From Flavobacterium aquidurense (lineage in GTDB: Bacteria > Bacteroidota > Bacteroidia > Flavobacteriales > Flavobacteriaceae), in the NCBI RefSeq assembly GCF_001404985.1, contig NZ_JRLF01000006.1:62001-126000 (forward strand): a stretch of 64,000 bases of DNA. The letters are read 5' to 3'. A program made the position numbers and the translations under genes. The number at the start of each line of letters is the position of its first letter. Positions within the stretch are counted from its first letter, which is position 1. Shown here one piece after another: positions 1 through 64,000 of the stretch. The notes under the pieces were generated by a model. It worked only from the letters and a program-made list of their open reading frames with translations, had not been told where the DNA came from and ran no database searches.

Positions 1-128
1 AATAAAAATGCCATTAATACTGGTGTGATAATATCTTTGCCAAGGCAAAATATAAAAGCAAAAGAAATTAAGCTAACAAGTATAAAAGCAAGTTTAGCAT
101 AAAACGGTAATTCTATGTTACGAATCAT
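1..128 (-). CDS. AI-2E family transporter (permease), N-terminal fragment
   Basis: A reading frame opens with ATG at 128 on the minus strand and runs off the window edge, giving about 42 residues. It begins MIRNIELPFYAKLAFILVSL and continues as a hydrophobic membrane stretch ending near TPVLMAFL. The short polar start, a YAK motif and a first helix followed by a G/P-containing loop resemble the N-terminus of AI-2E/PerM-type permeases, a family of eight-helix inner-membrane transporters. Only the first helix is visible, so the family call is tentative. The next minus-strand gene (MscS) ends 114 nt upstream of this start, so the two could share a transcript. Confidence 0.55.
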   Translation of the reverse strand, partial: MIRNIELPFYAKLAFILVSLISFAFIFCLGKDIITPVLMAFL

Positions 129-241
129 TTGTAGTTGGTGAATTAGTAAAAACTAGTAATTGGTAAAACAAATATTATATTTTATTTAAGAAATATCGTT
201 TTAGCTTTTTATTATTAGTTTATAAAATTCCCATTATGATT

Positions 242-772
242 TTAGTCAAAGAACTCTTTGTCTTCGTAATGTGTAGGCATGATTGAAATTCCTTTTTGTA
301 ATAAAAGATTATTTGGGAAAATAATTTTTTCGCCTTCTTTTGTTCTTAAGTTAACATGAAATGCACTAATATCTTCAATTTCTGCTTCGATAGGAAAATC
401 TTTATCATGAATTTTAATTGTATCGCCAATTCTGAAAGGAAAGGAAAAAAATAAAATCATTCCGGATGTGATGTTACTCAAAATCGACCATTGTGCAAAC
501 ATAGCCACACCAATAACGGTTGCAATGGAAGAAACTGTAATAAAAATATCTTTTGTATCTACACCCCAAATAACGATTAAACTTATGGTTACCAGTATAT
601 TCATTAATATCTGTATATATTTGATCACCAAATTAGTACGGTGCTCTAATAAATGACTTGTACTGGCGTAACGGCGTATAAGTTTTGCAATAATAACTCT
701 TAACGCGACTAAAGCAAAAAGGAGAACAACAGTGCTTAAAATTTCCTGACTATATTCTTTAAAAGAAAACAT
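242..772 (-). CDS. Small MscS-family mechanosensitive ion channel
   Basis: The 176-residue protein has three predicted membrane helices (about residues 10-30, 48-70 and 75-110). The third leads into the pore-lining pattern GVAMFAQWSILSN typical of MscS TM3. The short beta domain that follows contains FPFRIGDTIKI. It lacks the large C-terminal vestibule of E. coli MscS and belongs to the small channel type common in Bacteroidetes. Such channels open under membrane tension and release solutes during hypo-osmotic shock. It starts 10 nt after the maf stop codon, so it is probably the last gene of the UbiA-Maf-MscS run. The family call is secure; the gating role is inferred. Confidence 0.9.
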   Translation of the reverse strand: MFSFKEYSQEILSTVVLLFALVALRVIIAKLIRRYASTSHLLEHRTNLVIKYIQILMNILVTISLIVIWGVDTKDIFITVSSIATVIGVAMFAQWSILSNITSGMILFFSFPFRIGDTIKIHDKDFPIEAEIEDISAFHVNLRTKEGEKIIFPNNLLLQKGISIMPTHYEDKEFFD

Positions 773-782
773 AAATAATTTT

Positions 783-1367
783 TTACACTAAAGTACTCAA
801 ATATTCGTAAACTTTGGCTGTTGGCAAGCCCATAACATTTGTATAAGAACCTTCAACTTTTGCAACTGCCATGAAACCAAACCATTCCTGAATTCCGTAA
901 GCTCCCGCTTTATCGTAAGGTTTATAGTTTTCGATGTAATATAAAATTTCCTCGTCTGACAGATCTTTAAAAGTAACTTTAGTAACATCATTTAGTACGG
1001 TAGAAGTAAAGCTTGTTCTAAAACAAACCGATGTAAAAACTTCATGAGTATTATTTGACATCGATTTGATCATTTCAAAAGCTTCTTCGGCATTTTTTGG
1101 TTTACCTAAAGCTTTATTATTGTGCCAAACGATAGTATCGCTGGTTACTAAAATCTCATTTTCTTTTAGTTCACCATCAAATGCACTCGCTTTTAATGCT
1201 GCCAAATAATCCGTTATCTCAACTCCTTTTAACTCGGGTGGATATATTTCTTCAATATCTTTTAATCTAATTTCGAAATCGAGATCAAGGTCTTTAAAAA
1301 ATTGTTGTCTGCGAGGTGATCCCGAAGCCAGAATTAAAGTATATTTTTTTAATTTTTCTTTAAGCAT
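783..1367 (-). CDS. maf: Maf-family nucleoside triphosphate pyrophosphatase
   Basis: The 194-residue protein carries the Maf signature ASGSPRR at residues 14-20 and the later conserved segment VTSDTIVW (usual form ADT-V). This is the normal length for a Maf house-cleaning enzyme, which hydrolyses non-canonical or modified NTPs to NMP and pyrophosphate in the cytoplasm. The start codon overlaps the end of the upstream prenyltransferase gene by 8 nt, indicating translational coupling. Maf subfamilies differ in base preference (dTTP/UTP versus m7GTP), and the sequence alone does not settle which applies here. Confidence 0.93.
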   Translation of the reverse strand: MLKEKLKKYTLILASGSPRRQQFFKDLDLDFEIRLKDIEEIYPPELKGVEITDYLAALKASAFDGELKENEILVTSDTIVWHNNKALGKPKNAEEAFEMIKSMSNNTHEVFTSVCFRTSFTSTVLNDVTKVTFKDLSDEEILYYIENYKPYDKAGAYGIQEWFGFMAVAKVEGSYTNVMGLPTAKVYEYLSTLV

Positions 1368-2286
1368 TGTATTTAATATTTAAGGTAATAACCAGAATTG
1401 ATAAAATTCCGAAAAATAAGATTAGTTTTAAAACACTACTCAAATGATGATAATCCTTATTTGATTTTGCCGAAATTATTTTAATAATAAAATATAAAAG
1501 AGGTGCTAATACAAAAGCAAAAGCATAGAAAGTAGCGATATAAAGATTATTCTCAAGAAAATATTTATTGATATAAAGCAGGCAGGAAATAAAAGGAATA
1601 ATAGCAAAAACCAATGCTACTTTTGCAGCACGGCTTATACCTATCGCAATTGGTAATGTATTCATTCCTTGGTTATAATCGCCATTTACATCCTCAATAT
1701 CTTTAATGATTTCGCGAATAAAATTGATCATGAAAGCAAACAAGGAATAATCTGTTAATATCGAAAAAAGACTCGCCATTTGTGCCTGATTCTCTGAATT
1801 AGTTGCCGGAAAAATATCAAAAACTCCAATAATAAGTACACTTGCAGAAAGCAGTAATGCGACAACAAAATTCCCTAAAATCATGATTTGCTTTAAGGTT
1901 GTCGCATAAAAATAAAGCAGTGTCGCAATCAGGATAAAAAGTGATGCAAAATTAGGTCTTAAAATAATATTCGATAAAATAAATCCAATTGCAACACCAG
2001 AGATATTAAGTCCGATATAAATATTGTAAGCAGCAGTTTCAGAAATTCCTTTGCCAATTACTACGTCCTCAGGTTTATTGATTGTATCGGTAAAAACATC
2101 ATAAATGTTATTGATGACATAACCCGCTGCCGCTAATAAAACGGTACTTAATACCAATAATCCATATTGCCAATCTGCTAAAGCCAAAGGAATATCCTGT
2201 TGTTTTAAAAATGCATAACGAAATAATATCTGCATAAAAGCAAGCATCAAAAGGTTTTTGTATCGAATAAGTTTAAGGAATTTCAT
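1360..2286 (-). CDS. UbiA-type prenyltransferase (geranylgeranylglycerol-phosphate geranylgeranyltransferase-like)
   Basis: This 308-residue integral membrane protein of the UbiA superfamily has about eight to nine helices. The first Asp-rich motif is N-N-I-Y-D-V-F-T-D at residues 59-67. The second is D-I-E-D-V-N-G-D at 196-203. Both bind Mg2+ and prenyl diphosphate in this family. In Flavobacteria proteins of this type are usually labelled digeranylgeranylglyceryl-phosphate synthase-like because of similarity to the archaeal lipid enzyme; the real acceptor is unknown. It overlaps maf by 8 nt. The 140 nt upstream contain no gene but hold an 8-nt periodic repeat. It is not MenA, which lies at 20443. 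Confidence 0.85.
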   Translation of the reverse strand: MKFLKLIRYKNLLMLAFMQILFRYAFLKQQDIPLALADWQYGLLVLSTVLLAAAGYVINNIYDVFTDTINKPEDVVIGKGISETAAYNIYIGLNISGVAIGFILSNIILRPNFASLFILIATLLYFYATTLKQIMILGNFVVALLLSASVLIIGVFDIFPATNSENQAQMASLFSILTDYSLFAFMINFIREIIKDIEDVNGDYNQGMNTLPIAIGISRAAKVALVFAIIPFISCLLYINKYFLENNLYIATFYAFAFVLAPLLYFIIKIISAKSNKDYHHLSSVLKLILFFGILSILVITLNIKYNA

Positions 2287-2314
2287 TTTTTTTAAGTTAC
2301 TGAGTTTTTTTAAG

Positions 2315-2346
2315 GTTCAAAGAGTCAAAGATGCAAAGGTTTAAAG
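2315..2346. repeat. Four-copy 8-nt periodic repeat (nnnCAAAG)
   Basis: Four consecutive 8-mers read GTTCAAAG, AGTCAAAG, ATGCAAAG and GTTTAAAG. They lie between the prenyltransferase start and the KdsC-like stop. The degenerate CAAAG period also appears in weaker form near 25213-25330, so it looks like a low-complexity intergenic sequence type of this genome. Confidence 0.6.
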
Positions 2347-2426
2347 CTTTTGAGCTATCTTAGATCTTTGTCAAAGTTAACACGGTTATTTATTTAAACT
2401 GGAAACTGAAACGGAAAACTGTCCTT

Positions 2427-2954
2427 TTAATCGTGTTGACCATTAAAATATTCCATCCATTTTCCCTGTACCTTCATTACTTGTTCTATAACATCACGTG
2501 CAGCACCTTTTCCGCCTTTTACATGCGAAATATAACGAGAAATATTTTTGATTTCAGGACTTGCATCTTGAGGGCAAGTTGGTAATCCTACTAATTTCAT
2601 TACATGAAAATCAGGAATATCATCTCCCATATACAATACCTGTTCAGGTTTAATGTTGTAAGTATCAGTGTATTCTTTAAAAGTTTTAACTTTGTCAGGA
2701 GTTCCCAAATGAATATCTTTGATTCCCAGATTGTGTAAACGAACACGAACACCTTCGTTGCTTCCGCCAGAAATAATGCAAACATTATAGCCGCTTTCTA
2801 CAGCCGCTTTCATCGCATAACCATCACGAATATTCATCGTGCGAAGTATTTCTCCTTCATTGGTTACAAAAACCGAACTGTCTGTAAGTACGCCATCAAC
2901 ATCAAAAACAAACGTTGTGATATCGTTCATTATTTCTTTATAACTTTTTGCCAT
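2427..2954 (-). CDS. HAD-IIIA phosphatase, KdsC-like
   Basis: The 175-residue HAD phosphatase shows DVDGVLTD at residues 18-25 (nucleophile and acid/base Asp pair), a conserved SGG near 62-64, and MGDD at 109-112 (Mg2+ ligands). The absence of a cap domain and the short length match KdsC, the tetrameric enzyme that dephosphorylates KDO-8-phosphate in lipopolysaccharide core synthesis. Its first 17 nt overlap the end of the DUF2520 gene. No kdsA or kdsB lies in the window, so the KDO role rests on family resemblance. Confidence 0.85.
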   Translation of the reverse strand: MAKSYKEIMNDITTFVFDVDGVLTDSSVFVTNEGEILRTMNIRDGYAMKAAVESGYNVCIISGGSNEGVRVRLHNLGIKDIHLGTPDKVKTFKEYTDTYNIKPEQVLYMGDDIPDFHVMKLVGLPTCPQDASPEIKNISRYISHVKGGKGAARDVIEQVMKVQGKWMEYFNGQHD

Positions 2955-3699
2955 TATTCTGTATAGATTGTGTTAGTATTTTATAAATATTCTTTTGATT
3001 TTCTTTGGTCAAATAGTCTAAATGAGTCTGAATTGTCGTGAAATCATTTCGTTTTGCGGGACCAGTTTGCGCGTCAATTGCATCAAGTGTATTGATTTTA
3101 TTGGCTGTTTCCTGAATTAAAGGTCTTAAAATTTCAAACGGAACCTGGTGTTCTTCGCAAATTTCCTGTCCGATCTGATACATATGATTTGTAAAATTAT
3201 TTACAAAAACAGCTGCAACATGCAGTGCTTTTCTCTGATCAGAATTAATTGGGAAAATGGCAGTAGAAACACTTTTGGCCACAGTTTCTAAAACTCGGAA
3301 ATCAAAAGTATTTTCAGCTTCTAAGCAAAGTGGGACTGTCGAAAAATCAATCTCTTTATTTTTAGAAAATGTCTGAAGCGGATAAAAAACACCTTTCCTG
3401 TTTTTAGAGTCTAAAACATCAAGCGAAGCTGCGCCGGAAGTATGAACGACGATTCGGTTTTGAAAAGGCAGTTGACTCGAAACATCTGCAATAGCCTTGT
3501 CTGAAACGGCTATAATATATAGGTCAGCTTCTTTTAATTCCTCAAAATCACTTGTAATTTTATCGTATTCGATTAAAGAAGACAATGTTTCCTTTTTTCT
3601 GGAATATACCTGTACAATTTCTACAAGTTCACTTTTAGAGAAAGCTTTTATCAAATGTTGAGCAACATTTCCGGAACCAATTATCGTTATTTGAATCAT
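2938..3699 (-). CDS. Rossmann-like and DUF2520 domain protein
   Basis: The 253-residue protein has an N-terminal NAD(P)-type Rossmann fold with the glycine-rich motif IIGSGNVAQHL (residues 5-15). A C-terminal helical DUF2520 domain carries SDQRKALHVAAVFVNNF. The overall shape is like 6-phosphogluconate dehydrogenase or ProC-type reductases, but no substrate is established for the family. It overlaps the KdsC-like gene by 17 nt and heads that pair. A perfect -7 box (TAATTTTG on the minus strand, 3704-3711) ends only 4 nt before the ATG, so the mRNA may be leaderless. Confidence 0.85.
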   Translation of the reverse strand: MIQITIIGSGNVAQHLIKAFSKSELVEIVQVYSRKKETLSSLIEYDKITSDFEELKEADLYIIAVSDKAIADVSSQLPFQNRIVVHTSGAASLDVLDSKNRKGVFYPLQTFSKNKEIDFSTVPLCLEAENTFDFRVLETVAKSVSTAIFPINSDQRKALHVAAVFVNNFTNHMYQIGQEICEEHQVPFEILRPLIQETANKINTLDAIDAQTGPAKRNDFTTIQTHLDYLTKENQKNIYKILTQSIQNNGKKL

Positions 3700-3703
3700 A
3701 TCG

Positions 3704-3711
3704 CAAAATTA
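3704..3711 (-). promoter_or_regulatory. -7 box of the DUF2520/KdsC-like operon
   Basis: The minus strand reads TAATTTTG, an exact TAnnTTTG match, directly before the start codon at 3699. Transcription would begin at or next to the ATG. No clear TTG -33 element was found upstream. Confidence 0.5.
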
Positions 3712-3734
3712 GCATTATTTTTTTTAAAGTTTAA

Positions 3735-3761
3735 CCACGGATTATAGAGATTAAAAGGATT
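3735..3761. repeat. Dispersed 27-nt intergenic repeat, copy 1
   Basis: The 27 nt from CCACGGATTATAGAG to AAGGATT match 30091-30117 with four substitutions. The rest of the 374-nt divergent gap 3700-4073 shows only AT-rich sequence and the two promoters. Confidence 0.6.
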
Positions 3762-4013
3762 TTTGCTGAACACTTATTTGTTAATGATATTCAAACGCTT
3801 TTATAAAGGCGAATATTTATTATACATTAGTTTTAAATTGAGTGTAACAGTTTAATAATCAGTAAAAATAACTTTGATGTTTTTGATTTGTTATAAATAT
3901 TCAATTTGATGCTGCTATATATACTATTCAATTTGTCAAATTAGGCGTACGTTTTTAAGAATTTGATTTTATTAAAAGCTCTTTTTTTAGTTTTTATTAA
4001 CAAAGTACAAATA

Positions 4014-4042
4014 TTGCAACTCAACATTTTTAAGTACTTTTG
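4014..4042 (+). promoter_or_regulatory. Promoter of the cytochrome c biogenesis gene
   Basis: A TTG at 4014-4016 is followed after 18 nt by TACTTTTG (4035-4042), an exact TAnnTTTG -7 box. The predicted start of transcription near 4048 lies downstream of the in-frame TTG at 3963. This supports the ATG at 4074 as the real start. Confidence 0.75.
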
Positions 4043-4073
4043 TGCCACTTTTATACAATGTAATTCCTTAAAA

Positions 4074-7000
4074 ATGGATAAAAAAATATTCTCTTTTTTG
4101 TTTTCTACAAGATTAATGTCTGTTCTTTTTTTAACATTTGCTATAGCAATGGGTATTGGTACTTTTATCGAAAGTAAGTACAATACAGATACAGCTCGAA
4201 TTTTGATTTATAATACCTGGTGGTTCGAAGCGATAATGGTCTTTTTTCTGATCAATTTTTTCGGAAATATCAAACGTTACCAATTGCATAAAAAAGAAAA
4301 ATGGGCGACACTGATACTTCATATTGCGTTTATTTTTATCCTTTTAGGAGCATTTATTACACGATATATCAGCTACGAAGGGATGATGCCAATCCGTGAA
4401 GGTGCTGCAGAAAATCAAATTTACTCAGATAAAACATTCCTGACTGTTTTTGCAGACGGAGAATACAAAGGCGAAATGAAACGCAGGTCTTTTGATAAAG
4501 CCTTATTGTTTTCGCCGGTAACAAATAACGATTTTACACTTTCAGGTAAATTTGACGAAACTCCTTTTGAAGTAAGTTACGTGAAATATATTATGGGAGC
4601 TAAAGAAACGATCAAACCAACTGCCAACGGAACTTTATATCTTAAGTTAGTAGAAGCAGGAGCGGGAGGTCGTGAAGAACATTTTCTGAAAGAAGGAGAA
4701 GTTCAAAATATTCACAATGTATTGTTTGCCTTAAACAAACCTACAGATGGTGCAATTAATATTAATACAACAGGTGAAAAATACACCATTCAAACGCCTT
4801 TTGAAGGAGAGTTTATGCGAATGGCAGATAAATTAAAAGGAGCCGTAACAAAAGATAATGTACAGCCTCTTATGATGCGTTCCTTATATAGTATAGGTGA
4901 CATCCGAATTGTTTTTCCGGATCCGGCAATAAAAGGAATTGTTGATTACGAATCAGATAATGATTTTAAAGCCAAGTCGCACCATGATGCCTTAATTGTA
5001 AAAGTTAAAGCAGACGGTCAGGAAAAAGAAGTTCGTCTTTTAGGATCTAAAGGCAGTGTAGGAGAACCTCAAACCGTAAAAATTGGTAAAATCGAATACA
5101 GTTTATTCTACGGAAGTAAAGCTTACGTTTTACCATTTAAAGTGAAACTAAACGATTTTATCGCAACAAAATATCCTGGAACAGAAAAAAGTTATTCTGC
5201 TTTTGAAAGCAAAGTAACCGTTCAGGATTCTACAGAAACTTTTGATGCTAGAATTTTTATGAACAACGTTTTAGATTACAAAGGATATAGATTTTTTCAA
5301 TCTTCATTCGATCCGGACGAAAAAGGGACTGTATTGTCTGTAAACCATGATTTCTGGGGAACATCTATTACTTATTTAGGATATTTTATGCTGTACTTTG
5401 GTTTAATGGCTATTATGTTTACCAAACATTCTCGTTTTGCTGATCTAAAACGTAAATTAGACATTGTGAAAAAGAAAAAAGAAAAACTAATTACCATTTT
5501 GATTTTAATGATCAGTATGACCGGTTTTGCTCAGGCACCACATGTTCATACACCGGGTCATAATCACGATCATCCTGTAGATCCTAACGATCATGCCAAT
5601 CACGTAACTGCGGCACCAAGCCAGAAGCAAATAGATTCGCTCTTAACAATTTATAAAGCTCCGGAAGCACATGCGGAAAAATTCGGACGTTTGATTATTC
5701 AGGATGCGGGTGGTAGAATGAAACCTATTAATACGTTCTCATCAGAATTGTTGAGAAAAGTAAGTCAGAGCGATACCTATAACGGAATGAATTCTGATCA
5801 GGTATTCTTGTCAATGACACAATACGCTCAGGTTTGGATCCAGGTCCCAATTATTTATTTAAATACAAAAGATGATAGTATTCGTAAAATCATTGGTGTA
5901 GACAGAAAAGCAAAACTGGTACCGTTTGTAAAATTCTTTGATGAAAACGGAAATTATAAATTATCACCTTATTTAGATGCAGCTTACAAAGCAGGGAATC
6001 CAAATAGCTTTGAGAAGGATTTTATTGAAGCAGATAAAAAGGTTAACCTAATGGAATCTGCGTTAAGCGGAAGTATCCTGAAAATTTTTCCAATCCCCAA
6101 TGATCCAAATAACAAATGGATTTCGTATTTAGAAATGCAAAATGCAGGTTTAAAAGGAATGGATTCTACTTATGTAAAGCAAATTTTACCTATGTATTTT
6201 AGTGCTTTAAACAACGGATCAATTTCTAAAGACTTCACAACAGCTGATCATCTGGTTGAAAGTATAAATGGTTTTCAGAAAAAATTTGGAAGTAAGGTAC
6301 GACCAAGTGACAAGAAAATCGATCTTGAAATAGCATACAATCAATACAATATTTTACCTAAAATGTTCTATTGGTATTCTCTTGCCGGAATTTTCATGTT
6401 GATTTTTACATTGTTTAATATTTTCTTTGATAAAAAATGGCTTCGCATTACAGTAAATGGTTTTCATATACTAATAGGGATAATATTTGTATTTCATACC
6501 GTTGCATTAATAGCACGTTGGTACATTTCAGGTCACGCGCCGTGGAGTAATGCTTACGAAGCAATTGTATATGTGGCGTGGTCAACAATGTTCTTTGGAT
6601 TGGCTTTTGACAGAAAATCGAAGCTTACGGTGGCATCTGCAGCGTTTGTGACAGCGATGATTTTCATGGCATCAAATGCAAACTGGATCGATCCTGAAAT
6701 TGCAAATTTACAACCTGTTTTGAATTCGTATTGGTTAATGATTCACGTTGCTGTTATTGTGGCTAGTTACGGGCCTACCGCACTTGGAATGATTTTAGGC
6801 TTTGTAGCCCTGATATTGATTTTCTTTACCAATGAGAAAAACAAGACTAAAATGGAACTAAACATTAAAGAGATTACTTACATCAACGAAATGGCCTTAA
6901 CTATTGGTTTAATTATGTTGACAATTGGTAACTTCCTTGGAGGACAATGGGCCAACGAAAGCTGGGGACGTTACTGGGGATGGGATCCAAAAGAAACTTG

Positions 7001-7277
7001 GGCCCTAATTTCTATTATGTTTTATGCATTTGTGATTCACGCTCGTTTTGTACCATCATTAAGAGGAACATGGTTCTTTAATTTAATGAGTATGTATGCA
7101 TTTGTGTCGATTTTATTTACCTATTACGGAGTAAACTTCCACTTGGTAGGTTTGCACTCATATGCAAGTGGAGATGCACATTCATTAAGCTGGACTTGGT
7201 ATTCATTAGGAACAATCTCCCTTATCGGAATTCTGACATATCCAAAATACCGCAAGTATTATAAAAAGAAAAAATAA
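4074..7277 (+). CDS. ccsA: Fused cytochrome c biogenesis protein (ResB/Ccs1 plus CcsA)
   Basis: The protein has 1067 residues from the ATG at 4074; the frame stays open 37 codons upstream to a TTG, but the promoter lies in between. The N-terminal ResB-like half has several membrane helices and a large periplasmic domain. Near residue 475 a short Lys-rich stretch is followed by a hydrophobic segment ending FAQAP and a His-rich linker (nt 5541-5603). The C-terminal CcsA half is polytopic and contains the haem-handling motif WGWDPKETW near residue 970. System II machinery delivers haem to apocytochromes c in the periplasm. The gene stands alone between a divergent and a convergent neighbour. Fusion of both subunits is known in Bacteroidetes and epsilonproteobacteria. 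Confidence 0.93.
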   Translation: MDKKIFSFLFSTRLMSVLFLTFAIAMGIGTFIESKYNTDTARILIYNTWWFEAIMVFFLINFFGNIKRYQLHKKEKWATLILHIAFIFILLGAFITRYISYEGMMPIREGAAENQIYSDKTFLTVFADGEYKGEMKRRSFDKALLFSPVTNNDFTLSGKFDETPFEVSYVKYIMGAKETIKPTANGTLYLKLVEAGAGGREEHFLKEGEVQNIHNVLFALNKPTDGAININTTGEKYTIQTPFEGEFMRMADKLKGAVTKDNVQPLMMRSLYSIGDIRIVFPDPAIKGIVDYESDNDFKAKSHHDALIVKVKADGQEKEVRLLGSKGSVGEPQTVKIGKIEYSLFYGSKAYVLPFKVKLNDFIATKYPGTEKSYSAFESKVTVQDSTETFDARIFMNNVLDYKGYRFFQSSFDPDEKGTVLSVNHDFWGTSITYLGYFMLYFGLMAIMFTKHSRFADLKRKLDIVKKKKEKLITILILMISMTGFAQAPHVHTPGHNHDHPVDPNDHANHVTAAPSQKQIDSLLTIYKAPEAHAEKFGRLIIQDAGGRMKPINTFSSELLRKVSQSDTYNGMNSDQVFLSMTQYAQVWIQVPIIYLNTKDDSIRKIIGVDRKAKLVPFVKFFDENGNYKLSPYLDAAYKAGNPNSFEKDFIEADKKVNLMESALSGSILKIFPIPNDPNNKWISYLEMQNAGLKGMDSTYVKQILPMYFSALNNGSISKDFTTADHLVESINGFQKKFGSKVRPSDKKIDLEIAYNQYNILPKMFYWYSLAGIFMLIFTLFNIFFDKKWLRITVNGFHILIGIIFVFHTVALIARWYISGHAPWSNAYEAIVYVAWSTMFFGLAFDRKSKLTVASAAFVTAMIFMASNANWIDPEIANLQPVLNSYWLMIHVAVIVASYGPTALGMILGFVALILIFFTNEKNKTKMELNIKEITYINEMALTIGLIMLTIGNFLGGQWANESWGRYWGWDPKETWALISIMFYAFVIHARFVPSLRGTWFFNLMSMYAFVSILFTYYGVNFHLVGLHSYASGDAHSLSWTWYSLGTISLIGILTYPKYRKYYKKKK

Positions 7278-7310
7278 TTAAATAAAGGAGTTTTATTAAT
7301 TCACAAAAAA

Positions 7311-7337
7311 AGGTTCACATAAGTGAACCTTTTTTTA
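7311..7337. terminator. Bidirectional terminator between ccsA and the ars operon
   Basis: AGGTTCAC (7311-7318) pairs with GTGAACCT (7323-7330) around a 4-nt loop, followed by a T-run on the plus strand and preceded by an A-run. The stop codon of the minus-strand ArsC-like gene lies inside the hairpin, so one structure serves both convergent genes. Confidence 0.85.
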
Positions 7338-7956
7338 TTTGTGAGAAAACATAAAACATTTCAGTGGCAATTTGCAGACTTCTTACATTATATTTTTCTG
7401 TTTCTTGCGGAGTATTATCAAAAGCTTTTGGATCATCATAAGTTACTGCAATTCTTTTCTCAGCTCCTGAAATAAAAGGACAACCTCCGTCAGCTTGCGA
7501 ACAAGTCATGATAGCAGCAAATTCACTTTCCGGATTAAAATCGTCATTGTATGTTTTAGAAAAACCAATGATTGGCGATTCGTTTTCGGAAAATTTTATC
7601 GCATAAACAGGATTATTGCCTTCTGATATTTTCTTGATTTTAAAACCTGATCCTTCTAGTGTTTCAATGATTTTAGGATATAAAGCTGTAGTTTCAGTTC
7701 CGCCAGAATAACAAAACACATTGTTTATATTATAATAATGTGCTGCCGTTTGCGTCCAAACCTGAGCCAAATGACTTCTTCTGGAATTGTGCGTACAAAT
7801 TAAATTCAATCTAATTTCTTGTTGTTGCTCAAACTTTTGCTGAATAAAACCAACAAGTGGTTGTAGTATGTCTTTACGACCTTTAGAAATTACGGTAAAA
7901 TCAAAAGATTGCGCTAAAGATAGAATTTTCGAATATAAGGCATTTTGATTCGACAT
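7315..7956 (-). CDS. ArsC-like low-molecular-weight phosphatase / arsenate reductase family protein
   Basis: The protein has 213 residues from the ATG at 7956. A longer frame to 8019 would overlap the upstream gene by 47 nt, whereas the chosen start leaves a 16-nt gap. The LMW-phosphatase P-loop reads CTHNSRRS starting at Cys54, a variant of the canonical CxxxxxRS. A second redox-candidate pair is C152 and C159 in TCSQADGGCPF. This fits thioredoxin-coupled arsenate reductases, in which the cysteines relay electrons to reduce arsenate to arsenite. Gene order after ArsR and DUF6428 supports arsenic handling. No arsenite transporter is visible, so efflux must be encoded elsewhere, or the function differs. 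Confidence 0.8.
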   Translation of the reverse strand: MSNQNALYSKILSLAQSFDFTVISKGRKDILQPLVGFIQQKFEQQQEIRLNLICTHNSRRSHLAQVWTQTAAHYYNINNVFCYSGGTETTALYPKIIETLEGSGFKIKKISEGNNPVYAIKFSENESPIIGFSKTYNDDFNPESEFAAIMTCSQADGGCPFISGAEKRIAVTYDDPKAFDNTPQETEKYNVRSLQIATEMFYVFSQIKKGSLM

Positions 7957-7972
7957 TTTTAACCTTTTAAGT

Positions 7973-8446
7973 TTAGCAACAACTTCCCCCCGGAGTACAG
8001 GAATTTGATTCGTCAACATTCAATTGGGTCAGTTTTAATTTTGGCTTTTCTGACGGAATTCCGCATTGGTCCTGCGCTAGGCAAGCTGTTGTTTTGTTTA
8101 ATAACAAAAAATATTTTCCGTTAAAACCTAAATCATATTTACCAATTGTGGTATTTTGATATTCTACCTCGATTTCAAAATCCTCGATTCCTAAAACTTT
8201 CTCTGAAAGTTCAATAATATGAATTAATTTCTGAGGTTTTAAGCGGTGCTCATAATCATTAGCATTCCAAAGCTGGAAATTTACAACCGTTTCTTTACGA
8301 ACAACCCCGCCACAATCGATAAAGTTTTTAGTGATCAAACCTACTTCGGTTACATGAAAATATTCGGGAACAAATTTTCCGTCAGGAAGTTCAAAATTAA
8401 CGGATTCAAGAGTAGTCAGTATTTTTTTAATTTCAGAAAGTTTCAT
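7973..8446 (-). CDS. DUF6428 family protein of the ars operon
   Basis: The 157-residue soluble protein opens MKLSEIKKILTTLESVNFEL, and homologues of this kind are found next to arsR in Bacteroidetes. The C-terminus is Cys-rich: CTPGGSCC closes the protein, with two further Cys upstream around ACLAQDQC. A cluster of thiols in an ars operon suggests arsenite or metal binding, but no biochemical role is established. It lies 18 nt after arsR and 16 nt before the ArsC-like start. Confidence 0.8.
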   Translation of the reverse strand: MKLSEIKKILTTLESVNFELPDGKFVPEYFHVTEVGLITKNFIDCGGVVRKETVVNFQLWNANDYEHRLKPQKLIHIIELSEKVLGIEDFEIEVEYQNTTIGKYDLGFNGKYFLLLNKTTACLAQDQCGIPSEKPKLKLTQLNVDESNSCTPGGSCC

Positions 8447-8464
8447 AATAATTCAAATTAATAG

Positions 8465-8797
8465 TTAGCAGCATTCATTTTTTGTTTTTTCTAAATGGAG
8501 GTCAACTTGCGTGAATAGACCTTTGATTTTTGCAAATCCAATTTCATTAATGCAATAGCAAATAGCATTTCCTTCCACATTTCCTTTGATTAATCCGGCA
8601 TTTTTTAATTCTTTTAAATGCTGAGAAACTGTTGGCTGCGAAAGCGGAAGTTCATTTACAATATCACCGCAGATACAAGTATTTACTTTTAAGAGATATT
8701 GAATAATTGCTATTCTTGCAGGATGACCTAAAGCTTTTGTTAAAATAGCCAATTGGTTTTGTTCGTCTGTGAAATGTTCAGATTTTGTAGCTCCCAT
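8465..8797 (-). CDS. arsR: ArsR/SmtB family metalloregulator
   Basis: The 110-residue winged-helix repressor starts at the ATG at 8797; the frame extends to a TTG at 8818, but that TTG overlaps the -7 region. The recognition helix reads LSQPTVSQHLKELKNAGLI. Candidate inducer-binding thiols are C41 and C43 in NTCICGDIV, in the alpha3 region used by As(III) sensors, plus C80/C82 and a terminal CC. It heads the three-gene operon and a 12-bp palindrome lies 26 nt upstream. Autorepression relieved by arsenite is the usual mechanism. The exact metal is inferred. Confidence 0.9.
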   Translation of the reverse strand: MGATKSEHFTDEQNQLAILTKALGHPARIAIIQYLLKVNTCICGDIVNELPLSQPTVSQHLKELKNAGLIKGNVEGNAICYCINEIGFAKIKGLFTQVDLHLEKTKNECC

Positions 8798-8815
8798 CGT
8801 TTTATTTTTATATTG

Positions 8816-8835
8816 CAATATTACGATATATATCG
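8816..8835 (-). promoter_or_regulatory. arsR operator and -7 region
   Basis: CGATATATATCG (8824-8835) is a perfect 12-bp palindrome. On the minus strand it is directly followed by TAATATTG (8823-8816), a one-mismatch -7 box. A repressor bound here would occupy the promoter spacer. ArsR-family sites are AT-rich dyads of this size. Confidence 0.6.
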
Positions 8836-8900
8836 ATATTAAAAAAGAAAATAATCCAATATTTTCTTTTTTAAAATGTTTATCATGAATATATTAGATT

Positions 8901-9299
8901 CTATACATCATTTAAGTTATGATTTTTCTTTGCAAATCCTTCAGGATACATAATAGCCAATAAAACAATAATAAGTAAAACGTTATATTCCATACCATTT
9001 CTTCCGCCGCCAACAACAAACCAGCCTTCTTTAAAATGAACTAATATAATTCCCATTATTAAAACAAAAATGGTTATAAATCCAGCCAGCTTAATATATT
9101 TATTTAAAATCAAAAGTATCGCCGCAACGATATGAGATAATTTAATAGACCACGCCAGGATTACACCAAAAGGAGCAAAGCCAATCTGATTGAGAAATAA
9201 ATTCCCAAAATCATTAATTCCGTTATCAAATATTCCAAAAATGGAATGAGTAAGAAGTATTACAGCAACAGAAAGACGCAAAAGTAAAGTTGAATTCAT
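8901..9299 (-). CDS. DoxX family membrane protein
   Basis: The 132-residue protein has four hydrophobic helices (about residues 5-22, 42-63, 69-88 and 103-120) and the DoxX-like pattern FAPFGVILAWSIKLSHIVAA. DoxX-type proteins are small inner-membrane proteins; some take part in quinone-linked or thiosulfate oxidation, but most have no known function. It is transcribed alone, with the ars promoter region downstream and a terminator upstream that separates it from the sigma operon. Confidence 0.85.
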   Translation of the reverse strand: MNSTLLLRLSVAVILLTHSIFGIFDNGINDFGNLFLNQIGFAPFGVILAWSIKLSHIVAAILLILNKYIKLAGFITIFVLIMGIILVHFKEGWFVVGGGRNGMEYNVLLIIVLLAIMYPEGFAKKNHNLNDV

Positions 9300-9348
9300 G
9301 GTTGAAAAGATATTGGTTTGCAGATAGTTATTAGAGTTAAGATAATAA

Positions 9349-9384
9349 AAAAACGCATATTAAAATAAATTAATATGCGTTTTT
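9349..9384 (-). terminator. Terminator of the ECF sigma/anti-sigma operon
   Basis: A 14-bp perfect stem (AAAAACGCATATTA at 9349-9362 with its complement at 9371-9384) has an 8-nt gap and gives a U-tract in the minus-strand transcript. It sits 22 nt past the anti-sigma stop codon. Confidence 0.8.
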
Positions 9385-9405
9385 AATTTTAATTTATTTC
9401 AGTTT

Positions 9406-10194
9406 TTAAACTTTTCCTAAAGTGTACAATTGTTCCATTGTAGGCGTTAAACTTCCTCCTGCAGGCTCCAGAGTAATCCCAAAAGCTTCAGCTGAATCTG
9501 TTTGACTTACAGCAAAGATTTTTTGATCATTTCCTTCAAAATTATCAAGTAAACCAATACTTGTTGGTGTAAGAACCGGGCTTAATTTTAAAGACCAAAC
9601 TTGGTAAACCATTCCTTTTGGTGGAGTTGGTAAACCTGCAGCGTCAATATAAGTCGTTTTCGTTTCTTTGTTCCAGTATACTTTTGCAAATGATTTAGGA
9701 GAAACTGCCTGTCCGCCAAGTGTTACGCCGGTATTTTTAATATCCCTTACAATAGTCAGGTTTTTCTCTGTTTGTTTATTTTGCTGGTCTAAGAAAGCAT
9801 AATCTCTTTGTATTTTGTTTTTCTCAGTACCAACAGTAGCAATAGCATCTTTTGTTTTAGTAAGTTCCAGTGTTTGATATCCAAAACCTAAAAGTAATAA
9901 TACTGCTGCAGCCCATCCTACGTATTGTGACCAGTTCGACGCTGGTTTCATCTCTACTACTTTGCCGTGTTTCAATTCTAAACGGGCTTTTATCTTTTCG
10001 AAATTAGCTACAGAATGAAAAGGGGAGAAGCTTGATGATAAAGCTACAATAGCTTTTTCTATGGAAATGATTTCCTGTTCGACCTCCGGATTCTTTTTTG
10101 CCAGTTCCGCTATTTCCAGATTTTCAGTTTCGGTTAATAAACCATAAACATACAATTCCAGAATTCCTGATTCTATATATTCTTGTGCTTCCAT
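9406..10194 (-). CDS. Anti-sigma factor, RskA-type
   Basis: The 262-residue membrane protein has an N-terminal cytoplasmic helical sigma-binding region opening EYIESGILELYVYGLL. One membrane helix (WAAAVLLLLGFGY, near residue 95) follows. A periplasmic RskA domain contains the pattern GLPTPPKGMVYQVW. The ATG shares one nucleotide with the stop codon of the sigma gene (TAATG), so the two are translationally coupled. The protein should hold the sigma factor at the membrane until a signal releases it. The signal is unknown; glutathione peroxidase nearby hints at oxidative stress. Confidence 0.88.
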   Translation of the reverse strand: MEAQEYIESGILELYVYGLLTETENLEIAELAKKNPEVEQEIISIEKAIVALSSSFSPFHSVANFEKIKARLELKHGKVVEMKPASNWSQYVGWAAAVLLLLGFGYQTLELTKTKDAIATVGTEKNKIQRDYAFLDQQNKQTEKNLTIVRDIKNTGVTLGGQAVSPKSFAKVYWNKETKTTYIDAAGLPTPPKGMVYQVWSLKLSPVLTPTSIGLLDNFEGNDQKIFAVSQTDSAEAFGITLEPAGGSLTPTMEQLYTLGKV

Positions 10195-10724
10195 TATATT
10201 TTTAAATAATTACGTAAATCGTTAATACAGTTTCTGTTTTGTGTTTTGATAGTCCCCAATGGAATTGCTAATTCTTCTGAAGCTTCCTGTTGGGTATATC
10301 CTTTAAAAAATAATAAATCTATAATCTCAATACATTTTGGTTTCAGTTTTTTGACGAATTCCTGAATTCCAATTGTATCAATTCTATTAGTCAATTTATT
10401 GCTGTCGTCTAACAGATTTACGAAATTATCTGAAGATAGGTTTTTTTGGCTGTTATTAAAATTCTTTGATCTTAGCTTGTCAATCGATGTATTCCTAGCT
10501 ATATTAAGGATCCAGGTATAAAAACGACCTTTTCCTTCATTATAAGAATCTATATTTTTCCAGATTTTGACAAAAACTTCCTGCAAAACATCTTCGGCTT
10601 CTTCTCGATTTTTTATTAAAACATTGATGACAGAAAACAAACTTTTAGAGTACATATCATACAAATGGGTAAAAGCTCTTTCGTCTTTCTTGTAAATTAA
10701 AACTAACAACTCATCTTGACTCAT
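10194..10724 (-). CDS. ECF-type RNA polymerase sigma-70 factor
   Basis: The 176-residue protein has sigma region 2 in the first half (EEAEDVLQEVFVKIWKN and GRFYTWILNIARN) and sigma region 4 in the second half (GYTQQEASEELAIPLGTIKTQ, helix-turn-helix). It lacks regions 1 and 3, as ECF factors do. It heads the operon with its anti-sigma factor. A minus-strand promoter of the TAnnTTTG type was not clear. Two ECF-like promoter repeats on the opposite strand upstream may be its targets (see findings). Confidence 0.93.
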   Translation of the reverse strand: MSQDELLVLIYKKDERAFTHLYDMYSKSLFSVINVLIKNREEAEDVLQEVFVKIWKNIDSYNEGKGRFYTWILNIARNTSIDKLRSKNFNNSQKNLSSDNFVNLLDDSNKLTNRIDTIGIQEFVKKLKPKCIEIIDLLFFKGYTQQEASEELAIPLGTIKTQNRNCINDLRNYLKI

Positions 10725-10874
10725 AGATTTTGGATTTTAAAGCTTAAACAAAATTTTAGTATACAATTTTATACTTTGAGATAAAGATAATTTATTTTTT
10801 TGTGAAAATTGTAAATTTTTTTGTAGCCTTAAACCTAGTAAAATAAAGGGTTTGAAAAAAAATATAGATTTTTT

Positions 10875-10914
10875 CTCAATATTTTAAAACCAAAAGTAAT
10901 CCAATTACGTATAT
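10875..10914 (+). promoter_or_regulatory. ECF-like promoter repeat, copy 1
   Basis: The repeat begins CTCAATATTTTAAAACC and ends TTACGTATAT. AAAACC (-35-like) and CGTAT (-10-like) are about 16 nt apart, matching the AAC/CGT pattern typical of ECF promoters. It is not a TAnnTTTG promoter. Assignment to the adjacent sigma factor is inference. Confidence 0.45.
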
Positions 10915-11054
10915 GCTATTATAACATCAAACGATAATTCTGAAAATAGCAGAACGAAAGAAAACAGCTTCAAAATTTAAATTCGCGGAGTAGTTTCAAA
11001 ACGAAAGTGAGAGGTTAAAATTTAAAAAATTATTAAAATTTAAGTAAAGTAAAT

Positions 11055-11093
11055 CTCAATATTTAAAACCGAATGTCATGGGTTACGTATATA
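11055..11093 (+). promoter_or_regulatory. ECF-like promoter repeat, copy 2
   Basis: CTCAATATTTAAAACC, then GGTTACGTATATAC: the same two conserved blocks as copy 1 with about 15 nt between AAAACC and CGTAT. Transcription from here would start near 11098 and run to the terminator at 11442, producing an RNA of about 380 nt. Confidence 0.45.
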
Positions 11094-11197
11094 CTTTAAG
11101 AATATTGATTGTTGGATTAACAACAGTTTTGGCATTAACGAATTTTAATAGTGTTGATTTTCGAAATTCTATCATTTATAATAAAATTCAGATTTAA
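11078..11197 (+). CDS. Possible 39-residue hydrophobic peptide
   Basis: ATG at 11078 opens a frame starting MGYVYTLRILIVGLTTVLAL and ending at a TAA at 11195. Residues 8-21 could form one membrane helix. Its start lies inside the second ECF-like repeat, so it could only be translated from the copy 1 transcript. No homologue is recognised, and chance occurrence in AT-rich DNA is quite possible. Confidence 0.2.
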   Translation: MGYVYTLRILIVGLTTVLALTNFNSVDFRNSIIYNKIQI

Positions 11198-11212
11198 TAT
11201 AATATTTAATGG

Positions 11213-11380
11213 TTGATGTCCCCGGACTTCCAAACCGAAAATTAAAAATAAAATTTAAAATAGTTAGATTCATCTCATTATAAGAATTAGTAAATTTTAT
11301 AATATAAACGCCAGTAAACGATATAAAACAGAAAGATATTTAGATTTTAAATATAATTTTCACAATAACCGGGGCATCAA
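11213..11380 (+). ncRNA. Candidate structured RNA closed by a GC-rich long-range stem
   Basis: TTGATG (11213-11218) and CCCCGG (11220-11225) pair with CATCAA (11375-11380) and CCGGGG (11369-11374), 12 pairs with one bulged T. They enclose about 143 nt of AT-rich sequence. Two G-U pairs could extend the outer end. A terminator follows 60 nt later. It could also be the terminal inverted repeats of a small non-coding mobile element. Confidence 0.35.
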
Positions 11381-11441
11381 TTATAATAAAAAATATAAAA
11401 GCATAACAATTAATTCATGGTTTGATTTGTTTGTATGGGGG

Positions 11442-11480
11442 GAAGCCTAGCGTCTGATTAACGCTAGGCTTCAATTTTTT
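11442..11480 (+). terminator. Strong intrinsic terminator before gpx
   Basis: GAAGCCTAGCGT (11442-11453) pairs perfectly with ACGCTAGGCTTC (11461-11472) around a 7-nt loop, followed by AATTTTTT. No annotated gene precedes it on this strand, which is the main reason to expect a non-coding transcript upstream. Confidence 0.85.
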
Positions 11481-11563
11481 ATTTAACTTATGTTTAATAA
11501 AAATAAAGCAGGCAAAATATTTAATGAAAACAGATTTTAACTAATTTTATAAAAAATTAAACA

Positions 11564-12151
11564 ATGAAAAAAATAGTATTCATAGCTTGTAGTGTTGTCT
11601 TTTTATTAGGCACACAAATTCAGGCTCAAACAAGTAAAAATAAATTATCTAAAACAGATAAAGCCATGGCAAAAGAAAACATTTACCAATTTAAAGTTCA
11701 GGATTTATCAGGAGATACTTTTGATTTCGCCTCTCTAAAAGGTAAAAAAGTTATGATTGTAAATACTGCTTCAAAATGTGGATTAACTCCTCAGTACAAA
11801 GATCTTGAAGCTATTTACAAAGAGTATAAAGACAAAGGTTTTGTAATTGTAGGTTTTCCTGCTAATAATTTTGCCTCTCAGGAACCTGGTACTAACAAAG
11901 AAATCGAAACATTTTGCCAACAAAATTATGGTGTAACTTTTCCTATGATGGATAAAGTTTCTGTAAAAGGAGATGATATGTGCGAAGTTTATAAATTTCT
12001 GACGCAAAAATCCAAAAACGGATTACAGGATTCTGAAGTAGAATGGAACTTTCAAAAATACCTAATCAACGAAAAAGGAGAATTGGTTAAAGTAATCAAG
12101 CCAAGAACATTACCTACAGATCCTGAAGTGATCAATTGGATAAAAAGTTAA
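11564..12151 (+). CDS. Secreted glutathione peroxidase-family protein
   Basis: The 195-residue protein opens with a signal peptide (MKKIVFIACSVVFLLGTQIQAQ). The thioredoxin-like GPx domain has peroxidatic Cys72 in NTASKCGLTPQY, Gln106 in FPANNFASQEPG and W161-N162 in WNFQKYL, completing the catalytic set. A further Cys118 is in the position used as resolving Cys by thioredoxin-dependent GPx enzymes. It should reduce peroxides in the periplasm, probably with thioredoxin-type donors. No clear TAnnTTTG promoter lies in the 83 nt after the upstream terminator, so read-through or another sigma factor may express it. Confidence 0.9.
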   Translation: MKKIVFIACSVVFLLGTQIQAQTSKNKLSKTDKAMAKENIYQFKVQDLSGDTFDFASLKGKKVMIVNTASKCGLTPQYKDLEAIYKEYKDKGFVIVGFPANNFASQEPGTNKEIETFCQQNYGVTFPMMDKVSVKGDDMCEVYKFLTQKSKNGLQDSEVEWNFQKYLINEKGELVKVIKPRTLPTDPEVINWIKS

Positions 12152-12170
12152 TAGTAACTATCTCAACCAA

Positions 12171-12213
12171 AAAATCCACAAATTTGAATCAGTTTCAAGT
12201 TTGTGGATTTTTT
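12171..12213 (+). terminator. Terminator of gpx
   Basis: AAAATCCACAAA (12171-12182) pairs with TTTGTGGATTTT (12200-12211), with an inner TTGAA/TTCAA extension and a trailing T-run. Confidence 0.85.
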
Positions 12214-12330
12214 TATGCCGTTTAGTTGTCAAATGACAAAAAAATAGCATCCAGCTTTGTGCCTTTTGTGGTAAAAAAAAGCTTTCAGGTAAAAGCGTTC
12301 CAGAAAATAAACATTGCAGTAAAAAAAAGA

Positions 12331-12387
12331 AAAAATCCGCGTTAATCAGCGTTTTCGCATTAGCGAATCCGTTTCATCCGCGTCCCA
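12331..12387. repeat. Dispersed intergenic repeat (ATCCGCG type)
   Basis: The sequence has AATCCGCGTTAATCAGCG, then the small palindrome TTCGC-ATTA-GCGAA (12354-12367), then AATCCGTTTCATCCGCGT. It is GC-richer than its surroundings and lies just past the GNAT stop codon. Sequences of this pattern recur between genes in Flavobacterium. Confidence 0.5.
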
Positions 12388-12885
12388 TTACTTCAAGATC
12401 AACTGCATGAAAACCAAATCAAGCCAATGATCAAATTTATAGCCCACTTCTCGAATTGTTCCTGTAACTGTGAAACCAAATTTTTCATGAAAGGCAATAC
12501 TTCCTGCATTATCAGCATCAATAGCACCAATCATAACATGATAGCCTTGTTCTTTTGCCAGACGAATTAATTCAAGTAATAGTTTAGATCCAACACCTTT
12601 TCCAATTACATTATCAACAACATAAACGGAATGTTCGACCGTATATTGATACCCAATTTTTTCCCGAAACTGTCCGTAGCTGCCAAAACCAACAACTTCT
12701 CCTTCCAGCTCTGCCACAACAATAGGCAGGTTCTTGGCTGTTTTATCTTCAAACCATTTCGTTTGTACTTCAAGAGTTTGAATGTCATAACTATAATTTG
12801 CAGTAGTATGCAAAATAGAATGATTTACAATTTCAAGAATTTTCTCTAAATCATTGGTTGTGGCAGGTCTAAGTAATACGTTCAT
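12388..12885 (-). CDS. GNAT acetyltransferase, phosphinothricin-acetyltransferase-like
   Basis: The 165-residue GNAT protein opens LRPATTNDLEKILEIVNHSI. The acetyl-CoA loop is VIGKGVGSKLLLELI, and motif B carries IDADNAGSIAFHEKFGF. The arrangement resembles the Pat/YncA/MnaT subgroup, which acetylates the amino groups of phosphinothricin, methionine sulfoximine or similar small amines. The physiological substrate cannot be read from the sequence. It starts 21 nt downstream of the thioredoxin-family stop codon and may be co-transcribed with it. Confidence 0.85.
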   Translation of the reverse strand: MNVLLRPATTNDLEKILEIVNHSILHTTANYSYDIQTLEVQTKWFEDKTAKNLPIVVAELEGEVVGFGSYGQFREKIGYQYTVEHSVYVVDNVIGKGVGSKLLLELIRLAKEQGYHVMIGAIDADNAGSIAFHEKFGFTVTGTIREVGYKFDHWLDLVFMQLILK

Positions 12886-12906
12886 GGTTGTTTTGGTAGT
12901 TTTTTG

Positions 12907-14085
12907 TTATTTTTTATTTAGTTCAGCCAATAAATCATCGACATCTTTGGTACTCCAGCCCATTTCAGCACCAATTCCCTTAGCATCTTTAGCATATTTT
13001 AAAGCTGATTTTTTGTCTTTTATCTTATTATAAAGTCTGGCAACAAGTAAATTACCATCAAATGAATCATTTAATTCTAAAGAATGTTTTACCCAGGAAA
13101 TTGATTTGTTTAAGCTTTCGGTATCTGAAATATGTTTTAAATAAATCTGTCCAATATCCTTTAGGAAACTCGCATCATTCCAAACCAATTTTTCTGTATT
13201 TTCAAGCGTTACTTTCTTGTAGAAATCCCATTTTTCAGTTCTTTCTGCCAGAGTCAGATCAAATTTAAACACAATTGAATCTGTCTTTTGTAATCGAATA
13301 GATTTGGCAACTTCTCTTTGTTTGTAATAGTTTATAGTATCTAAATTATCAACATAAGGACGAAGTAATTCATTTACAATACTTTCAATTTTTCGATCGA
13401 CACGATTTTGAGAAGCCACGGCAGCAAAATCTTTTTGATGACTTAAAACATATTGAAACTCTCTCGATTTAATATCGGTTACACCATTTGCAATAACACG
13501 CCAATTGAGTTCACTAACCAATTGCGTATCAGATTGTGTATTGAGGTAAATATGTGTTGGAATCGATAAATCAGTTCTGTCTTTTCCTTTCTTCAATGTA
13601 TTCAGATAAGTAAAAAAAGTGGTCGAATTACTTGGGTCTGCAAGAAATTGCTTTTCTAAATACGGCAATTGCATCTTGGGATTCAAAGCATAATTAGCTT
13701 CGTTTATAAAATCAGCCTTTTTAGATTCTCCTTTTAAAGCATATAAAAGCGTTTCATTATTTGGGTCTATAAATAAAAAAGCAGGCAGTGATTTTGTGCC
13801 ATATTTATCCTTAAGAGCAATTCCTTCTTCTTTTTCGATATTTTTCCAGGCACACGTATAGTTTTTCTTTAAAAAATCGATCACTGCAGGATCGCTAAAA
13901 ACTTCTTTCTTCATCTGGTTGCAATGCGGGCACCAATCTGCATAAAGCATTACAAAAAGTGGTTTACCTTCTTTTTTTGCATTTTCTAAGGCTGTTTTAT
14001 AAGGCGTATCATCAGGAACAAACTGATTTTGAGATTGTATGGCTTGTAACGAAAGGTAAAAGAATAATATATAGAAGAAACGCAT
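12907..14085 (-). CDS. Secreted thioredoxin-fold protein with C-terminal helical repeats
   Basis: The 392-residue protein has a signal peptide (MRFFYILFFYLSLQAIQSQ). The thioredoxin domain carries the redox motif WCPHC (Cys52, Cys55) and a conserved cis-Pro region TKSLPAFLFID. The remaining roughly 250 residues are mostly helical, and the last 60 (ELNDSFDGNLLVARLYNKIKD onward) resemble a tetratricopeptide repeat. It probably acts as a periplasmic thiol-disulfide protein; CPHC is closer to DsbA-type oxidants than the CGPC of reductants. A TATATTTG box lies upstream on the minus strand at 14119-14126. Confidence 0.85.
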   Translation of the reverse strand: MRFFYILFFYLSLQAIQSQNQFVPDDTPYKTALENAKKEGKPLFVMLYADWCPHCNQMKKEVFSDPAVIDFLKKNYTCAWKNIEKEEGIALKDKYGTKSLPAFLFIDPNNETLLYALKGESKKADFINEANYALNPKMQLPYLEKQFLADPSNSTTFFTYLNTLKKGKDRTDLSIPTHIYLNTQSDTQLVSELNWRVIANGVTDIKSREFQYVLSHQKDFAAVASQNRVDRKIESIVNELLRPYVDNLDTINYYKQREVAKSIRLQKTDSIVFKFDLTLAERTEKWDFYKKVTLENTEKLVWNDASFLKDIGQIYLKHISDTESLNKSISWVKHSLELNDSFDGNLLVARLYNKIKDKKSALKYAKDAKGIGAEMGWSTKDVDDLLAELNKK

Positions 14086-14118
14086 ATGGAGTATATTTTT
14101 ATTAAAAAATCAGTTTTA

Positions 14119-14126
14119 CAAATATA
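14119..14126 (-). promoter_or_regulatory. -7 box of the thioredoxin-family gene
   Basis: The minus strand reads TATATTTG, an exact consensus match 33 nt before the start codon. The -33 element is not clear. Confidence 0.5.
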
Positions 14127-14192
14127 TTCCCTTTTTCTAAAAACAGCCCTTAATATCTTCCTATTTATAAGTTAAATCCAATGTGAAGTTTG

Positions 14193-14200
14193 TAACTTTG
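14193..14200 (+). promoter_or_regulatory. -7 box of menD
   Basis: TAACTTTG fits TAnnTTTG exactly and lies 60 nt before the menD ATG. The 175-nt gap therefore holds two divergent promoters, for menD and for the thioredoxin-family gene. Confidence 0.6.
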
Positions 14201-14260
14201 TGATATTAAAAAGAAATCGTCAACTTTAGATTTTCTTAAAAAAAGTAATACTCCATAAGA

Positions 14261-15928
14261 ATGATTTACCCCAAAATAGCGCTTGCTCAAAGCATTATCG
14301 AAATTTGTTTAGCAAAAGGAATCACCAATATTATAATTTCTCCTGGATCAAGAAACGCACCTCTAACAATTGGGTTTGCACAAAACCCTAATTTTAAATG
14401 TTACAGCATTGCTGATGAGCGTTGCGCCGCTTTTTTTGCCTTAGGAATTGCACAGCAAACCAAACTGCCAACTGCAATTGTTTGTACCTCAGGATCAGCA
14501 TTATTAAATTATTATCCGGCTGTAGCCGAAGCTTTTTACAGTCAGATTCCGTTAATCGTAATTTCGGCAGACCGTCCGCAAAGTAAGATTGATATTGGCG
14601 ATGGTCAAACCATTCGTCAGGAAAATGTTTTTCAGAACCACTCTGTTTTCAATGCCAATTTAACAGAAGATGCATCTGTCGAAAATGATTTAAAAATCAA
14701 TAAAGCAATCGAAACCGCTATTCTTCAAAAAGGACCTGTTCATATCAATGCTCCGTTTGAAGAACCTTTATATGAAACGGTTTCACAACTTTCTGTTGAA
14801 CCAAAAATTACTCACTCAGAGGAAATTCTCGGAACAAAAATTATCGAAAATATTGATGATGTAGTTTCTGTTTGGAATACTTCAAAAAGAAAATTAATTC
14901 TTATTGGAGGCATAAACGAAGCTAATTCTGTAAGCAAAGAAATTCTGGAAAACTTCGCCAAAGATCCCTCAATTGTAGTGCTTACGGAGACAACATCAAA
15001 CTTACATGACCCAAGTTTTATTAATAGTATAGACAGCTTAATTACACCTTTTGACGATTGTGATTTTAAAGAATTAGAACCAGAAGTTTTAATCACTTTT
15101 GGCGGTATGATTGTTTCAAAACGTATTAAGGCTTTTTTACGAAAATACAAACCTGCACATCACTGGCATATAGATACTTTACGTGCTTACGATACATTTA
15201 ATGCTTTAAGTAAACATTTTGTAATGGAACCAGAAGATTTTTTCAAAGAACTGCTTCCAAAAACAGCATTTGTATCGAGTAAATATTTCTCGAAAATTGA
15301 TAAAATTTACGATTTAAGAAAAATCAGAAAACAGGAATATTTGCGTAAAATTACATTCTCTGATTTTAAAGTATTCGAAAAAGTAATAGAATCACTTCCT
15401 AAAAACAGTCAGCTGCAAATTAGCAATAGTTCAGCGATTCGTTATGCGCAGTTAATTGAGATTGATCCTTCAATTGAAGTTTATTGCAACCGCGGAACAA
15501 GTGGTATTGACGGAAGCACATCAACAGCAGTAGGTGCGGCGGTAGGAAGAAGCGATAAGCAAACCGTATTTATTACAGGAGATATTGGTTTTCTTTATGA
15601 CAGCAATGCGCTTTGGAATTCCTATATTCCTAAAAATTTCAAAATTATTTTGATAAATAATGGAGGAGGGGGAATTTTCAGGATTTTACCAGGACACGAA
15701 GAAAAACCTGTTTTTAATACCTATTTCGAAACTTCACATCAATTGACAGCAGAACATTTGGCTAAAATGTATGACCTTAATTACTTTACTGCCAAAGATG
15801 TAGCTTCTTTAGAAAAGAATATAGCAGCGCTTTATAATGAAAATAACACTGCGGGAATTTTAGAAGTTTTTACTCCAACTTTTGAAAACGATGTTGTTTT
15901 AAAACAATATTTCAAAGAGTTGGTATAA
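14261..15928 (+). CDS. menD: 2-succinyl-5-enolpyruvyl-6-hydroxy-3-cyclohexene-1-carboxylate synthase
   Basis: The 555-residue ThDP enzyme opens IIEICLAKGITNIIISPGSRNAPLT and has the pyrimidine-binding CTSGSALLNYYPAVAEA region. The ThDP/Mg2+ motif starts GDIGFLYDSNALWN and is followed by the glycine run NNGGGGIFR. This is the normal length and architecture for MenD, which adds 2-oxoglutarate-derived succinic semialdehyde to isochorismate in menaquinone synthesis. menF (isochorismate synthase), often next to menD, is not in the window. menB, menA and menC follow at 19.5-25.2 kb on the same strand. Confidence 0.97.
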   Translation: MIYPKIALAQSIIEICLAKGITNIIISPGSRNAPLTIGFAQNPNFKCYSIADERCAAFFALGIAQQTKLPTAIVCTSGSALLNYYPAVAEAFYSQIPLIVISADRPQSKIDIGDGQTIRQENVFQNHSVFNANLTEDASVENDLKINKAIETAILQKGPVHINAPFEEPLYETVSQLSVEPKITHSEEILGTKIIENIDDVVSVWNTSKRKLILIGGINEANSVSKEILENFAKDPSIVVLTETTSNLHDPSFINSIDSLITPFDDCDFKELEPEVLITFGGMIVSKRIKAFLRKYKPAHHWHIDTLRAYDTFNALSKHFVMEPEDFFKELLPKTAFVSSKYFSKIDKIYDLRKIRKQEYLRKITFSDFKVFEKVIESLPKNSQLQISNSSAIRYAQLIEIDPSIEVYCNRGTSGIDGSTSTAVGAAVGRSDKQTVFITGDIGFLYDSNALWNSYIPKNFKIILINNGGGGIFRILPGHEEKPVFNTYFETSHQLTAEHLAKMYDLNYFTAKDVASLEKNIAALYNENNTAGILEVFTPTFENDVVLKQYFKELV

Positions 15929-15977
15929 TTTGTAAATAAAATTAACTAAAAATAATTTTTAATGTAGGATAAATCTT

Positions 15978-15985
15978 TAAATTTG
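15978..15985 (+). promoter_or_regulatory. -7 box of the DUF2853 gene
   Basis: TAAATTTG matches TAnnTTTG, 30 nt before the start codon. This suggests the gene has its own promoter rather than depending on menD. Confidence 0.5.
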
Positions 15986-16015
15986 AATTTTATAAATCTA
16001 ATTTAAATTTTTATT

Positions 16016-16357
16016 ATGAGTGCAAGAGAAGAATTAATTAAAAAGTATGCAGAAGATCTAAAAGTAAAATGTGGTGTAACACCGGATATGGATTTACTCA
16101 CAAAAGTAGTTATTGGGTGTGGACCTTCTATTTATAATGCAGATGCATCGACAGTGGCCGGAACCCAACATTCAGAAATAGATACTGTGAGAAAAAATTT
16201 CCTGATTAAAAAACTAGGATTGCCGGATGGCCCGGATTTAGAACCTGCCATTTCTACTGTTCTTCAAAAATACGGACATTCGAATAAACACAAATACAGA
16301 GCGGTTGTTTATTACTTACTGACATTGCATTTTAAAAAAGAAAGTGTTTACAAATAA
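16016..16357 (+). CDS. DUF2853 family protein
   Basis: The 113-residue soluble helical protein opens MSAREELIKKYAEDLKVKCG and carries the family features IGCGPSIYNADASTVA and NKHKYRAVVYYLL. No enzymatic motif is visible and the family has no established function. It follows menD by 87 nt with its own -7 box and is closed by a terminator, so it is probably monocistronic. Confidence 0.88.
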   Translation: MSAREELIKKYAEDLKVKCGVTPDMDLLTKVVIGCGPSIYNADASTVAGTQHSEIDTVRKNFLIKKLGLPDGPDLEPAISTVLQKYGHSNKHKYRAVVYYLLTLHFKKESVYK

Positions 16358-16376
16358 CATTTTAGATTAAAAAAAG

Positions 16377-16401
16377 AAAAGCGCCTAATTGGCGCTTTTT
16401 T
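16377..16401. terminator. Bidirectional terminator between DUF2853 and M28 genes
   Basis: AAAAGCGCC (16377-16385) pairs with GGCGCTTTT (16391-16399) around TAATT, with A- and T-runs on the two sides. It serves both convergent genes. Confidence 0.85.
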
Positions 16402-16411
16402 ATGTTGTAAT

Positions 16412-17761
16412 TTATCGTATTGGTATCGGAAAAACAGGTAAACTTGCATGTCCTAAGGCATCTACAGCTTGTATGGCAAAAAAGTAATTGTCTTTAGAAT
16501 AGGGGATTTCAGCTTTTGTATCCTTTACAAAAAATGTTTTTTCCCAGTGAGAAGAGGATGTCTCTCTCATTAAAATCTGATATCCGTATTGTGCTTTTCC
16601 ATCTGGGGCATTCCAGGAGAAAGCAGATGAATTCGAAAGGTTTTTAACCTCAATACCTACATTTACAGGCGCTTTTGGGGACCAGGCTAAATTGGCAAGA
16701 GTAACTAAGTTAGAACAAGTGTTTTTTCGTAAATAATCAAAATCCATAAACTCAACTAAATCACCGTATTTTATATTGTTTTCGGTTCTTAGATCCTGAT
16801 GCTGATGATCAAAATTCTCATTCATCTCACAAAAACGAACAGCCGCAAAACCATTTTGACTAAACGGAGTATGATCACCGCCACGTAAAAAACGATCATT
16901 TCTGTAAACCAGTTTTACTTTTAGCTGATCTACATATTGTTCTGTAACCGTTTTTATATAGCGCGCCAATAATCTCGACGGACTATCATTATCACGACTT
17001 GTTGCTTTGCGCATTTTCGCCTCTTCTTCAGTTTCCACAAACGGAATTGTCTCACTAAAAATTCTGATTTGTGTATTATCTCTTAAGTTAGTTCCGCTAG
17101 ACAAACTATTGCCAATCATATCATTATTTAGCATTGCGATGATATTCCAGTTTGATTCTTTTGCTGTTTCAGCAAGATGACGGGCACCAATAAGACCTTG
17201 TTCTTCACCAACAACAGCCACAAAAATAATGGTTGCCGGAAAAGATCTTTTGCTCATTACTTTTGCAAGTTCCATTACAGCCGCTACTCCTGAAGCATCA
17301 TCATTTGCACCCGGAGCATCTGATTTTACATTCATCACATCAGAAACCCGCGAATCAAGATGTCCGCTTATAATAAGGACACGATTATCATTAGGGTCAG
17401 TTCCTTTTAAAGTTGCCATTACATTGCCAAGCTGGCTATCTTTATTAATACGTTTTCCGTCTGCTTTAACTGTAAAATAATCAATTACAGAAGTCAGTCT
17501 TCCATTAGATTCCAATGCATATTTATCAAATTCAGATTTCACCCATTGTTGTGCAGCGCCAATTCCTTTGGTTTTACTTTTAGTATCGCTCAGCGTATGC
17601 CTTGTACCAAAAGAAACTAATTTACGAACTGTTGCTTCAAGGTTTTCAGCCTTAATTTCGGTAATCATTTTCTTTATTTCCGGATCTTCAACAACTTGAG
17701 AAATGGCTACCTGAGTGCAAAACAGAAAGGTAAAAACAGAATAAAAAATGGTCTTTTTCAT
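16412..17761 (-). CDS. Secreted M28-family zinc aminopeptidase with C-terminal fibronectin-like domain
   Basis: The 449-residue protein opens with a signal peptide (MKKTIFYSVFTFLFCTQVAIS). M28 zinc-site motifs follow in order: SGHLDS, GANDDASGVAAVMELA, VVGEEQGLIGARH, LNNDMIG and GGDHTPFSQNG. After the catalytic domain, residues from about 365 (LAWSPKAPVNVGIEVKNLSN) form a beta-rich fibronectin-III-like domain. It is expected to remove N-terminal residues from peptides outside the inner membrane. A TAAATTTG box lies at 17787-17794 on the minus strand. Confidence 0.92.
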   Translation of the reverse strand: MKKTIFYSVFTFLFCTQVAISQVVEDPEIKKMITEIKAENLEATVRKLVSFGTRHTLSDTKSKTKGIGAAQQWVKSEFDKYALESNGRLTSVIDYFTVKADGKRINKDSQLGNVMATLKGTDPNDNRVLIISGHLDSRVSDVMNVKSDAPGANDDASGVAAVMELAKVMSKRSFPATIIFVAVVGEEQGLIGARHLAETAKESNWNIIAMLNNDMIGNSLSSGTNLRDNTQIRIFSETIPFVETEEEAKMRKATSRDNDSPSRLLARYIKTVTEQYVDQLKVKLVYRNDRFLRGGDHTPFSQNGFAAVRFCEMNENFDHQHQDLRTENNIKYGDLVEFMDFDYLRKNTCSNLVTLANLAWSPKAPVNVGIEVKNLSNSSAFSWNAPDGKAQYGYQILMRETSSSHWEKTFFVKDTKAEIPYSKDNYFFAIQAVDALGHASLPVFPIPIR

Positions 17762-17786
17762 TGATTTGGAGTTAATTTTAGATGCT

Positions 17787-17794
17787 CAAATTTA
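17787..17794 (-). promoter_or_regulatory. -7 box of the M28 peptidase gene
   Basis: The minus strand reads TAAATTTG, 25 nt before the ATG; an exact TAnnTTTG match without a clear -33 element. Confidence 0.5.
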
Positions 17795-17877
17795 ATTAAA
17801 AAAAAGAGAAACCGGAAAAAGATGTTGCGATACATTTTTATCTAAAACATTTTTCGTCGTACCATTTTCAAACTTCG

Positions 17878-17885
17878 TACATTTG
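17878..17885 (+). promoter_or_regulatory. -7 box of the S1/CvfB-like gene
   Basis: TACATTTG is an exact match 44 nt before the ATG. The T-rich sequence near 17850-17860 could act as a weak -33 region. Confidence 0.55.
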
Positions 17886-17929
17886 CACTTTAAAAACTCA
17901 GCTATTTTACAGCTTAGAACCTTATAGAA

Positions 17930-18787
17930 ATGATTGAAATAGGAAAATACAATACCCTTATCATATTACGTGATACCAAAGTTGGTTTATTTTTAGGAAA
18001 TCCTGAAGAAGATCCGGAAGGAATTCACGATATATTATTACCCAATAAATACGTTCCCAACGAATTTGAAATAGGCGAAGAATTAATCGTCTTTGTATAT
18101 TTAGACCACGAACAACGCCCTGTCGCTACAACACTTGAACCTTATATATTATTGAATGAATTTGCACTGTTAAGAGTGAATTATATCAATCAGGTTGGTG
18201 CTTTTATGGATTGGGGAATGGAAAAAGATATTCTTGTTCCGTTTAAAGAACAAGCCCGTCCGATGGAAAAAGGAAAACGATACTTAGTTTACCTTCATAT
18301 GGATGAAAAAACCAATCGTCTGGTAGCTTCAAGTAAATTAAATCAATTTTTAAGCAATGAAAACCTAACGGTTGAAAAAGGAGAAGAAGTAGACTTAATT
18401 GTTTCGCATATTACTGAATTAGGAATCAATGTAATCATCAATGAACAGCACAAAGGTTTGTTGTACAAAGATGAAGTTTATGATGATGCGATCAGGACGG
18501 GAGACAGAATGATTGGTTTTATTAAAAACATTCGTCCTGATAATAAAATTGATGTTGCATTGCAAGTGCAAGGTTACCAAAGTATTGAACCAAATGCAGA
18601 AAAAATATTAGATGAATTAAGAGCCAATCGTGGTTTTTTACGTCTAAATGACGCTTCGCATCCGGAGGATATCAAAACGGTTTTGAAAATGAGTAAAAAA
18701 ACTTTCAAAAAAGCTATTGGAGCTTTATATAAAGACAAACTTATAGAAATTAAAGACGACGGAATTTATCTGATAAAAGATAACTAA
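17930..18787 (+). CDS. S1 RNA-binding protein, CvfB/YitL-like
   Basis: The 285-residue protein is built of successive S1-like OB folds (first about residues 1-65, second about 70-140, third about 150-210), followed by a C-terminal winged-helix region (HPEDIKTVLKMSKKTFKKAIGALYKDKLI). This matches the CvfB family, RNA-binding proteins that affect virulence gene expression in Gram-positive bacteria. Its role in Bacteroidetes is not established. It is monocistronic, with its own -7 box and a strong terminator. Confidence 0.9.
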   Translation: MIEIGKYNTLIILRDTKVGLFLGNPEEDPEGIHDILLPNKYVPNEFEIGEELIVFVYLDHEQRPVATTLEPYILLNEFALLRVNYINQVGAFMDWGMEKDILVPFKEQARPMEKGKRYLVYLHMDEKTNRLVASSKLNQFLSNENLTVEKGEEVDLIVSHITELGINVIINEQHKGLLYKDEVYDDAIRTGDRMIGFIKNIRPDNKIDVALQVQGYQSIEPNAEKILDELRANRGFLRLNDASHPEDIKTVLKMSKKTFKKAIGALYKDKLIEIKDDGIYLIKDN

Positions 18788-18819
18788 AGTTTCTTCTTTA
18801 AGATTATTTCTTAAAAACA

Positions 18820-18856
18820 GGAAAGGCTGCTCATTACAAGCAGCCTTTCCCTTTTT
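18820..18856 (+). terminator. Terminator of the S1/CvfB-like gene
   Basis: A perfect 12-bp stem GGAAAGGCTGCT (18820-18831) with AGCAGCCTTTCC (18839-18850), a 7-nt loop and then CTTTTT. Confidence 0.9.
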
Positions 18857-19512
18857 ATTCTAGTTTTAAAAAAAATTGTAATTAAAAAAAAACAGAAATA
18901 AAATAAATTCGAATCCATTCAAGAGATAACTACTTTAAAAATTTTAGAAATTACTTCTTGAAATGGTATGTCTTCAAACAATCTATCCATTCATATTAAA
19001 AGCGAAACATCAATTTCACGGCTAATCCATTGGTTGATAAAATAACTTATAGAAAGTTTTCGTTAGTATTTTTTCCTCTTTTCGTAATCAATTTTATACT
19101 AATTACTACACAATTCTAGCATTTAACCTTAGGTGTTACTATTTCCTTTTCGAAGTTTCAACAAATGAGTAAATCATTTGCTCATTATTTAAGGGCTTAC
19201 AAATAAAAACCATATAAAAATGAGCGACAAATTTTTTAAATTTTCTCAAAAAAATCATTTTTTAGGTTAATAAATCAGTGAAAGAAAATCAATCTGAATC
19301 CTATGAAATAAAATGTATCTCATTGATTTCTAGGGTGTAAAATTACTTATTATTTTTTAAAACTAGTGTTAAAAAATGTTATTTTTTGTAAGATAATACC
19401 AATTGTTAACATTAGAGGTTATTTTCTCACAGACTTAAAGTAAATTGAGTAGGTAAAAATGTAAAAATGCTTTATTTTTACACTATAATTATTTAAAATT
19501 AAACAAATAGAA
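18857..19512. other. 656-nt gap before menB without a recognisable gene
   Basis: Very AT-rich on both strands, with only 13- and 16-codon frames (near 19165 and 19219). A 7-bp inverted repeat CAAATGA-GTAAA-TCATTTG lies at 19162-19180. A weak -7-like TATTTTTA lies near 19475. I see no protein or known RNA. A long menB leader or a decayed gene would fit. Confidence 0.4.
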
Positions 19513-20346
19513 ATGGATTGGATAACTGCCAGAGAATTTGAAGATATAACTTATAAAAAATGTAACGGAGTTGCAAGAATCGCATTCAACAGACCAAATG
19601 TAAGAAACGCTTTTCGTCCTAAAACAACTTCAGAATTATACCAGGCTTTTTACGACGCACAAGAAGATACTTCGATAGGAGTGGTTTTGCTTTCTGCAGA
19701 AGGACCATCAACAAAAGATGGTGTATATTCTTTTTGCAGTGGAGGAGATCAAAATGCCCGTGGACACCAGGGTTATGTTGGTGAAGATGGTCAGCATCGT
19801 TTGAATATTCTTGAAGTACAGCGTTTAATACGCTTTATGCCAAAAGTAGTTATTGCAGTTGTTCCGGGATGGGCAGTTGGCGGCGGGCATAGTTTGCATG
19901 TAGTTTGCGACATGACACTGGCAAGTAAAGAACACGCCATTTTTAAACAAACAGATGCAGATGTTACCAGTTTTGATGGAGGTTACGGATCAGCTTATCT
20001 GGCAAAAATGGTAGGTCAGAAAAAAGCACGTGAGATTTTCTTTCTAGGAAGAAACTATTCTGCTCAGGAAGCGATGGATATGGGGATGGTGAATGCCGTT
20101 ATCCCACACGATGAGTTAGAAGATACAGCATACCAATGGGCTCAGGAAATCCTTCAGAAATCACCAACATCTATAAAAATGCTAAAATTCGCCATGAACT
20201 TAACAGATGACGGAATGGTAGGACAACAAGTTTTTGCCGGTGAAGCAACTCGTTTAGCATACATGACCGAAGAAGCAAAAGAAGGAAGAAATGCTTTCTT
20301 AGAAAAAAGAAAACCAAACTTTGGTGAAAATAAATGGTTGCCATAA
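19513..20346 (+). CDS. menB: 1,4-dihydroxy-2-naphthoyl-CoA synthase
   Basis: The 277-residue crotonase-fold enzyme opens MDWITAREFEDITYKK and NGVARIAFNRPNVRNAFRP, as MenB proteins do. It keeps the oxyanion-hole segments FCSGGDQNARG and VPGWAVGGGHSLHVVCD, plus the C-terminal signature FLEKRKPNF. It cyclises o-succinylbenzoyl-CoA to DHNA-CoA in menaquinone synthesis. menA follows by 97 nt, with a small inverted repeat between them. The 5' side is the longest gene-free stretch between men genes. Confidence 0.97.
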   Translation: MDWITAREFEDITYKKCNGVARIAFNRPNVRNAFRPKTTSELYQAFYDAQEDTSIGVVLLSAEGPSTKDGVYSFCSGGDQNARGHQGYVGEDGQHRLNILEVQRLIRFMPKVVIAVVPGWAVGGGHSLHVVCDMTLASKEHAIFKQTDADVTSFDGGYGSAYLAKMVGQKKAREIFFLGRNYSAQEAMDMGMVNAVIPHDELEDTAYQWAQEILQKSPTSIKMLKFAMNLTDDGMVGQQVFAGEATRLAYMTEEAKEGRNAFLEKRKPNFGENKWLP

Positions 20347-20372
20347 AAGTAATTAGTTTCTAGTCTCAGCCA

Positions 20373-20404
20373 CAGTCACAGTCTGAAAACTGAAACTGTG
20401 ACTG
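20373..20404. repeat. Inverted repeat between menB and menA
   Basis: CAGTCACAGT (20373-20382) pairs with ACTGTGACTG (20395-20404) around a 12-nt loop that includes CTGAAAACTG. The CAGTCTCAG/CTGAAAACTG wording resembles the tandem-repeat region at 50175-50243, so both belong to one class of intergenic low-complexity sequence. It has no T-run and probably does not terminate. Confidence 0.6.
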
Positions 20405-20442
20405 AAAACTTTTTCAAGAAATCTAAAATCTAAAATTAAAAT

Positions 20443-21405
20443 ATGAAACATTGGATTGAAGCCGCACGATTGCGCACATTGCCTTTATCAGTTTCTGGAA
20501 TTATAGTTGGAAGTATTTACGCGCTTTCAAACCCTACAGAAGCAATAAACACCCCAACAGAAGTATTCAGTTGGAAGATTTTTGGTTTTGCACTATTAAC
20601 AACATTGGGATTACAGGTTTTATCCAATTTTGCAAATGATTACGGAGATGGTGTAAAAGGTACTGATAATGAAGACAGAATAGGACCAAAACGTGCTATT
20701 CAAAGTGGTGTTATCACGCCTCAGGCCATGAAAAAAGCTATAATAATTACCTCTTTGCTAACTTTGTTATCAGCAATAATCTTAATTTATTTTGCATTTG
20801 GTGAAACTAATTTCGGATATTCCATCTTTTTCTTATTGCTTGGGGTTGCAGCAATTGCTTCTGCAATTCGTTACACAGTAGGAAATTCAGCTTACGGATA
20901 TAAAGGGCTTGGAGATGTATTTGTTTTCATTTTCTTCGGACTTGTAAGCACATTGGGAGTTAATTTTTTATATTCTAAAGAAGTTGATCCTTTATTGATC
21001 CTTCCTGCAATTTCAATTGGTTTATTAAGTGTAGGAGTTTTGAACCTGAACAATATGCGCGATGAAGAATCAGACAGAAAATCAGGAAAAAACACAATAG
21101 TTGTTCAAATTGGCGGAGCAAAAGCTAAAATATATCACTTTACGTTGATTATTACAGCGATGCTTCTGGTTGTTGTTTTTGCTGTTTTGAGCGATTACAA
21201 TTTTGATCAATATCTGTTTTTACTGGCTTATATACCTTTAACTAAACATTTAATTACCGTATATAAAAACCAAAACCCTAAGCTTTTAGATCCTGAATTA
21301 AAAAAATTGGCACTTAGCACATTTTTGCTTTCAATATTATTAACGGTATGTATGATTTCCTTGATTTCAGACATAATTGTTAACCTTTTCCTGGGCGGAA
21401 GATAA
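20443..21405 (+). CDS. menA: 1,4-dihydroxy-2-naphthoate polyprenyltransferase
   Basis: The 320-residue UbiA-family membrane protein opens HWIEAARLRTLPLSVSGIIVG, the MenA start. Motif 1 is NFANDYGDGVKGTD, with the IGPKRAIQSG loop after it. Motif 2 is NNMRDEESDRKSGKNT. It attaches the isoprenoid tail to DHNA at the inner membrane, giving demethylmenaquinone. It is probably co-transcribed with menB upstream and the UPF0173 gene downstream (30 nt apart). Confidence 0.96.
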   Translation: MKHWIEAARLRTLPLSVSGIIVGSIYALSNPTEAINTPTEVFSWKIFGFALLTTLGLQVLSNFANDYGDGVKGTDNEDRIGPKRAIQSGVITPQAMKKAIIITSLLTLLSAIILIYFAFGETNFGYSIFFLLLGVAAIASAIRYTVGNSAYGYKGLGDVFVFIFFGLVSTLGVNFLYSKEVDPLLILPAISIGLLSVGVLNLNNMRDEESDRKSGKNTIVVQIGGAKAKIYHFTLIITAMLLVVVFAVLSDYNFDQYLFLLAYIPLTKHLITVYKNQNPKLLDPELKKLALSTFLLSILLTVCMISLISDIIVNLFLGGR

Positions 21406-21435
21406 AACAAAGTTCAACTTTAAAATTTTACAAAA

Positions 21436-22113
21436 ATGAAAATCACATTTTACGGACACGCGTCATTGGGCATTGAAGTTGGAGGAAAACATATTATTGT
21501 TGACCCATTTATTACAGGAAACCCAAAAGCTGCGGCAATTGACATAAACACACTAAAAGCAGATTATATATTGCTTACACATGCACATGGCGATCACGTT
21601 CTTGATGTAGAAGCTATTGCAAAACGTACCAATGCAGTAATCGTCTCAAATGCTGAGATTACAAGCTATTATGCACAAAGAGAGCTAAAAGCACACCCAA
21701 TGAACCATGGTGGTAGCTGGAATTTCGACTTCGGAAAAGTAAGATATGTAAATGCCATTCATTCAAGCTCTTTCCCTGACGGAAGCTATGGCGGAAATCC
21801 AGGTGGGTTTGTGATCGAAAGTGAACACAAAAACATTTACATAGCCGGCGATACAGCACTTACCTATGATATGAAACTGATTCCGTTGCGTACAAAATTG
21901 GATTTAGCAATACTTCCAATCGGTAATAATTTTACCATGGATGTAGAAGATGCTATTATTGCTTCTGATTTTATTGAATGTGATAAAATCCTGGGCTATC
22001 ATTTTGACACTTTCGGTTATATCGAAATCAATCATGAAGATGCAATTCGTAAATTTTTTGATAAAGGAAAAGATTTGATGCTTCTTGAAATTGGAGATTC
22101 AATAGAACTTTAA
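21436..22113 (+). CDS. UPF0173 metal-dependent hydrolase
   Basis: The 225-residue metallo-beta-lactamase-fold protein has the zinc motif THAHGDH (H49, H51, D53, H54). Further ligands are expected at the conserved NHGG/HSSS region, in GDTALTYDM and at GYHFDTFG. UPF0173 proteins are widespread with no settled substrate. It follows menA by 30 nt, an association that may be only positional. A large palindromic repeat follows it. Confidence 0.9.
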   Translation: MKITFYGHASLGIEVGGKHIIVDPFITGNPKAAAIDINTLKADYILLTHAHGDHVLDVEAIAKRTNAVIVSNAEITSYYAQRELKAHPMNHGGSWNFDFGKVRYVNAIHSSSFPDGSYGGNPGGFVIESEHKNIYIAGDTALTYDMKLIPLRTKLDLAILPIGNNFTMDVEDAIIASDFIECDKILGYHFDTFGYIEINHEDAIRKFFDKGKDLMLLEIGDSIEL

Positions 22114-22190
22114 TCATTATATTAAGTGAGCTTTTTAGATTTTTGATTTTTTTAAATTAAAATTAGGAATTTTTAGAAATTATAAGGAGC

Positions 22191-22270
22191 TATTTCCCGC
22201 TTTCGGCTATATCTTTTTTGAGAAGATGAAAAATCTTCTCAAAAAAGATATAGCCTTTATCGGGGCTAGG
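22191..22270. repeat. REP-like palindromic element with 23-bp perfect stem
   Basis: The core arms 22205-22227 and 22233-22255 are perfectly complementary over 23 nt around a GAAAA loop. They are flanked by TTCCCGCTTTC on the left and TTTATCGGGGCTA on the right, which also pair partly (CCCG/CGGG). The same flanks occur, inverted, at 32568-32629. This fits an extragenic palindrome family; no matching transposase is in the window. Confidence 0.75.
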
Positions 22271-22295
22271 ATTTTAGTATTCATAAAAAAAATAG

Positions 22296-22808
22296 ATGAA
22301 CGACACCATTAAATTCATTTGTGATTGTTGCGGCAAAGAGCATGAAAGCTGGCCCGCATTAACCTACAATTCCCCTAATAGTTATCATAATCTTTCTGAT
22401 CAGGAAAAAGAGGAAATTGCAGTAATTGATTCCGATTTTTGCGTAATCAAACATCCCGAACATATTCTAAGATTTGTAAGATGTGTTTTATTTCAAAAAG
22501 TTAACGATCATTGCGAAGATCTTGAATATGGTTTCTGGGTTTCTCTAAGCGAACAAAGTTTTAAGGATTATTTGGAAAACTTTGATAATGAAAATCACGA
22601 AACACAATATTTTGGATGGCTTTCCAATTATATTTCGCAATATGAATTTGCAGGCAGTATCCCAACAACAGTAGTGACTAAAAGCGGTAATGAAAGACCG
22701 GAAATTTTCCCTCATAAAGATTTCGATCATCTTTTTGTAAAAGATTTTTATAACGGAATCACAAAAGAAGAAGCTGAAAAAAGAATTCAGCAAATGCTCA
22801 AAAATTAG
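22296..22808 (+). CDS. DUF2199 domain protein
   Basis: The 170-residue protein opens with a zinc-ribbon-like start: FICDCCGKEHESWPALTY (Cys9, Cys11, Cys12). A second part contains FVRCVLFQKV and FGWLSNYI, as in DUF2199 proteins. No function is known for the family. It is isolated between a REP-like element and the next gene 40 nt downstream, with which it could be co-transcribed. Confidence 0.85.
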   Translation: MNDTIKFICDCCGKEHESWPALTYNSPNSYHNLSDQEKEEIAVIDSDFCVIKHPEHILRFVRCVLFQKVNDHCEDLEYGFWVSLSEQSFKDYLENFDNENHETQYFGWLSNYISQYEFAGSIPTTVVTKSGNERPEIFPHKDFDHLFVKDFYNGITKEEAEKRIQQMLKN

Positions 22809-22848
22809 GCCTGAAAATTGCGTAGATATTTAAACTAAATTTTACAAA

Positions 22849-24051
22849 ATGAATTTAAAAAAAGTTGCCCTGTTTTTTTTAATCACAGTTTCATTTCATT
22901 CTTTTGCCCAAAAAGATGGTTATTGGGACAAGGAACGTGCTACAACAAAAGAAATCATAGTTTCAGCACGTGATCGAATCGTATTAAAAACCGAAGATCT
23001 GCCGGTTGGTACAACAGAAATCGTTTATAGAATTACACTATTAGACGAAAACCAGCAAATGGCAAACAGTTTAGTCTCTGTACTAAAATCAATTCCGGAT
23101 CCCACCGGAATCAGTCAGGGCTCTGCAGGAGCAGTTTTTTTAATGTCAAAAATCTCCGGAGATGACACCTGTACATATGCACTTTTTACCTCAAATGATG
23201 CTGCAAAAAAATACATAGATGATGGCAAGACAGATAAATCCTGCTATGCTCAGGTAGAACCATTAAGCAAAGATGCCAAAAGATTATCGCTTGATAAATC
23301 GTCGTGTCTGGGTCAGGATATAAGTACAATCTGGTTTGGATTTCACAGCAAAAATTGGCTTCTTAATCAAAAAATAGTCCTTGAAGTTGTGCCTTGGGTA
23401 GACACGAAATTAAACCGCGGGTGGAATCAAGACAATAAAAATGAAATTATAAGCCTTTGCAAAACATCTACAATGGCTCAAAAAATGGCCAATTCTGATG
23501 ATTTTTGCGTTTGTATTCTGGATAAAATCATAAAACAATATCGCTACACTGAGTTTCAGAAATTATTACCAATAGAAAAAAACAAAGTATACAAAGATTT
23601 TGGAAATACGTGTTATAAAGATGCAGATATTTCTAAAAACGTGTATAATGATTTGAGAACCCAGGCTTCGACTTTAATAAAATTACAAAAGTACAATGAA
23701 GCGATTCAAAAGTTAAATACAATCATAAATGATGGCAAAGCTACTGCGATAGACTATAGTTCTATTGGGTATTGCTACATCCTTACAAAACAATATGCAA
23801 AAGCCATTAAGTTTCTTAAAGAAGGTGAAAAACTGGATGATACCGAGTTATTGGTCAAATTAAATTTAGCGCATGTTTATCTGGTAAGCGACGATTACAG
23901 TGAAGCAAAGGCAATCTATAAAAAATATCAGACTCAAAATGTCACGGATAGTTTAAGCTGGAAAGATAAAACAAAACAAGACTTTACCGTTTTTGAAAAA
24001 GCAGGTTTACCATCAAAAGACTTTGAAAGAGTTTTAAAATTATACAATTAA
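22849..24051 (+). CDS. Secreted protein with C-terminal TPR-like repeats
   Basis: The 400-residue protein opens with a signal peptide (MNLKKVALFFLITVSFHSFAQ). Residues 30-190 form a beta-rich domain of no recognised family with several Cys (for example GDDTCTYAL and SSCLGQD). Residues 190-260 are helical with CVCILDKIIKQY. About 265-370 contain two tetratricopeptide-like repeats (LIKLQKYNEAIQKLN and YILTKQYAKAIKFLKEGEKL). TPR domains mediate protein contacts; the partner is unknown. A 14-nt tandem repeat begins at the stop codon. Confidence 0.75.
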   Translation: MNLKKVALFFLITVSFHSFAQKDGYWDKERATTKEIIVSARDRIVLKTEDLPVGTTEIVYRITLLDENQQMANSLVSVLKSIPDPTGISQGSAGAVFLMSKISGDDTCTYALFTSNDAAKKYIDDGKTDKSCYAQVEPLSKDAKRLSLDKSSCLGQDISTIWFGFHSKNWLLNQKIVLEVVPWVDTKLNRGWNQDNKNEIISLCKTSTMAQKMANSDDFCVCILDKIIKQYRYTEFQKLLPIEKNKVYKDFGNTCYKDADISKNVYNDLRTQASTLIKLQKYNEAIQKLNTIINDGKATAIDYSSIGYCYILTKQYAKAIKFLKEGEKLDDTELLVKLNLAHVYLVSDDYSEAKAIYKKYQTQNVTDSLSWKDKTKQDFTVFEKAGLPSKDFERVLKLYN

Positions 24052-24092
24052 AGTTTTACCATTTAAGTTTTACCATTTAAGTTTTACCATTT
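24051..24092. repeat. Three tandem copies of the 14-mer AAGTTTTACCATTT
   Basis: Units at 24051-24064, 24065-24078 and 24079-24092 are identical, followed by a partial fourth (AAGTTATA). The first unit overlaps the last base of the stop codon of the preceding gene, so copy-number change would not alter the protein. Confidence 0.9.
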
Positions 24093-24112
24093 AAGTTATA
24101 TAAGTCCATTTA

Positions 24113-24134
24113 AACGCATTGCACATAATGCGTT
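24113..24134. repeat. Hairpin upstream of menC
   Basis: AACGCATT and AATGCGTT form an 8-bp stem around GCACAT. Wider flanks (TATATAAGT near 24097 and ACTTATAT near 24153) are also partly complementary, giving a larger possible cruciform about 45 nt before the menC ATG. There is no T-run. Confidence 0.6.
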
Positions 24135-24177
24135 ACTTCAATTTACTGATATAACTTATATGGTTTAAAATAGAACC

Positions 24178-25212
24178 ATGAAAGCTACTTACCACAAATA
24201 CATGCTCGAGTTTAAGCGTCCATCAGGAACTTCCAGAGGCGTTATGACGCAAAAGGAAACCTGGTTTATTGTTCTCGAAGAAAACGGCAAAAAAGGAATT
24301 GGCGAGTGCGGAATTCTACGGGGTTTAAGTGCAGATGACAGGGATGATTATGAAGAAAAACTAAACTGGGCTTGCGAAAATATTCATTTAGGAGAAACTG
24401 CTTTGTGGGAATCATTACTTGAATTTCCTTCTATACAATTCGGGATCGAAATGGCTTTTTTATCACTAAAAAGTAAAGATCCATATGTATTGTTTCCATC
24501 AGATTTCACAAACAATTCTAAATCAATTGCTATAAATGGTTTGGTCTGGATGGGAGAAGCTTCGTATATGAAACAGCAAATCGAAGAGAAATTAGCCGAT
24601 GGTTTCAATTGTATCAAACTTAAAATTGGTGCAATAGATTTTGAGAAAGAATTAGAATTATTACACTTTATCCGAAGTCATTTTTCAGCAGAACAAATTG
24701 AAATTCGAGTTGATGCCAATGGTGCCTTTTCTTTAAACGAAGCTTTAGATAAGCTTGTTCAACTTGATAAATTCCAGCTTCATAGTATCGAACAGCCCAT
24801 TAAAAAAGGTAATATTTCAGCAATGGCAGATTTATGTAAATCAACGCCATTTCCTATTGCACTGGATGAAGAATTAATAGGTGTTTTTTCGTTAGAAGAA
24901 AAAGAAAAATTATTACAAGAAATCAAACCTCAGTATATTATTCTAAAACCAAGTTTTATTGGCGGTTTTAGAGGAACTAAAGATTGGATTGATTTGGCTG
25001 AAAAATATAATATTGGCTGGTGGATTACATCGGCATTAGAGAGTAATGTTGGACTTAATGCTATTTCACAATGGACATTTCTTCAGCATTCAAATATGCC
25101 GCAAGGTTTAGGAACCGGAGCACTTTATACCAACAATATCGATTCTCCGCTTGAAGTTTCGCAAGGGCAATTGTGGTACAATGCTTCTAAAAAATGGGAT
25201 TCAATTTTTTAG
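24178..25212 (+). CDS. menC: o-Succinylbenzoate synthase
   Basis: The 344-residue enolase-superfamily enzyme has catalytic lysines in IKLKIG (K147, K149) and K257 in ILKPSFIGG. The metal ligands are D179 (RVDANG), E205 (IEQP) and D230 (ALDEE). This pattern fits MenC, which dehydrates SHCHC to o-succinylbenzoate; dipeptide epimerases share the fold, but the other men genes nearby make MenC the better call. The acyl-CoA ligase menE, a common neighbour, is not in the window. Confidence 0.93.
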   Translation: MKATYHKYMLEFKRPSGTSRGVMTQKETWFIVLEENGKKGIGECGILRGLSADDRDDYEEKLNWACENIHLGETALWESLLEFPSIQFGIEMAFLSLKSKDPYVLFPSDFTNNSKSIAINGLVWMGEASYMKQQIEEKLADGFNCIKLKIGAIDFEKELELLHFIRSHFSAEQIEIRVDANGAFSLNEALDKLVQLDKFQLHSIEQPIKKGNISAMADLCKSTPFPIALDEELIGVFSLEEKEKLLQEIKPQYIILKPSFIGGFRGTKDWIDLAEKYNIGWWITSALESNVGLNAISQWTFLQHSNMPQGLGTGALYTNNIDSPLEVSQGQLWYNASKKWDSIF

Positions 25213-25273
25213 GAGGTTCAAAATAACAAAGGTTCAGAGATTCGAATAAAATAACAAAAGTTTAAAATAAAAA

Positions 25274-25312
25274 TACAGAGTTACAAAGCCTTTGAATCTT
25301 TGCAACTCTGTA
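25274..25312. repeat. Imperfect hairpin after menC
   Basis: TACAGAGTT and CAAAG (25274-25288) pair with CTTTG and AACTCTGTA (25298-25312) with one mismatch and a 9-nt loop. It lies between convergent genes and could terminate either weakly. It also contains the CAAAG wording of the 2315-2346 repeat. Confidence 0.5.
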
Positions 25313-25328
25313 CCTTTGTAACTTTCCT

Positions 25329-25880
25329 TTACTCTTTCCCTCCAAGCAAACCTTGTTGCCAGTCTTTTAATTCCTGCCATTTTCCCTGATAAGCCAGAAA
25401 GGCTTGTTTTGCCCAGGTTCCCGGATTATGAATGGCAAAATTTTCTCCGCCCGCATTAAGAATTGACTGCAATTTTTCAGTTGATGTTTCTGATAATTCC
25501 TGCCAGGTTGCAATTCCTGCTGCGTTTAGTAAAGCTTCAATCTTAGGCCCGATTCCTTCAACGATTTTCAAATCGTTTTCTTTGATTTTTTTTCCATAAA
25601 CAGTTGATGCCAGTACTTCATCAAACAAAAACGCCGGAGCTGTAGCAGAAGCAAAAGATTGTCCGGAAGCCGAAATGGTAGTTTTTGATGCTAAATCATC
25701 CTCTAAAGAAGAAATTTTTGCGTTCAAATTTTTTGTATTTGCTTTACAGGCATCTAAATCAGCCTGCAATGATGAAGCAAGTGAATCATCTCCTTTAGAA
25801 TTCATTTTTCCTAGTAAGTAACCTAAAATTCCACAGATTAATCCAACTAGCACAGGTATTAAGATACATGGTATATTCAT
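25329..25880 (-). CDS. Membrane-anchored helix-hairpin-helix protein
   Basis: The 183-residue protein has an N-terminal helix (IPCILIPVLVGLICGILGYLLG) that anchors it. A coiled-coil segment follows (residues 30-65, with heptad-like Leu/Ile spacing). Then comes an HhH-type domain with DLKIVEGIGPKIEALLNAAG and a second helical pair (NPGTWAKQAFLAYQGKW). HhH modules of this kind usually bind DNA or other proteins; here the anchor suggests an envelope role. The ATG lies 19 nt past the OmpA-family stop codon, so the two genes form one operon. Confidence 0.75.
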   Translation of the reverse strand: MNIPCILIPVLVGLICGILGYLLGKMNSKGDDSLASSLQADLDACKANTKNLNAKISSLEDDLASKTTISASGQSFASATAPAFLFDEVLASTVYGKKIKENDLKIVEGIGPKIEALLNAAGIATWQELSETSTEKLQSILNAGGENFAIHNPGTWAKQAFLAYQGKWQELKDWQQGLLGGKE

Positions 25881-25899
25881 AATAGTATATTTTGATTTA

Positions 25900-26811
25900 T
25901 TATTTGATTGTAATTACGGTTCTTCTGTTAGTCGCTTTTCCTTCAGCCGTATTATTGTCACCAATAGGTTCGTCAGGTCCTTTTGATTCAGTGGTAATAC
26001 GACTGTCTTCAATGCCTTTTTCAGATAAATAATTTTTAGAAAAATCGGCACGTTTTTGGGCAAGGATGATATTAGAATCACGATTTCCAACATTATCACT
26101 ATGGCCAGTCACTAAAATAACAGCATCTTTTTCATGTTTCATATATTGTACTAAATCTGCCACTTTCTGATTTTCGACATCTGTCAGTTTATCACTGGAT
26201 TTATTGGTGTTAAAATGCAGTATTAAAGGATCTTGATTAATTTTATTTTTCAAAACTACCCATTCATCAGTTGCATCGGGAGTTGCCTCCAATGTTTCAA
26301 ATTTGTATTCGGCCGGACCTAAAAGTGTATCTGAACTTGTTTTCCATTTATCAATTATCTGACCTTTAGTATCAAATTGCGAATCTGATAAACCTTTAGA
26401 GATAAAATACTTCTTTATATCATTTGCTCTTGCAAGACCAAGATTTTCATACGAAGTACTATTGGTTTCATCCGAAGTAGCATAACCGGTGATGGTAATT
26501 TTTTGTTTTGGATTTGCAATTAAAAATTTTTTAAGATTTTCAATTCCAATTGCTACAGAATCACTAACAGGCAGTATGACTGCAAAACTGTTTTTCAGAA
26601 ACTTGATGTTATCGTTTGTATGATAATCAATTCCCGAACCATTTAGAATAAAAGGGACAAAATTAGTCTCCTCAGCTACCACTGCTGGTGCTTTTTCAGT
26701 ATCAGGCGCTGGTGTTTTTATAGTACAATTGCAACAAAAGTTTACATACAAGTAAGTACCTAAAATAATGGTTATTGCAATGCCTAATAGATAAAGTGCT
26801 TTTTTAGACAT
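25900..26811 (-). CDS. OmpA-family peptidoglycan-binding protein
   Basis: The protein has 303 residues from the ATG at 26811. An upstream in-frame ATG at 26871 would place the -7 box (26835-26842) inside the gene, so it was rejected. After one membrane helix (ALYLLGIAITIILGTYLYVNF) and the Cys-rich FCCNC come two OmpA-like repeats. The first is degenerate, with ITITGYATSDETNS and LARANDIKKYF. The second is complete, with ILVTGHSDNVGNRDSN, LAQKRADFSKNYL and NRRTVITI. It probably anchors the envelope to peptidoglycan from the inner membrane. Confidence 0.88.
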   Translation of the reverse strand: MSKKALYLLGIAITIILGTYLYVNFCCNCTIKTPAPDTEKAPAVVAEETNFVPFILNGSGIDYHTNDNIKFLKNSFAVILPVSDSVAIGIENLKKFLIANPKQKITITGYATSDETNSTSYENLGLARANDIKKYFISKGLSDSQFDTKGQIIDKWKTSSDTLLGPAEYKFETLEATPDATDEWVVLKNKINQDPLILHFNTNKSSDKLTDVENQKVADLVQYMKHEKDAVILVTGHSDNVGNRDSNIILAQKRADFSKNYLSEKGIEDSRITTESKGPDEPIGDNNTAEGKATNRRTVITIK

Positions 26812-26834
26812 AAGTGATGGAGTTAAGATTCTAT

Positions 26835-26842
26835 CAAATTTA
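26835..26842 (-). promoter_or_regulatory. -7 box of the OmpA/HhH operon
   Basis: The minus strand reads TAAATTTG, an exact match 24 nt before the ATG at 26811. Confidence 0.5.
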
Positions 26843-27008
26843 ACAAAAAAATAAATACATAATACATTCATACTCCGATATTTAGAATCTAAATATCTAA
26901 TTTTTAGATGATTATATTTTTGAAGTAAATCTCATAGATAAAAAAATCTTCATTTTAGGAGTGAATTAAATTAAGTAACTTGCATAAAATTTAATTTAAT
27001 ACAGAGAA

Positions 27009-27485
27009 ATGGTCGAAATAGAAAGAAAGTTTCTTGTAAAATCAGAAGATTTTAAAGAACAGGCTTTTACTCAAAATAAAATTGCTCAGGGATATTTAAG
27101 TTCAATCCCGGAAAGAACCGTTCGGGTTAGGATTAAAGGAAATAGAGGCTTTATTACCATAAAAGGAATTGGAAAACAAGGCGGAATGTCCCGTTTTGAA
27201 TGGGAAAATGAAATTCCCGTTGATGAAGCTCAGGAATTACTTAAATTATGCGAAAAAGGCAAAATAGAAAAGACCCGTTTTGAGATAAAGTCAGGAAAAC
27301 ATGTTTTTGAAGTAGATGAATTTTACGGAGAAAATGAAGGTTTAATAATGGCAGAAATCGAACTGGAATCTGAAACAGAATCGTTTGAGAAACCAGATTG
27401 GTTAGGGGAAGAAGTGACCAATGATCCAAGATATTATAATGCTTATCTGAGCAAAAAACCTTTTAAAGACTGGGAAAAACAATAG
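27009..27485 (+). CDS. CYTH domain protein (inorganic triphosphatase-like)
   Basis: The 158-residue protein opens MVEIERKF, the ExExK motif (E3, E5, K7) that defines CYTH triphosphate tunnel enzymes. Alternating charged residues such as RVRIKG, ITIKG, EVDEF and AEIELE line the expected tunnel. Bacterial members hydrolyse tripolyphosphate or similar substrates with Mg2+ or Mn2+. The YpdA gene starts 4 nt after its stop codon, so the two are co-transcribed. Confidence 0.92.
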   Translation: MVEIERKFLVKSEDFKEQAFTQNKIAQGYLSSIPERTVRVRIKGNRGFITIKGIGKQGGMSRFEWENEIPVDEAQELLKLCEKGKIEKTRFEIKSGKHVFEVDEFYGENEGLIMAEIELESETESFEKPDWLGEEVTNDPRYYNAYLSKKPFKDWEKQ

Positions 27486-27489
27486 TACT

Positions 27490-28458
27490 ATGACAGAACA
27501 ATATGATTTAATCATTGTTGGAGGCGGTCCTATTGGTCTTGCTTGTGCAATAGAAGCTCAAAAGAAAAACCTGCGTTATTTGATCATAGAAAAGGGTGCA
27601 ATTGTAAACAGTATTTTCAACTATCCTTTGTATATGACTTTTTTTTCAACAGCAGAAAGACTGGAAATTGGAGATATTCCGTTTAATTGCTTGGCACCAA
27701 AGCCTGGCCGTCAAGAAGCGCTGGAATATTATCGTAATATACATCGCTACTTTAATTTTAACATTAACTTATTTGAACAAGTTACACAGGTTGAAAAATT
27801 AGAAAATAAACGATTTCAAATCACAACAAACAAAACTTCATACGACGCTAAGAATGTGATTATTGCTACCGGATTTTATGACATTCCAATTACAATGAAT
27901 GTAAAAGGGGAGGAGTTGCCAAAAGTACGTCATTATTATAAAGAAGCACATGAATACGCTTTTAGAAATATTTTAGTTGTGGGTGCTAATAATTCATCTG
28001 TTGATGCAGCGCTAGAATGTTGGAGAAAAGGAGCAAATGTTACAATGGTTATTCGTAAAAACGAAATAAACAATCGGGTGAAATATTGGGTAAAACCAGA
28101 TATCGAAAACCGGATCACCGAAGGCAGTATTAAGGCTTATTTTGAATCTAATATTACTGAAATTAGTGAAGATAAAGTCGAAATTGAAACTCCAAACGGA
28201 AAAGTTACAATTGAAAATGATTTTGTCTTAGCATTAACAGGTTATAAACCAGATTTGACTTTTCTTGAAAAAATGGGAATTCAATTATCTGAAGATGAAT
28301 TAAAAACACCAACATATAATACTGAAACGATGGAGACAAATATCGAAGGTTTATTTCTGGCAGGTGTTGTTTGTGGCGGCATGCAAACTCATAAGTGGTT
28401 TATTGAAAACTCACGTGTTCACGCAACTATGATTGTGGATTATATTGCTTCTAAGTAA
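27490..28458 (+). CDS. ypdA: YpdA-family FAD/NADPH disulfide reductase-like protein
   Basis: The 322-residue flavoprotein opens YDLIIVGGGPIGLACAIEAQ (FAD site). The NADPH-binding loop reads ILVVGANNSSVDAALE, and the C-terminal FAD contact is FLAGVVCGGMQTHKWFIEN. YpdA reduces bacillithiol disulfide in Firmicutes and lacks the CxxC of thioredoxin reductase, as seen here. Whether this species makes bacillithiol cannot be judged from the window. SelO and MsrA follow on the opposite strand. Confidence 0.9.
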   Translation: MTEQYDLIIVGGGPIGLACAIEAQKKNLRYLIIEKGAIVNSIFNYPLYMTFFSTAERLEIGDIPFNCLAPKPGRQEALEYYRNIHRYFNFNINLFEQVTQVEKLENKRFQITTNKTSYDAKNVIIATGFYDIPITMNVKGEELPKVRHYYKEAHEYAFRNILVVGANNSSVDAALECWRKGANVTMVIRKNEINNRVKYWVKPDIENRITEGSIKAYFESNITEISEDKVEIETPNGKVTIENDFVLALTGYKPDLTFLEKMGIQLSEDELKTPTYNTETMETNIEGLFLAGVVCGGMQTHKWFIENSRVHATMIVDYIASK

Positions 28459-28502
28459 AAAAGTTTGCCACTAATTTCACGAAATTAGTGACAAAATAGC
28501 TT

Positions 28503-30071
28503 TTATGAACTACAAGAAAGCATAGAACAACCTACTTTAGAGCGAGCCCAATCCGGTCGTTTTGCAAACCATTTTTGATATTCGGGTTGTTCATCATACG
28601 GCTTTTGCAACAATATATATAATTCATTTATTAGGGAATAATCTGCTTTGTCAGCGGCATCAATAGCCAATTGCGACATATAATTTCGGAGCACATATTT
28701 AGGATTAATAGTATTCATTTTTTCAGATCTGTCATCATCTGATAATGTTTCAGTATTTAATCTTTCGAGATAAACAACAAACCATTTTTTCCATGAATCT
28801 AAAATATCCCCCGAAATTTCTTCTGGTATATAAAATGAATATTGAATTTTTTCGATCGCCTCATCAACTGAATCAGTCTTTTTAATCTGGCTTAAATTTC
28901 TAAAAAAGATTGTCATATCAGTTTCAGATAATTGTAAAACCGTGTCTAAAGCTATTATTAATTTACTGTCAGCTTCAGTAGAAGTAAATATTCCTAACTT
29001 GCTTAAAAACATTTTTTTATAATCTGAATCAAAATCATTAATAAATGATTCTAAGATTTTTTCCAAAGGTTCTGCCTCATTAATTAAAGGATAAAGGGCA
29101 TTCGCTAATTGATACAAGTTCCACTGTGCAATTTGAGGCTGATTGCCAAAACGATATCTTCTGTTTTGACTGTCTGTAGTATTTGGAGTCCAGTTTGGAT
29201 CATAGTTTTCTAACCAGCCGTAAGGACCGTAATCAATCGTGATTCCGTGAACCGACATATTATCTGTATTCATTACGCCATGCACGAAACCTACACGCTG
29301 CCAATGCAAAATCATTTCACGGGTTTTATCAGCAACTGTTTTAAAAAACTGTACATACTGCTCTTTTGGTTCGCCTTTAATTTCGGGGAAATAATATTTT
29401 ATATTGTACTCAACAAATTGCTTTAAATTTTTAAGTTCATTTCTTGCAGTCAGCATTTCAAAACTTCCAAAACGTATAAAAGACGGAGCAACGCGGCAAA
29501 CAATAGCACCTTTTTCGTAAGCTGGATTTCCGTTATATAAAATATCGCGTAAAACCTGATCTCCTGATAACATAAGCGAAAGTGATCGGGTAGTGGGAAC
29601 ACCTAAATGATGCATCGCCTCAGCACATAAATATTCTCTCACAGAAGAACGTAAAACTGCTAAACCATCAGCGGTTCTGGAGTATGGCGTTTTTCCGGCT
29701 CCTTTTAATTGAAGTGTAAAAAACTCATTATTATGCTCTACTTCAGTCAAATTGATAGCACGGCCATCACCCAATTGTCCTGCCCAGTTCCCAAATTGAT
29801 GTCCGGCATAACACATGGCATACGGACGTGTGTCCGGAAGGATTTCTTTTCCTGAAAAAGCATTCAAAAAGGATTCAGATTGAATTTCACCTATTGAAAT
29901 TCCCACTAATTCAGCAACTTCTTCAGAAGCGTGAATCAATACCGGATTTGAAGGTTTTGTTGGGTCTACATAAGAAAAAACAGCATTGGAAACCTGACGA
30001 ATTTCATTTGTTTCGTTAGGATCTGCAGGTAATTCAGTAGTAAATCGATTCTTTATTTTTAAATTTTTCAT
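28503..30071 (-). CDS. selO: SelO-family protein adenylyltransferase (YdiU)
   Basis: The 522-residue pseudokinase has the SelO nucleotide motifs QLKGAGKTPYSRTADGLAVLRSSVREYL, HGVMNTDNMSVHG and ITIDYGPYGWLE. SelO transfers AMP to Ser/Thr/Tyr hydroxyls of proteins, including redox enzymes, and is itself redox-controlled. The C-terminus is GCSMLSCSS: a Cys at the third-last position, where eukaryotic SelO has selenocysteine. It is convergent with ypdA and lies upstream of msrA's 3' end, within a redox-themed neighbourhood. Confidence 0.93.
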   Translation of the reverse strand: MKNLKIKNRFTTELPADPNETNEIRQVSNAVFSYVDPTKPSNPVLIHASEEVAELVGISIGEIQSESFLNAFSGKEILPDTRPYAMCYAGHQFGNWAGQLGDGRAINLTEVEHNNEFFTLQLKGAGKTPYSRTADGLAVLRSSVREYLCAEAMHHLGVPTTRSLSLMLSGDQVLRDILYNGNPAYEKGAIVCRVAPSFIRFGSFEMLTARNELKNLKQFVEYNIKYYFPEIKGEPKEQYVQFFKTVADKTREMILHWQRVGFVHGVMNTDNMSVHGITIDYGPYGWLENYDPNWTPNTTDSQNRRYRFGNQPQIAQWNLYQLANALYPLINEAEPLEKILESFINDFDSDYKKMFLSKLGIFTSTEADSKLIIALDTVLQLSETDMTIFFRNLSQIKKTDSVDEAIEKIQYSFYIPEEISGDILDSWKKWFVVYLERLNTETLSDDDRSEKMNTINPKYVLRNYMSQLAIDAADKADYSLINELYILLQKPYDEQPEYQKWFAKRPDWARSKVGCSMLSCSS

Positions 30072-30090
30072 TTGAATTTTTATTTTTTTG

Positions 30091-30182
30091 CCACAAATTA
30101 TACAGATTAAAATGATTCTTTTTAAATCTCTAAGAGATCAATAAGTAAGTGAGGAGAATCATTCTAATCCTTCTAATCTGTG
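30091..30182. repeat. Dispersed intergenic repeat, copy 2, as an imperfect inverted pair
   Basis: 30091-30117 matches 3735-3761 with four substitutions. The other end, 30153-30182, is a partial inverse copy (AGAATCATTCTAATCC, then TAATCTGTG). Together they form a long imperfect hairpin between msrA and selO. The minus strand also carries TATAATTTGTGG, close to a -7 box, 40 nt before selO. Confidence 0.65.
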
Positions 30183-30195
30183 TCAAAATCTTTAA

Positions 30196-30729
30196 TTAGT
30201 CCACTAACTTATCTGCGTACATTTTTTGTAATTTCTGTACTTTCGGATCTATTACAATCTGGCAATAACGCGCATCCTGATTGTTGTTATAATAATTTTG
30301 ATGATCTTCTTCTGCGTTGTAAAACACTTCAAAAGCTTTTAATTCAGTTACAATCGAATCTTCATAAAAAGGTTTGACTTCTTCTAAAACTTGTTTCGCA
30401 ATTGCTTTCTGTTCTTCATCATGACACAAAATAATAGAACGATATTGTGTTCCTGAATCAGCTCCCTGACGATTTAAGGTTGTTGGATCGTGACTTGTCA
30501 TGAAAATAAAAATAAGATCATGATATGAAATTATGTCAGGATTAAATGTAACTTGTATCACTTCTGCATGTCCTGTCCTGCCAGTACAAACTTCACGATA
30601 TGGAGGATTTTTGATAAAACCTCCTGAAAAACCTGATTTTAAAGATTCTACTCCTTTTAAACGCTGGATTACAGCTTCAATACACCAAAAACATCCGCCA
30701 CCGAAAGTAGCTACTGATAAATTTTCCAT
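30196..30729 (-). CDS. msrA: Peptide methionine sulfoxide reductase A
   Basis: The 177-residue protein has catalytic Cys13 in FGGGCFWCIEA and the conserved GYSGG-equivalent segment SGFSGG. Also present are the HAEVIQV region and a Tyr/Glu-rich NAEEDHQNYYNNN stretch. It reduces methionine-S-sulfoxide in proteins, recycling through cysteines and thioredoxin. No signal peptide, so it is cytoplasmic. msrB is not adjacent. Confidence 0.96.
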   Translation of the reverse strand: MENLSVATFGGGCFWCIEAVIQRLKGVESLKSGFSGGFIKNPPYREVCTGRTGHAEVIQVTFNPDIISYHDLIFIFMTSHDPTTLNRQGADSGTQYRSIILCHDEEQKAIAKQVLEEVKPFYEDSIVTELKAFEVFYNAEEDHQNYYNNNQDARYCQIVIDPKVQKLQKMYADKLVD

Positions 30730-30880
30730 AAATGGTATTGTTTAGTTTTACTTGCCCTATTAATCCGATAGAATATTGTGATAAATTATTAAAAAAACGA
30801 CAATTTAAGTAAAGATACTAAGCGGTTATGTAATGTTTGAAGTTTACAATTGATAAATTCGCAATTATATAAAAAAGCAA

Positions 30881-30888
30881 TATATTTG
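30881..30888 (+). promoter_or_regulatory. -7 box of the class V aminotransferase gene
   Basis: TATATTTG, exact match, lies 21 nt before the ATG at 30910 and downstream of the in-frame TTG at 30850. This excludes the longer frame. Confidence 0.65.
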
Positions 30889-30909
30889 CAGTCAAACTCA
30901 GGCACACTA

Positions 30910-32397
30910 ATGAATAGCAAAAATAATACCATCACTCTGGAAACTTATTTTCAGGATTTTAGACAACATATTGTTGGAATTGATCAGGAATTTACTTCTC
31001 CATACGGCAAGAAAAAAATCATTTATACAGATTGGACGGCCAGCGGAAGGTTATATCGCCCTATTGAAGAGAAACTTCTCAATGAATTTGGACCTTTTGT
31101 AGCGAATACTCATACAGAAACAACTGTGTCAGGTACTGCCATGACAAAAGCATATCATCATGCCAGAAATATCATCAAACGTCATACAAATGCAAATCAG
31201 GATGATGTTTTGATTACTGACGGAACAGGAATGACAGGTGTTGTAAATAAATTTCAACGTATTTTGGGTTTGAAAATTCCTGAAAATCTAAAAGATTTTA
31301 TTAATGTTCCGGCAGAAAAAAAACCAATTGTTTTTATTTCACATATGGAGCACCATTCTAATCAAACATCATGGTTAGAGACTATTGCTGATGTTGAAAT
31401 TATTCCGTCTTGTGAAAAAGGACTTTTTTGTTTGGATAATTTAGAGGTGTTATTAGAAAAGTATGCTGACAGAACGATCAAAATTGCCTCTATAACATCA
31501 TGTTCGAATGTTACAGGTTTAAAAACTCCTTTTCATGAAGCTGCAAAATTAATGCACCAACATAACGGAGTTTGTTTTGTAGATTTTGCCTGTTCCGGAC
31601 CTTACGTAGAAATTGACATGCATCCTGAAGATCCAGAATCGTATCTTGATGCTATTTTCTTTTCTCCACATAAATTTTTAGGCGGGCCGGGAACTTCGGG
31701 AGTTTTGATTTTTAATAAAAAACTATACAATAATATGATTCCTGATTGTCCTGGCGGAGGAACTGTAAGCTGGACAAATCCTTGGGGTGAACATAAATAT
31801 ATTGACAATATCGAAGATCGTGAAGATGGTGGTACTCCGGGTTTCCTGCAAGTTATAAAAACAGCGCTGGCAATTGAGCTGAAAGAAGAAATGGGAATTG
31901 AAAATATCCTGCAGCGCGAACACGAAATTGTTGATTATGTTTTTAATGAACTTGGTGCGGTTTCTAACATTAAAATTTTAGCCGGTCAACATACGAACCG
32001 ACTTGGTGTTATTTCTTTTTTTATTGAAGATCTTCATTTTAATTTAGGTGTAAAATTACTGAATGACAAATTTGGAATTCAAACCAGGGGAGGATGCAGC
32101 TGTGCCGGTACTTATGGGCATTTTTTACTGCATGTAGATCAGGAAACTTCAAATAAACTGGTAAACGAAATTACCATTGGCGATTTGATCAAAAAACCGG
32201 GATGGATTAGAATGTCAATTCACCCAACAACAACTGATAAAGAAATTGCTTTGGTTTGCGAAAGTATTAAAGATCTCGCTAAGAATCACAAAACATGGGC
32301 TTTAGATTATTCGTATAATAAAAATACAAACGAGTTTATTCATAAAAATGCAAATTCATTTGAAGATGAATTAGTTGCCGGTTGGTTTAAAAGCTAA
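30910..32397 (+). CDS. Class V aminotransferase-fold PLP enzyme (cysteine desulfurase-like)
   Basis: The protein has 495 residues from the ATG at 30910. The fold-type I core contains the PLP-lysine segment FFSPHKFLGGPGTSGVLIF and the PLP-ring contact HMEHHSNQTSWLE. A C-terminal cysteine motif RGGCSCAGTYGHFLL recalls the catalytic loop of cysteine desulfurases. It is about 90 residues longer than SufS/IscS, and no Fe-S assembly genes lie nearby, so the substrate is open. It ends in its own terminator. Confidence 0.85.
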   Translation: MNSKNNTITLETYFQDFRQHIVGIDQEFTSPYGKKKIIYTDWTASGRLYRPIEEKLLNEFGPFVANTHTETTVSGTAMTKAYHHARNIIKRHTNANQDDVLITDGTGMTGVVNKFQRILGLKIPENLKDFINVPAEKKPIVFISHMEHHSNQTSWLETIADVEIIPSCEKGLFCLDNLEVLLEKYADRTIKIASITSCSNVTGLKTPFHEAAKLMHQHNGVCFVDFACSGPYVEIDMHPEDPESYLDAIFFSPHKFLGGPGTSGVLIFNKKLYNNMIPDCPGGGTVSWTNPWGEHKYIDNIEDREDGGTPGFLQVIKTALAIELKEEMGIENILQREHEIVDYVFNELGAVSNIKILAGQHTNRLGVISFFIEDLHFNLGVKLLNDKFGIQTRGGCSCAGTYGHFLLHVDQETSNKLVNEITIGDLIKKPGWIRMSIHPTTTDKEIALVCESIKDLAKNHKTWALDYSYNKNTNEFIHKNANSFEDELVAGWFKS

Positions 32398-32462
32398 AAA
32401 CAAGCTTTTTCTTTTAAACAAATAAAGCGCAAATATTTTGATCTTATAACATTAGAAAACAT

Positions 32463-32507
32463 AAAGTTCGCAAAGCTGTTTCAAAACAAAGCTTTTCGAA
32501 CTTTTTT
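32463..32507 (+). terminator. Terminator of the class V aminotransferase gene
   Basis: AAAGTTCG plus AAAGCT (32463-32477) pair with AGCTTT plus CGAACTTT (32490-32504) with one C-T mismatch, followed by TTT. Confidence 0.75.
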
Positions 32508-32789
32508 ATAAAAATCAATCTAGTTTACGAAATCACTTTTATTTCTTATGAATGATAATTTTCTGGTTAGCCCCGATAGAGCCGATATACTTTGAGAGGA
32601 ACGAACAAAGATAAAGGCGAAAGCGGGAACAAAAAGTCTTGAAAAAACAGATTTATGTGCTCCCTAAAATTAAGTTACATAATTAGACGTACACCGCCAA
32701 GATCAGAAACAGATAATCTTACCGGAAGGCAAATAAGTATAAAGTAAACTAAAGAGAATATCTTAGTTCTGGATTTTTTACAAAACAAA
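32508..32789. other. Gene-free spacer with a REP-like element
   Basis: Apart from the REP-like element at 32568-32629, I see no frame or RNA signal. The tail (ACCGCCAAGATCAGAAACAG to TACCGGAAGG) is GC-richer than its surroundings and may be a fragment of something older. Confidence 0.4.
32568..32629. repeat. REP-like element, second copy (inverted orientation)
   Basis: It begins TAGCCCCGATA and ends AAAGGCGAAAGCGGGAA, the reverse complement of the flanks of the 22191-22270 element. The interior pairs weakly (CTTTG with CAAAG) and differs from the first copy, so flanks rather than core are conserved. Confidence 0.65.
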
Positions 32790-33260
32790 TTATTTTGACT
32801 CCTGAAACTTTTTTAGTGATAACAAGGCTTGTTCCTGAATTTTTTTATGAAAGTAGCCTGTCCATCCCAATAAATAACCTGTAAGTCCAAAAGCTTGTTT
32901 TGACCACTTCCAAACATTAAAACTATCCGTATGTTTGATAATAAGTCCGTCTTGAAATACAAATTCGGCAGAAACTCTATTGATTACTTTTCTATTTGTT
33001 TTACTGAAATTATAGGTTGCAATCCATTTTGCAGATCCAGAAACATCATCTGCTTTTATATTTGAAAATTCAATTTTGATATTGCCTTTACTTCTTAAAA
33101 TCAACATTTCCCACATTTTAGAAACCTGGTCTTCTTTAAGTAAACCAAATGCAGGATCAACAAAATGAATTTTAGGATGGTAGCATTCACTCATAGTTTT
33201 AGCATCAGCGTTTGCAAAAGCAGTATAGAATTTAGTAATTAAGGCTTCGTTAGAATTCAT
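32790..33260 (-). CDS. NTF2-like (SnoaL/DUF4440-type) protein
   Basis: The 156-residue single-domain protein of the NTF2 fold opens NEALITKFYTAFANADAKTMSECYHP, a typical start for this group. Conserved barrel strands follow (IHFVDPAFG, RVSAEFVFQDGLIIKH). The fold is used both for enzymes (isomerases, cyclases) and for binding; no catalytic set is evident. It is the last gene of the minus-strand cluster, 52 nt after the secreted protein gene. Confidence 0.82.
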   Translation of the reverse strand: MNSNEALITKFYTAFANADAKTMSECYHPKIHFVDPAFGLLKEDQVSKMWEMLILRSKGNIKIEFSNIKADDVSGSAKWIATYNFSKTNRKVINRVSAEFVFQDGLIIKHTDSFNVWKWSKQAFGLTGYLLGWTGYFHKKIQEQALLSLKKFQESK

Positions 33261-33312
33261 AGGATATTAAAATTAGATATAAATATAAGATTTATTAGAG
33301 CAAATATTTTAT

Positions 33313-33837
33313 TTATAATGCACTAATTGCTGCAGCTGTATCAAATGTTTTTTTTGATTTATCGAAGGCCGTCGAAAAATAAGACATTTTATTCGAAGCT
33401 GTAAAATAGCCCGTTTGATCACCAAAAGTTGCAGTGTTTCCTTTTACTATAAATCTAATTCCTTTAATATCATTTTTTTTAAGCTTAATCATTTCAGCCG
33501 GAGTAAAATAATAGTATGAAGATGTTTTACCTTCGATAGTTTCATTACTGTTTTTATCGACACACGGTATAACATCCCCATTTGCTAAATCAACATATAA
33601 ACCACCTGAAATACGGGTTTTATCATTTGTGGTTTGTATGCTTATTTTTAAAACTCCTCCTTTTTCTGTTTTCGCAATCTGAACATTTGCTTCGCCTGTA
33701 TATACATATTTTTCACAAATAAAAGTATAATCCTGTGTGGCGGGATAAGGTTTTGAACCTTTTATGCTCATAGTTTCCTGAGCGTTTGCAAATGTCGAAA
33801 TTAACAATATTATTAAAAGAGATAGTTTTAAATTCAT
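33313..33837 (-). CDS. Secreted protein of unknown function
   Basis: The 174-residue protein has a signal peptide (MNLKLSLLIILLISTFANAQ) followed by a beta-rich domain with KPYPATQDYTFICEKYVYTGEANVQI and GGLYVDLANGDVIPC. The two Cys in these segments could pair. I recognise no family. It is 9 nt downstream of the lipoprotein gene, so both are likely translated from one mRNA. Confidence 0.7.
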   Translation of the reverse strand: MNLKLSLLIILLISTFANAQETMSIKGSKPYPATQDYTFICEKYVYTGEANVQIAKTEKGGVLKISIQTTNDKTRISGGLYVDLANGDVIPCVDKNSNETIEGKTSSYYYFTPAEMIKLKKNDIKGIRFIVKGNTATFGDQTGYFTASNKMSYFSTAFDKSKKTFDTAAAISAL

Positions 33838-33846
33838 AGTTTTATT

Positions 33847-34323
33847 TTATTGTTCTGTTAGTTTAGAATCAAATTTTTCATCCCAATCCATTGATTTGAT
33901 TGCAGAAATTAAATTGTCTTCATTTACAAAAACGCGTAATTCCTTATTAGCAACCTTTTTTGTGTATAAAGCATGATAGCGATAAACGACTTCTTGTTTT
34001 GTTTTATAAACTCCATCTAATTTTAAATCTATAAAACTTCCGTAATACTGTCTAAATCTCTGGCAAGTTTTAGTCAGGCGTTCTTCAGTTGTATTTTCCC
34101 TTACCGATGACGTAACTTCAGTCTCATTAAAAGGTTTAAACTTTGATGTATTGCAAGTTTCTAAAACCCGCTTGCCTAATTCATAGGCTTTTTGCTGTTG
34201 ATTGGCATCAATTTCTGAACCAGAAATTTTCTTAATCTTTAAATCTTCCGTGTCTCTGCTGATGTTTTTCGATTTACATCCAATTAGCAACAACAAACAT
34301 ATAATCAATCCTGCTTTCTTCAT
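33847..34323 (-). CDS. Small lipoprotein of unknown function
   Basis: The 158-residue protein has a lipoprotein signal MKKAGLIICLLLLIGC (lipobox LIGC, lipidated Cys16). The rest is mixed helix and strand with ETCNTSKFKPFNETE and YKTKQEVVYRYHALYTKKV; the length and the late beta strands are compatible with a small NTF2-like fold, but this is weak. It sits 6 nt after the M23 peptidase gene and 9 nt before the secreted protein gene. Confidence 0.7.
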   Translation of the reverse strand: MKKAGLIICLLLLIGCKSKNISRDTEDLKIKKISGSEIDANQQQKAYELGKRVLETCNTSKFKPFNETEVTSSVRENTTEERLTKTCQRFRQYYGSFIDLKLDGVYKTKQEVVYRYHALYTKKVANKELRVFVNEDNLISAIKSMDWDEKFDSKLTEQ

Positions 34324-34329
34324 AACTAT

Positions 34330-35007
34330 TTAAGTAATTTTTAATAATAAGTTGGGGTCAGGGCAGTTTTCGATATAGAAATTCAAATCATTTGTATTAC
34401 AAACTCCGGGATAATCACCATCATATTCTTCGATATTTTTTATAATCTGAAAGTGAACATGCGGTGCGTAATCTCCATTGACAGAGGAGTTTCCTAAGGA
34501 TCCAATTTTTTGACCTCTATTAAAAACTTTCCCAACACTAAGGTTTTCTATACTTTCTAACGATAAATGTCCGTATAAAGTATAAAATTTTTCATTTTCG
34601 ACAATGTGTTCTAAAATTATTGTTGGTCCGTAATCTCCCAAACCAATATTGTTTTTAAAACTATGTACTTTTCCGTTTAACGGAGCTAAAACTGCGGTAT
34701 CGACTTTTGTCCATAAATCCAGGCCTATATGAATATTACGTTCCGGAATCGAGTCGTTCTTAAAAATGGTACTTCGCTGGTACAAAGTACGGCCTTCAAT
34801 ATAACCGCCAAATGCAACTTGTGCATTATTTTTTTCTAAATAATTTGAAATAAAATTTTCAAATTCCGCAGCATTTTCAGGTTTAGTTTCTACCAACTCA
34901 TGGTTGGTTATAGATAAATCCAACGGAATATATTTTGATAATTGAATACTGGAATCAATAATCTTAGTAGGCGGCAAAGCTTTTAGTATAGATACAAGAG
35001 GTTTCAT
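34330..35007 (-). CDS. M23-family metallopeptidase (LytM-like)
   Basis: The 225-residue protein has the M23 zinc motifs HIGLDLW (usual HxGxD), the core PLNGKVHSFKNN and the terminal HVHF. GYIEGRTLYQRS lies before the first motif. LytM enzymes cut peptidoglycan cross-links. There is no clear signal peptide or membrane helix: an N-terminal mild amphipathic stretch only. It is therefore either cytoplasmic or exported another way. It lies 11 nt after the methyltransferase gene. Confidence 0.85.
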   Translation of the reverse strand: MKPLVSILKALPPTKIIDSSIQLSKYIPLDLSITNHELVETKPENAAEFENFISNYLEKNNAQVAFGGYIEGRTLYQRSTIFKNDSIPERNIHIGLDLWTKVDTAVLAPLNGKVHSFKNNIGLGDYGPTIILEHIVENEKFYTLYGHLSLESIENLSVGKVFNRGQKIGSLGNSSVNGDYAPHVHFQIIKNIEEYDGDYPGVCNTNDLNFYIENCPDPNLLLKIT

Positions 35008-35018
35008 AAAATTTGATT

Positions 35019-35684
35019 TTAGGCGACTTTTTCAATAATTATCAGTTCATTATGTACTTCTACGCGGGGCAGCATTTTTGAAGTAAATAACTCAGCGTTT
35101 ATCTCCGAAATATATTTTTGATTTCGAACATTATGTGCTTCATCTAAAATCATGGTGTTAAAAAGCACAAAACCATTATTTTCTAAAAGAAAACAGATAC
35201 GTTCGCTAAAAAAACTTTCAAATAAAAAGTTAGGCATTTTTATATCTTCAAAAATATCAATTATAATCAGATCATATTTATTTTTTGTTTTCAATACAAA
35301 TTCAAATGCATCATCAATAATAATTTCCAATTGTTTTATCTGATCCAGATTAAAATATTGATTTGCGATCTGAATCATATCCGAGTCAATTTCGACACCC
35401 GTAATTTTACCTTTGTATTCAATTTCATCCACCAATGTTTTTATAACACTTCCGCCGGCAACTCCTAATAATAAAATATGATCCATTTTAACAATAACAT
35501 CATAGCCTATATTTCTAAGACCATACCTTAATATACGCTGCAAACTGCCGTATGAATAATTTGTATTTTCAGAATCTAAAACCAATTCACCATTCGCCCA
35601 GGTAATTTCGATAATTTTACTTCTTTCTGATTTTTTCTTGAATATTTTTATTGGAATGATATAACTGAATAATTTTTGAATCAT
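35019..35684 (-). CDS. Spermidine synthase-like methyltransferase-fold protein
   Basis: The 221-residue Rossmann-like protein has GVAGGSVIKTLVDE, then ITGVEIDSDMIQIANQYF, then IIDDAFEFV and DLIIIDIFED. This is the SAM/dcSAM-binding order of SpeE-like proteins. The first 35 residues are basic and hydrophobic (LFSYIIPIKIFKKK). It is shorter than true spermidine synthases and lacks the usual N-terminal beta domain, so aminopropyl transfer is doubtful; a methyltransferase of unknown target is as likely. It heads the cluster with the M23, lipoprotein and secreted protein genes. Confidence 0.75.
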   Translation of the reverse strand: MIQKLFSYIIPIKIFKKKSERSKIIEITWANGELVLDSENTNYSYGSLQRILRYGLRNIGYDVIVKMDHILLLGVAGGSVIKTLVDEIEYKGKITGVEIDSDMIQIANQYFNLDQIKQLEIIIDDAFEFVLKTKNKYDLIIIDIFEDIKMPNFLFESFFSERICFLLENNGFVLFNTMILDEAHNVRNQKYISEINAELFTSKMLPRVEVHNELIIIEKVA

Positions 35685-35750
35685 TTTTAAATGCTTTTAC
35701 TCAAATTTACCACTTTAAATCTTTTATTTTGCAACAAAAAATAAATTTTA

Positions 35751-36302
35751 ATGAAAAAACAGTTGTACAAATTCATCTTTTTTAAGCTAATGTGCTGGAA
35801 AATAGTAGGAATTGAGAATGCAGAAGTTAAAAAATGTGTGATGATGGTGATGCCACATACGAGTAATCATGATTTTTATTTAGGAATTTTTACGCGTGGA
35901 ATCTCCGGATTAGAAATGAACTGGGTAGGAAAGAAGGAATTGTTCCAATTTCCGTTTGGATATTATTTCAGAAGTGTAGGGGGAGAACCATTAGATCGCA
36001 GCGGCGGACTTAACAAAGTCGATTCGATTGCGGCTATTTTTGAAAGAAAAAAAGTATTTCGTCTTGCTGTTGCTCCTGAAGGAACACGAAAGAAAGTCAC
36101 AGAAATCAAAAGCGGATTTTATTATATTGCCCTTAAAGCAAATGTACCAATCATTCCGGTTGCTTTTGACTGGGGTAAAAAAGAAGTGAATTTAGGAAAG
36201 GCATTTTTTCCAACCGGGAATTATGAAGCCGATCTTCTGGTATTGAAAAAACATTATGAAGGAGTTTTAGGTAAAATTCCTGAAAATGGATTTCAACTCT
36301 AA
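35751..36302 (+). CDS. 1-acyl-glycerol-3-phosphate acyltransferase-like protein
   Basis: The 183-residue PlsC-like protein has the acyltransferase HX4D motif (MPHTSNHDFY) and the second motif VAPEGTRKK, with GGEPLDRSGG between them. The domain transfers fatty acyl groups to glycerolipid or related acceptors at the membrane. It is short compared with PlsC (about 240), as are many stand-alone Bacteroidetes homologues. It diverges from the SpeE-like gene. A T-rich TATTTTG, one base short of a full -7 box, lies 28 nt before the ATG. Confidence 0.85.
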   Translation: MKKQLYKFIFFKLMCWKIVGIENAEVKKCVMMVMPHTSNHDFYLGIFTRGISGLEMNWVGKKELFQFPFGYYFRSVGGEPLDRSGGLNKVDSIAAIFERKKVFRLAVAPEGTRKKVTEIKSGFYYIALKANVPIIPVAFDWGKKEVNLGKAFFPTGNYEADLLVLKKHYEGVLGKIPENGFQL

Positions 36303-36385
36303 ATTTTCAATATTTTTAAAGTCACGTGAGAATCGCTTAAATGAAAATTATTTTTAAAAATTTTAAAATATGCGATTTTTCAAAA

Positions 36386-36838
36386 TTATGGGTTATAGGC
36401 CTTGAAAGTTCCGTTTTTATAAAAAATAACTATTTTTTCAATTTCACCTTCTTCAGAAATTAATTTTTGATTTTTAATTTCCGGAGATGGTGTTGTTTCT
36501 GTGTTTTGAACTTCTTTATAATTAATCTGAGAAAATAAATCTCCACCTGCAAAATTTTCTTGTGGTGAAACAGGAGCAGGTGTTTTTATAGTTTCTAAAT
36601 CTTCCTCATTATTTTTAGGAAAACTTCCTTTACCATTTAGGATCCAATATAAATCTACATCCGGAAAAACTTCTAAAATTTTCATTACAAAATCCAGACT
36701 TGGTTTGTTTCTTCCGGAAAGAAGGTGAGACATACTTGAACGCTGAACACCAATTCTATCTGCAAAAGAAGAAGCGTTCAATGCATAATAATCCAGTATA
36801 ATCTCCAGACGTTTTACAAAATCATCGATGTTTACCAT
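36386..36838 (-). CDS. XRE-family helix-turn-helix repressor
   Basis: The 150-residue protein has an N-terminal XRE HTH (residues 5-65) with ASSFADRIGVQRSSMSHLLSGRNKPSLDFVMKIL. A Pro/Glu-rich linker (about 75-125) follows, and a short conserved tail ends IEKIVIFYKNGTFKAYNP. The linker plus tail could mediate oligomerisation. One TTTACC-AT-TGTAAA dyad overlaps its start codon and two more lie within 80 nt upstream, the second holding its -7 box, so autorepression is strongly suggested. It is divergent from the M14 gene, whose promoter has three more dyads. Confidence 0.88.
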   Translation of the reverse strand: MVNIDDFVKRLEIILDYYALNASSFADRIGVQRSSMSHLLSGRNKPSLDFVMKILEVFPDVDLYWILNGKGSFPKNNEEDLETIKTPAPVSPQENFAGGDLFSQINYKEVQNTETTPSPEIKNQKLISEEGEIEKIVIFYKNGTFKAYNP

Positions 36839-36915
36839 TGTAAATTGTTGTTATTTTAATCGTTGTTTACAAATGTAACTAAAAGGATTCAATAAAGCAA
36901 TTTTACACTTGTAAA
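36831..36915 (-). promoter_or_regulatory. XRE-side operator group (three TTTACA-N2-TGTAAA dyads) and promoter
   Basis: Dyads: TTTACCATTGTAAA at 36831-36844 (over the start codon), TTTACAAATGTAAC at 36866-36879 and TTTACACTTGTAAA at 36902-36915. Centres are 35 and 36 nt apart. The minus-strand -7 box TACATTTG (36877-36870) is inside the middle dyad, with a TTG -33 element at 36900-36898, 20 nt away. Confidence 0.75.
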
Positions 36916-37065
36916 TTATATATTTTAGCTGTTTATTAGGTAACAATAACTTTAATTAAATAGTTTTAAAACCTTAATATATAGTTATTTAGTTTTACTT
37001 ATTTAAAGTAATAACATTTGTCAACTACTGATATACTTAATAACTAAATAAAAGCAAAAAATGTG

Positions 37066-37136
37066 TTTACAATTATAAATTATCTTGTTTTTCAATTGTT
37101 TACAATTGTAAAAATAAAGATGTTTACTTTTGTAAA
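37066..37136 (+). promoter_or_regulatory. M14-side operator group (three dyads) and promoter
   Basis: Dyads: TTTACAATTATAAA at 37066-37079, TTTACAATTGTAAA at 37099-37112 (perfect) and TTTACTTTTGTAAA at 37123-37136. The plus-strand -7 box TACTTTTG (37125-37132) lies in the last dyad, and a TTG at 37106-37108 lies in the perfect one. Binding would block the promoter. The ATG follows at 37151. Confidence 0.75.
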
Positions 37137-37150
37137 CTAATTAAAAGACA

Positions 37151-38305
37151 ATGAATTTAGAAGAATTATTTAGCCAGCATAAAGAACAATCAATATCAGG
37201 TCGTTATTTGACTTTAGATCATATTCAACCTTTATTAGAGAAATTAAATACGAATAATCAAGTACAAATAATTGGCAGATCAGTTTTAGATGAACCTATT
37301 TACAGTTATAAAATTGGTACTGGAGAAACACGTATTTATCTATGGTCACAAATGCATGGAAATGAAAGTACAACTACAAAAGCGTTGTTTGACTTTATTA
37401 ATGTATTAAACAGCGGATCTGATTTTGCAGAAAAAATGCTCAATACATTTACCTTTTATAGTATTCCGATCTTAAATCCTGACGGTGCAAGACTTTATAC
37501 AAGAGAAAACGCTAATAAAGTAGACTTAAACCGTGATTCACAGAATCTGACACAACCCGAAAGCAAAGTTTTGAGAGAAGCTTTTGAATCCTTTAAACCT
37601 CATTATTGTTTTAACCTGCATGACCAGCGTACTATTTTTGGTGCGGGAGCAACTGGCAAGCCGGCAACTGTTTCGTTTTTAGCACCTTCATATAATGAAG
37701 AAAGAGAGATAAATGAGAACCGCTTAAAAGCTATAAATGTAATTGCAGGAATCAACGATGTATTGCAAAAATATATTCCAGGGCAAATAGGAAGATTTGA
37801 TGATTCCTTCAATATCAATTGTATAGGGGATACATTCCAGTTTTTAGGAGTTCCAACAATACTATTTGAAGCAGGCCATTTTGCTAATGATTACGAGAGG
37901 GAAATGACTCGAAAGTTCCTATTTTTCTCACTTATTTCAAGTTTTGAATTGATAAGCGAAAACGATTTAGTTAATAACAGAATTAATGATTATTTGAATA
38001 TTTCACAAAATAAAGTGGTTTTTTATGATTTTATGTATAAAAATATCAAAATAAATTATGATGGTATCGAAATTATTACGAATTTTGTCGCACAATACAA
38101 AGAAGAATTGATTGAAAATAAAATTCATTTTAACGCTTACATAGTTGAAGTGGGCGAATTGGAAAATTATTTTGGACATTATGAATATGATGCAAAAGGT
38201 GCAGTTTATTCAGATGACTTTACTAATTTTCCGAAATTGAATCAAAAAGCAGATTTTTATTTAAATAAAAATGTTAAATTTGTTAACGGATTGATAAAAA
38301 GTTAA
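37151..38305 (+). CDS. M14-family zinc carboxypeptidase-like protein
   Basis: The 384-residue protein has the zinc site HGNE (H69, E72) and H157 in FNLHDQR. The substrate-binding NR pair is DLNRDS (N127, R128). The catalytic Glu is E240 in ILFEAGHF. This fits the M14 metallopeptidase fold (succinylglutamate desuccinylase/AGBL-like to carboxypeptidase). No signal peptide, so it acts in the cytoplasm, perhaps on gamma-glutamyl or peptidoglycan-derived peptides. Its promoter contains operators matching those of the XRE gene. An Lrp-type regulator follows by 77 nt. Confidence 0.88.
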   Translation: MNLEELFSQHKEQSISGRYLTLDHIQPLLEKLNTNNQVQIIGRSVLDEPIYSYKIGTGETRIYLWSQMHGNESTTTKALFDFINVLNSGSDFAEKMLNTFTFYSIPILNPDGARLYTRENANKVDLNRDSQNLTQPESKVLREAFESFKPHYCFNLHDQRTIFGAGATGKPATVSFLAPSYNEEREINENRLKAINVIAGINDVLQKYIPGQIGRFDDSFNINCIGDTFQFLGVPTILFEAGHFANDYEREMTRKFLFFSLISSFELISENDLVNNRINDYLNISQNKVVFYDFMYKNIKINYDGIEIITNFVAQYKEELIENKIHFNAYIVEVGELENYFGHYEYDAKGAVYSDDFTNFPKLNQKADFYLNKNVKFVNGLIKS

Positions 38306-38382
38306 TTTTTATGTGAATTTGTTGTTTTTTATATATATTTTTATACTTTGTAATAGCAATTAGTAATATTAATTAAAGAATT

Positions 38383-38862
38383 ATGAGTAAATTTCGTTTA
38401 GATGAAGTAGATCACCAGATTTTAGATATGTTAATAGACAATACGAGAGTTCCGTTTACTGACATTGCAAAAAAACTATTGATATCTGCTGGTACAGTGC
38501 ATGTTAGAGTAAAAAAAATGGAAGACGCCGGGATAATAATGGGTTCTTCATTGGCCTTAGATTACGATAAATTAGGATATTCATTTATTGCTTATGTAGG
38601 GGTGTTCCTTAATAATACGTCTCAAACAAAATTTGTACTAGAGCGAATCAATCAAATTCCGTTTGTAACAGTAGCTTCTGTAACGACAGGAAAATTCAAT
38701 ATCTTTTGTAAAATCAGAGCAAAAGATACTAAGCACGCAAAAGAAGTTATCTTCATGATCGATGACATCGATGGTGTTTACAGAACAGAAACAATGATTT
38801 CATTAGAAGAAAGTATAAACGATAAGAAGCGTTTGATGCACACTATTTTTAAAAATATGTAA
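38383..38862 (+). CDS. Lrp/AsnC-family transcriptional regulator
   Basis: The 159-residue protein has an N-terminal HTH (LDEVDHQILDMLIDNTRVPFTDIAKKL) and a C-terminal RAM/ligand domain (SFIAYVGVFL, FVTVASVTTGKFNIFCKI). It has the usual length of Lrp-type regulators, which sense amino acids and assemble as octamers. Upstream lies TATACTTTG, a -7 box with one extra spacer base. Its terminator separates it from ppc. Confidence 0.93.
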   Translation: MSKFRLDEVDHQILDMLIDNTRVPFTDIAKKLLISAGTVHVRVKKMEDAGIIMGSSLALDYDKLGYSFIAYVGVFLNNTSQTKFVLERINQIPFVTVASVTTGKFNIFCKIRAKDTKHAKEVIFMIDDIDGVYRTETMISLEESINDKKRLMHTIFKNM

Positions 38863-38890
38863 TATCTTCTTGAATGCTATATTTAAATAT

Positions 38891-38919
38891 AACCTCAAGT
38901 TTATTCTTGGGGTTTTTTT
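38891..38919 (+). terminator. Terminator of the Lrp-family gene
   Basis: AACCTCAAG (38891-38899) pairs with CTTGGGGTT (38906-38914), including one U-G pair, with a 6-nt loop and TTTTTTT tail. Confidence 0.8.
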
Positions 38920-38951
38920 ATGACTAATTAACCAACCAACTACAATAGATT

Positions 38952-41537
38952 ATGTACACGTTGCCTAAAATAGAACGTTTTAATCAAGATGTTCTCTCTA
39001 AATACCATATATATAATAGTGTATTTATAACATTACCCTTTGACTCCATAGACAATACCGGAGCTTTACTTCCTTTATTTTCAGAAACTTGCGAAACAGG
39101 ATTTAAAAAACAAGAAACACCTAAAGAAATTTTTGATTTCTTTTCAGACAGATACTTAAACGATGCTTCAGAGACGGAGAAAATCGATTTAATGTTTCGT
39201 TTTATTCAATATATCGAACGTCAGATCGTATTGTTTGATGCAATTGAAGACGCAGCCTTTCCTGAAGTAAACAATATGGAAGGACGCGGATCTTTGCGTG
39301 ATATCAAAGAGAAATCTGATGCAAAAGAAAAAGATGAAGAACTAATTGAATTTCTTGAAAATTTTAATGTAAGAACTGTTTTAACAGCGCATCCTACACA
39401 GTTTTATCCAGGTCCGGTTTTAGGGATTATAAATGATTTGACTGAAGCAATTCGTTTGAATGATTTATTAAAAATAAAACAATTATTGGCACAATTGGGT
39501 AAAACTCCTTTTATCCAGAATGAAAAACCAAATCCTTACGATGAAGCAGTTAGTTTGATCTGGTATTTAGAAAATGTTTTTTACGCTACTTCAGGAGAAA
39601 TTGTTCATTATTTACAAAAAAATATTCTTCAGGGAAGTGCTATTCAAAATCAATTAATCAAACTTGGTTTCTGGCCGGGCGGGGACCGTGACGGAAATCC
39701 GTTTGTTACTACTGAGATTACATTAAAAGTTGCAGAACGTTTGCGTACTTCAATCTTGAAATGTTATTATATAGAAATGAGAAACCTAAAACGAAAGTTA
39801 ACGTTCTCAGGTGTTGATACTTTGGTATCTGAACTTGAACAAAAACTTTATCGTTCTGTTTTTTACTCAAAAGGGGAAATCTATATTACTTTAGACGAAT
39901 TGTTAACGCAATTAAATCTTATCAGAGATATCATTATCGAAAAACATCAGTCACTTTATTTAGATGAACTGGAATCTTTTTTAGTAAAAATCAATCTTTT
40001 TGGTTTTCATTTTGCAACTTTGGATATTCGCCAGAATAGTAAAATTCACGATGCCGTATTTAAAGATGTTGTAAATCATTATCTAAATTCTGACTCTAAA
40101 ATATTCCCTACTAATTATTTTGAATTATCTGAAGAAGAGAAGTTAGTTGTTTTATCAAAAGTAAAAGGAGAATTAAATCCGGCAGATTTTGATGACGAAA
40201 TCACAAGATCTACTTTAGAATCTGTTCAGGCAATAAAAACCATTCAGGCTAACAATGGCGAATTTGGAGCAAATCGTTATATTATTAGTAATAACGAAAG
40301 TGCGCTGAATGTTATGGAGACTTTTGCCATGATTCGTTTGAATAATTGGGAGAATCCAACAGTGGACATTATCCCACTTTTCGAGTCTGTTGATGATTTG
40401 CAAAATGCTCATCAAATCATGGAGCAATTATACACTAACCCTGAGTATTCTAAACATTTGCAAGCCAGAGGAAATAAACAAACTATAATGCTAGGTTTCT
40501 CTGACGGAACTAAAGATGGTGGATACCTAATGGCAAACTGGAGTATATATCAGGCTAAAATTGCACTCACTGAAATCTCCAGAAAATATGGTATTAAAGC
40601 CATTTTCTTTGATGGCCGTGGCGGACCTCCTGCACGTGGTGGCGGAAAAACACATAAATTTTATGCATCTCTAGGTCCAAAAATTGAGAATAATGAAATT
40701 CAGATTACCGTTCAGGGACAAACAATAAGTTCTAATTTTGGAACTTTAGATTCTTGCCGTTATAATATTGAGAATTTATTAAGTGCCGGAGTAACAAATC
40801 AGGTATTTAGCAAAGGAAAAAACGAATTGAGCGATGAAGAAACACAAATTTTGACTCAATTAGCAGGTTTAGGATATGATAAATATTTAAGTTTTAAGAA
40901 CCATCCTAAATTTATTCCTTATTTAGAGAAAATGAGTACCTTAAAATATTATTCTAAAACCAATATTGGAAGCCGACCATCTAAAAGAAGCAAATCTGAA
41001 TCATTAGATTTTGCTGATTTAAGAGCCATTCCGTTTGTAGGTTCGTGGAGTCAATTGAAACAAAATGTACCTGGATTTTTTGGGGTAGGATCTGCTTTAA
41101 AACATTTTGAAGAAAACGGACAATGGGATAAAGTACAAGATTTATATCACAACTCTTTATTCTTTAAAACACTTTTAGAAAACAGTATGATGTCATTGGC
41201 CAAATCATTTTTACCATTAACAGCTTATATGAGAAAAGATCCTGAGTTTGGTGAATTCTGGCAAATTATTTACGATGAGTTTTCAGAAACTAAACGTCTT
41301 TTATTAAAAATAGCCGGACATAAAACCTTAATGGAAAACTATCCTGATGGTATAGCTTCTATTCAGGTAAGAGAGCGTATTGTATTGCCATTGTTAACAA
41401 TACAACAATATGCTTTATTGAAAATTAATGAATTGAATAAAGATTCTAATGGTAATGAAGAGTTGATAAAAGTATACGAAAAAATCGTTACGAGATCGCT
41501 TTTTGGAAATACAAATGCAAGCAGAAACTCAGCATAA
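38952..41537 (+). CDS. ppc: Phosphoenolpyruvate carboxylase
   Basis: The 861-residue protein has catalytic H147 in VLTAHPTQ, then WPGGDRDGNPFV, FFDGRGGPPARGGG and GSRPSKR, the full set of PEPC signatures. It condenses PEP and bicarbonate to oxaloacetate, refilling the TCA cycle. It is slightly shorter than E. coli PEPC (883) but carries all conserved blocks. The DinB-family gene follows after 45 nt and may be co-transcribed. Confidence 0.98.
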   Translation: MYTLPKIERFNQDVLSKYHIYNSVFITLPFDSIDNTGALLPLFSETCETGFKKQETPKEIFDFFSDRYLNDASETEKIDLMFRFIQYIERQIVLFDAIEDAAFPEVNNMEGRGSLRDIKEKSDAKEKDEELIEFLENFNVRTVLTAHPTQFYPGPVLGIINDLTEAIRLNDLLKIKQLLAQLGKTPFIQNEKPNPYDEAVSLIWYLENVFYATSGEIVHYLQKNILQGSAIQNQLIKLGFWPGGDRDGNPFVTTEITLKVAERLRTSILKCYYIEMRNLKRKLTFSGVDTLVSELEQKLYRSVFYSKGEIYITLDELLTQLNLIRDIIIEKHQSLYLDELESFLVKINLFGFHFATLDIRQNSKIHDAVFKDVVNHYLNSDSKIFPTNYFELSEEEKLVVLSKVKGELNPADFDDEITRSTLESVQAIKTIQANNGEFGANRYIISNNESALNVMETFAMIRLNNWENPTVDIIPLFESVDDLQNAHQIMEQLYTNPEYSKHLQARGNKQTIMLGFSDGTKDGGYLMANWSIYQAKIALTEISRKYGIKAIFFDGRGGPPARGGGKTHKFYASLGPKIENNEIQITVQGQTISSNFGTLDSCRYNIENLLSAGVTNQVFSKGKNELSDEETQILTQLAGLGYDKYLSFKNHPKFIPYLEKMSTLKYYSKTNIGSRPSKRSKSESLDFADLRAIPFVGSWSQLKQNVPGFFGVGSALKHFEENGQWDKVQDLYHNSLFFKTLLENSMMSLAKSFLPLTAYMRKDPEFGEFWQIIYDEFSETKRLLLKIAGHKTLMENYPDGIASIQVRERIVLPLLTIQQYALLKINELNKDSNGNEELIKVYEKIVTRSLFGNTNASRNSA

Positions 41538-41582
41538 AGTTAGATTAGAAAAAAATTACAGAATAATAAAATTGTAAAAAAC

Positions 41583-42098
41583 ATGAATTCAAGTCAATTA
41601 TTAGAAACAGAATATTCCGGCCCTTTTGCAAATTATGTCCGTGAAGCCGGAGAAGTTAATCTGATCGAAGAGTTAGAAATTTCTCTTCATGATTTTATTC
41701 GCTTTGTACAAAATATTCCATTAGATAAATTTGATTATCGCTATGCGGAAGGAAAATGGACTATTAAGGATATTATTCAGCATTTGATAGATTGCGAACG
41801 TATTTTTATGTATCGTGCTTTACGTTTTTCAAGAAACGACAAAACTCCTTTACCGGGATTTGAAGAGAATGATTATGTAGACAATACAAATGCAAATGGA
41901 AGAAGTATTCAGGATTTACTAACTGAATATTCGGCTGTAAGACATTCAACCTTATTATTTTATAAAAGTTTATCTGATGAACAGCTTAAAAGAACAGGAA
42001 CTGCTTCAACACATCAATTATCAGCAGGAGCTTTAGGCTTTGTTATTATTGGTCACCAAAAGCATCATCAAAAAGTCTTTGAAGAAAGATATTTGTAG
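41583..42098 (+). CDS. DinB-family protein
   Basis: The 171-residue four-helix protein has candidate metal ligands in QHLIDCER (His) and in the C-terminal GHQKHHQKVF pair, as expected for DinB/YfiT-like metal-binding proteins. The WTIKDIIQHL segment is typical. Family members include thiol transferases (bacillithiol or mycothiol S-transferases) and proteins of unknown role. It is distinct from DNA polymerase IV, which shares only the name. It follows ppc by 45 nt and ends in a strong terminator. Confidence 0.87.
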   Translation: MNSSQLLETEYSGPFANYVREAGEVNLIEELEISLHDFIRFVQNIPLDKFDYRYAEGKWTIKDIIQHLIDCERIFMYRALRFSRNDKTPLPGFEENDYVDNTNANGRSIQDLLTEYSAVRHSTLLFYKSLSDEQLKRTGTASTHQLSAGALGFVIIGHQKHHQKVFEERYL

Positions 42099-42118
42099 AC
42101 CTTTGTATTATTGATATA

Positions 42119-42153
42119 AAAAATCCTGTGAATTGATTCACAGGATTTTTTTT
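42119..42153 (+). terminator. Terminator of the ppc/DinB transcript
   Basis: AAATCCTGTGAA (42121-42132) pairs perfectly with TTCACAGGATTT (42137-42148) around TTGA, followed by a T-run. It also works partly for the convergent recQ. Confidence 0.9.
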
Positions 42154-42221
42154 GTTTTTTAAGTACGCAAGCTTCAGTTTCTGAAATTCCTACAGAAATC
42201 GCTTCGTTCCTCACAATGACT

Positions 42222-44330
42222 TTACTTGTTCCTCTCGACTATAGCAAGTCCAAATCTGATTTTATCGTAAGACATTTTTTCTTCAAAATAATCATAATAA
42301 GGTCTTAGCGCTGTTGGATATTCTAATTCTATTTGTGCTTTGTGCAATTGCAAAACTTCATTATCAGACACAAATTGACTTAAATCGATATCACTTCCAT
42401 CTACATATAGTTTAGCTAAATGCGAAACAATCGTCGTTTGTCCCAGATTTCGTTTTTCTGCAATTTCTGCAACAGTATTGCCACCTTCAAACATTTCTAA
42501 AGTTGTTTTATAAGTGTTGCCTTCTTTTTTAGCTTTAACTTTTGTCTTTTTTACTTTTTCATAATAAATAATAGCATCTATAAATTCTTGTCCGTATTTT
42601 TCAAGTTTTGCTTTACCAACACCATCGATAGCAAGAAATTCTTCATCGCTCATTGGTCGCAAAGTTTCCATTTGTCTTAATGCTGCATCACTAAAAATTA
42701 CATAAGCAGGAACTTCTTCATCTTTGGCAATTTCGTAACGCAATATTCGAAGTATTTCAAAAAGGGAATTTTTAGCCGTTTTAGTTTTTGCTTCTTTAAT
42801 TTCGTTCTTATCAATTACTTTTTTGATTACCGTAGTCAGTTGTACTTTTTCACCTTCAAACAAAACCTTCTTTGCAAATGGAGTTAAAAGAATTTTATTG
42901 TGCTGATGAAAAGCAATTTCGCAATATCCTAAATTTATCAACTGAATTAGATATTGATTCCAATCATACCAGGATATGTCGGCGCCAATTCCGTACGTTT
43001 TTAAGCTTTGATAATTTTTTTCGTAGATATACGCGTTTCTCGAGCCTCTTAAAAAATCTACAATTACAGCCAGAGGTTCAGATTCCTGCAAACGACTTAT
43101 AGCAGACAATGCTTTTTGCGCGAGAATCGTACCATCGAAAAATCTTGGAGGATTTTTGCAAATATCGCAGTTTCCGCAATTCTCTTTTACGAGTTCACCA
43201 AAATAGGAAAGCAGAATTTTTCTTCTGCAACTCAAAGCATCTGCATATTGTTTCATCCGCTCTAGTTTTGCAAGCTGAACATCAGAGTTCAATCCTTCTG
43301 AAGCAAATTTCTGAAGCTGAATCACATCGGCATAACTTTCAAATAATACAGTTTCAGCAGGTAAACCGTCACGACCGGCCCTACCAATTTCCTGATAATA
43401 ACCTTCAATGTTTTTTGGTAAATTATAATGAATTACCCAACGAACATTTGATTTATCAATTCCCATTCCAAATGCAATTGTAGCACAAACCACCTGACAA
43501 TCATCGTTTATAAATTCATCCTGTGTTTTAGCACGGAGTTTATTTTCCAGACCAGCGTGATATGCTTTGGCTTTTACACCGCTTTTTTGCAATTTTAAAG
43601 CAAGTTCTTCTGTAGTTTTTCTGCTTAAGCAATAAATAATCCCGGATTCATTGGGTTTATTTTCTACAAAATCAATAATTTGTTTTACTCTGTCTAATGC
43701 CGGACGAACTTCTAAACTTAGATTTTTTCTATCAAATGAAGCTACGAAAGTTTTTGGATTTCTTAATTTCAGCTGTTTTGTTATATCTGTACGTGTTGCT
43801 TTATCTGCTGTTGCAGTTAAAGCGAGGACAGGAGTAGAAGGGAAGCGACTTTTTAGATATCCCAAATTGGTATATGCAGGACGAAAATCATGACCCCAAG
43901 ATGAAATACAATGTGCTTCATCGATTGCAATCAAACTGATTGTCAGCTCATTAAAAACAACATCAAGATAAGACAGGCTTTCGGGAGCGATATAAACGAG
44001 TTTGAATTTATTTGATTTTAAGTTATCAATATAAAATTGCTGTTCTTCACTTGATTGACTGCTATTGATATAGCAAGCCAAAATTCCGTTTGTCTTCAAA
44101 CTGTCTACCTGATCTTTCATGAGGGCGATCAAAGGAGAAATAACAATCGTAATTCCTGGCAGAACCAACGCCGGTAATTGGAAACAAATCGATTTTCCAC
44201 CTCCGGTTGGCATAATAGCTAAAGTATCCTGACCTGAAAGTATGGTATTGATAATTGTTTCCTGATTGGGTCTGAATTTTTCAAATCCGAAATTTTCTTT
44301 TAATTTGGCATGTAAAATTTCTGAAGTCAT
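42222..44330 (-). CDS. recQ: ATP-dependent DNA helicase RecQ
   Basis: The 702-residue protein has the order: Walker A TGGGKSICFQLPAL (near 42-55), DEAHCISSWGHDFRP, helicase motifs IIYCLSRKTTEEL and GMGIDKSNVRWVIHYNLPK, and QEIGRAGRDG. A zinc-binding region follows (CRRKILLSYFGE and CGNCDIC). An HRDC domain (LRQMETLRPMSDEEFLAIDGVG) and a C-terminal helix-turn-helix (NTVAEIAEKRNLGQTTIVSHLAKL) complete it. It unwinds DNA 3'-5' in recombination repair. Slightly longer than E. coli RecQ (609) because of the C-terminal extension. Confidence 0.97.
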   Translation of the reverse strand: MTSEILHAKLKENFGFEKFRPNQETIINTILSGQDTLAIMPTGGGKSICFQLPALVLPGITIVISPLIALMKDQVDSLKTNGILACYINSSQSSEEQQFYIDNLKSNKFKLVYIAPESLSYLDVVFNELTISLIAIDEAHCISSWGHDFRPAYTNLGYLKSRFPSTPVLALTATADKATRTDITKQLKLRNPKTFVASFDRKNLSLEVRPALDRVKQIIDFVENKPNESGIIYCLSRKTTEELALKLQKSGVKAKAYHAGLENKLRAKTQDEFINDDCQVVCATIAFGMGIDKSNVRWVIHYNLPKNIEGYYQEIGRAGRDGLPAETVLFESYADVIQLQKFASEGLNSDVQLAKLERMKQYADALSCRRKILLSYFGELVKENCGNCDICKNPPRFFDGTILAQKALSAISRLQESEPLAVIVDFLRGSRNAYIYEKNYQSLKTYGIGADISWYDWNQYLIQLINLGYCEIAFHQHNKILLTPFAKKVLFEGEKVQLTTVIKKVIDKNEIKEAKTKTAKNSLFEILRILRYEIAKDEEVPAYVIFSDAALRQMETLRPMSDEEFLAIDGVGKAKLEKYGQEFIDAIIYYEKVKKTKVKAKKEGNTYKTTLEMFEGGNTVAEIAEKRNLGQTTIVSHLAKLYVDGSDIDLSQFVSDNEVLQLHKAQIELEYPTALRPYYDYFEEKMSYDKIRFGLAIVERNK

Positions 44331-44421
44331 TGGCTCATATTTATTGATCGCTAAATATAATGAAAAATATTAAATATAGTATTTTTCTTATATTTTTATA
44401 ATTGTTTTTTAAGTAATAAAA

Positions 44422-44446
44422 AAAGGAACCCCAATAGAGTTCCTTT
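44422..44446 (-). terminator. Terminator of the Asp-rich protein gene
   Basis: AAAGGAAC (44422-44429) pairs with GTTCCTTT (44439-44446) around 9 nt. The A-run on its left gives a U-tract on the minus strand. Confidence 0.7.
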
Positions 44447-44468
44447 AGTTTATTTTTGAAAGATAAAA

Positions 44469-44876
44469 TTAATCTTCGTCGTCTTCATCATCTTCGTCAG
44501 CAATATCATCTGGATCTTTGTCATCATCGTCATCATCATCTCCGCCATCAACATCCGGTTTATCAAGCGTATCATCGTCATCGTCATCATCAATATCATC
44601 ATCAAGATCAAGACCTTTTACTGGTTCGATTACATCAACATCTACGTCGATATCATCATCTTCATCGTAATTCTCGATTCTGTCAGCAAGTTTAGTACTA
44701 ATTTTTACTAAATAAATAGTGTCTTCAGTACGAACTTCAACAGCTTCGATCAATTCGTTTTTAGCATTTCTAAAACGGATTACATCCGAATCATCATAAC
44801 CATCAGGAAATTTCTCCACCAAAAGGTTCAAAATTTCGTTGGTAAGTTTAGCGTAGTCTACTATAACTCTTTTCAT
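44469..44876 (-). CDS. Small protein with Asp-rich low-complexity tail
   Basis: The 135-residue protein has an ordered N-terminal half (MKRVIVDYAKLTNEILNLLV, FPDGYDDSDVIRFRNAKNEL) followed from residue 68 by a tail made mostly of Asp, with some Glu, Gly, Val and Ile. Homologues in Flavobacteria sometimes carry the name DNA primase, for which I see no support. The tail may bind cations or mimic nucleic acid; both are guesses. It follows the DHS-like gene by 7 nt on the same strand. The His/Arg-rich frame on the opposite strand is only its shadow. Confidence 0.75.
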   Translation of the reverse strand: MKRVIVDYAKLTNEILNLLVEKFPDGYDDSDVIRFRNAKNELIEAVEVRTEDTIYLVKISTKLADRIENYDEDDDIDVDVDVIEPVKGLDLDDDIDDDDDDDTLDKPDVDGGDDDDDDDKDPDDIADEDDEDDED

Positions 44877-44883
44877 AAATATC

Positions 44884-45852
44884 CTATAAATCTAATAAGT
44901 AAGCAAAAATTAACGGTGCAACAATTGTAGCATCCGACTCAATAATAAATTTAGGGGTTTTAATATCTAATTTACCCCAAGTGATTTTCTCGTTTGGAAC
45001 TGCTCCGGAATAAGATCCGTAACTAGTTGTAGAATCTGAAATCTGACAGAAATAACTCCAGAACGGAATATCATGCATTTCCATATCCTGATAAAGCATT
45101 GGCACTACACAAATAGGAAAATCTCCTGCAATACCACCACCAATTTGGAAAAATCCAATTCCGTTAGTACTATTTTTTGGATACCAGTCAGCAAGGAATG
45201 TCATATATTCAATTCCTGATTTCATGGTAGAAGCTTTTAAATCTCCTTTGATTACGTATGAAGCAAAGATATTTCCCATCGTACTATCTTCCCAACCCGG
45301 TACAATAATAGGTAAGTTTTTCTCAGCAGCTGCATACATCCAGCTATCTTTTAAATCTATCTCGTAATATTCTTCTAAAACACCTGATAACAACATTTTA
45401 TACATAAATTCATGCGGAAAATAACGTTCTCCTTTGTCATCAGCATCTTTCCAGATTTTATAAATGTGTTTTTGCAAACGACGAAATGCTTCATGTTCAG
45501 GGATACAAGTGTCTGTAACACGGTTTAGTCCTCTTTCAAGCAAAGCCCATTCATCTTCCGGAGTCAAATCACGATAGTTAGGCACTCTTTCATAATGAGA
45601 GTGTGCTACTAAATTCATGATGTCTTCTTCTAGATTGGCTCCGGTACAGGAAATAATTTGTACTTTATCTTGTCTGATTATTTCGGCAAAAATTTTACCA
45701 ATTTCTGCTGTACTCATTGCGCCAGCCATACTTACCATCATTTTAGCACCATTTGCCAATTGTTGCTCGTATGCTTTTGCAGCGTCAACAAGAGAAGCAG
45801 AATTAAAGTGTAAATAATGTTTTTCAATAAACTGACTGATTGGTCCTTTCAT
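44884..45852 (-). CDS. Deoxyhypusine synthase-like protein (candidate homospermidine/polyamine synthase)
   Basis: The 322-residue DHS-fold protein keeps the NAD-binding region (VSMAGAMSTAEIGK, ISCTGANLEEDIMN) and the catalytic lysine region ITWGKLDIK (W292, K294, matching W327 and K329 of human DHS). The segment after the glycines, GGGIAGDFPI, replaces the GGGxAKHH of eukaryotic DHS, so the substrate-binding His is missing. Bacteria have no eIF5A, so polyamine aminobutyl transfer is the likely chemistry. Next to arginine decarboxylase (106 nt upstream), it probably acts on an agmatine- or putrescine-derived polyamine. Confidence 0.8.
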   Translation of the reverse strand: MKGPISQFIEKHYLHFNSASLVDAAKAYEQQLANGAKMMVSMAGAMSTAEIGKIFAEIIRQDKVQIISCTGANLEEDIMNLVAHSHYERVPNYRDLTPEDEWALLERGLNRVTDTCIPEHEAFRRLQKHIYKIWKDADDKGERYFPHEFMYKMLLSGVLEEYYEIDLKDSWMYAAAEKNLPIIVPGWEDSTMGNIFASYVIKGDLKASTMKSGIEYMTFLADWYPKNSTNGIGFFQIGGGIAGDFPICVVPMLYQDMEMHDIPFWSYFCQISDSTTSYGSYSGAVPNEKITWGKLDIKTPKFIIESDATIVAPLIFAYLLDL

Positions 45853-45958
45853 TTTGTTTTTGTTTTTTTGTTTTTTTTGAATTAAAAGTGTAACCTTTTG
45901 GATGGTACTGCAAATTAATAATTTTATATTTATTAACTTTTATTTTGCAGGTTTTTTT

Positions 45959-47362
45959 TTATACTTTTTTAGTATATCCTAAAATTTTCAATACATCATC
46001 AGAAGTTTGCTGTTCTGAGAAAACTTCAGTCGCTAAAATGCCGTTTTCATCACGATCTATTAAAATATGTTTAGGCTGTGGGATTAAACAGTGGTGTAAA
46101 CCTCCGTAACCACCAATAGTTTCCTGATACGCACCAGTATTAAAGAAACCAATATACAATGGCTTTTCTTTGTTGTATTTAGGCAAATAAATGGCATTCA
46201 TATTTTGTTCTGAGTTGTAATAATCGTCACTATCACAAGTCAAACCTCCTAATAAAACCCGCTCGTAAGTATCATTCCAGCGGTTTACCGCTAACATAAT
46301 AAAACGTTTATTTATAGCCCAAGTATCCGGCAAAGTGGTAATGAATGATGAATCAATCATATTCCATTTTTCTCTGTCATTTTGTTGTTTTTGGTACAAA
46401 ATCTGATAGATTGCGCCACCGCTTTCACCTACTGTAAATGATCCAAACTCTGTAAAAATATTAGGAACATCAACTTCGGCTTCATCACATGCAATTTTAA
46501 TCTGATTGATAATTTCATCAATCATATATTGATAGTCATATTCAAACGCAAGAGAATTTTTAATCGGGAAACCTCCGCCAATGTTCAAACCATCAAGGGT
46601 AGGACATTCCTTTTTAAGCGCAATATATACTTTAATACATTTTACTAACTCATTCCAGTAATATGAAGTATCGTTTATTCCGGTATTGATAAAAAAGTGA
46701 AGCATTTTAAGCTCTAATTTATCATTTTCCTGAATTTGTTTTTTATAAAACGAAACAATGTTTTTATATCCAATACCTAATCTAGAAGTATAAAACTCAA
46801 ATTTAGGTTCTTCTTCAGCTGCAATACGGATTCCAATTTTGAATTTTCCTTTAATCTCAGCCTGAAGTAAGTCAAGCTCTTCATAATTATCAATAATCGG
46901 AATAGTGTTTTTATGTCCGCTATTGATTAATCGTGCAATATTGGTAATGTATTCGTCTCTTTTAAATCCGTTACAAATAACATAAGTACTCTTGTTGATT
47001 TTTCCATTTTCAAGCAGATTTTCTACAATATTAACATCAAACGCTGATGATGTTTCTATATGAATGTTATTCTTGAAAGCTTCATTCATAATATATTCAA
47101 AATGAGAACTTTTTGTGCAATAACAATAGTAGTATTTTGCGTCGTACTTGTTTTTTTCCATCGATTTTCTGAACCAGGCTTTTGCCTTATTGATGTTTTC
47201 AGAAATTTGTGGCAAGTAAGTAAATTTTAAAGGTGTACCGTATTGTTCAACTAATTTCATCAAATCGATATTGTGAAATTGTAAGTTGTCTTTGTTTAGT
47301 TTAAATTCCGTTTGAGGAAAATAGTAAGTTTGATTAATTAGATCAGAATATTTTGTATTCAT
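45959..47362 (-). CDS. speA: Biosynthetic-type arginine decarboxylase
   Basis: The 467-residue PLP enzyme of the alanine-racemase-like fold III has the start YGTPLKFTYLP and the PLP-lysine segment YYYCYCTKSSHFEYIM. It also has the pyridine-ring and phosphate contacts LNIGGGFPI and TEFGSFTVGESGG. C-terminal GLTCDSDDYY contributes the second-subunit Cys/Asp. It is much shorter than E. coli SpeA (658) and resembles the compact Bacteroidetes/Chlorovirus-type decarboxylases, which can prefer arginine. Ornithine or diaminopimelate decarboxylation is not excluded. It precedes the DHS-like gene. A 240-nt leader with a small frame lies upstream. Confidence 0.85.
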   Translation of the reverse strand: MNTKYSDLINQTYYFPQTEFKLNKDNLQFHNIDLMKLVEQYGTPLKFTYLPQISENINKAKAWFRKSMEKNKYDAKYYYCYCTKSSHFEYIMNEAFKNNIHIETSSAFDVNIVENLLENGKINKSTYVICNGFKRDEYITNIARLINSGHKNTIPIIDNYEELDLLQAEIKGKFKIGIRIAAEEEPKFEFYTSRLGIGYKNIVSFYKKQIQENDKLELKMLHFFINTGINDTSYYWNELVKCIKVYIALKKECPTLDGLNIGGGFPIKNSLAFEYDYQYMIDEIINQIKIACDEAEVDVPNIFTEFGSFTVGESGGAIYQILYQKQQNDREKWNMIDSSFITTLPDTWAINKRFIMLAVNRWNDTYERVLLGGLTCDSDDYYNSEQNMNAIYLPKYNKEKPLYIGFFNTGAYQETIGGYGGLHHCLIPQPKHILIDRDENGILATEVFSEQQTSDDVLKILGYTKKV

Positions 47363-47423
47363 TATATTTTGTGATATTTGAGATTGTAATTTTTAATTTA
47401 GAGAACGGTACTAAATCTAAAAT

Positions 47424-47603
47424 TCAAACCCTAATATTCGCAAATACAATTTGCAGTTTTTCGTGTTCTGCTTTTGAGCATTGAAAAATATCACAACAAA
47501 ACGGACTTTTGCTATTATAAAAACGATTCAACATCCTTAGCAAGGAACTATTGAGCCGGTTTCTATAAGAACTAAATTGTCTTTGTTTTTTGTTTGTTTT
47601 CAT
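47424..47603 (-). CDS. Possible 59-residue peptide in the speA leader
   Basis: The ATG at 47603 opens a frame beginning MKTNKKQRQFSSYRNRLNSS and ending FANIRV. It is basic (several Arg), with two adjacent Cys (PFCCDIFQC). An excellent promoter, TTTG-N21-TACATTTG, ends immediately before it, so the mRNA would be leaderless for this frame. It could be a small protein, or a regulatory upstream frame for arginine decarboxylase. No homologue is recognised. Confidence 0.4.
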   Translation of the reverse strand: MKTNKKQRQFSSYRNRLNSSLLRMLNRFYNSKSPFCCDIFQCSKAEHEKLQIVFANIRV

Positions 47604-47608
47604 CGTGG

Positions 47609-47641
47609 CAAATGTAAAAAATAATATATACCTAAAGCAAA
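47609..47641 (-). promoter_or_regulatory. Promoter upstream of the small frame and speA
   Basis: Minus strand: TTTG (47641-47638), 21 nt, TACATTTG (47616-47609). Both elements are exact. Transcription would start near 47603, leaving a leader of about 240 nt before speA. Confidence 0.7.
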
Positions 47642-47660
47642 GCTTTTTATTAAAAAAAGT

Positions 47661-48728
47661 TTAAGATTTATAATCTTGAAACGCGTCTAGAATCAATTTA
47701 TTTTCAACAGATTGATTAATTTTTATTTTTCCTATTCCTTCAATTAAGGCAAATTGAATCAAACCGTATTCATTTTTTTTGTCATGAATAAGCAATTCCA
47801 GGATAGGATCGATGTCATTTTCTTCTACTTTTACATCATCATAAATGCTCTTTATTGCAGTTTTGATTTCTTTGTATTCTTCTGCTGTAATTAAGTTTTT
47901 ATGCAAAGAGATATAACTTTCCAAAATCATTCCAATTGCAATGGCTTCTCCGTGCAGCAATGTTTTCTTAGTTTCACTTTCTAAAAAGTAACTTTCGATA
48001 GCATGCCCTAAAGTATGTCCGAAATTTAATGCTTTACGAATATTTTTTTCCGTTGGATCCTGAATTACGATATCATTTTTAATTTCGACAGAACGATAGA
48101 TCAATTCATCAAAATCAGCAAAATCAATTGCTTTTAGGTCTAAAAACTGTTTCCAGTATGCTGCATCATATATTAAGCCGTGTTTTAGCATTTCTGCCAA
48201 TCCGGAACGCATTTCGCTTTGTGGTAAAGTTTCAAGATATTGTGTATCAATCAATACCATTTGAGGTACGTTGATAACACCAATCTGGTTTTTAAGATTT
48301 CCTAAATCAACTCCGGTTTTTCCGCCTACAGAAGCATCTACCATAGATAATAAGGTTGTTGGAATATTAATAAAATCGATGCCGCGTTTAAAAGTAGAAG
48401 CAACAAATCCGCCAAGATCCGTTACTACGCCGCCTCCAAGATTTATGACAAGTGATTTTCTATCTGCACCAAGTTCTGTTAGTACTTTCCAGATTTCAAT
48501 ACAGGTTTCAATATTTTTATTGATTTCTCCTGATTCAAATTCAATAATTTCAATCTTTAAATCAGTTTCAAGCAAAGGCAAAAATTTAGGCAGGCAATAC
48601 TCATTTGTTTCATTATCAACTATAATAAACAAATTAGAGTATTTATTTTCTTTTAAATGATTATTTAAGGCTTCGTATGCATTTTGGTTAAAATGTACGA
48701 GATAATTATTGGCTTGAATAGATTGCAT
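47661..48728 (-). CDS. aroB: 3-dehydroquinate synthase
   Basis: The protein has 355 residues from the ATG at 48728 (MQSIQANNYLVHFN); an in-frame ATG 12 codons earlier is less likely, since a near-consensus TTATTTTG box lies between. NAD-binding motifs are INLGGGVVTDLGGFVAS and INIPTTLLSMVDASVGGKTG. The zinc ligands lie in LGHAIESYF and LLHGEAIAIGM. It performs the second step of the shikimate pathway. It diverges from the proline dehydrogenase gene. Confidence 0.96.
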   Translation of the reverse strand: MQSIQANNYLVHFNQNAYEALNNHLKENKYSNLFIIVDNETNEYCLPKFLPLLETDLKIEIIEFESGEINKNIETCIEIWKVLTELGADRKSLVINLGGGVVTDLGGFVASTFKRGIDFINIPTTLLSMVDASVGGKTGVDLGNLKNQIGVINVPQMVLIDTQYLETLPQSEMRSGLAEMLKHGLIYDAAYWKQFLDLKAIDFADFDELIYRSVEIKNDIVIQDPTEKNIRKALNFGHTLGHAIESYFLESETKKTLLHGEAIAIGMILESYISLHKNLITAEEYKEIKTAIKSIYDDVKVEENDIDPILELLIHDKKNEYGLIQFALIEGIGKIKINQSVENKLILDAFQDYKS

Positions 48729-48973
48729 ATTTCTGTAGTTAATTGAAACCGCAAAATAAGGCATTTTTAACTAAATAATATTCAAACTTTGGTTCAAATT
48801 TGTTTTAAAACGAATGATTCTAAGTAATGATTTAATCTCTTTATTTTGATTTTTTAAATCTCAATCTATATAAAGAAGTAAACTCTTACTACTTTATATA
48901 ATAATTGACTCAATCTTATTAACGATATTAAAAATTATGCTGTGTTTTAGTAAATAATATTCAAAACTCTATC

Positions 48974-48981
48974 TATATTTG
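48974..48981 (+). promoter_or_regulatory. -7 box of the proline dehydrogenase gene
   Basis: TATATTTG, exact, 18 nt before the ATG at 49000. The TTG that gives a longer frame (48979) is part of this box, so it cannot be the start codon of a transcript from here. Confidence 0.65.
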
Positions 48982-48999
48982 CACAAAAAACTGACCTTA

Positions 49000-50169
49000 A
49001 TGGAAAAAATATTCGATAACACTCAGGTTGCATTTTCGCTAAAAAGCGATACAGAACTTGATAGAGCTTATTTTCTTTTTAAAATGATCGACAGTCAACC
49101 TTTAGTAAGGATAGGAACTGCTGTTACCAATTTTGCGATAAAAGCAAATCTTCCGGTAGAAGGATTAATTCGTGCAACTGTTTTTGACCATTTTTGTGGT
49201 GGTGTAAACGAGAACGATTGTATTACAGTGGTAGATAAAATGTTTACCAAAGGTGTTTCATCTGTTTTAGATTATTCTGTTGAAGGAAAAGAGGAAGAAG
49301 AGCAATTTGACGCTGCTTTACAAATGACTTTAAAAACAATTGAATTTGCTAAAGAACGTTTGGCAATTCCGTTTGCTGTTTTTAAACCTACAGGTTTTGG
49401 CCGTTTTGAATTGTATGAGAAATTAGGCGAAAAACAAACCTTAACTCCGGCAGAACAAGCAGAGTGGGACAGAGTAGTGGCCCGTTTTGACCAGGTTTGT
49501 GGTGAAGCGCATAAAAAAGATGTGGCTTTATTGATTGATGGTGAAGAAAGCTGGATGCAGGATGCCGCTGATGATCTTGTTACTGATATGATGCGCAAGT
49601 ATAATAAGGAGAAAGCAATCGTATTTAATACTTTGCAAATGTACCGTTGGGATCGTCTGGATTATTTAAAGAAATTGCATGAAGTGGCTAAAACTGAAGG
49701 CTTTTTTATTGGAATGAAGCTGGTTCGTGGTGCTTATATGGAAAAAGAAAACAAAAGAGCGGAAGAGAAAAATTATGTTTCGCCAATTTGTGTTTCTAAA
49801 GAAGCTACAGATATTAATTATGATGCTGCTGTACATTATATGTTAGAGCATCTGGAAATTATGTCAATTTTTGCAGGAACTCACAACGAATTGAGTTCTT
49901 ATAAATTGATGGAAATGATGCAGGAAAAGGGAATTGCAAAAAACGATAATAAAATATGGTTTGGACAATTATACGGAATGAGTGATAATATTAGTTACAA
50001 CCTGGCCGAAAACGGTTATAATGTGGCGAAATATTTGCCATTTGGTCCTGTAAAAGATGTTATGCCTTATTTGATTCGTCGTGCAGAAGAAAATACTTCT
50101 GTAGCCGGTCAAACAAGCCGTGAACTATCAATGATAAAAGCAGAACGTAAACGTAGAAAAGGGAAATAG
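49000..50169 (+). CDS. Proline dehydrogenase
   Basis: The protein has 389 residues from the ATG at 49000, forming a single PRODH beta/alpha-barrel domain without the P5C dehydrogenase half of PutA. Conserved segments include FKPTGFGRFELYEKL, LLIDGEESW, IVFNTLQMYRWDR, FIGMKLVRGAYMEKE, AGTHNE, FGQLYGMSDN and YLIRRAEENTSV. It oxidises proline to P5C, passing electrons by FAD to the quinone pool. The separate P5C dehydrogenase is not in the window. It is followed by a 7-mer tandem repeat and a terminator. Confidence 0.95.
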   Translation: MEKIFDNTQVAFSLKSDTELDRAYFLFKMIDSQPLVRIGTAVTNFAIKANLPVEGLIRATVFDHFCGGVNENDCITVVDKMFTKGVSSVLDYSVEGKEEEEQFDAALQMTLKTIEFAKERLAIPFAVFKPTGFGRFELYEKLGEKQTLTPAEQAEWDRVVARFDQVCGEAHKKDVALLIDGEESWMQDAADDLVTDMMRKYNKEKAIVFNTLQMYRWDRLDYLKKLHEVAKTEGFFIGMKLVRGAYMEKENKRAEEKNYVSPICVSKEATDINYDAAVHYMLEHLEIMSIFAGTHNELSSYKLMEMMQEKGIAKNDNKIWFGQLYGMSDNISYNLAENGYNVAKYLPFGPVKDVMPYLIRRAEENTSVAGQTSRELSMIKAERKRRKGK

Positions 50170-50180
50170 TTTTCAGTCTC

Positions 50181-50243
50181 AGTTTACAGTTTACAGTTTA
50201 CAGTTTACAGTTTACAGTTTACAGTTTACAGTTTACAGTTTAC
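50181..50243. repeat. Nine perfect tandem copies of the 7-mer AGTTTAC
   Basis: 63 nt of uninterrupted AGTTTAC lie between the proline dehydrogenase stop codon and its terminator, preceded by TTTCAGTCTC. Length changes here should not affect coding. It is a likely variable-number locus. Confidence 0.95.
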
Positions 50244-50246
50244 ATA

Positions 50247-50278
50247 AAAAAAGCTCCAATTTACATTGGAGCTTTTTT
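50247..50278. terminator. Bidirectional terminator between proline dehydrogenase and the ABC exporter
   Basis: AAAAAAGCTCCAAT (50247-50260) pairs perfectly with ATTGGAGCTTTTTT (50265-50278) around TTAC. Confidence 0.9.
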
Positions 50279-50294
50279 ATGCACTTTTTTTTAA

Positions 50295-50320
50295 CCGGAC
50301 AGGTTTCAAAAACCTGTCGG
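50295..50320. repeat. Short palindrome CCGGACAGGTTT / AACCTGTCGG
   Basis: The arms GACAGGTTT and AAACCTGTC pair around two nt, extended by CC/GG with one mismatch. It has the look of the CCTGTCGG-type extragenic palindromes frequent in Flavobacterium. Confidence 0.55.
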
Positions 50321-50348
50321 GTTTGATTTTGAGGTTTAGGATTTTCTA

Positions 50349-52136
50349 CTAATAATTACTAAACTGTAGATTACTCAGGTTTTTATAGGTTCCGTTTTCA
50401 AGATTTATTAGTTCCTGATGTGTTCCTTCTTCCGTTATTTTTCCGTTATCCAAAACTAAAATTTTATCAGCGTTTCTAATAGTCGAAAGGCGGTGAGCAA
50501 TTATAATACTTGTTCTTCCTTCCATTAAAACTTCTAAAGCTTCCTGAACTAATTTTTCGCTTTCGCTGTCTAAAGATGATGTTGCTTCATCTAATATCAA
50601 AATACTTGGGTTTTTAAGTAATGCTCTTGCAATTGCAATACGCTGGCGTTGTCCTCCGGATAATTTTACACCGCGTTCTCCTACGACAGTTTCGAATTTT
50701 TCAGGAAATCCTTCTACAAAATTAAATGCATTTGCTTGTTTTGCAGCCAGGATAATTTCTTCGTTCGTTGCATCTGGTTTTCCGTATGCAATATTCTCTT
50801 TTATGGTTCCACCAAATAAAATTACATCCTGCGGCACAATGCTCATATTACCACGAAGATTTTCTAGATCAAAATCATAGATATTTTTTCCGTCAACCGT
50901 GATTTCTCCTGAAGTAATATCATAGAAACGCAGTAAAAGGGAAGAAATAGTAGATTTTCCGGCACCACTTGGACCTACAATCGCGATTTTTTGTCCAAAT
51001 TCAGCAGTAAAATTCACATCTTTTAATACCTGAACTTCTTTTCTTGAAGGATAACTAAATGCGACATTTTTAAAAGAAACATTTCCTTTTATTTTTTCTA
51101 GTGGAGTAGTATTTTGTGACGAATTTATTTTTTCCGGTGTTTCTTCTAATAATTCAAAAACTCTTTCGGTAGCACCAATTGCTTTTTGAATTTGTGCATA
51201 TAATTCAGCAATTCCGCCAAACGAAGCGCCAACAAATGTTGAATACAATACAAATGAAATCAACTGACCAACACTCATTTCTCCTGCAATGCTTAAACGA
51301 ACTCCGTACCACACAACAGCAACGATGGCGCCAAACAAACAGAAAATAATAAACGATGCAAAGTAACCACGGTATTTACCGCCTTTGATAGCCAGTTTTA
51401 CAACTTCACTAATTTTTCCTTTATAACGGGTGACTTCGTACCATTCGTTTGCAAAGGCTTTTACAATACTGATTCCCTGCATGGTTTCTTCTACAATAAC
51501 CTGACTTTCTGCAACCTGATCCTGAACTTGTTTCGAATATTTTCGAATAAAACGTCCAAAAATTACAGCAGCAACGGCTACAAGAGGAACTACGGCCAAC
51601 ATTAATAAGGTTAATTTAAAGCTTTCTGTAGCCAATAAAATAACCCCGCCTATAATAAGTATAAATTGACGTAAAAACTCAGCAATTGTTGATGTTAGTG
51701 TATCCTGGATCTGAGTTATATCTGCACTTATACGACTGTTTAGTTCTCCAACTCTTTTTTGAGAGAAGAATGTCATTGGCAGTTTTACTAAATTGGTATA
51801 TAATGATAATCTCAGGTTTGCTAATGTATTTTCGGTAAAATTAACAAACAATGACAATCTGAAAAACGAACAGAACGATTGCAGAAATAAGATCACAATT
51901 AATCCTAATGCAATTTGGTTTGCCTGATCATTGTCTTTATTTTTCACACAGTCAATCAACATTCCCATTAATTTAGGAAAGGCGAGGGCAGTGGCTCCTG
52001 TAAGTAAAAGGAAAACCAAGCCAACATAAAATTTCCATTGGTGCTTGCCGGCGTATTTGAATATTATGGTTGCTTTGTTAAGTGAAGTAGCGGTAATTTT
52101 TGATTTTGGTAAATCATTTTCTTTAAATCTTGCCAT
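50349..52136 (-). CDS. MsbA-like ABC exporter (fused membrane and ATPase domains)
   Basis: The protein has 595 residues from the ATG at 52136 (MARFKENDLPK); the longer frame starts at TTG. Six membrane helices (about residues 30-320) precede the ATPase domain with Walker A GPSGAGKSTIS, Q-loop SIVPQDVILFGG, signature LSGGQRQR, Walker B ILILDEATSSLD and H-loop IIAHRLSTI. Homodimers of this type export lipids, drugs or peptides. Substrate is not deducible. It has one of the cleanest promoters in the window. Confidence 0.94.
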   Translation of the reverse strand: MARFKENDLPKSKITATSLNKATIIFKYAGKHQWKFYVGLVFLLLTGATALAFPKLMGMLIDCVKNKDNDQANQIALGLIVILFLQSFCSFFRLSLFVNFTENTLANLRLSLYTNLVKLPMTFFSQKRVGELNSRISADITQIQDTLTSTIAEFLRQFILIIGGVILLATESFKLTLLMLAVVPLVAVAAVIFGRFIRKYSKQVQDQVAESQVIVEETMQGISIVKAFANEWYEVTRYKGKISEVVKLAIKGGKYRGYFASFIIFCLFGAIVAVVWYGVRLSIAGEMSVGQLISFVLYSTFVGASFGGIAELYAQIQKAIGATERVFELLEETPEKINSSQNTTPLEKIKGNVSFKNVAFSYPSRKEVQVLKDVNFTAEFGQKIAIVGPSGAGKSTISSLLLRFYDITSGEITVDGKNIYDFDLENLRGNMSIVPQDVILFGGTIKENIAYGKPDATNEEIILAAKQANAFNFVEGFPEKFETVVGERGVKLSGGQRQRIAIARALLKNPSILILDEATSSLDSESEKLVQEALEVLMEGRTSIIIAHRLSTIRNADKILVLDNGKITEEGTHQELINLENGTYKNLSNLQFSNY

Positions 52137-52158
52137 TTGAGTATACAATTAAGGTTTA

Positions 52159-52189
52159 CAAATGTATGATTATAGCAAATGAATACAAA
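52159..52189 (-). promoter_or_regulatory. Promoter of the ABC exporter gene
   Basis: Minus strand: TTTG (52189-52186), 19 nt, TACATTTG (52166-52159). Both are exact consensus elements, 22 nt before the ATG. Confidence 0.8.
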
Positions 52190-52331
52190 GGATTATTATA
52201 AATTAGACTTTGCCATCTGTGTTTTTAACTAAAAGTAAAGAAATAGCATTTTTTTTCATTTTTTAAGAAGCTGAAAAATAGATTAGTAAATAAAAAAGCT
52301 AAAAAATATTTCATTTTATTTCAAAAAACGC

Positions 52332-52361
52332 TTGCAAATACAAAATCTAGCTGTATATTTG
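52332..52361 (+). promoter_or_regulatory. Promoter of tRNA-Val
   Basis: TTG (52332-52334), 19 nt, TATATTTG (52354-52361). Transcription would start near 52367, about 33 nt before the mature tRNA. Confidence 0.8.
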
Positions 52362-52399
52362 CACTCGCAATCACATAACGATAGCAACCTAGAAAAATA

Positions 52400-52474
52400 G
52401 GGCGATTAGCTCAGCTGGTTCAGAGCACCTCGTTTACACCGAGGGGGTCGGGGGTTCGAACCCCTCATCGCCCA
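52400..52474 (+). tRNA. tRNA-Val (anticodon UAC)
   Basis: A 75-nt cloverleaf with acceptor stem GGGCGAT/ATCGCCC, D-arm with AGCTGGTTCA, anticodon stem CCTCG/CGAGG with loop TTTACAC (anticodon TAC, reading GUA and other Val codons) and T-arm GGGGG-TTCGAAC-CCCTC-like. The CCA end is not encoded (ACA follows), as usual in this group. Confidence 0.97.
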
Positions 52475-52482
52475 CAAAAGAC

Positions 52483-52516
52483 AAACAACGCTATTGGAAT
52501 CCAATAGCGTTGTTTC
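52483..52516 (+). terminator. Terminator of tRNA-Val
   Basis: AAACAACGCTATTGG (52483-52497) pairs perfectly with CCAATAGCGTTGTTT (52501-52515) around AAT. Confidence 0.8.
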
Positions 52517-52782
52517 TATATATAAACCAAGTATTTGAATATATACCCAATTTATAAATTACTTGACTCACTGTAATTTGATTTCAATAAATTTTATTAC
52601 AAATTAAAATTATATTTAGTAATAGTTTAGACAAAGATTACATTGCTATATACTAAACTTTATATTGCCCATTTTTGATTGTGGTAATAATCTCTTGTAA
52701 TAATAAAAGTTAATCAAATACGGCTAAAATAATACTCAAGCCATAACTGTTATTTTACCAATAATCACAATTGTTTTTAGTT
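52517..52782. other. Spacer after tRNA-Val without visible features
   Basis: 266 nt of AT-rich sequence, with no frame, RNA fold or strong repeat seen. It would be the natural place for an integrated element next to a tRNA, but none is there. Confidence 0.4.
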
Positions 52783-53397
52783 TCATTTATTTATCATTTT
52801 AGAAATCATTTCGAGATGTGTATTGTATTGCTCCATAAAAAGATCAATTGTTGGATTTTTTACAACATCAAAACAATGAAAATTCGGCAAAATATCATAA
52901 CCGCAAAATTTATAATTTAAGGTAACATTGAATAAAACATCATTGGCTGATTTTCCATTCAAAAAAACTTGGTTGTGATTGTCAAAACTTTCATTAGGTG
53001 CATTCCAAGTAGCAGAAATCATTACTTTTTTTCCATCTAAATTTCCTCCAGATCCGTACTGTTTGGTTACATCATTTCTAGATCTTCCGTCGTCATTAAG
53101 CATTTTTTGTGATAGCAATCCTTCCATAAAAATTTCATCGGCATATTTTTTATAGATCCATGGGGTATTAAACCAAAAAACTGGTGTTTGAATAATAACC
53201 AAGTCTGCATTTATGTGTTTTTCAACTTCTGTTTGCGGATCATATCCATTATCTATAAAAGTTTCTTGAACCTCATATTGCTTGCTTTCAAAAAATGACT
53301 TTGCATGTCCTGCTAATGTTTTATTTAATTTTCCTTCCGAAATTCCGTCATATTTTTGATGTGTATGAATAAGTAATATTGTTTTTTTATTTTCCAT
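52783..53397 (-). CDS. MdaB-like NAD(P)H quinone oxidoreductase
   Basis: The 204-residue flavodoxin-fold protein has ILLIHTHQKYDGISEGKLN at the start, IQTPVFWFNTPWIYKKYADEIF (the MdaB/NQO signature) and KVMISATWNAPNESFDN. Such enzymes reduce quinones by two electrons, avoiding semiquinones. It diverges from the HxlR regulator across a 115-nt gap containing an operator-like dyad over its -33 element, so regulation by HxlR is likely. Confidence 0.88.
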   Translation of the reverse strand: MENKKTILLIHTHQKYDGISEGKLNKTLAGHAKSFFESKQYEVQETFIDNGYDPQTEVEKHINADLVIIQTPVFWFNTPWIYKKYADEIFMEGLLSQKMLNDDGRSRNDVTKQYGSGGNLDGKKVMISATWNAPNESFDNHNQVFLNGKSANDVLFNVTLNYKFCGYDILPNFHCFDVVKNPTIDLFMEQYNTHLEMISKMINK

Positions 53398-53416
53398 TTT
53401 TTGATTTATTTTTTGA

Positions 53417-53447
53417 CAAAACTATATCTTTACTATGTTTTCGACAA
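53417..53447 (-). promoter_or_regulatory. Promoter of the MdaB-like gene
   Basis: Minus strand: TTG (53447-53445), 20 nt, TAGTTTTG (53424-53417). The -33 element touches the start of the HxlR-type dyad. Confidence 0.7.
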
Positions 53448-53475
53448 GTACTTACTAAAAAGTAATGTACTTACT
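53447..53475. promoter_or_regulatory. Probable HxlR operator
   Basis: AGTACTTACT-AAAA-AGTAATGTACT (53447-53471) is a near-perfect dyad, and GTACTTACT is also repeated directly at 53448-53456 and 53467-53475. The site lies between the divergent starts. Confidence 0.6.
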
Positions 53476-53512
53476 TTAAACACATAAATACTGAAAATCA
53501 AATAATTATACA

Positions 53513-53878
53513 ATGAAAGTTTTTGAAAAAAAATATGAAAATGCAAATGAATGCCCAATTACAATCTTTATGGATAAAATTGGCGGAAAATGGAAACCTG
53601 TAATTGTTTGGCTTTTGCTAAAAAACGGAACCATGCGTTTTAATGAATTAGACAAAGGAATAAATGGAATTACACAAAAGATGCTTTCTCAACAACTGAA
53701 AAGTTTAGAAGAAGAAAACATCATAAAACGCATTTCTTATCCGGTAATTCCTCCAAAAGTTGAATACAGTTTGACAAAAAAAGGAAATACTTTATCAGAA
53801 ATTTTGGAGGGAATTATGCAATGGAGCAACACAAACCTGATAGAAAAAACAACAGTTAACTCCAGTTCAGCAAATTGA
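53513..53878 (+). CDS. HxlR-family transcriptional regulator
   Basis: The 121-residue winged-helix protein has the HxlR features NECPITIFMDKIGGKWKPVIVWLL (with the conserved Cys18, a redox or electrophile sensor in several members), FNELDKGINGITQKMLSQQLKSLE and RISYPVIPPKVEYSLTKKG. It is divergent from the MdaB-like gene, a very common pairing in which the regulator responds to electrophiles or quinones. Confidence 0.92.
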   Translation: MKVFEKKYENANECPITIFMDKIGGKWKPVIVWLLLKNGTMRFNELDKGINGITQKMLSQQLKSLEEENIIKRISYPVIPPKVEYSLTKKGNTLSEILEGIMQWSNTNLIEKTTVNSSSAN

Positions 53879-54080
53879 AAGGCGTTAGTTTGTAGCCGGC
53901 AAAAACTGCTGATAACATAATTCATCCACACAAAGGCAAACTCATTAAAATAGCTATAAATAAAGTTTATTGTATTCGAATAATTTATTTTTTTATTGCA
54001 ATTTTTGATTTTTTTCTAATCTCAGTTAAATTCAAACCATTAGATAATCTACTTTAAGGTATCAAAAAATGTCAAAATTG
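53879..54080. other. Spacer after the HxlR gene
   Basis: About 200 nt of AT-rich sequence without a gene. GC-richer scraps (GTAGCCGGCAAAAACTGC) lie near the HxlR stop. The tRNA-like fragment follows. Confidence 0.4.
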
Positions 54081-54118
54081 GTATCAAGTGTTCGATTGCA
54101 GTCCCTGACAGCCCACCA
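54081..54118 (+). other. tRNA-like 3' end fragment
   Basis: The sequence contains GTTCGATTGCAG and ends CCCTGACAGCCCACCA, which looks like a T-loop, then the 3' half of a T-stem, acceptor strand ACAGCCC, discriminator A and CCA. Five extra nt (GCAGT) separate the T-loop from its stem, and no 5' half is present upstream, so it is not a functional tRNA. It may be the leftover of an integration event. Confidence 0.4.
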
Positions 54119-54123
54119 AGAAG

Positions 54124-54151
54124 CTCCTTAAGAAATTAAGGAGTTTTTTTT
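54124..54151 (+). terminator. Terminator CTCCTTAA type, copy 1
   Basis: CTCCTTAA-GAAA-TTAAGGAG followed by eight T. The hairpin, T-run and next bases (TATG) are identical to copy 2 at 58296. Confidence 0.85.
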
Positions 54152-54257
54152 ATGCCAGCATTTTTCACAAATTTAGCAGGTTTTATATTAACTAGTTAAA
54201 AATCAAAAACAATCTCATTTCACAAAAAACTATTCTAATAGTAGAATATTAACAACT

Positions 54258-54779
54258 TCAAGTCGTCAACCGATACAAAATAAGATTAGGATTATTTTCT
54301 ACAATATCATCTAGTTTCTTAAAATTTAATTTTTGAAGAAGTTTTGTTGAGCTTTGATTATCTTTATGCGTTTGAGCATCTATCGCTTTTATTTCAAGTG
54401 TTTTAATTGCGTATTCGATAACTTTCTTCGCTGCTTCGATCATGATTCCCTGATGCTGATATGGAGTAAGAAGCTCATATCCAATTTCACATTTTTTTAG
54501 ATCGTCTAAAAAGTCAAATAGACAAATTGTGCCAATAAGTTTATCATCACCGGTTTTTGTAATTGCCCAGTAAAAAAGTTCATCATTTTCATTTTCAATT
54601 ATAATTTCGATAAAATTTAAGGCGTCATCTATTGTTTTACTTGGCTTTCTGCCAAGGAATTTATTTATTTCTGTGTCTGAGCGCAAATGCAATATTTCTT
54701 CGGAATCATTTTTTGAAAGTTTACGAAGTGTTAACCTTTCGGTGAGTAATGTTGGGAAAGTTTGCAAGTTCCTTTTCAT
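54258..54779 (-). CDS. GNAT acetyltransferase, RimJ/RimL-like
   Basis: The 173-residue protein opens FPTLLTERLTLRKLSKNDSEEIL, the RimJ/L start. It has the ELLTPYQHQGIMIEAAKKVIEYA acetyl-CoA region and THKDNQSSTKLLQKLNFK near the end. The group acetylates N-termini of ribosomal proteins or small molecules; the target is unknown. It is monocistronic as far as can be seen. Confidence 0.87.
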   Translation of the reverse strand: MKRNLQTFPTLLTERLTLRKLSKNDSEEILHLRSDTEINKFLGRKPSKTIDDALNFIEIIIENENDELFYWAITKTGDDKLIGTICLFDFLDDLKKCEIGYELLTPYQHQGIMIEAAKKVIEYAIKTLEIKAIDAQTHKDNQSSTKLLQKLNFKKLDDIVENNPNLILYRLTT

Positions 54780-54922
54780 TTTTAAAAACGTTTTTTCTGC
54801 CTGACTAACTTTTTTATCTGTAATTGACTTTTATTCAGGCTAATATAAAAAATATTTTTTCGTACTGAAACCAAGACAAATTTCAAATGCAAGCTATAAA
54901 ATCTTAAGATTTACCTCAATTT

Positions 54923-55762
54923 TTATTTGTGCTTATCAAATAACCATTTTGGAATTTCTTCGGTTGTTAAAAACGGAATCACAATGTTATTATGATTTAG
55001 ATTGTTAAAGGTAGTAAAGATCAGATTTTTGCTTGAAGACAATTTATTAAACAATTCAACACTTCCAACATATGGATTCTCGTCATCTTTTTCGCCGTGA
55101 ATAAGCCATATGTTTTTGCTGCTTATTTTTTTAAGATTAGAAAAATCAGGAACAGCCGCAACAGAAACAATAGCAGCAAATTTTTCTGGCGCAATATTTA
55201 GTAAGTTTTGAGCCGTAGAACCTCCCATAGAATACCCAATTAAGTAAATTTTGTTTTTATCAATGTTTGAATATTCTTTTTCAACATTTTGAATTAATTC
55301 TAATAAGGCAAAAACATCTTCTGAAGGTTTTGAAACTTGAATTCCATCAACATTTTTTTCATAATCTGAAGAACGTTTGCTGAATTGCGGCGCTATAACA
55401 TAACATTGATATTTAGTATAAATTTCAGGTCTTAACCAAATTTTCGCAAATGGTTCAAGTTGGTTTTCATTATCATTTCCTAATCGGGTAGAGTTGTGAA
55501 AGGTAATTGCTAAAGGATATTTCTGATTACTACTATTGTTTTTTGGTGTTAGAAGCCTATATGGAATTTGGATATTTTTTTTAGCAAATATTTTTTTTGC
55601 AAAGGCATCAGTATTAAGTGCGTTTACTATTTTTTTATTATTTGCAAAAGTCAAACTATCAACCGTCGTTTCGCGGAATTCTTTTTTCTGTCCGATAGCA
55701 CAATTCACAGTGAAAGTCAAAAAAAGTACCGCTAGAATTTGTTCTAAATTTCTTTTATACAT
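54923..55762 (-). CDS. Secreted alpha/beta-hydrolase (esterase/depolymerase-like)
   Basis: The 279-residue protein has a signal peptide ending near CAIGQ. The alpha/beta-hydrolase core has the nucleophile elbow GYSMGG, Asp in HGEKDDENP and His in NNLNHNNI. The NNSSNQKYPLAITFHNS segment precedes the oxyanion region. The order resembles the poly(3-hydroxybutyrate) depolymerase / feruloyl-esterase-like group. Substrate unknown. The downstream 140 nt separate it from the GNAT gene. Confidence 0.85.
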   Translation of the reverse strand: MYKRNLEQILAVLFLTFTVNCAIGQKKEFRETTVDSLTFANNKKIVNALNTDAFAKKIFAKKNIQIPYRLLTPKNNSSNQKYPLAITFHNSTRLGNDNENQLEPFAKIWLRPEIYTKYQCYVIAPQFSKRSSDYEKNVDGIQVSKPSEDVFALLELIQNVEKEYSNIDKNKIYLIGYSMGGSTAQNLLNIAPEKFAAIVSVAAVPDFSNLKKISSKNIWLIHGEKDDENPYVGSVELFNKLSSSKNLIFTTFNNLNHNNIVIPFLTTEEIPKWLFDKHK

Positions 55763-56045
55763 ACATTTTCTATAAAGTTGGCGCTCCCCAAATAAAACAA
55801 CGACAACATATCTAAGCTATATTAGCTTAATATTATTAATTGGATTTTTCTGGACTAATATAAGAAAAATCTTTATGCTATATAATTCATTTTGGCTGAA
55901 ATAAACATGAATTTGAACTATTTTATTTAGAATGTCTTTTTATCGCTTTATTGTTTTATTCTTGCACAAACAAATTAGAAACAGGAAATTAAATAAGATG
56001 TTTTCGAATAATCAAGAGAGAAAGTAATAATTAATACGAATACAT
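55763..56045. other. Divergent spacer without genes
   Basis: 283 nt, AT-rich. A TACATTTG box at 56041-56048 is the only clear signal; no frame or hairpin of note. Confidence 0.4.
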
Positions 56046-56660
56046 TTGAGATCAAAACAAAATCTAAAAAAAATAGAAAGAAGAAAGCTTAAGAACAAAG
56101 AGAAAAAAATCAACCAAAGACATTATATTCTCTTAATAATGGCGATGATTTTTGCTATTATAAATCATACATTCTTTGAAAGCGCTACAATTGGACACAA
56201 TATTAGATATAACATTTATGTTTTTTTTCTGCCAATAAGTATCGGAATATTATTTTTTGGAATTTACAGGAAAGATTTTTTGATTAGAACCTATTTAAGT
56301 TTCACCAAAACATATGAAAAAATATATGTGATTTTATTTTATTTACTGCAAGGAATTATAGTTTCATATTTGAGTTTTGAACAAATTGCAAGTGTGACAT
56401 GGAATTATATAAACACCAGAGAAGCAGAAAAAAATCTGGTCGAAATAATAAATTGTAAAGTAGAAGGTTTTTACACTAGAAAAAATCCGGACATTTCTTT
56501 TAAGTTTCAAAACCGGACTGAAGTCTTCAGCGTTAGTCAGGAAATGAATAGACAAAATTACAATCGCAATCCAAAAGATTATTCGTTAGAAATCACGATC
56601 CAAAAAGGAATTTGGAACTACTATGTTGTTAAACACTGGGAACTAAAAAGTATCCGCTGA
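56046..56660 (+). CDS. Hypothetical membrane protein
   Basis: 204 residues if the TTG at 56046 is used, 173 if the ATG at 56139 (MAMIFAII) is. The TTG is itself part of a TACATTTG -7 box (56041-56048), which favours a downstream start, but the basic segment before the first helix argues for the longer form. Three hydrophobic segments (near residues 27-41, 55-75 and 92-112 of the long form) are followed by a soluble part with VEGFYTRKNPDISFKFQNR and YSLEITIQKGIWNYYVV. I recognise no family. Confidence 0.6.
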   Translation: MRSKQNLKKIERRKLKNKEKKINQRHYILLIMAMIFAIINHTFFESATIGHNIRYNIYVFFLPISIGILFFGIYRKDFLIRTYLSFTKTYEKIYVILFYLLQGIIVSYLSFEQIASVTWNYINTREAEKNLVEIINCKVEGFYTRKNPDISFKFQNRTEVFSVSQEMNRQNYNRNPKDYSLEITIQKGIWNYYVVKHWELKSIR

Positions 56661-56727
56661 TATAGTTCTATATCTCTCTAAATATTCTATTCTAATTTTA
56701 AGTACAAATAATAAATAATCAAAATTA

Positions 56728-56759
56728 TTTGCACATTGTTGTCATGTATACTATATTTG
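56728..56759 (+). promoter_or_regulatory. Promoter of the VOC-family gene
   Basis: TTTG (56728-56731), 20 nt, TATATTTG (56752-56759). Both are exact. Confidence 0.8.
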
Positions 56760-56769
56760 CGACAACAAT
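56735..56769. promoter_or_regulatory. Operator-like dyad around the VOC -7 box
   Basis: ATTGTTGTC (56735-56743) and GACAACAAT (56761-56769) are perfect inverted repeats 17 nt apart, spanning the -7 box. A MarR-family regulator is encoded 520 nt downstream and is the likely binder. Confidence 0.6.
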
Positions 56770-56784
56770 TTAAATTTATTCAAA

Positions 56785-57144
56785 ATGAGAGAATTAACCT
56801 TTGCATCACTACAAGTAAATAATTTAGAAGCATCAAAAGACTTCTACGAAAAAAAATTAGGATTTGAAGTTGGAAACACAAACCCACAAGCCTGTATTTT
56901 TAAATACAATCAAGGACAGGCGAGTTTTGCTATTCGCACACCTCTTGAACCAATTGAAGGAAAAGAATTAGGAACCGGCGTGGCACTTTGGTTTGCTGTA
57001 AACGAAAATGTAGACGAATTGAAAGAGAAATTTATCGCAAACGGAATAACTACTGCCGGACCAATTATAGAAACACCTTTTGGAAGGGCATTTCATGTAA
57101 AAGACCTTGACGGATATAAACTTACTTTTTTGGAGACAAAATAA
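56785..57144 (+). CDS. VOC-superfamily (glyoxalase/bleomycin-resistance-like) protein
   Basis: The 119-residue protein is made of two beta-alpha-beta-beta-beta modules, opening LTFASLQVNNLEASKDFYEKKLGFEV and closing FGRAFHVKDLDGYKLTFLE. The usual metal ligands (His/Gln/Glu at strand 1 and strand 8) are reduced here to Glu at the end, with Gln in ASLQV, so metal dependence is uncertain. Small VOC proteins act as lyases, dioxygenases or binding proteins. Its promoter has a dyad, and a MarR gene follows. Confidence 0.85.
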   Translation: MRELTFASLQVNNLEASKDFYEKKLGFEVGNTNPQACIFKYNQGQASFAIRTPLEPIEGKELGTGVALWFAVNENVDELKEKFIANGITTAGPIIETPFGRAFHVKDLDGYKLTFLETK

Positions 57145-57226
57145 AAGTAAATTATTTAGTAATTTTAGAAACAAATTCAGAAGCAAAATAATTTTGTTAT
57201 CCCGTTTTATTAGCGATTCTCCTGAC

Positions 57227-57234
57227 TATCTTTG
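57227..57234 (+). promoter_or_regulatory. -7 box upstream of the MarR gene
   Basis: TATCTTTG, exact TAnnTTTG, 55 nt before the ATG. The -33 element is unclear. Confidence 0.45.
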
Positions 57235-57288
57235 AAATTTATAAACTCGATTTTGATTTAATATCGACACAAATGCTGCAATATCATT

Positions 57289-57750
57289 ATGCCTAAAGAA
57301 ATTAATTTTCATTTTAAAAGTCCAAAAGATAGTCCGGGTTATTTGCTTGGACAATTAACTATGCTTTGGCAGCGCAAACTAAAAAAAGTTTTAGATCCAT
57401 TAGATTTAACGCAAACTCAATTTGTGTTATTGGCTGCTTTAGGCTGGCTTTCGAAAAAAAACGATTCTGTTACACAAATTGATATTGCCAATCAAAGTAA
57501 TGCTGATCGAATGATGGTTTCAAAAGTGTTGCGAACGCTGGAAGATAAAGGCTTCATAACACGACAAGAACATGAAACTGATACAAGGGCAAAAACGATT
57601 AAACTAACCAATGCAGGAGAAAAAGTTTTGCAAAATGCAATTATTGAAGTAGAAAATGCCGATCTTGATTTCTTTTCTACTTTAGATGAAAATCTTTCTC
57701 CTTTTAATGCTAATATGGCAAAACTTATTGATAAAAATAAAAATGAATAA
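57289..57750 (+). CDS. MarR-family transcriptional regulator
   Basis: The 153-residue protein has the MarR wing-helix with TQIDIANQSNADRMMVSKVLRTLEDKGFITRQ and DTRAKTIKLTNAGEK. Dimer helices flank it (GYLLGQLTMLWQRKLKKVL). No obvious Cys sensor. It sits downstream of the VOC gene on the same strand, so it probably controls that gene through the dyad at 56735-56769. Confidence 0.92.
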   Translation: MPKEINFHFKSPKDSPGYLLGQLTMLWQRKLKKVLDPLDLTQTQFVLLAALGWLSKKNDSVTQIDIANQSNADRMMVSKVLRTLEDKGFITRQEHETDTRAKTIKLTNAGEKVLQNAIIEVENADLDFFSTLDENLSPFNANMAKLIDKNKNE

Positions 57751-57805
57751 AAACATTGTCCTTTTATATAATTTCTGACAAATGAATATTTACAGGATAT
57801 TTTTT

Positions 57806-57850
57806 TACCTTTGAAAATAAGAGTTTTTAATCTAGATGGCTTTATATTTG
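57806..57850 (+). promoter_or_regulatory. Two possible -7 boxes of the XRE-like gene
   Basis: TACCTTTG (57806-57813) and TATATTTG (57843-57850) both match. The first contains the TTG that gives the longer frame, so the ATG at 57877 is the start. Confidence 0.5.
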
Positions 57851-57876
57851 AGCCTTCGGAAAATTTGATATTTATT

Positions 57877-58284
57877 ATGGAACAAAAAATACATCAGGGA
57901 AGAAACGTAAAACGTTTTAGAGAAATGCTTGGCATAAAACAAGAAGCATTGGCTTTTGATTTGGGAAATGACTGGAATCAGAAGAAAATTTCTATGCTGG
58001 AGCAAAAAGATGTAATTGAAGATAATCTGTTGAAACAAATTTCGGGCGCGTTGAGAATTCCTGTTGAAGCCTTTCAGAATTTTGATGAAGAGCAAGCAAT
58101 AAATATCATTTCTAATACTTTTAATGATCACTCTAATGGATACAATTATTATCCAAATTTCAATATAAATCCAGTAGATAAATGGATCGAAGCTTTAGAA
58201 GAAATCAAAAGATTAAATCTGGAACTTTTAAAATCGAAAGAGGAACAGATTAAGATTTTAGAGAAATTGGTTTCAAATAAATAG
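57877..58284 (+). CDS. XRE-like helix-turn-helix regulator with C-terminal coiled coil
   Basis: The protein has 135 residues from the ATG at 57877 (MEQKIHQGRNVKRFREML). The HTH covers about residues 8-65 (GIKQEALAFDLGNDWNQKKISMLEQ), and a C-terminal coiled coil (WIEALEEIKRLNLELLKSKEEQIKIL) probably dimerises it. An asparagine/tyrosine-rich linker joins them. This type is common in Bacteroidetes with no established target. It has its own promoter and a CTCCTTAA-type terminator. Confidence 0.82.
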   Translation: MEQKIHQGRNVKRFREMLGIKQEALAFDLGNDWNQKKISMLEQKDVIEDNLLKQISGALRIPVEAFQNFDEEQAINIISNTFNDHSNGYNYYPNFNINPVDKWIEALEEIKRLNLELLKSKEEQIKILEKLVSNK

Positions 58285-58295
58285 ACACATATAAA

Positions 58296-58323
58296 CTCCT
58301 TAAGAAATTAAGGAGTTTTTTTT
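58296..58323 (+). terminator. Terminator CTCCTTAA type, copy 2
   Basis: Identical in hairpin, loop, T-run and following TATG to copy 1 at 54124. Confidence 0.9.
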
Positions 58324-58381
58324 ATGTTTTTTATTTTTTGACATGGAATTCCAATCATGAGTGTTCAAAACTTTTAAGAAT

Positions 58382-58840
58382 GGCTGAAAGCCCTCAAAGC
58401 AATAGCGTAGTGCATCGCGCTACGAATTAAATCAAAATAAAAATCGCCCTGAAAGGGCATAAGAAATAGATAATATAAATTTAAAGAAGGAATAGGTGTT
58501 TCTCTCAAAAAATATCATTTAAAATATAATAAACCTTCCCTTTAAGATTAAGCTTGTGCCCTTACAGGGCTAGAACAATAAACATTCCTCATTCATAGCG
58601 CTTCGCACCATGCTATTGCTGAGGCTCTTTCAGAGCAAAATGGTTAGGATAACTATAATTGAAAATCTATTATATAATTACAAATTCGTTGAACTCTAAT
58701 TCACAATTCCTAGGCTTTATAACGCACTATGCTATTGCTGAGACTCTTTCAGAGCAAAAGGTTTAAGACAATTATAGTTGTAAATCTACGTTATCTGATT
58801 ACAAACCTGTTGAATTGTAATTCATAATTCAAAGCCTTAT
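58382..58840. repeat. Cluster of extragenic repeats with small hairpins and a 119-nt tandem duplication
   Basis: It includes CGTAGTGC-ATC-GCGCTACG (58406-58424), GCCC-TGAAA-GGGC (58446-58458), GCCC-TTACA-GGGC (58558-58570) and two diverged copies of about 113 nt at 58605-58717 and 58724-58836. Each copy opens GCACCATGCTATTGCTGAG (or close) and contains CTCTTTCAGAGC. The rest of the gap 58285-58955 is AT-rich. Confidence 0.75.
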
Positions 58841-58871
58841 GACTTCGAAAAATGCTATAATAATTTTTTAC

Positions 58872-58879
58872 TACATTTG
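58872..58879 (+). promoter_or_regulatory. -7 box of the PQQ-like repeat gene
   Basis: TACATTTG, exact, 77 nt before the ATG. No distinct -33 element. Confidence 0.45.
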
Positions 58880-58955
58880 ACATGCATATTATTTCATTTG
58901 GCAACTTTATTGCTAAGAAGAAATAATATCATTTCATTAACCCCAAATTTTAAAA

Positions 58956-60152
58956 ATGAAAAAAAAAAAAATAACTCTTTTATTTGTATTTGCTGTTATA
59001 AATATATTTGGGCAAGCGCCAACTACGCCAAAATCTGGCAATCCTAATTCTAATAATAAGATTTTACCACCTAATGAAATCGTCACTAATAAGGTAATGA
59101 CTCCGCTTAAAAAAGTGGCATTAGATCAGGCATTAGTTTTAATTTATGACTACGACGGTTCTCTTTTTTCATTCGATTTAGAATCTGAACAAATTGGCTG
59201 GACTGTAAAAGCTACAGATGCTTATACTGAAATGTGCGCAAATGCAGTAACATTGCTGGATGGAGTTGTATATGTTCCGTTTATAAACGGTGAAATTTTT
59301 GCAATTGATAACCAAACCGGTAAACCTTTCTGGAAAACAAGATTAGGTAATATTACGGATCAAATTGTGCTTAAAGACCAAATTCCGGTTATAAACAACG
59401 GCAAATTATATATAACTTCTCAAAATGGTAATATTTATGCTCTTGATACCAAGGACGGAAGTTTAATATGGAATTACAAGTTAGATTCTGCAAATAATGA
59501 TATTCCGGTTCTCTTTTTTGATAATAAAATCTTTACTCAAAGCGGATCTAATTTTTATAGTTTTGATGCAAATACAGGAAAACTTATTTATCAAAAAACC
59601 TTTGAAGAACCTCTACACGGAAAACCTGTAACAGATGGTGAGAATGTTTTTGTAGCAAATGAAAAAAATGTACTTTTTGCCTTAAGTGCTAATAAACCAG
59701 ATGTTTTATGGGAATTTAAATTTGATGAAAATCAAAATAATGTCAAGGAACGTATATTTTGCAAAGACAAGAAAGTATATTTTGCAGCACAAGGCCCAGA
59801 AGTTTCTTCTATATATGCTGTAGATTCAAAAGCAGGAACTCAGATCTGGAAAACAGATTTCAAAGCTGATAATGTAGAATATATAGTTGAGGAAAGTGAT
59901 AATATTTGGGGATATACTCGTAAGAAAAAACTTTTTCAGATAGACATCACAAACGGTGAAATAGCATTAGAAACAAAATTAACAACAAATCCTATTTCAA
60001 ATCTTGAATTTGCAAATGATGATTTCTTATTTTATTATTCTGATGCTGCTTTAATTCAATTTGAGTTTAAAACACAGGACGAAAACGAAGTGTATCTTCG
60101 AACCTCAATCAAGGATGATGTTTATAGCGCATATGTAAAAATGATTCGATAA
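58956..60152 (+). CDS. Secreted PQQ-like beta-propeller protein
   Basis: The 398-residue protein has a signal peptide (MKKKKITLLFVFAVINIFGQ). Propeller blades with the PQQ-repeat pattern follow: VYVPFINGEIFAIDNQTGKPFW, LYITSQNGNIYALDTKDGSLIW, NFYSFDANTGKLIY and SIYAVDSKAGTQIW. No catalytic dehydrogenase residues or PQQ ligand set are apparent, so it is more like BamB-type scaffold propellers. It is bounded by repeats before it and a terminator after it. Confidence 0.88.
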   Translation: MKKKKITLLFVFAVINIFGQAPTTPKSGNPNSNNKILPPNEIVTNKVMTPLKKVALDQALVLIYDYDGSLFSFDLESEQIGWTVKATDAYTEMCANAVTLLDGVVYVPFINGEIFAIDNQTGKPFWKTRLGNITDQIVLKDQIPVINNGKLYITSQNGNIYALDTKDGSLIWNYKLDSANNDIPVLFFDNKIFTQSGSNFYSFDANTGKLIYQKTFEEPLHGKPVTDGENVFVANEKNVLFALSANKPDVLWEFKFDENQNNVKERIFCKDKKVYFAAQGPEVSSIYAVDSKAGTQIWKTDFKADNVEYIVEESDNIWGYTRKKKLFQIDITNGEIALETKLTTNPISNLEFANDDFLFYYSDAALIQFEFKTQDENEVYLRTSIKDDVYSAYVKMIR

Positions 60153-60199
60153 AAAAACAATCAATTGTTTGATTTTGAAGCCAGATAATTCACAAAAAA

Positions 60200-60227
60200 C
60201 TCCTTAAAATATTAAGGAGTTTTTTTT
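60200..60227 (+). terminator. Terminator CTCCTTAA type, copy 3
   Basis: CTCCTTAA-AATA-TTAAGGAG followed by eight T. The stem equals copies 1 and 2, with a different loop. Confidence 0.9.
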
Positions 60228-60258
60228 GTGATTTGATTCTTTTATTTTTCTCTTACAT

Positions 60259-61395
60259 TTAAATCTTTTCGTTTTTTGGTAACTCTCTCCAGGAATAACT
60301 TTTATGTACAATTTTCCAGGTATTTTGATATTTGAGTATCAAAAAATAGTCGGTAAAAGTACGCTGATTTGGTATTACGATTTCTGCTTTTGCTATTGCT
60401 GCGTCATTTTCTATGTCGATTGCAATTATATTTCCAATTCGGTTATTTTTTTTCCCAACTTTTATATTCGCAATGTATTCTTTGCCGGAACGTATCCACA
60501 AAGTATCTTTTGCAACAGTATATAAATTAAAATCCGGATGAAACGCCTTTTGTAATCTTTCGGGTTGTCCGTTTGCGGTTCCTTCAATGTAGTCAAGCAA
60601 TATTTCTGTAATTTGTGCCAAATCACTTTTTACAGCTGGATTGGTATTTTTAAAATTGGTTTTTAAGATCGCTATAACTTCATTTGAAACTTTTAGTGCA
60701 GAGCTTGGGTCTTGTCCGGTTACAAATCTTCCATCAACAATATAAAAACCGTCTCCGGCTTTTTCAGAATACTTAAAGTTTCCTTTATTTTTACTTATTT
60801 CTTTGTCAATCGAGAACGGAAATGCTTTGTAATATTCGGCATCTTTATTTTCGAATATATCCGGATATCCTGTAATTTTTTTTCCTGCGTATAGCGAATT
60901 CCCATTTTCGTTTTTTAGATAGGCGATTCCGGCGGTTCCATGGCAAATTGCAGCAATTACTCCGTTTTTATTGTAAATCTTTCCGGCAATTTTCTGAATA
61001 GTAATATCTTCTGCTACGCCAAACATTGCTGCACCACCACCACTGTAAAAAATTGCCAAATAGTTATCTGCAATAATTTCCGTTGGTTTCATTGTATGTT
61101 CTAATTTGTTCATAAACCAACCATTATACAAATACTTTTTTTGCAAACTGTCTGATATATTCATGTAACCCAAAGAAATTGCCCCACCTTTAGGACTAAT
61201 AAAGTCAACTTCGTATCCGGCTTTTATGAATGCGTCATAAGGCACAATAATTTCCTGAAAGTGATTGGCGGCAGGAATATTTGTGTTTCCATAAAATTCC
61301 TGGTTTGACGTTACAAACAATATTTTATTTTGCGCATTGATACCTGTAAAATTTAAACCTGTTAAAGCAAGTACTAAGATTATTGTTATTTTCAT
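60259..61395 (-). CDS. Secreted DJ-1/PfpI-type domain fused to an NTF2-like domain
   Basis: The 378-residue protein has a signal peptide (MKITIILVLALTGLNFTGINAQ). Residues 25-245 form a class I amidotransferase-like DJ-1/PfpI domain with nucleophile elbow AAICHGTAG, the GGGAAMFG strand and a downstream VDGRFVTGQDPSSALK block. Residues about 260-375 are an NTF2-like (lumazine-binding/DUF4440) domain: LLDYIEGTANGQPERLQKAFHPDF and YFLILKYQNTWKIVHK. Function could be glyoxalase III-like or hydratase; the fusion is unusual. The next gene upstream encodes a stand-alone secreted NTF2-like protein of the same kind. Confidence 0.85.
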   Translation of the reverse strand: MKITIILVLALTGLNFTGINAQNKILFVTSNQEFYGNTNIPAANHFQEIIVPYDAFIKAGYEVDFISPKGGAISLGYMNISDSLQKKYLYNGWFMNKLEHTMKPTEIIADNYLAIFYSGGGAAMFGVAEDITIQKIAGKIYNKNGVIAAICHGTAGIAYLKNENGNSLYAGKKITGYPDIFENKDAEYYKAFPFSIDKEISKNKGNFKYSEKAGDGFYIVDGRFVTGQDPSSALKVSNEVIAILKTNFKNTNPAVKSDLAQITEILLDYIEGTANGQPERLQKAFHPDFNLYTVAKDTLWIRSGKEYIANIKVGKKNNRIGNIIAIDIENDAAIAKAEIVIPNQRTFTDYFLILKYQNTWKIVHKSYSWRELPKNEKI

Positions 61396-61432
61396 ATGTT
61401 AGAAATTAGAATGTTTAACTATAAAAACAACA

Positions 61433-61894
61433 TTATTGTTTTGCTTTTGTCACAGGAACTTCAACGGTTTTATGAGGTGTTCGGGTCGAAATCTTATCTA
61501 CAATTAACCAACCTTTGTTTGTCTTTATAAAATGAAAATAATCTACAAATAGTAGTGTTGCTGTACTAATTTCGACTTTTGCAATTGCCACATTGTTTGT
61601 AATATCTATAAATACAGTGCGACCGGACCAATTTTTAGGTTTTGCATGTGCCGTAAAACTTACAATATATTGCGCTTTAGTAACGGTTTTTAATTCGTTA
61701 TCAGCAAAATATTTCAATTGCCAGGAATCATCAAATGACGAACCTACTTTGACAGAATCTCCCGTAGCTTGCCCGTCTATGTATAAATTTATTGTTTTTT
61801 GGATCAAATCCCAATCGTTTGGAGCGTCGCTTACTTGTGCATTTACATTTAAAGACAAAAGAATAACTGAAATAGATAAAAGCATTTTTCTCAT
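61433..61894 (-). CDS. Secreted NTF2-like (lumazine-binding-type) protein
   Basis: The protein has 153 residues from the ATG at 61894 (MRKMLLSISVILLSLNVNAQ, signal peptide); the longer frame begins at a TTG inside a near -7 box. The domain has DLIQKTINLYIDGQATGDSVKVGSSF and VDYFHFIKTNKGWLIVDKI, the same pattern as the C-terminal half of the downstream gene. It is probably co-transcribed with it (37 nt apart) under control of the AraC-type gene upstream. Confidence 0.82.
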   Translation of the reverse strand: MRKMLLSISVILLSLNVNAQVSDAPNDWDLIQKTINLYIDGQATGDSVKVGSSFDDSWQLKYFADNELKTVTKAQYIVSFTAHAKPKNWSGRTVFIDITNNVAIAKVEISTATLLFVDYFHFIKTNKGWLIVDKISTRTPHKTVEVPVTKAKQ

Positions 61895-61961
61895 TTTAAG
61901 TTTTTTAATTATTAATAATGAGTGCAAATATTCAGGTTTTATGAGCCTTGCGGGTTTTAGA

Positions 61962-63011
61962 TTATAAAGTAGAACTTATTTTTTCAGAATATTTTTTTTG
62001 ATATTCTGCAGGAGTTAGGCCAGTAATTTTTTTAAATGTGGTAAAAAAGGTCGATTTTGAACTAAAACCACTGTCATAACCCAAACTTTCGATTGTATAA
62101 TTGTTTGTGGATTCTAAGAGTAATTTTGCCTTTTCAATTCTATATTCTTTAATTAGGTTTGAAAAAGATTTCCCCAATATTTCATTAACATATTGCGAAA
62201 GTACATGTTTGGTTACTTTAAGTTCTTTTGCAGCTTTTTCAAGAGAGAAATCCGGATTTAGAAAAAGTTCTTTTTCTAATATAACAGATAGTTTTTGATT
62301 CATTAAGCCTAATGTTTCCTTGTCGATTTCTTTATTCTTGTATTTCTCTTTTTCATTAAAGAAAGTAGATTCAGGACTGTTTTTAAAGATTAATAGTAAA
62401 ATAATTAGATACAAAATAAATGTAAAGGATAAAGCCCCAACAATATATGACGTGTAAACAGCAAAGGTATAAGCCAACCAGATAAATGCCACGCCAAAAT
62501 AAATGCTAAGAAACCAAACATCGATTCTTTTTAAGGTTTCTTTTTCTTTTATTTTTTGAAGAATCGAACGGATATATTTGAAAGATAAAAGAATGTAGAC
62601 AAACCATTGAGCGTATATGGCGCATACAATCCATTTGCTCCAAATCGCCCTATGTTCTACATAAGGATATAGCAAACCCAAAATGGTAATTATGACCAAA
62701 TTGGGTATTACATTTTGTTTCCAGTTTGCTTTTTCAACTTCTGAATATGATTTTAGATATAAATACAGAAACGGACCAATAAGAACGCAGGCAGAAAGTC
62801 CAATATGAATGAAAATATTCGATAAATGCGGATTAAAATAAAAAAATACCGATTTGATAATTCTAATACTTAAAACCAATAGGAGCAGGGATAGAAAATA
62901 GTTTGTAAAATTTTTCTTTTTAGCATTTACAGCAAAATACAACGAAAGCAAAACACCATTGAAAGCACCTAAAGCACTAAAAAAGAAAAGTAACAAATTT
63001 GATCCTGCCAT
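61962..63011 (-). CDS. AraC-family regulator with seven-helix membrane N-terminus
   Basis: The 349-residue protein has about seven membrane helices (residues 5-225) and a C-terminal AraC-type double HTH (FSLEKAAKELKVTKHVLSQYVNEILGKSF and YTIESLGYDSGFSSKSTFFTTFKKITGLTPAEYQKK). Such 7TM-AraC fusions occur in Bacteroidetes and probably sense an extracellular or membrane ligand and bind DNA directly. The genes immediately downstream (NTF2-like, DJ-1/NTF2) are the likely targets. Confidence 0.9.
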   Translation of the reverse strand: MAGSNLLLFFFSALGAFNGVLLSLYFAVNAKKKNFTNYFLSLLLLVLSIRIIKSVFFYFNPHLSNIFIHIGLSACVLIGPFLYLYLKSYSEVEKANWKQNVIPNLVIITILGLLYPYVEHRAIWSKWIVCAIYAQWFVYILLSFKYIRSILQKIKEKETLKRIDVWFLSIYFGVAFIWLAYTFAVYTSYIVGALSFTFILYLIILLLIFKNSPESTFFNEKEKYKNKEIDKETLGLMNQKLSVILEKELFLNPDFSLEKAAKELKVTKHVLSQYVNEILGKSFSNLIKEYRIEKAKLLLESTNNYTIESLGYDSGFSSKSTFFTTFKKITGLTPAEYQKKYSEKISSTL

Positions 63012-63105
63012 TATTTAGTAAAATTAATTGAGTTTTAATTGGTCGTTAAGCACTTTTATTCGAGCTATCTACACTCATAAGTAATGATCTTTACAGTTCT
63101 ATATT

Positions 63106-64000
63106 TTATTTCACTCTTTTTAAATCTAAATCCTGAAAGTCGAAACTAAAATCTATGTTTGGAGAAATTCCTTTCATCAAAATAGATTGTGCTTTACCTG
63201 ATTCATCAAGCGAAAACATAGCAAAAGCATCGCAATTCATTGCCTGATATTCCCATTTTATAGCAAATGTATTGGCATTATAAAAAGCCATTGGACCACT
63301 TAATTTAGGCGAACGGTACGATTTGAACCATAATTGTTTATCTTTTTCAAATATTTCAATTTCACCAAACCATTTATCTGCATAAACACCTATAAAATCT
63401 TCATTTTTTACTTTTATATTTTTGGATAACTTCACTTTGTCCCATACTTTTTTTGTAACATCATCACTTGTATTTTCACCTTGTTTCATCCAATCGACTA
63501 CTTTCCTGGTCCAGCCATAATCCTCCAGGCCTAAATAGCTATCAGCAATAGTATTTGTAACTGCTGTAAAAAGTCCTGCACCGCCATTTTGTGTATTTGT
63601 CAAAATTACAATTCCAAGATTCAGGTCCGGATACATTGTTACAATCGAAAGCATTCCTGGTAAACCTCCTGTGTGTGATACTTTTAGGTTTCCTTTTTCA
63701 TCAGATATTCCCCAACCTAAACCATAACCACTAAAATGAGAATTATATCTGGGATTAGGATCTGAATTTAAAATGGTATGAATACGCCACATTTCTTCAT
63801 GGTTTTTCTCAGAAAAAAGTTTTGATTTTAAATCATCTCCGTATTGACCTTTATTTAAGCGCACAATCATCCATTTAGACATATCGGCAGCATTGGAGAT
63901 TATCCCTCCGGCAGCACCATTAACCTGAATCTGAAATCTTTCAATAGTTTTTATTGTCCCTGATTCTGACGAATGTGGTACTGCCAAATTAGTCTGATCG
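63106..64000 (-). CDS. Serine hydrolase, class C beta-lactamase-like (N-terminus off the window)
   Basis: The frame stays open to the window edge (residues DQTNLAVPHS precede the apparent TTG start, which codes Leu), so only the C-terminal 298 residues are seen. The KTG-equivalent motif is SHTGGLPGM. GGIISNAADMSKWMIVRL is typical of the penicillin-binding-protein/EstB group. The last 100 residues form a DUF3471-like domain (KVKNEDFIGVYADKWFGEIEIFEK). The SxxK nucleophile must lie beyond the edge. True beta-lactamase activity is not implied; many are esterases or D-amino peptidases. Confidence 0.88.
   Translation of the reverse strand, partial: DQTNLAVPHSSESGTIKTIERFQIQVNGAAGGIISNAADMSKWMIVRLNKGQYGDDLKSKLFSEKNHEEMWRIHTILNSDPNPRYNSHFSGYGLGWGISDEKGNLKVSHTGGLPGMLSIVTMYPDLNLGIVILTNTQNGGAGLFTAVTNTIADSYLGLEDYGWTRKVVDWMKQGENTSDDVTKKVWDKVKLSKNIKVKNEDFIGVYADKWFGEIEIFEKDKQLWFKSYRSPKLSGPMAFYNANTFAIKWEYQAMNCDAFAMFSLDESGKAQSILMKGISPNIDFSFDFQDLDLKRVK

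Follow-up and report, generated by a model that had tools for sequence, protein, structure and literature searches.

Features of the locus

In the window (the whole stretch of 64,000 nucleotides of Flavobacterium aquidurense DNA that was analysed), an ECF sigma factor gene and a glutathione peroxidase gene enclose a region for which an original prediction, made from the sequence alone, had described a candidate non-coding RNA. The features of this region and of its neighbouring genes are:

9406..10194, minus strand: RskA-type anti-sigma factor gene (Pfam RskA_C, E 4e-18)
10194..10724, minus strand: ECF sigma factor gene, divergent from the RNA (Pfam Sigma70_r2 and r4)
10886..10915, plus strand: P1, an ECF-like promoter (AAAACC at 10886-10891, 14 bases, then a TACGTA -10 with its CGT at 10908-10910)
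11066..11089, plus strand: P2, a second promoter-like repeat, overlapping the start of the small ORF
11078..11197, plus strand: small ORF of 39 codons, MGYVYTLRILIVGLTTVLALTNFNSVDFRNSIIYNKIQI (ATG at 11078, to the stop at 11197)
11213-11225, plus strand: 5' arm of the closing stem (TTGATG 11213-11218, bulged T 11219, CCCCGG 11220-11225)
11226-11232, plus strand: conserved ACTTCCA, directly 3' of the 5' arm
11369-11380, plus strand: 3' arm of the closing stem (CCGGGG 11369-11374, CATCAA 11375-11380)
11416-11440, plus strand: U/G-rich single strand CATGGTTTGATTTGTTTGTATGGGG with the core GTTTGATTTGTTTG at 11420-11433, the proposed pairing region
11442-11480, plus strand: intrinsic terminator (12-bp stem, conserved loop and U tract)
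11564..12151, plus strand: glutathione peroxidase gene (GPX), the downstream neighbour, outside the RNA (Pfam GSHPx, E 2e-40)

Both helices were found in the sequence as they had been described: the closing stem comprises 12 bp with a single bulged T and arms separated by 143 nt, and the terminator, composed of GAAGCCTAGCGT (11442-11453), the loop CTGATTA (11454-11460), ACGCTAGGCTTC (11461-11472) and AATTTTTT (to 11480), pairs at 12/12 positions of its stem (11442-11472) without a mismatch. The stretch 11213-11380 folds at -29.7 kcal/mol (z = -4.29, 0/200 shuffles as good) and the longer stretch 11095-11480 at -78.7 kcal/mol (z = -3.00, 1/100 shuffles as good). The window contains 20 terminator-like hairpins, of which this terminator alone has a tract with at least 16 T/G in the 18 bases upstream.

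The original prediction had counted the promoter-like repeats into a transcription unit of about 380 nt. The two repeats are not equivalent, as only the first of them is widely conserved. A P1-like sequence was found in 126 of the 152 loci carrying the 3' module, and 14 of the other 26 have fewer than 900 bases upstream, while a TACGTA resembling that of P2 occurs in only three of 51 loci (L006, L007 and L010). We therefore rejected P2 as a general promoter, which it probably is not judging by this distribution. Since P2 also overlaps the start of the ORF, we infer that transcription would begin near 10917-10920, downstream of P1, and that the RNA ending at 11480 is likely to be about 560 nt long rather than 380. 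The conserved AAAACC..CGT box beside the sigma factor gene resembles an ECF-type promoter, and P1 and the equally spaced sites L180, L181 and L182 each lie upstream of a correctly oriented ORF. No ECF regulon is claimed, because the same pattern is not enriched across the genome (11 sites vs 10 in the control).

A Rfam 15 scan of the window returned only tRNA and Flavo-1, both outside this region, and between 10725 and 11563 no family reached its gathering score. The Flavo-1 RNA (RF01705) lies at 22189-22271 on the minus strand and scores 51.5 bits, over its gathering score. We also observed a conserved block, TTTAACTTATGTTTAAT..AAAATAAAG, at 11481-11512 on the plus strand between the terminator and GPX; it is similar in loci with an intact operon (see below) and perhaps belongs to the GPX promoter.

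Distribution, pairing and constraint

Using blastn, 79 of 299 genomes of the genus gave some match to the region, many of these short and AT-rich, and the strongest block was the 3' end. A covariance model of the 3' module found it in 56 of the 299 genomes at E ≤ 0.001; three of these hits were weak and 53 were at 1e-7 or better, the latter all in genomes of 4.4-6.7 Mb. The order ECF, RNA, GPX is kept in 51 of 56 related loci. The five exceptions were left out of the 56-locus alignment before counting: L011 is cut by a contig end, L053 (the same locus as L213, which was fetched with its full operon) has the module after a receptor gene, and L059, L060 and L061 are diverged or lie elsewhere. 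The ECF gene is more widespread than the RNA, with relatives at E ≤ 1e-60 in 200 of the 299 genomes. Of the 80 public stretches with the 3' pattern that were listed, out of 110 found, 69 bear the name Flavobacterium, including F. johnsoniae CI04; several of the others are without the hairpin and look like chance matches.

Additional copies were seen in some genomes. One of the diverged loci, L060 (genome G006, contig C11, 95622-95714), is a second 3' module alongside the usual one of its genome, and no ORF of at least 60 aa is directly adjacent to it. A second ECF copy is found elsewhere in the genome in G042, G049, G053, G182, G209 and G295; one second copy, L232, is also accompanied by an RskA-type gene, with no GPX match in its stretch.

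We examined both helices for compensatory change, which had been proposed as a check on the prediction. The arms of the closing stem could be parsed in 130 of 152 loci, giving 30 distinct arm pairs, and the 22 loci not parsed by our patterns were dropped. Both sides had changed in 5 of the 12 pairs and 96.7% of cells were paired. None of 500 shuffles matched four of our five measures and 13/500 matched the fifth (further pair types), and versions of the stem slid along the sequence scored far lower. A fixed spacer stood in for the loop letters. It should be noted that the patterns used to pick the arms are biased towards paired outer arms, so that the weight falls on the inner five pairs, where the test is fairer; their variants in relatives include CCCGG/CCGGG, CTCGG/CCGAG, TTCGG/CCGAA and CTTGG/CCAAG. 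For the terminator, 38 distinct 3' modules showed changes on both sides in 7 of the 12 pairs, with 0/500 shuffles matching four measures and 12/500 the fifth (again further pair types). Pairing has thus been kept through compensatory changes in both helices, and together with the conserved ECF-like promoter upstream this supports the predicted structured RNA with its own terminator.

The mean pairwise difference between loci was calculated for segments located by motif, in 51 loci or, for P1 and the arms, in 48. Four-fold sites of ECF and GPX differed by 0.449 (51 loci) or 0.451 (48 loci). The lowest values were 0.000 for the core, 0.016 for the terminator loop and 0.025 for the P1 -35, followed by 0.036 for the outer 5' arm, 0.072 for the 5' side of the terminator, 0.081 for the P1 -10 and 0.149 for ACTTCCA, the lowest being partly a selection effect because loci were recruited by similarity of the 3' block and segments were found by motif. 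The adjoining stretches differed by 0.454 upstream of the core, 0.669 within the loop of the closing stem and 0.590 before the 5' arm. The core GTTTGATTTGTTTG was found in 51/51 loci, which had been recruited by this very block, and across the 38 distinct 3' modules 13 of its 14 bases are invariant and one nearly so. In L052 and L055-L058 an extra long hairpin (GGACGGAAGC...AACAGTTCAGTTT...CTGAACTGTT...CTTCCG and variants) lies between the 3' arm and the seed.

Relationship to a divergent four-gene operon

We fetched 20 further loci, picked from ECF matches. Twelve of these (L213-L215 and L219-L227) have an intact operon transcribed divergently from the ECF gene, two (L216 and L231) have the receptor gene alone, and the remaining six are arranged otherwise. 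The operon of L213 encodes, by Pfam, two DUF4331 proteins, a TPR protein and a TonB receptor with CarbopepD_reg_2. When the 51 intergenic regions were compared to L213 by blastn, all 51 matched in the promoter region and at the 3' end, 47 in the GPX leader and 7 where gene 2 begins; the stem arms matched two short segments of the receptor gene, in 37 and 26 regions. There were no matches in gene 1, the remainder of gene 2, gene 3 or the remainder of the receptor gene. In 49 of the 51 regions the matches are colinear with the operon, and there were two stray matches between the terminator and GPX. The region in the window itself matched the promoter, 3' arm (E 0.008), 3' end and GPX leader of L213; its 5' arm and small ORF gave no blastn match there, so that their link to the operon is drawn through the relatives.

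The 5' arm corresponds to the receptor codons IVDxxGLP and the 3' arm to TITEAS. The stem itself (AGTTGATGCTTTCGG ... CCGAAGCATCAGCT) lies inside the intact receptor gene of L213, in the codons for IVDAFGLP and TITEASAI; by eye, neither the 11 other intact operons nor the two receptor-only loci have it. By inspection, the changes seen in the stem swap amino acids in the old receptor frame (Leu, Pro and Phe opposite Glu and Gly), which argues for selection on RNA. The full 3' module of L213, with GTTTGATTTGTTTG and a terminator carrying the CTGATTA loop, stands right after the stop codon of the intact receptor gene, as in an mRNA whose 3' end and terminator are shared with an sRNA; the locus in the window no longer has the operon. 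By eye, a U/G-rich tract and a hairpin also follow the receptor gene in most of the more distant intact operons, and in most of the intact operons AAAACC precedes a box with CGTAAATG rather than TACGTA; our P1 patterns had no match in the 20 fetched loci.

The relic L049 has kept the promoter and 3' end and lost the ORF and arms, and in L230 (G030) the operon is, by eye, apparently decaying together with its terminator. Gene 3 is present in G178 and in none of seven relic genomes searched, and no remnant of gene 1 was found in the leader in any of seven loci tested. A further relic, L217 (G275), has the promoter box and leader twice in a stretch of 797 bases and a diverged 3' module (by eye). 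In a tree of ECF and GPX the intact L213 pairs with the relic L049 (support 96) among the relics, with deep supports of 42-55; monophyly of the ORF-bearing relics was not rejected (AU p = 0.125, with a program warning of too few replicates). This branching may reflect either several losses, in each of which the same parts of the RNA survived, or a single loss and a later local regain. As far as comparison of sequences goes, the RNA unit is built from the remains of the four-gene operon, and the retention of promoter, tiny protein, stem and tail though the operon genes vanished suggests that the RNA itself is still needed.

The original prediction had held that no gene precedes the terminator, which we revise, as the 39-codon ORF is conserved in 43 of 51 loci (42 by the pattern M...KILIVGLTTVLALTNF and L048 by eye) and missing from eight (L049, L051, L052 and L054-L058). 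It has no match in Pfam. It resembles the start of operon gene 2, the DUF4331 lipoprotein, with the lipobox Cys lost in all 42 ORFs; the gene 2 start of L213, MKNINKFNILIVALTGVLTFTSC, is close to the small ORF of L045, MNNINKLKILIVALTSVLQFANF. In the protein, certain Leu, Thr and Ile columns never vary, although up to six codons encode them. Seven loci (L009, L021, L038, L039, L040, L042 and L043) contain in addition a hydrophobic ORF of 22-23 residues (e.g. MNLLKIFVLLVFILLFISIYKQ) between the small ORF and the 5' arm. It gave no blastn match to L213; its best score against any of 11 operons was reached by 0/300 shuffles in L021, L038, L039 and L043 and by 1, 3 and 8 of 300 in L042, L040 and L009, respectively. 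It could plausibly be what is left of the beginning of operon gene 3.

The small protein might itself be the product, in which case the transcript would be an ECF-controlled mRNA for a hydrophobic peptide of 38-60 residues and the stem and terminator its 3' UTR. The presence of the ORF in most loci would fit this, as would its codon changes: pN/pS is 0.24 over 16 codons (less informative if many recent operon losses are real), pN is below pS in 856/861 pairs and only 1/5000 permutations had as high a third-position excess. However, the eight loci without the ORF retain P1 and the 3' end, the conservation of the 3' core exceeds that of the ORF, and a signal like that of purifying selection could also arise if the operon was lost repeatedly and recently. 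We regard this explanation as unlikely.

Alternatively, the operon might simply be dead, with the terminator alone kept to insulate the peroxidase gene and the remainder being residue. The colinear erosion of the operon and the apparent joint decay of operon and terminator in L230 are what this would predict, but the stretches adjoining the core, loop and outer arm vary far more than these do, the closing stem still pairs through double changes, and a terminator needs neither a fixed loop nor a fixed U/G tract. It seems to us quite improbable that the region is residue of this kind.

Proposed function and comparison with known RNAs

We conclude that the region holds a real, conserved structured RNA with a small ORF, derived from operon remains and probably of about 560 nt. 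Our preferred reading, to which we would give a probability of roughly 0.55, is that this RNA is ECF-controlled and that its 3' end is a base-pairing sRNA which was once a 3' UTR and now stands free. The divergent ECF sigma factor, restrained by the RskA-type anti-sigma factor, would transcribe the RNA from P1. Ancestrally this would have been the mRNA of the four-gene operon (two DUF4331 proteins, a TPR lipoprotein and a TonB receptor), with a U/G-rich single strand and terminator in its 3' UTR. The coding parts would have eroded in this group of Flavobacterium, leaving the promoter, short ORF, 12-bp stem and 3' end. The 3' end would most likely act as an sRNA, with GUUUGAUUUGUUUG and the CUGAUUA loop pairing to mRNAs, so that the sigma factor could repress genes as well as activate them, and the closing stem may pack the upstream part away and protect the RNA.

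We searched for possible targets by the sequence of the pairing region. With at most two mismatches to CAAATCAAACCATG there were 76 sites, vs 46 in the control; among 29 sites that were inspected, 3 were at the start of an ORF, and no convincing target mRNA came from this search. A two-site pattern had 42 matches vs 1 in the control, a contrast which may mislead since the control words are probably rare. Also counting against the preferred reading are the lack of P1 enrichment across the genome, the relic L049 with neither ORF nor arms, the missing match to L213 at the window's own 5' arm and ORF, and the bias in the patterns by which the arms were picked.

Two other explanations were considered. 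The RNA could act in cis as a long leader of the peroxidase gene, regulating it through read-through of the terminator, as the position of GPX directly downstream in 51 of 56 loci would allow; with terminator and GPX about 1.6 kb apart in L213, a conserved block of its own upstream of GPX (11536-11563) and no alternative fold among the structures computed, this is very unlikely. The small non-autonomous mobile element offered as an alternative in the original prediction, with the two inverted arms 143 nt apart as its terminal repeats, was rejected and its probability is negligible, as a 401-base query matched the genome in full only once (four more matches span 27-45 bases each), 51 of 56 loci have the region at the same place between ECF and GPX, and both arms have counterparts in receptor codons.

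Returning to the free-standing sRNA, its birth by operon erosion can be stated more specifically, and more tentatively: it is possible, at rather less than even odds, that selection for RNA function preserved the receptor-frame stem and 3' UTR beyond the loss of the genes, perhaps in several parallel lineages, and that the start of a dead lipoprotein gene survived as a micro-protein in a dual-function transcript. The origin of bacterial sRNAs has mostly been guessed so far. As intact operon, partly eroded operon and free-standing RNA are found in one genus, the path from mRNA to sRNA may be traceable and testable here. The F. johnsoniae group gains an ECF-linked sRNA candidate with a defined pairing region, helices and a micro-protein, and other 'empty' regions beside ECF genes may conceal working remains of operons. 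In the openly available main texts that were searched we found no published description of this RNA; our searches also found nothing pertinent on sRNAs born from pseudogenes and no papers on DUF4331.

CpxQ and MicL are examples of 3'-UTR-derived sRNAs. Another is MalH of E. coli, which the candidate would resemble, according to the account of MalH in PMC8081044, in that the sRNA forms the end of an operon transcript and uses the terminator of that transcript. The candidate differs from sRNAs of the MalH type in that most of the group has lost the operon, and the 3' end persists on its own together with the operon's promoter. RybB, MicA and MicL are Sigma-E-dependent sRNAs, in which an sRNA serves as the repressing arm of an ECF sigma factor. 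The candidate would be like these in that its ECF sigma factor would repress through an sRNA, although they belong to a different phylum and work with different RNA-binding proteins. Within the genus, PMC9723704 describes for Flavobacterium psychrophilum ECF-type promoters with a CGT box, SM6 promoters and the sRNA Rfp18, which like the candidate is a conserved structured RNA.

The RNA does not belong to the Rfam family BTnc201 (MasB, RF04177), scoring 22.0 bits vs the 105 required, with E values from the covariance model of 0.035 on 111 bases and 0.27 on 839 bases. According to PMC10994844, MasB of Bacteroides thetaiotaomicron differs from the candidate in being about 100 nt long and governed by Cur, and the passages on MasB in that paper describe no ORF and no operon origin. 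The pairing sites tested there are positions 41-50 and 69-74, which by our own mapping are the U/G tract and the terminator-loop region of MasB. Both RNAs have a U/G-rich single strand immediately 5' of the terminator hairpin, and by this analogy MasB appears to be the nearest working parallel to the candidate RNA.
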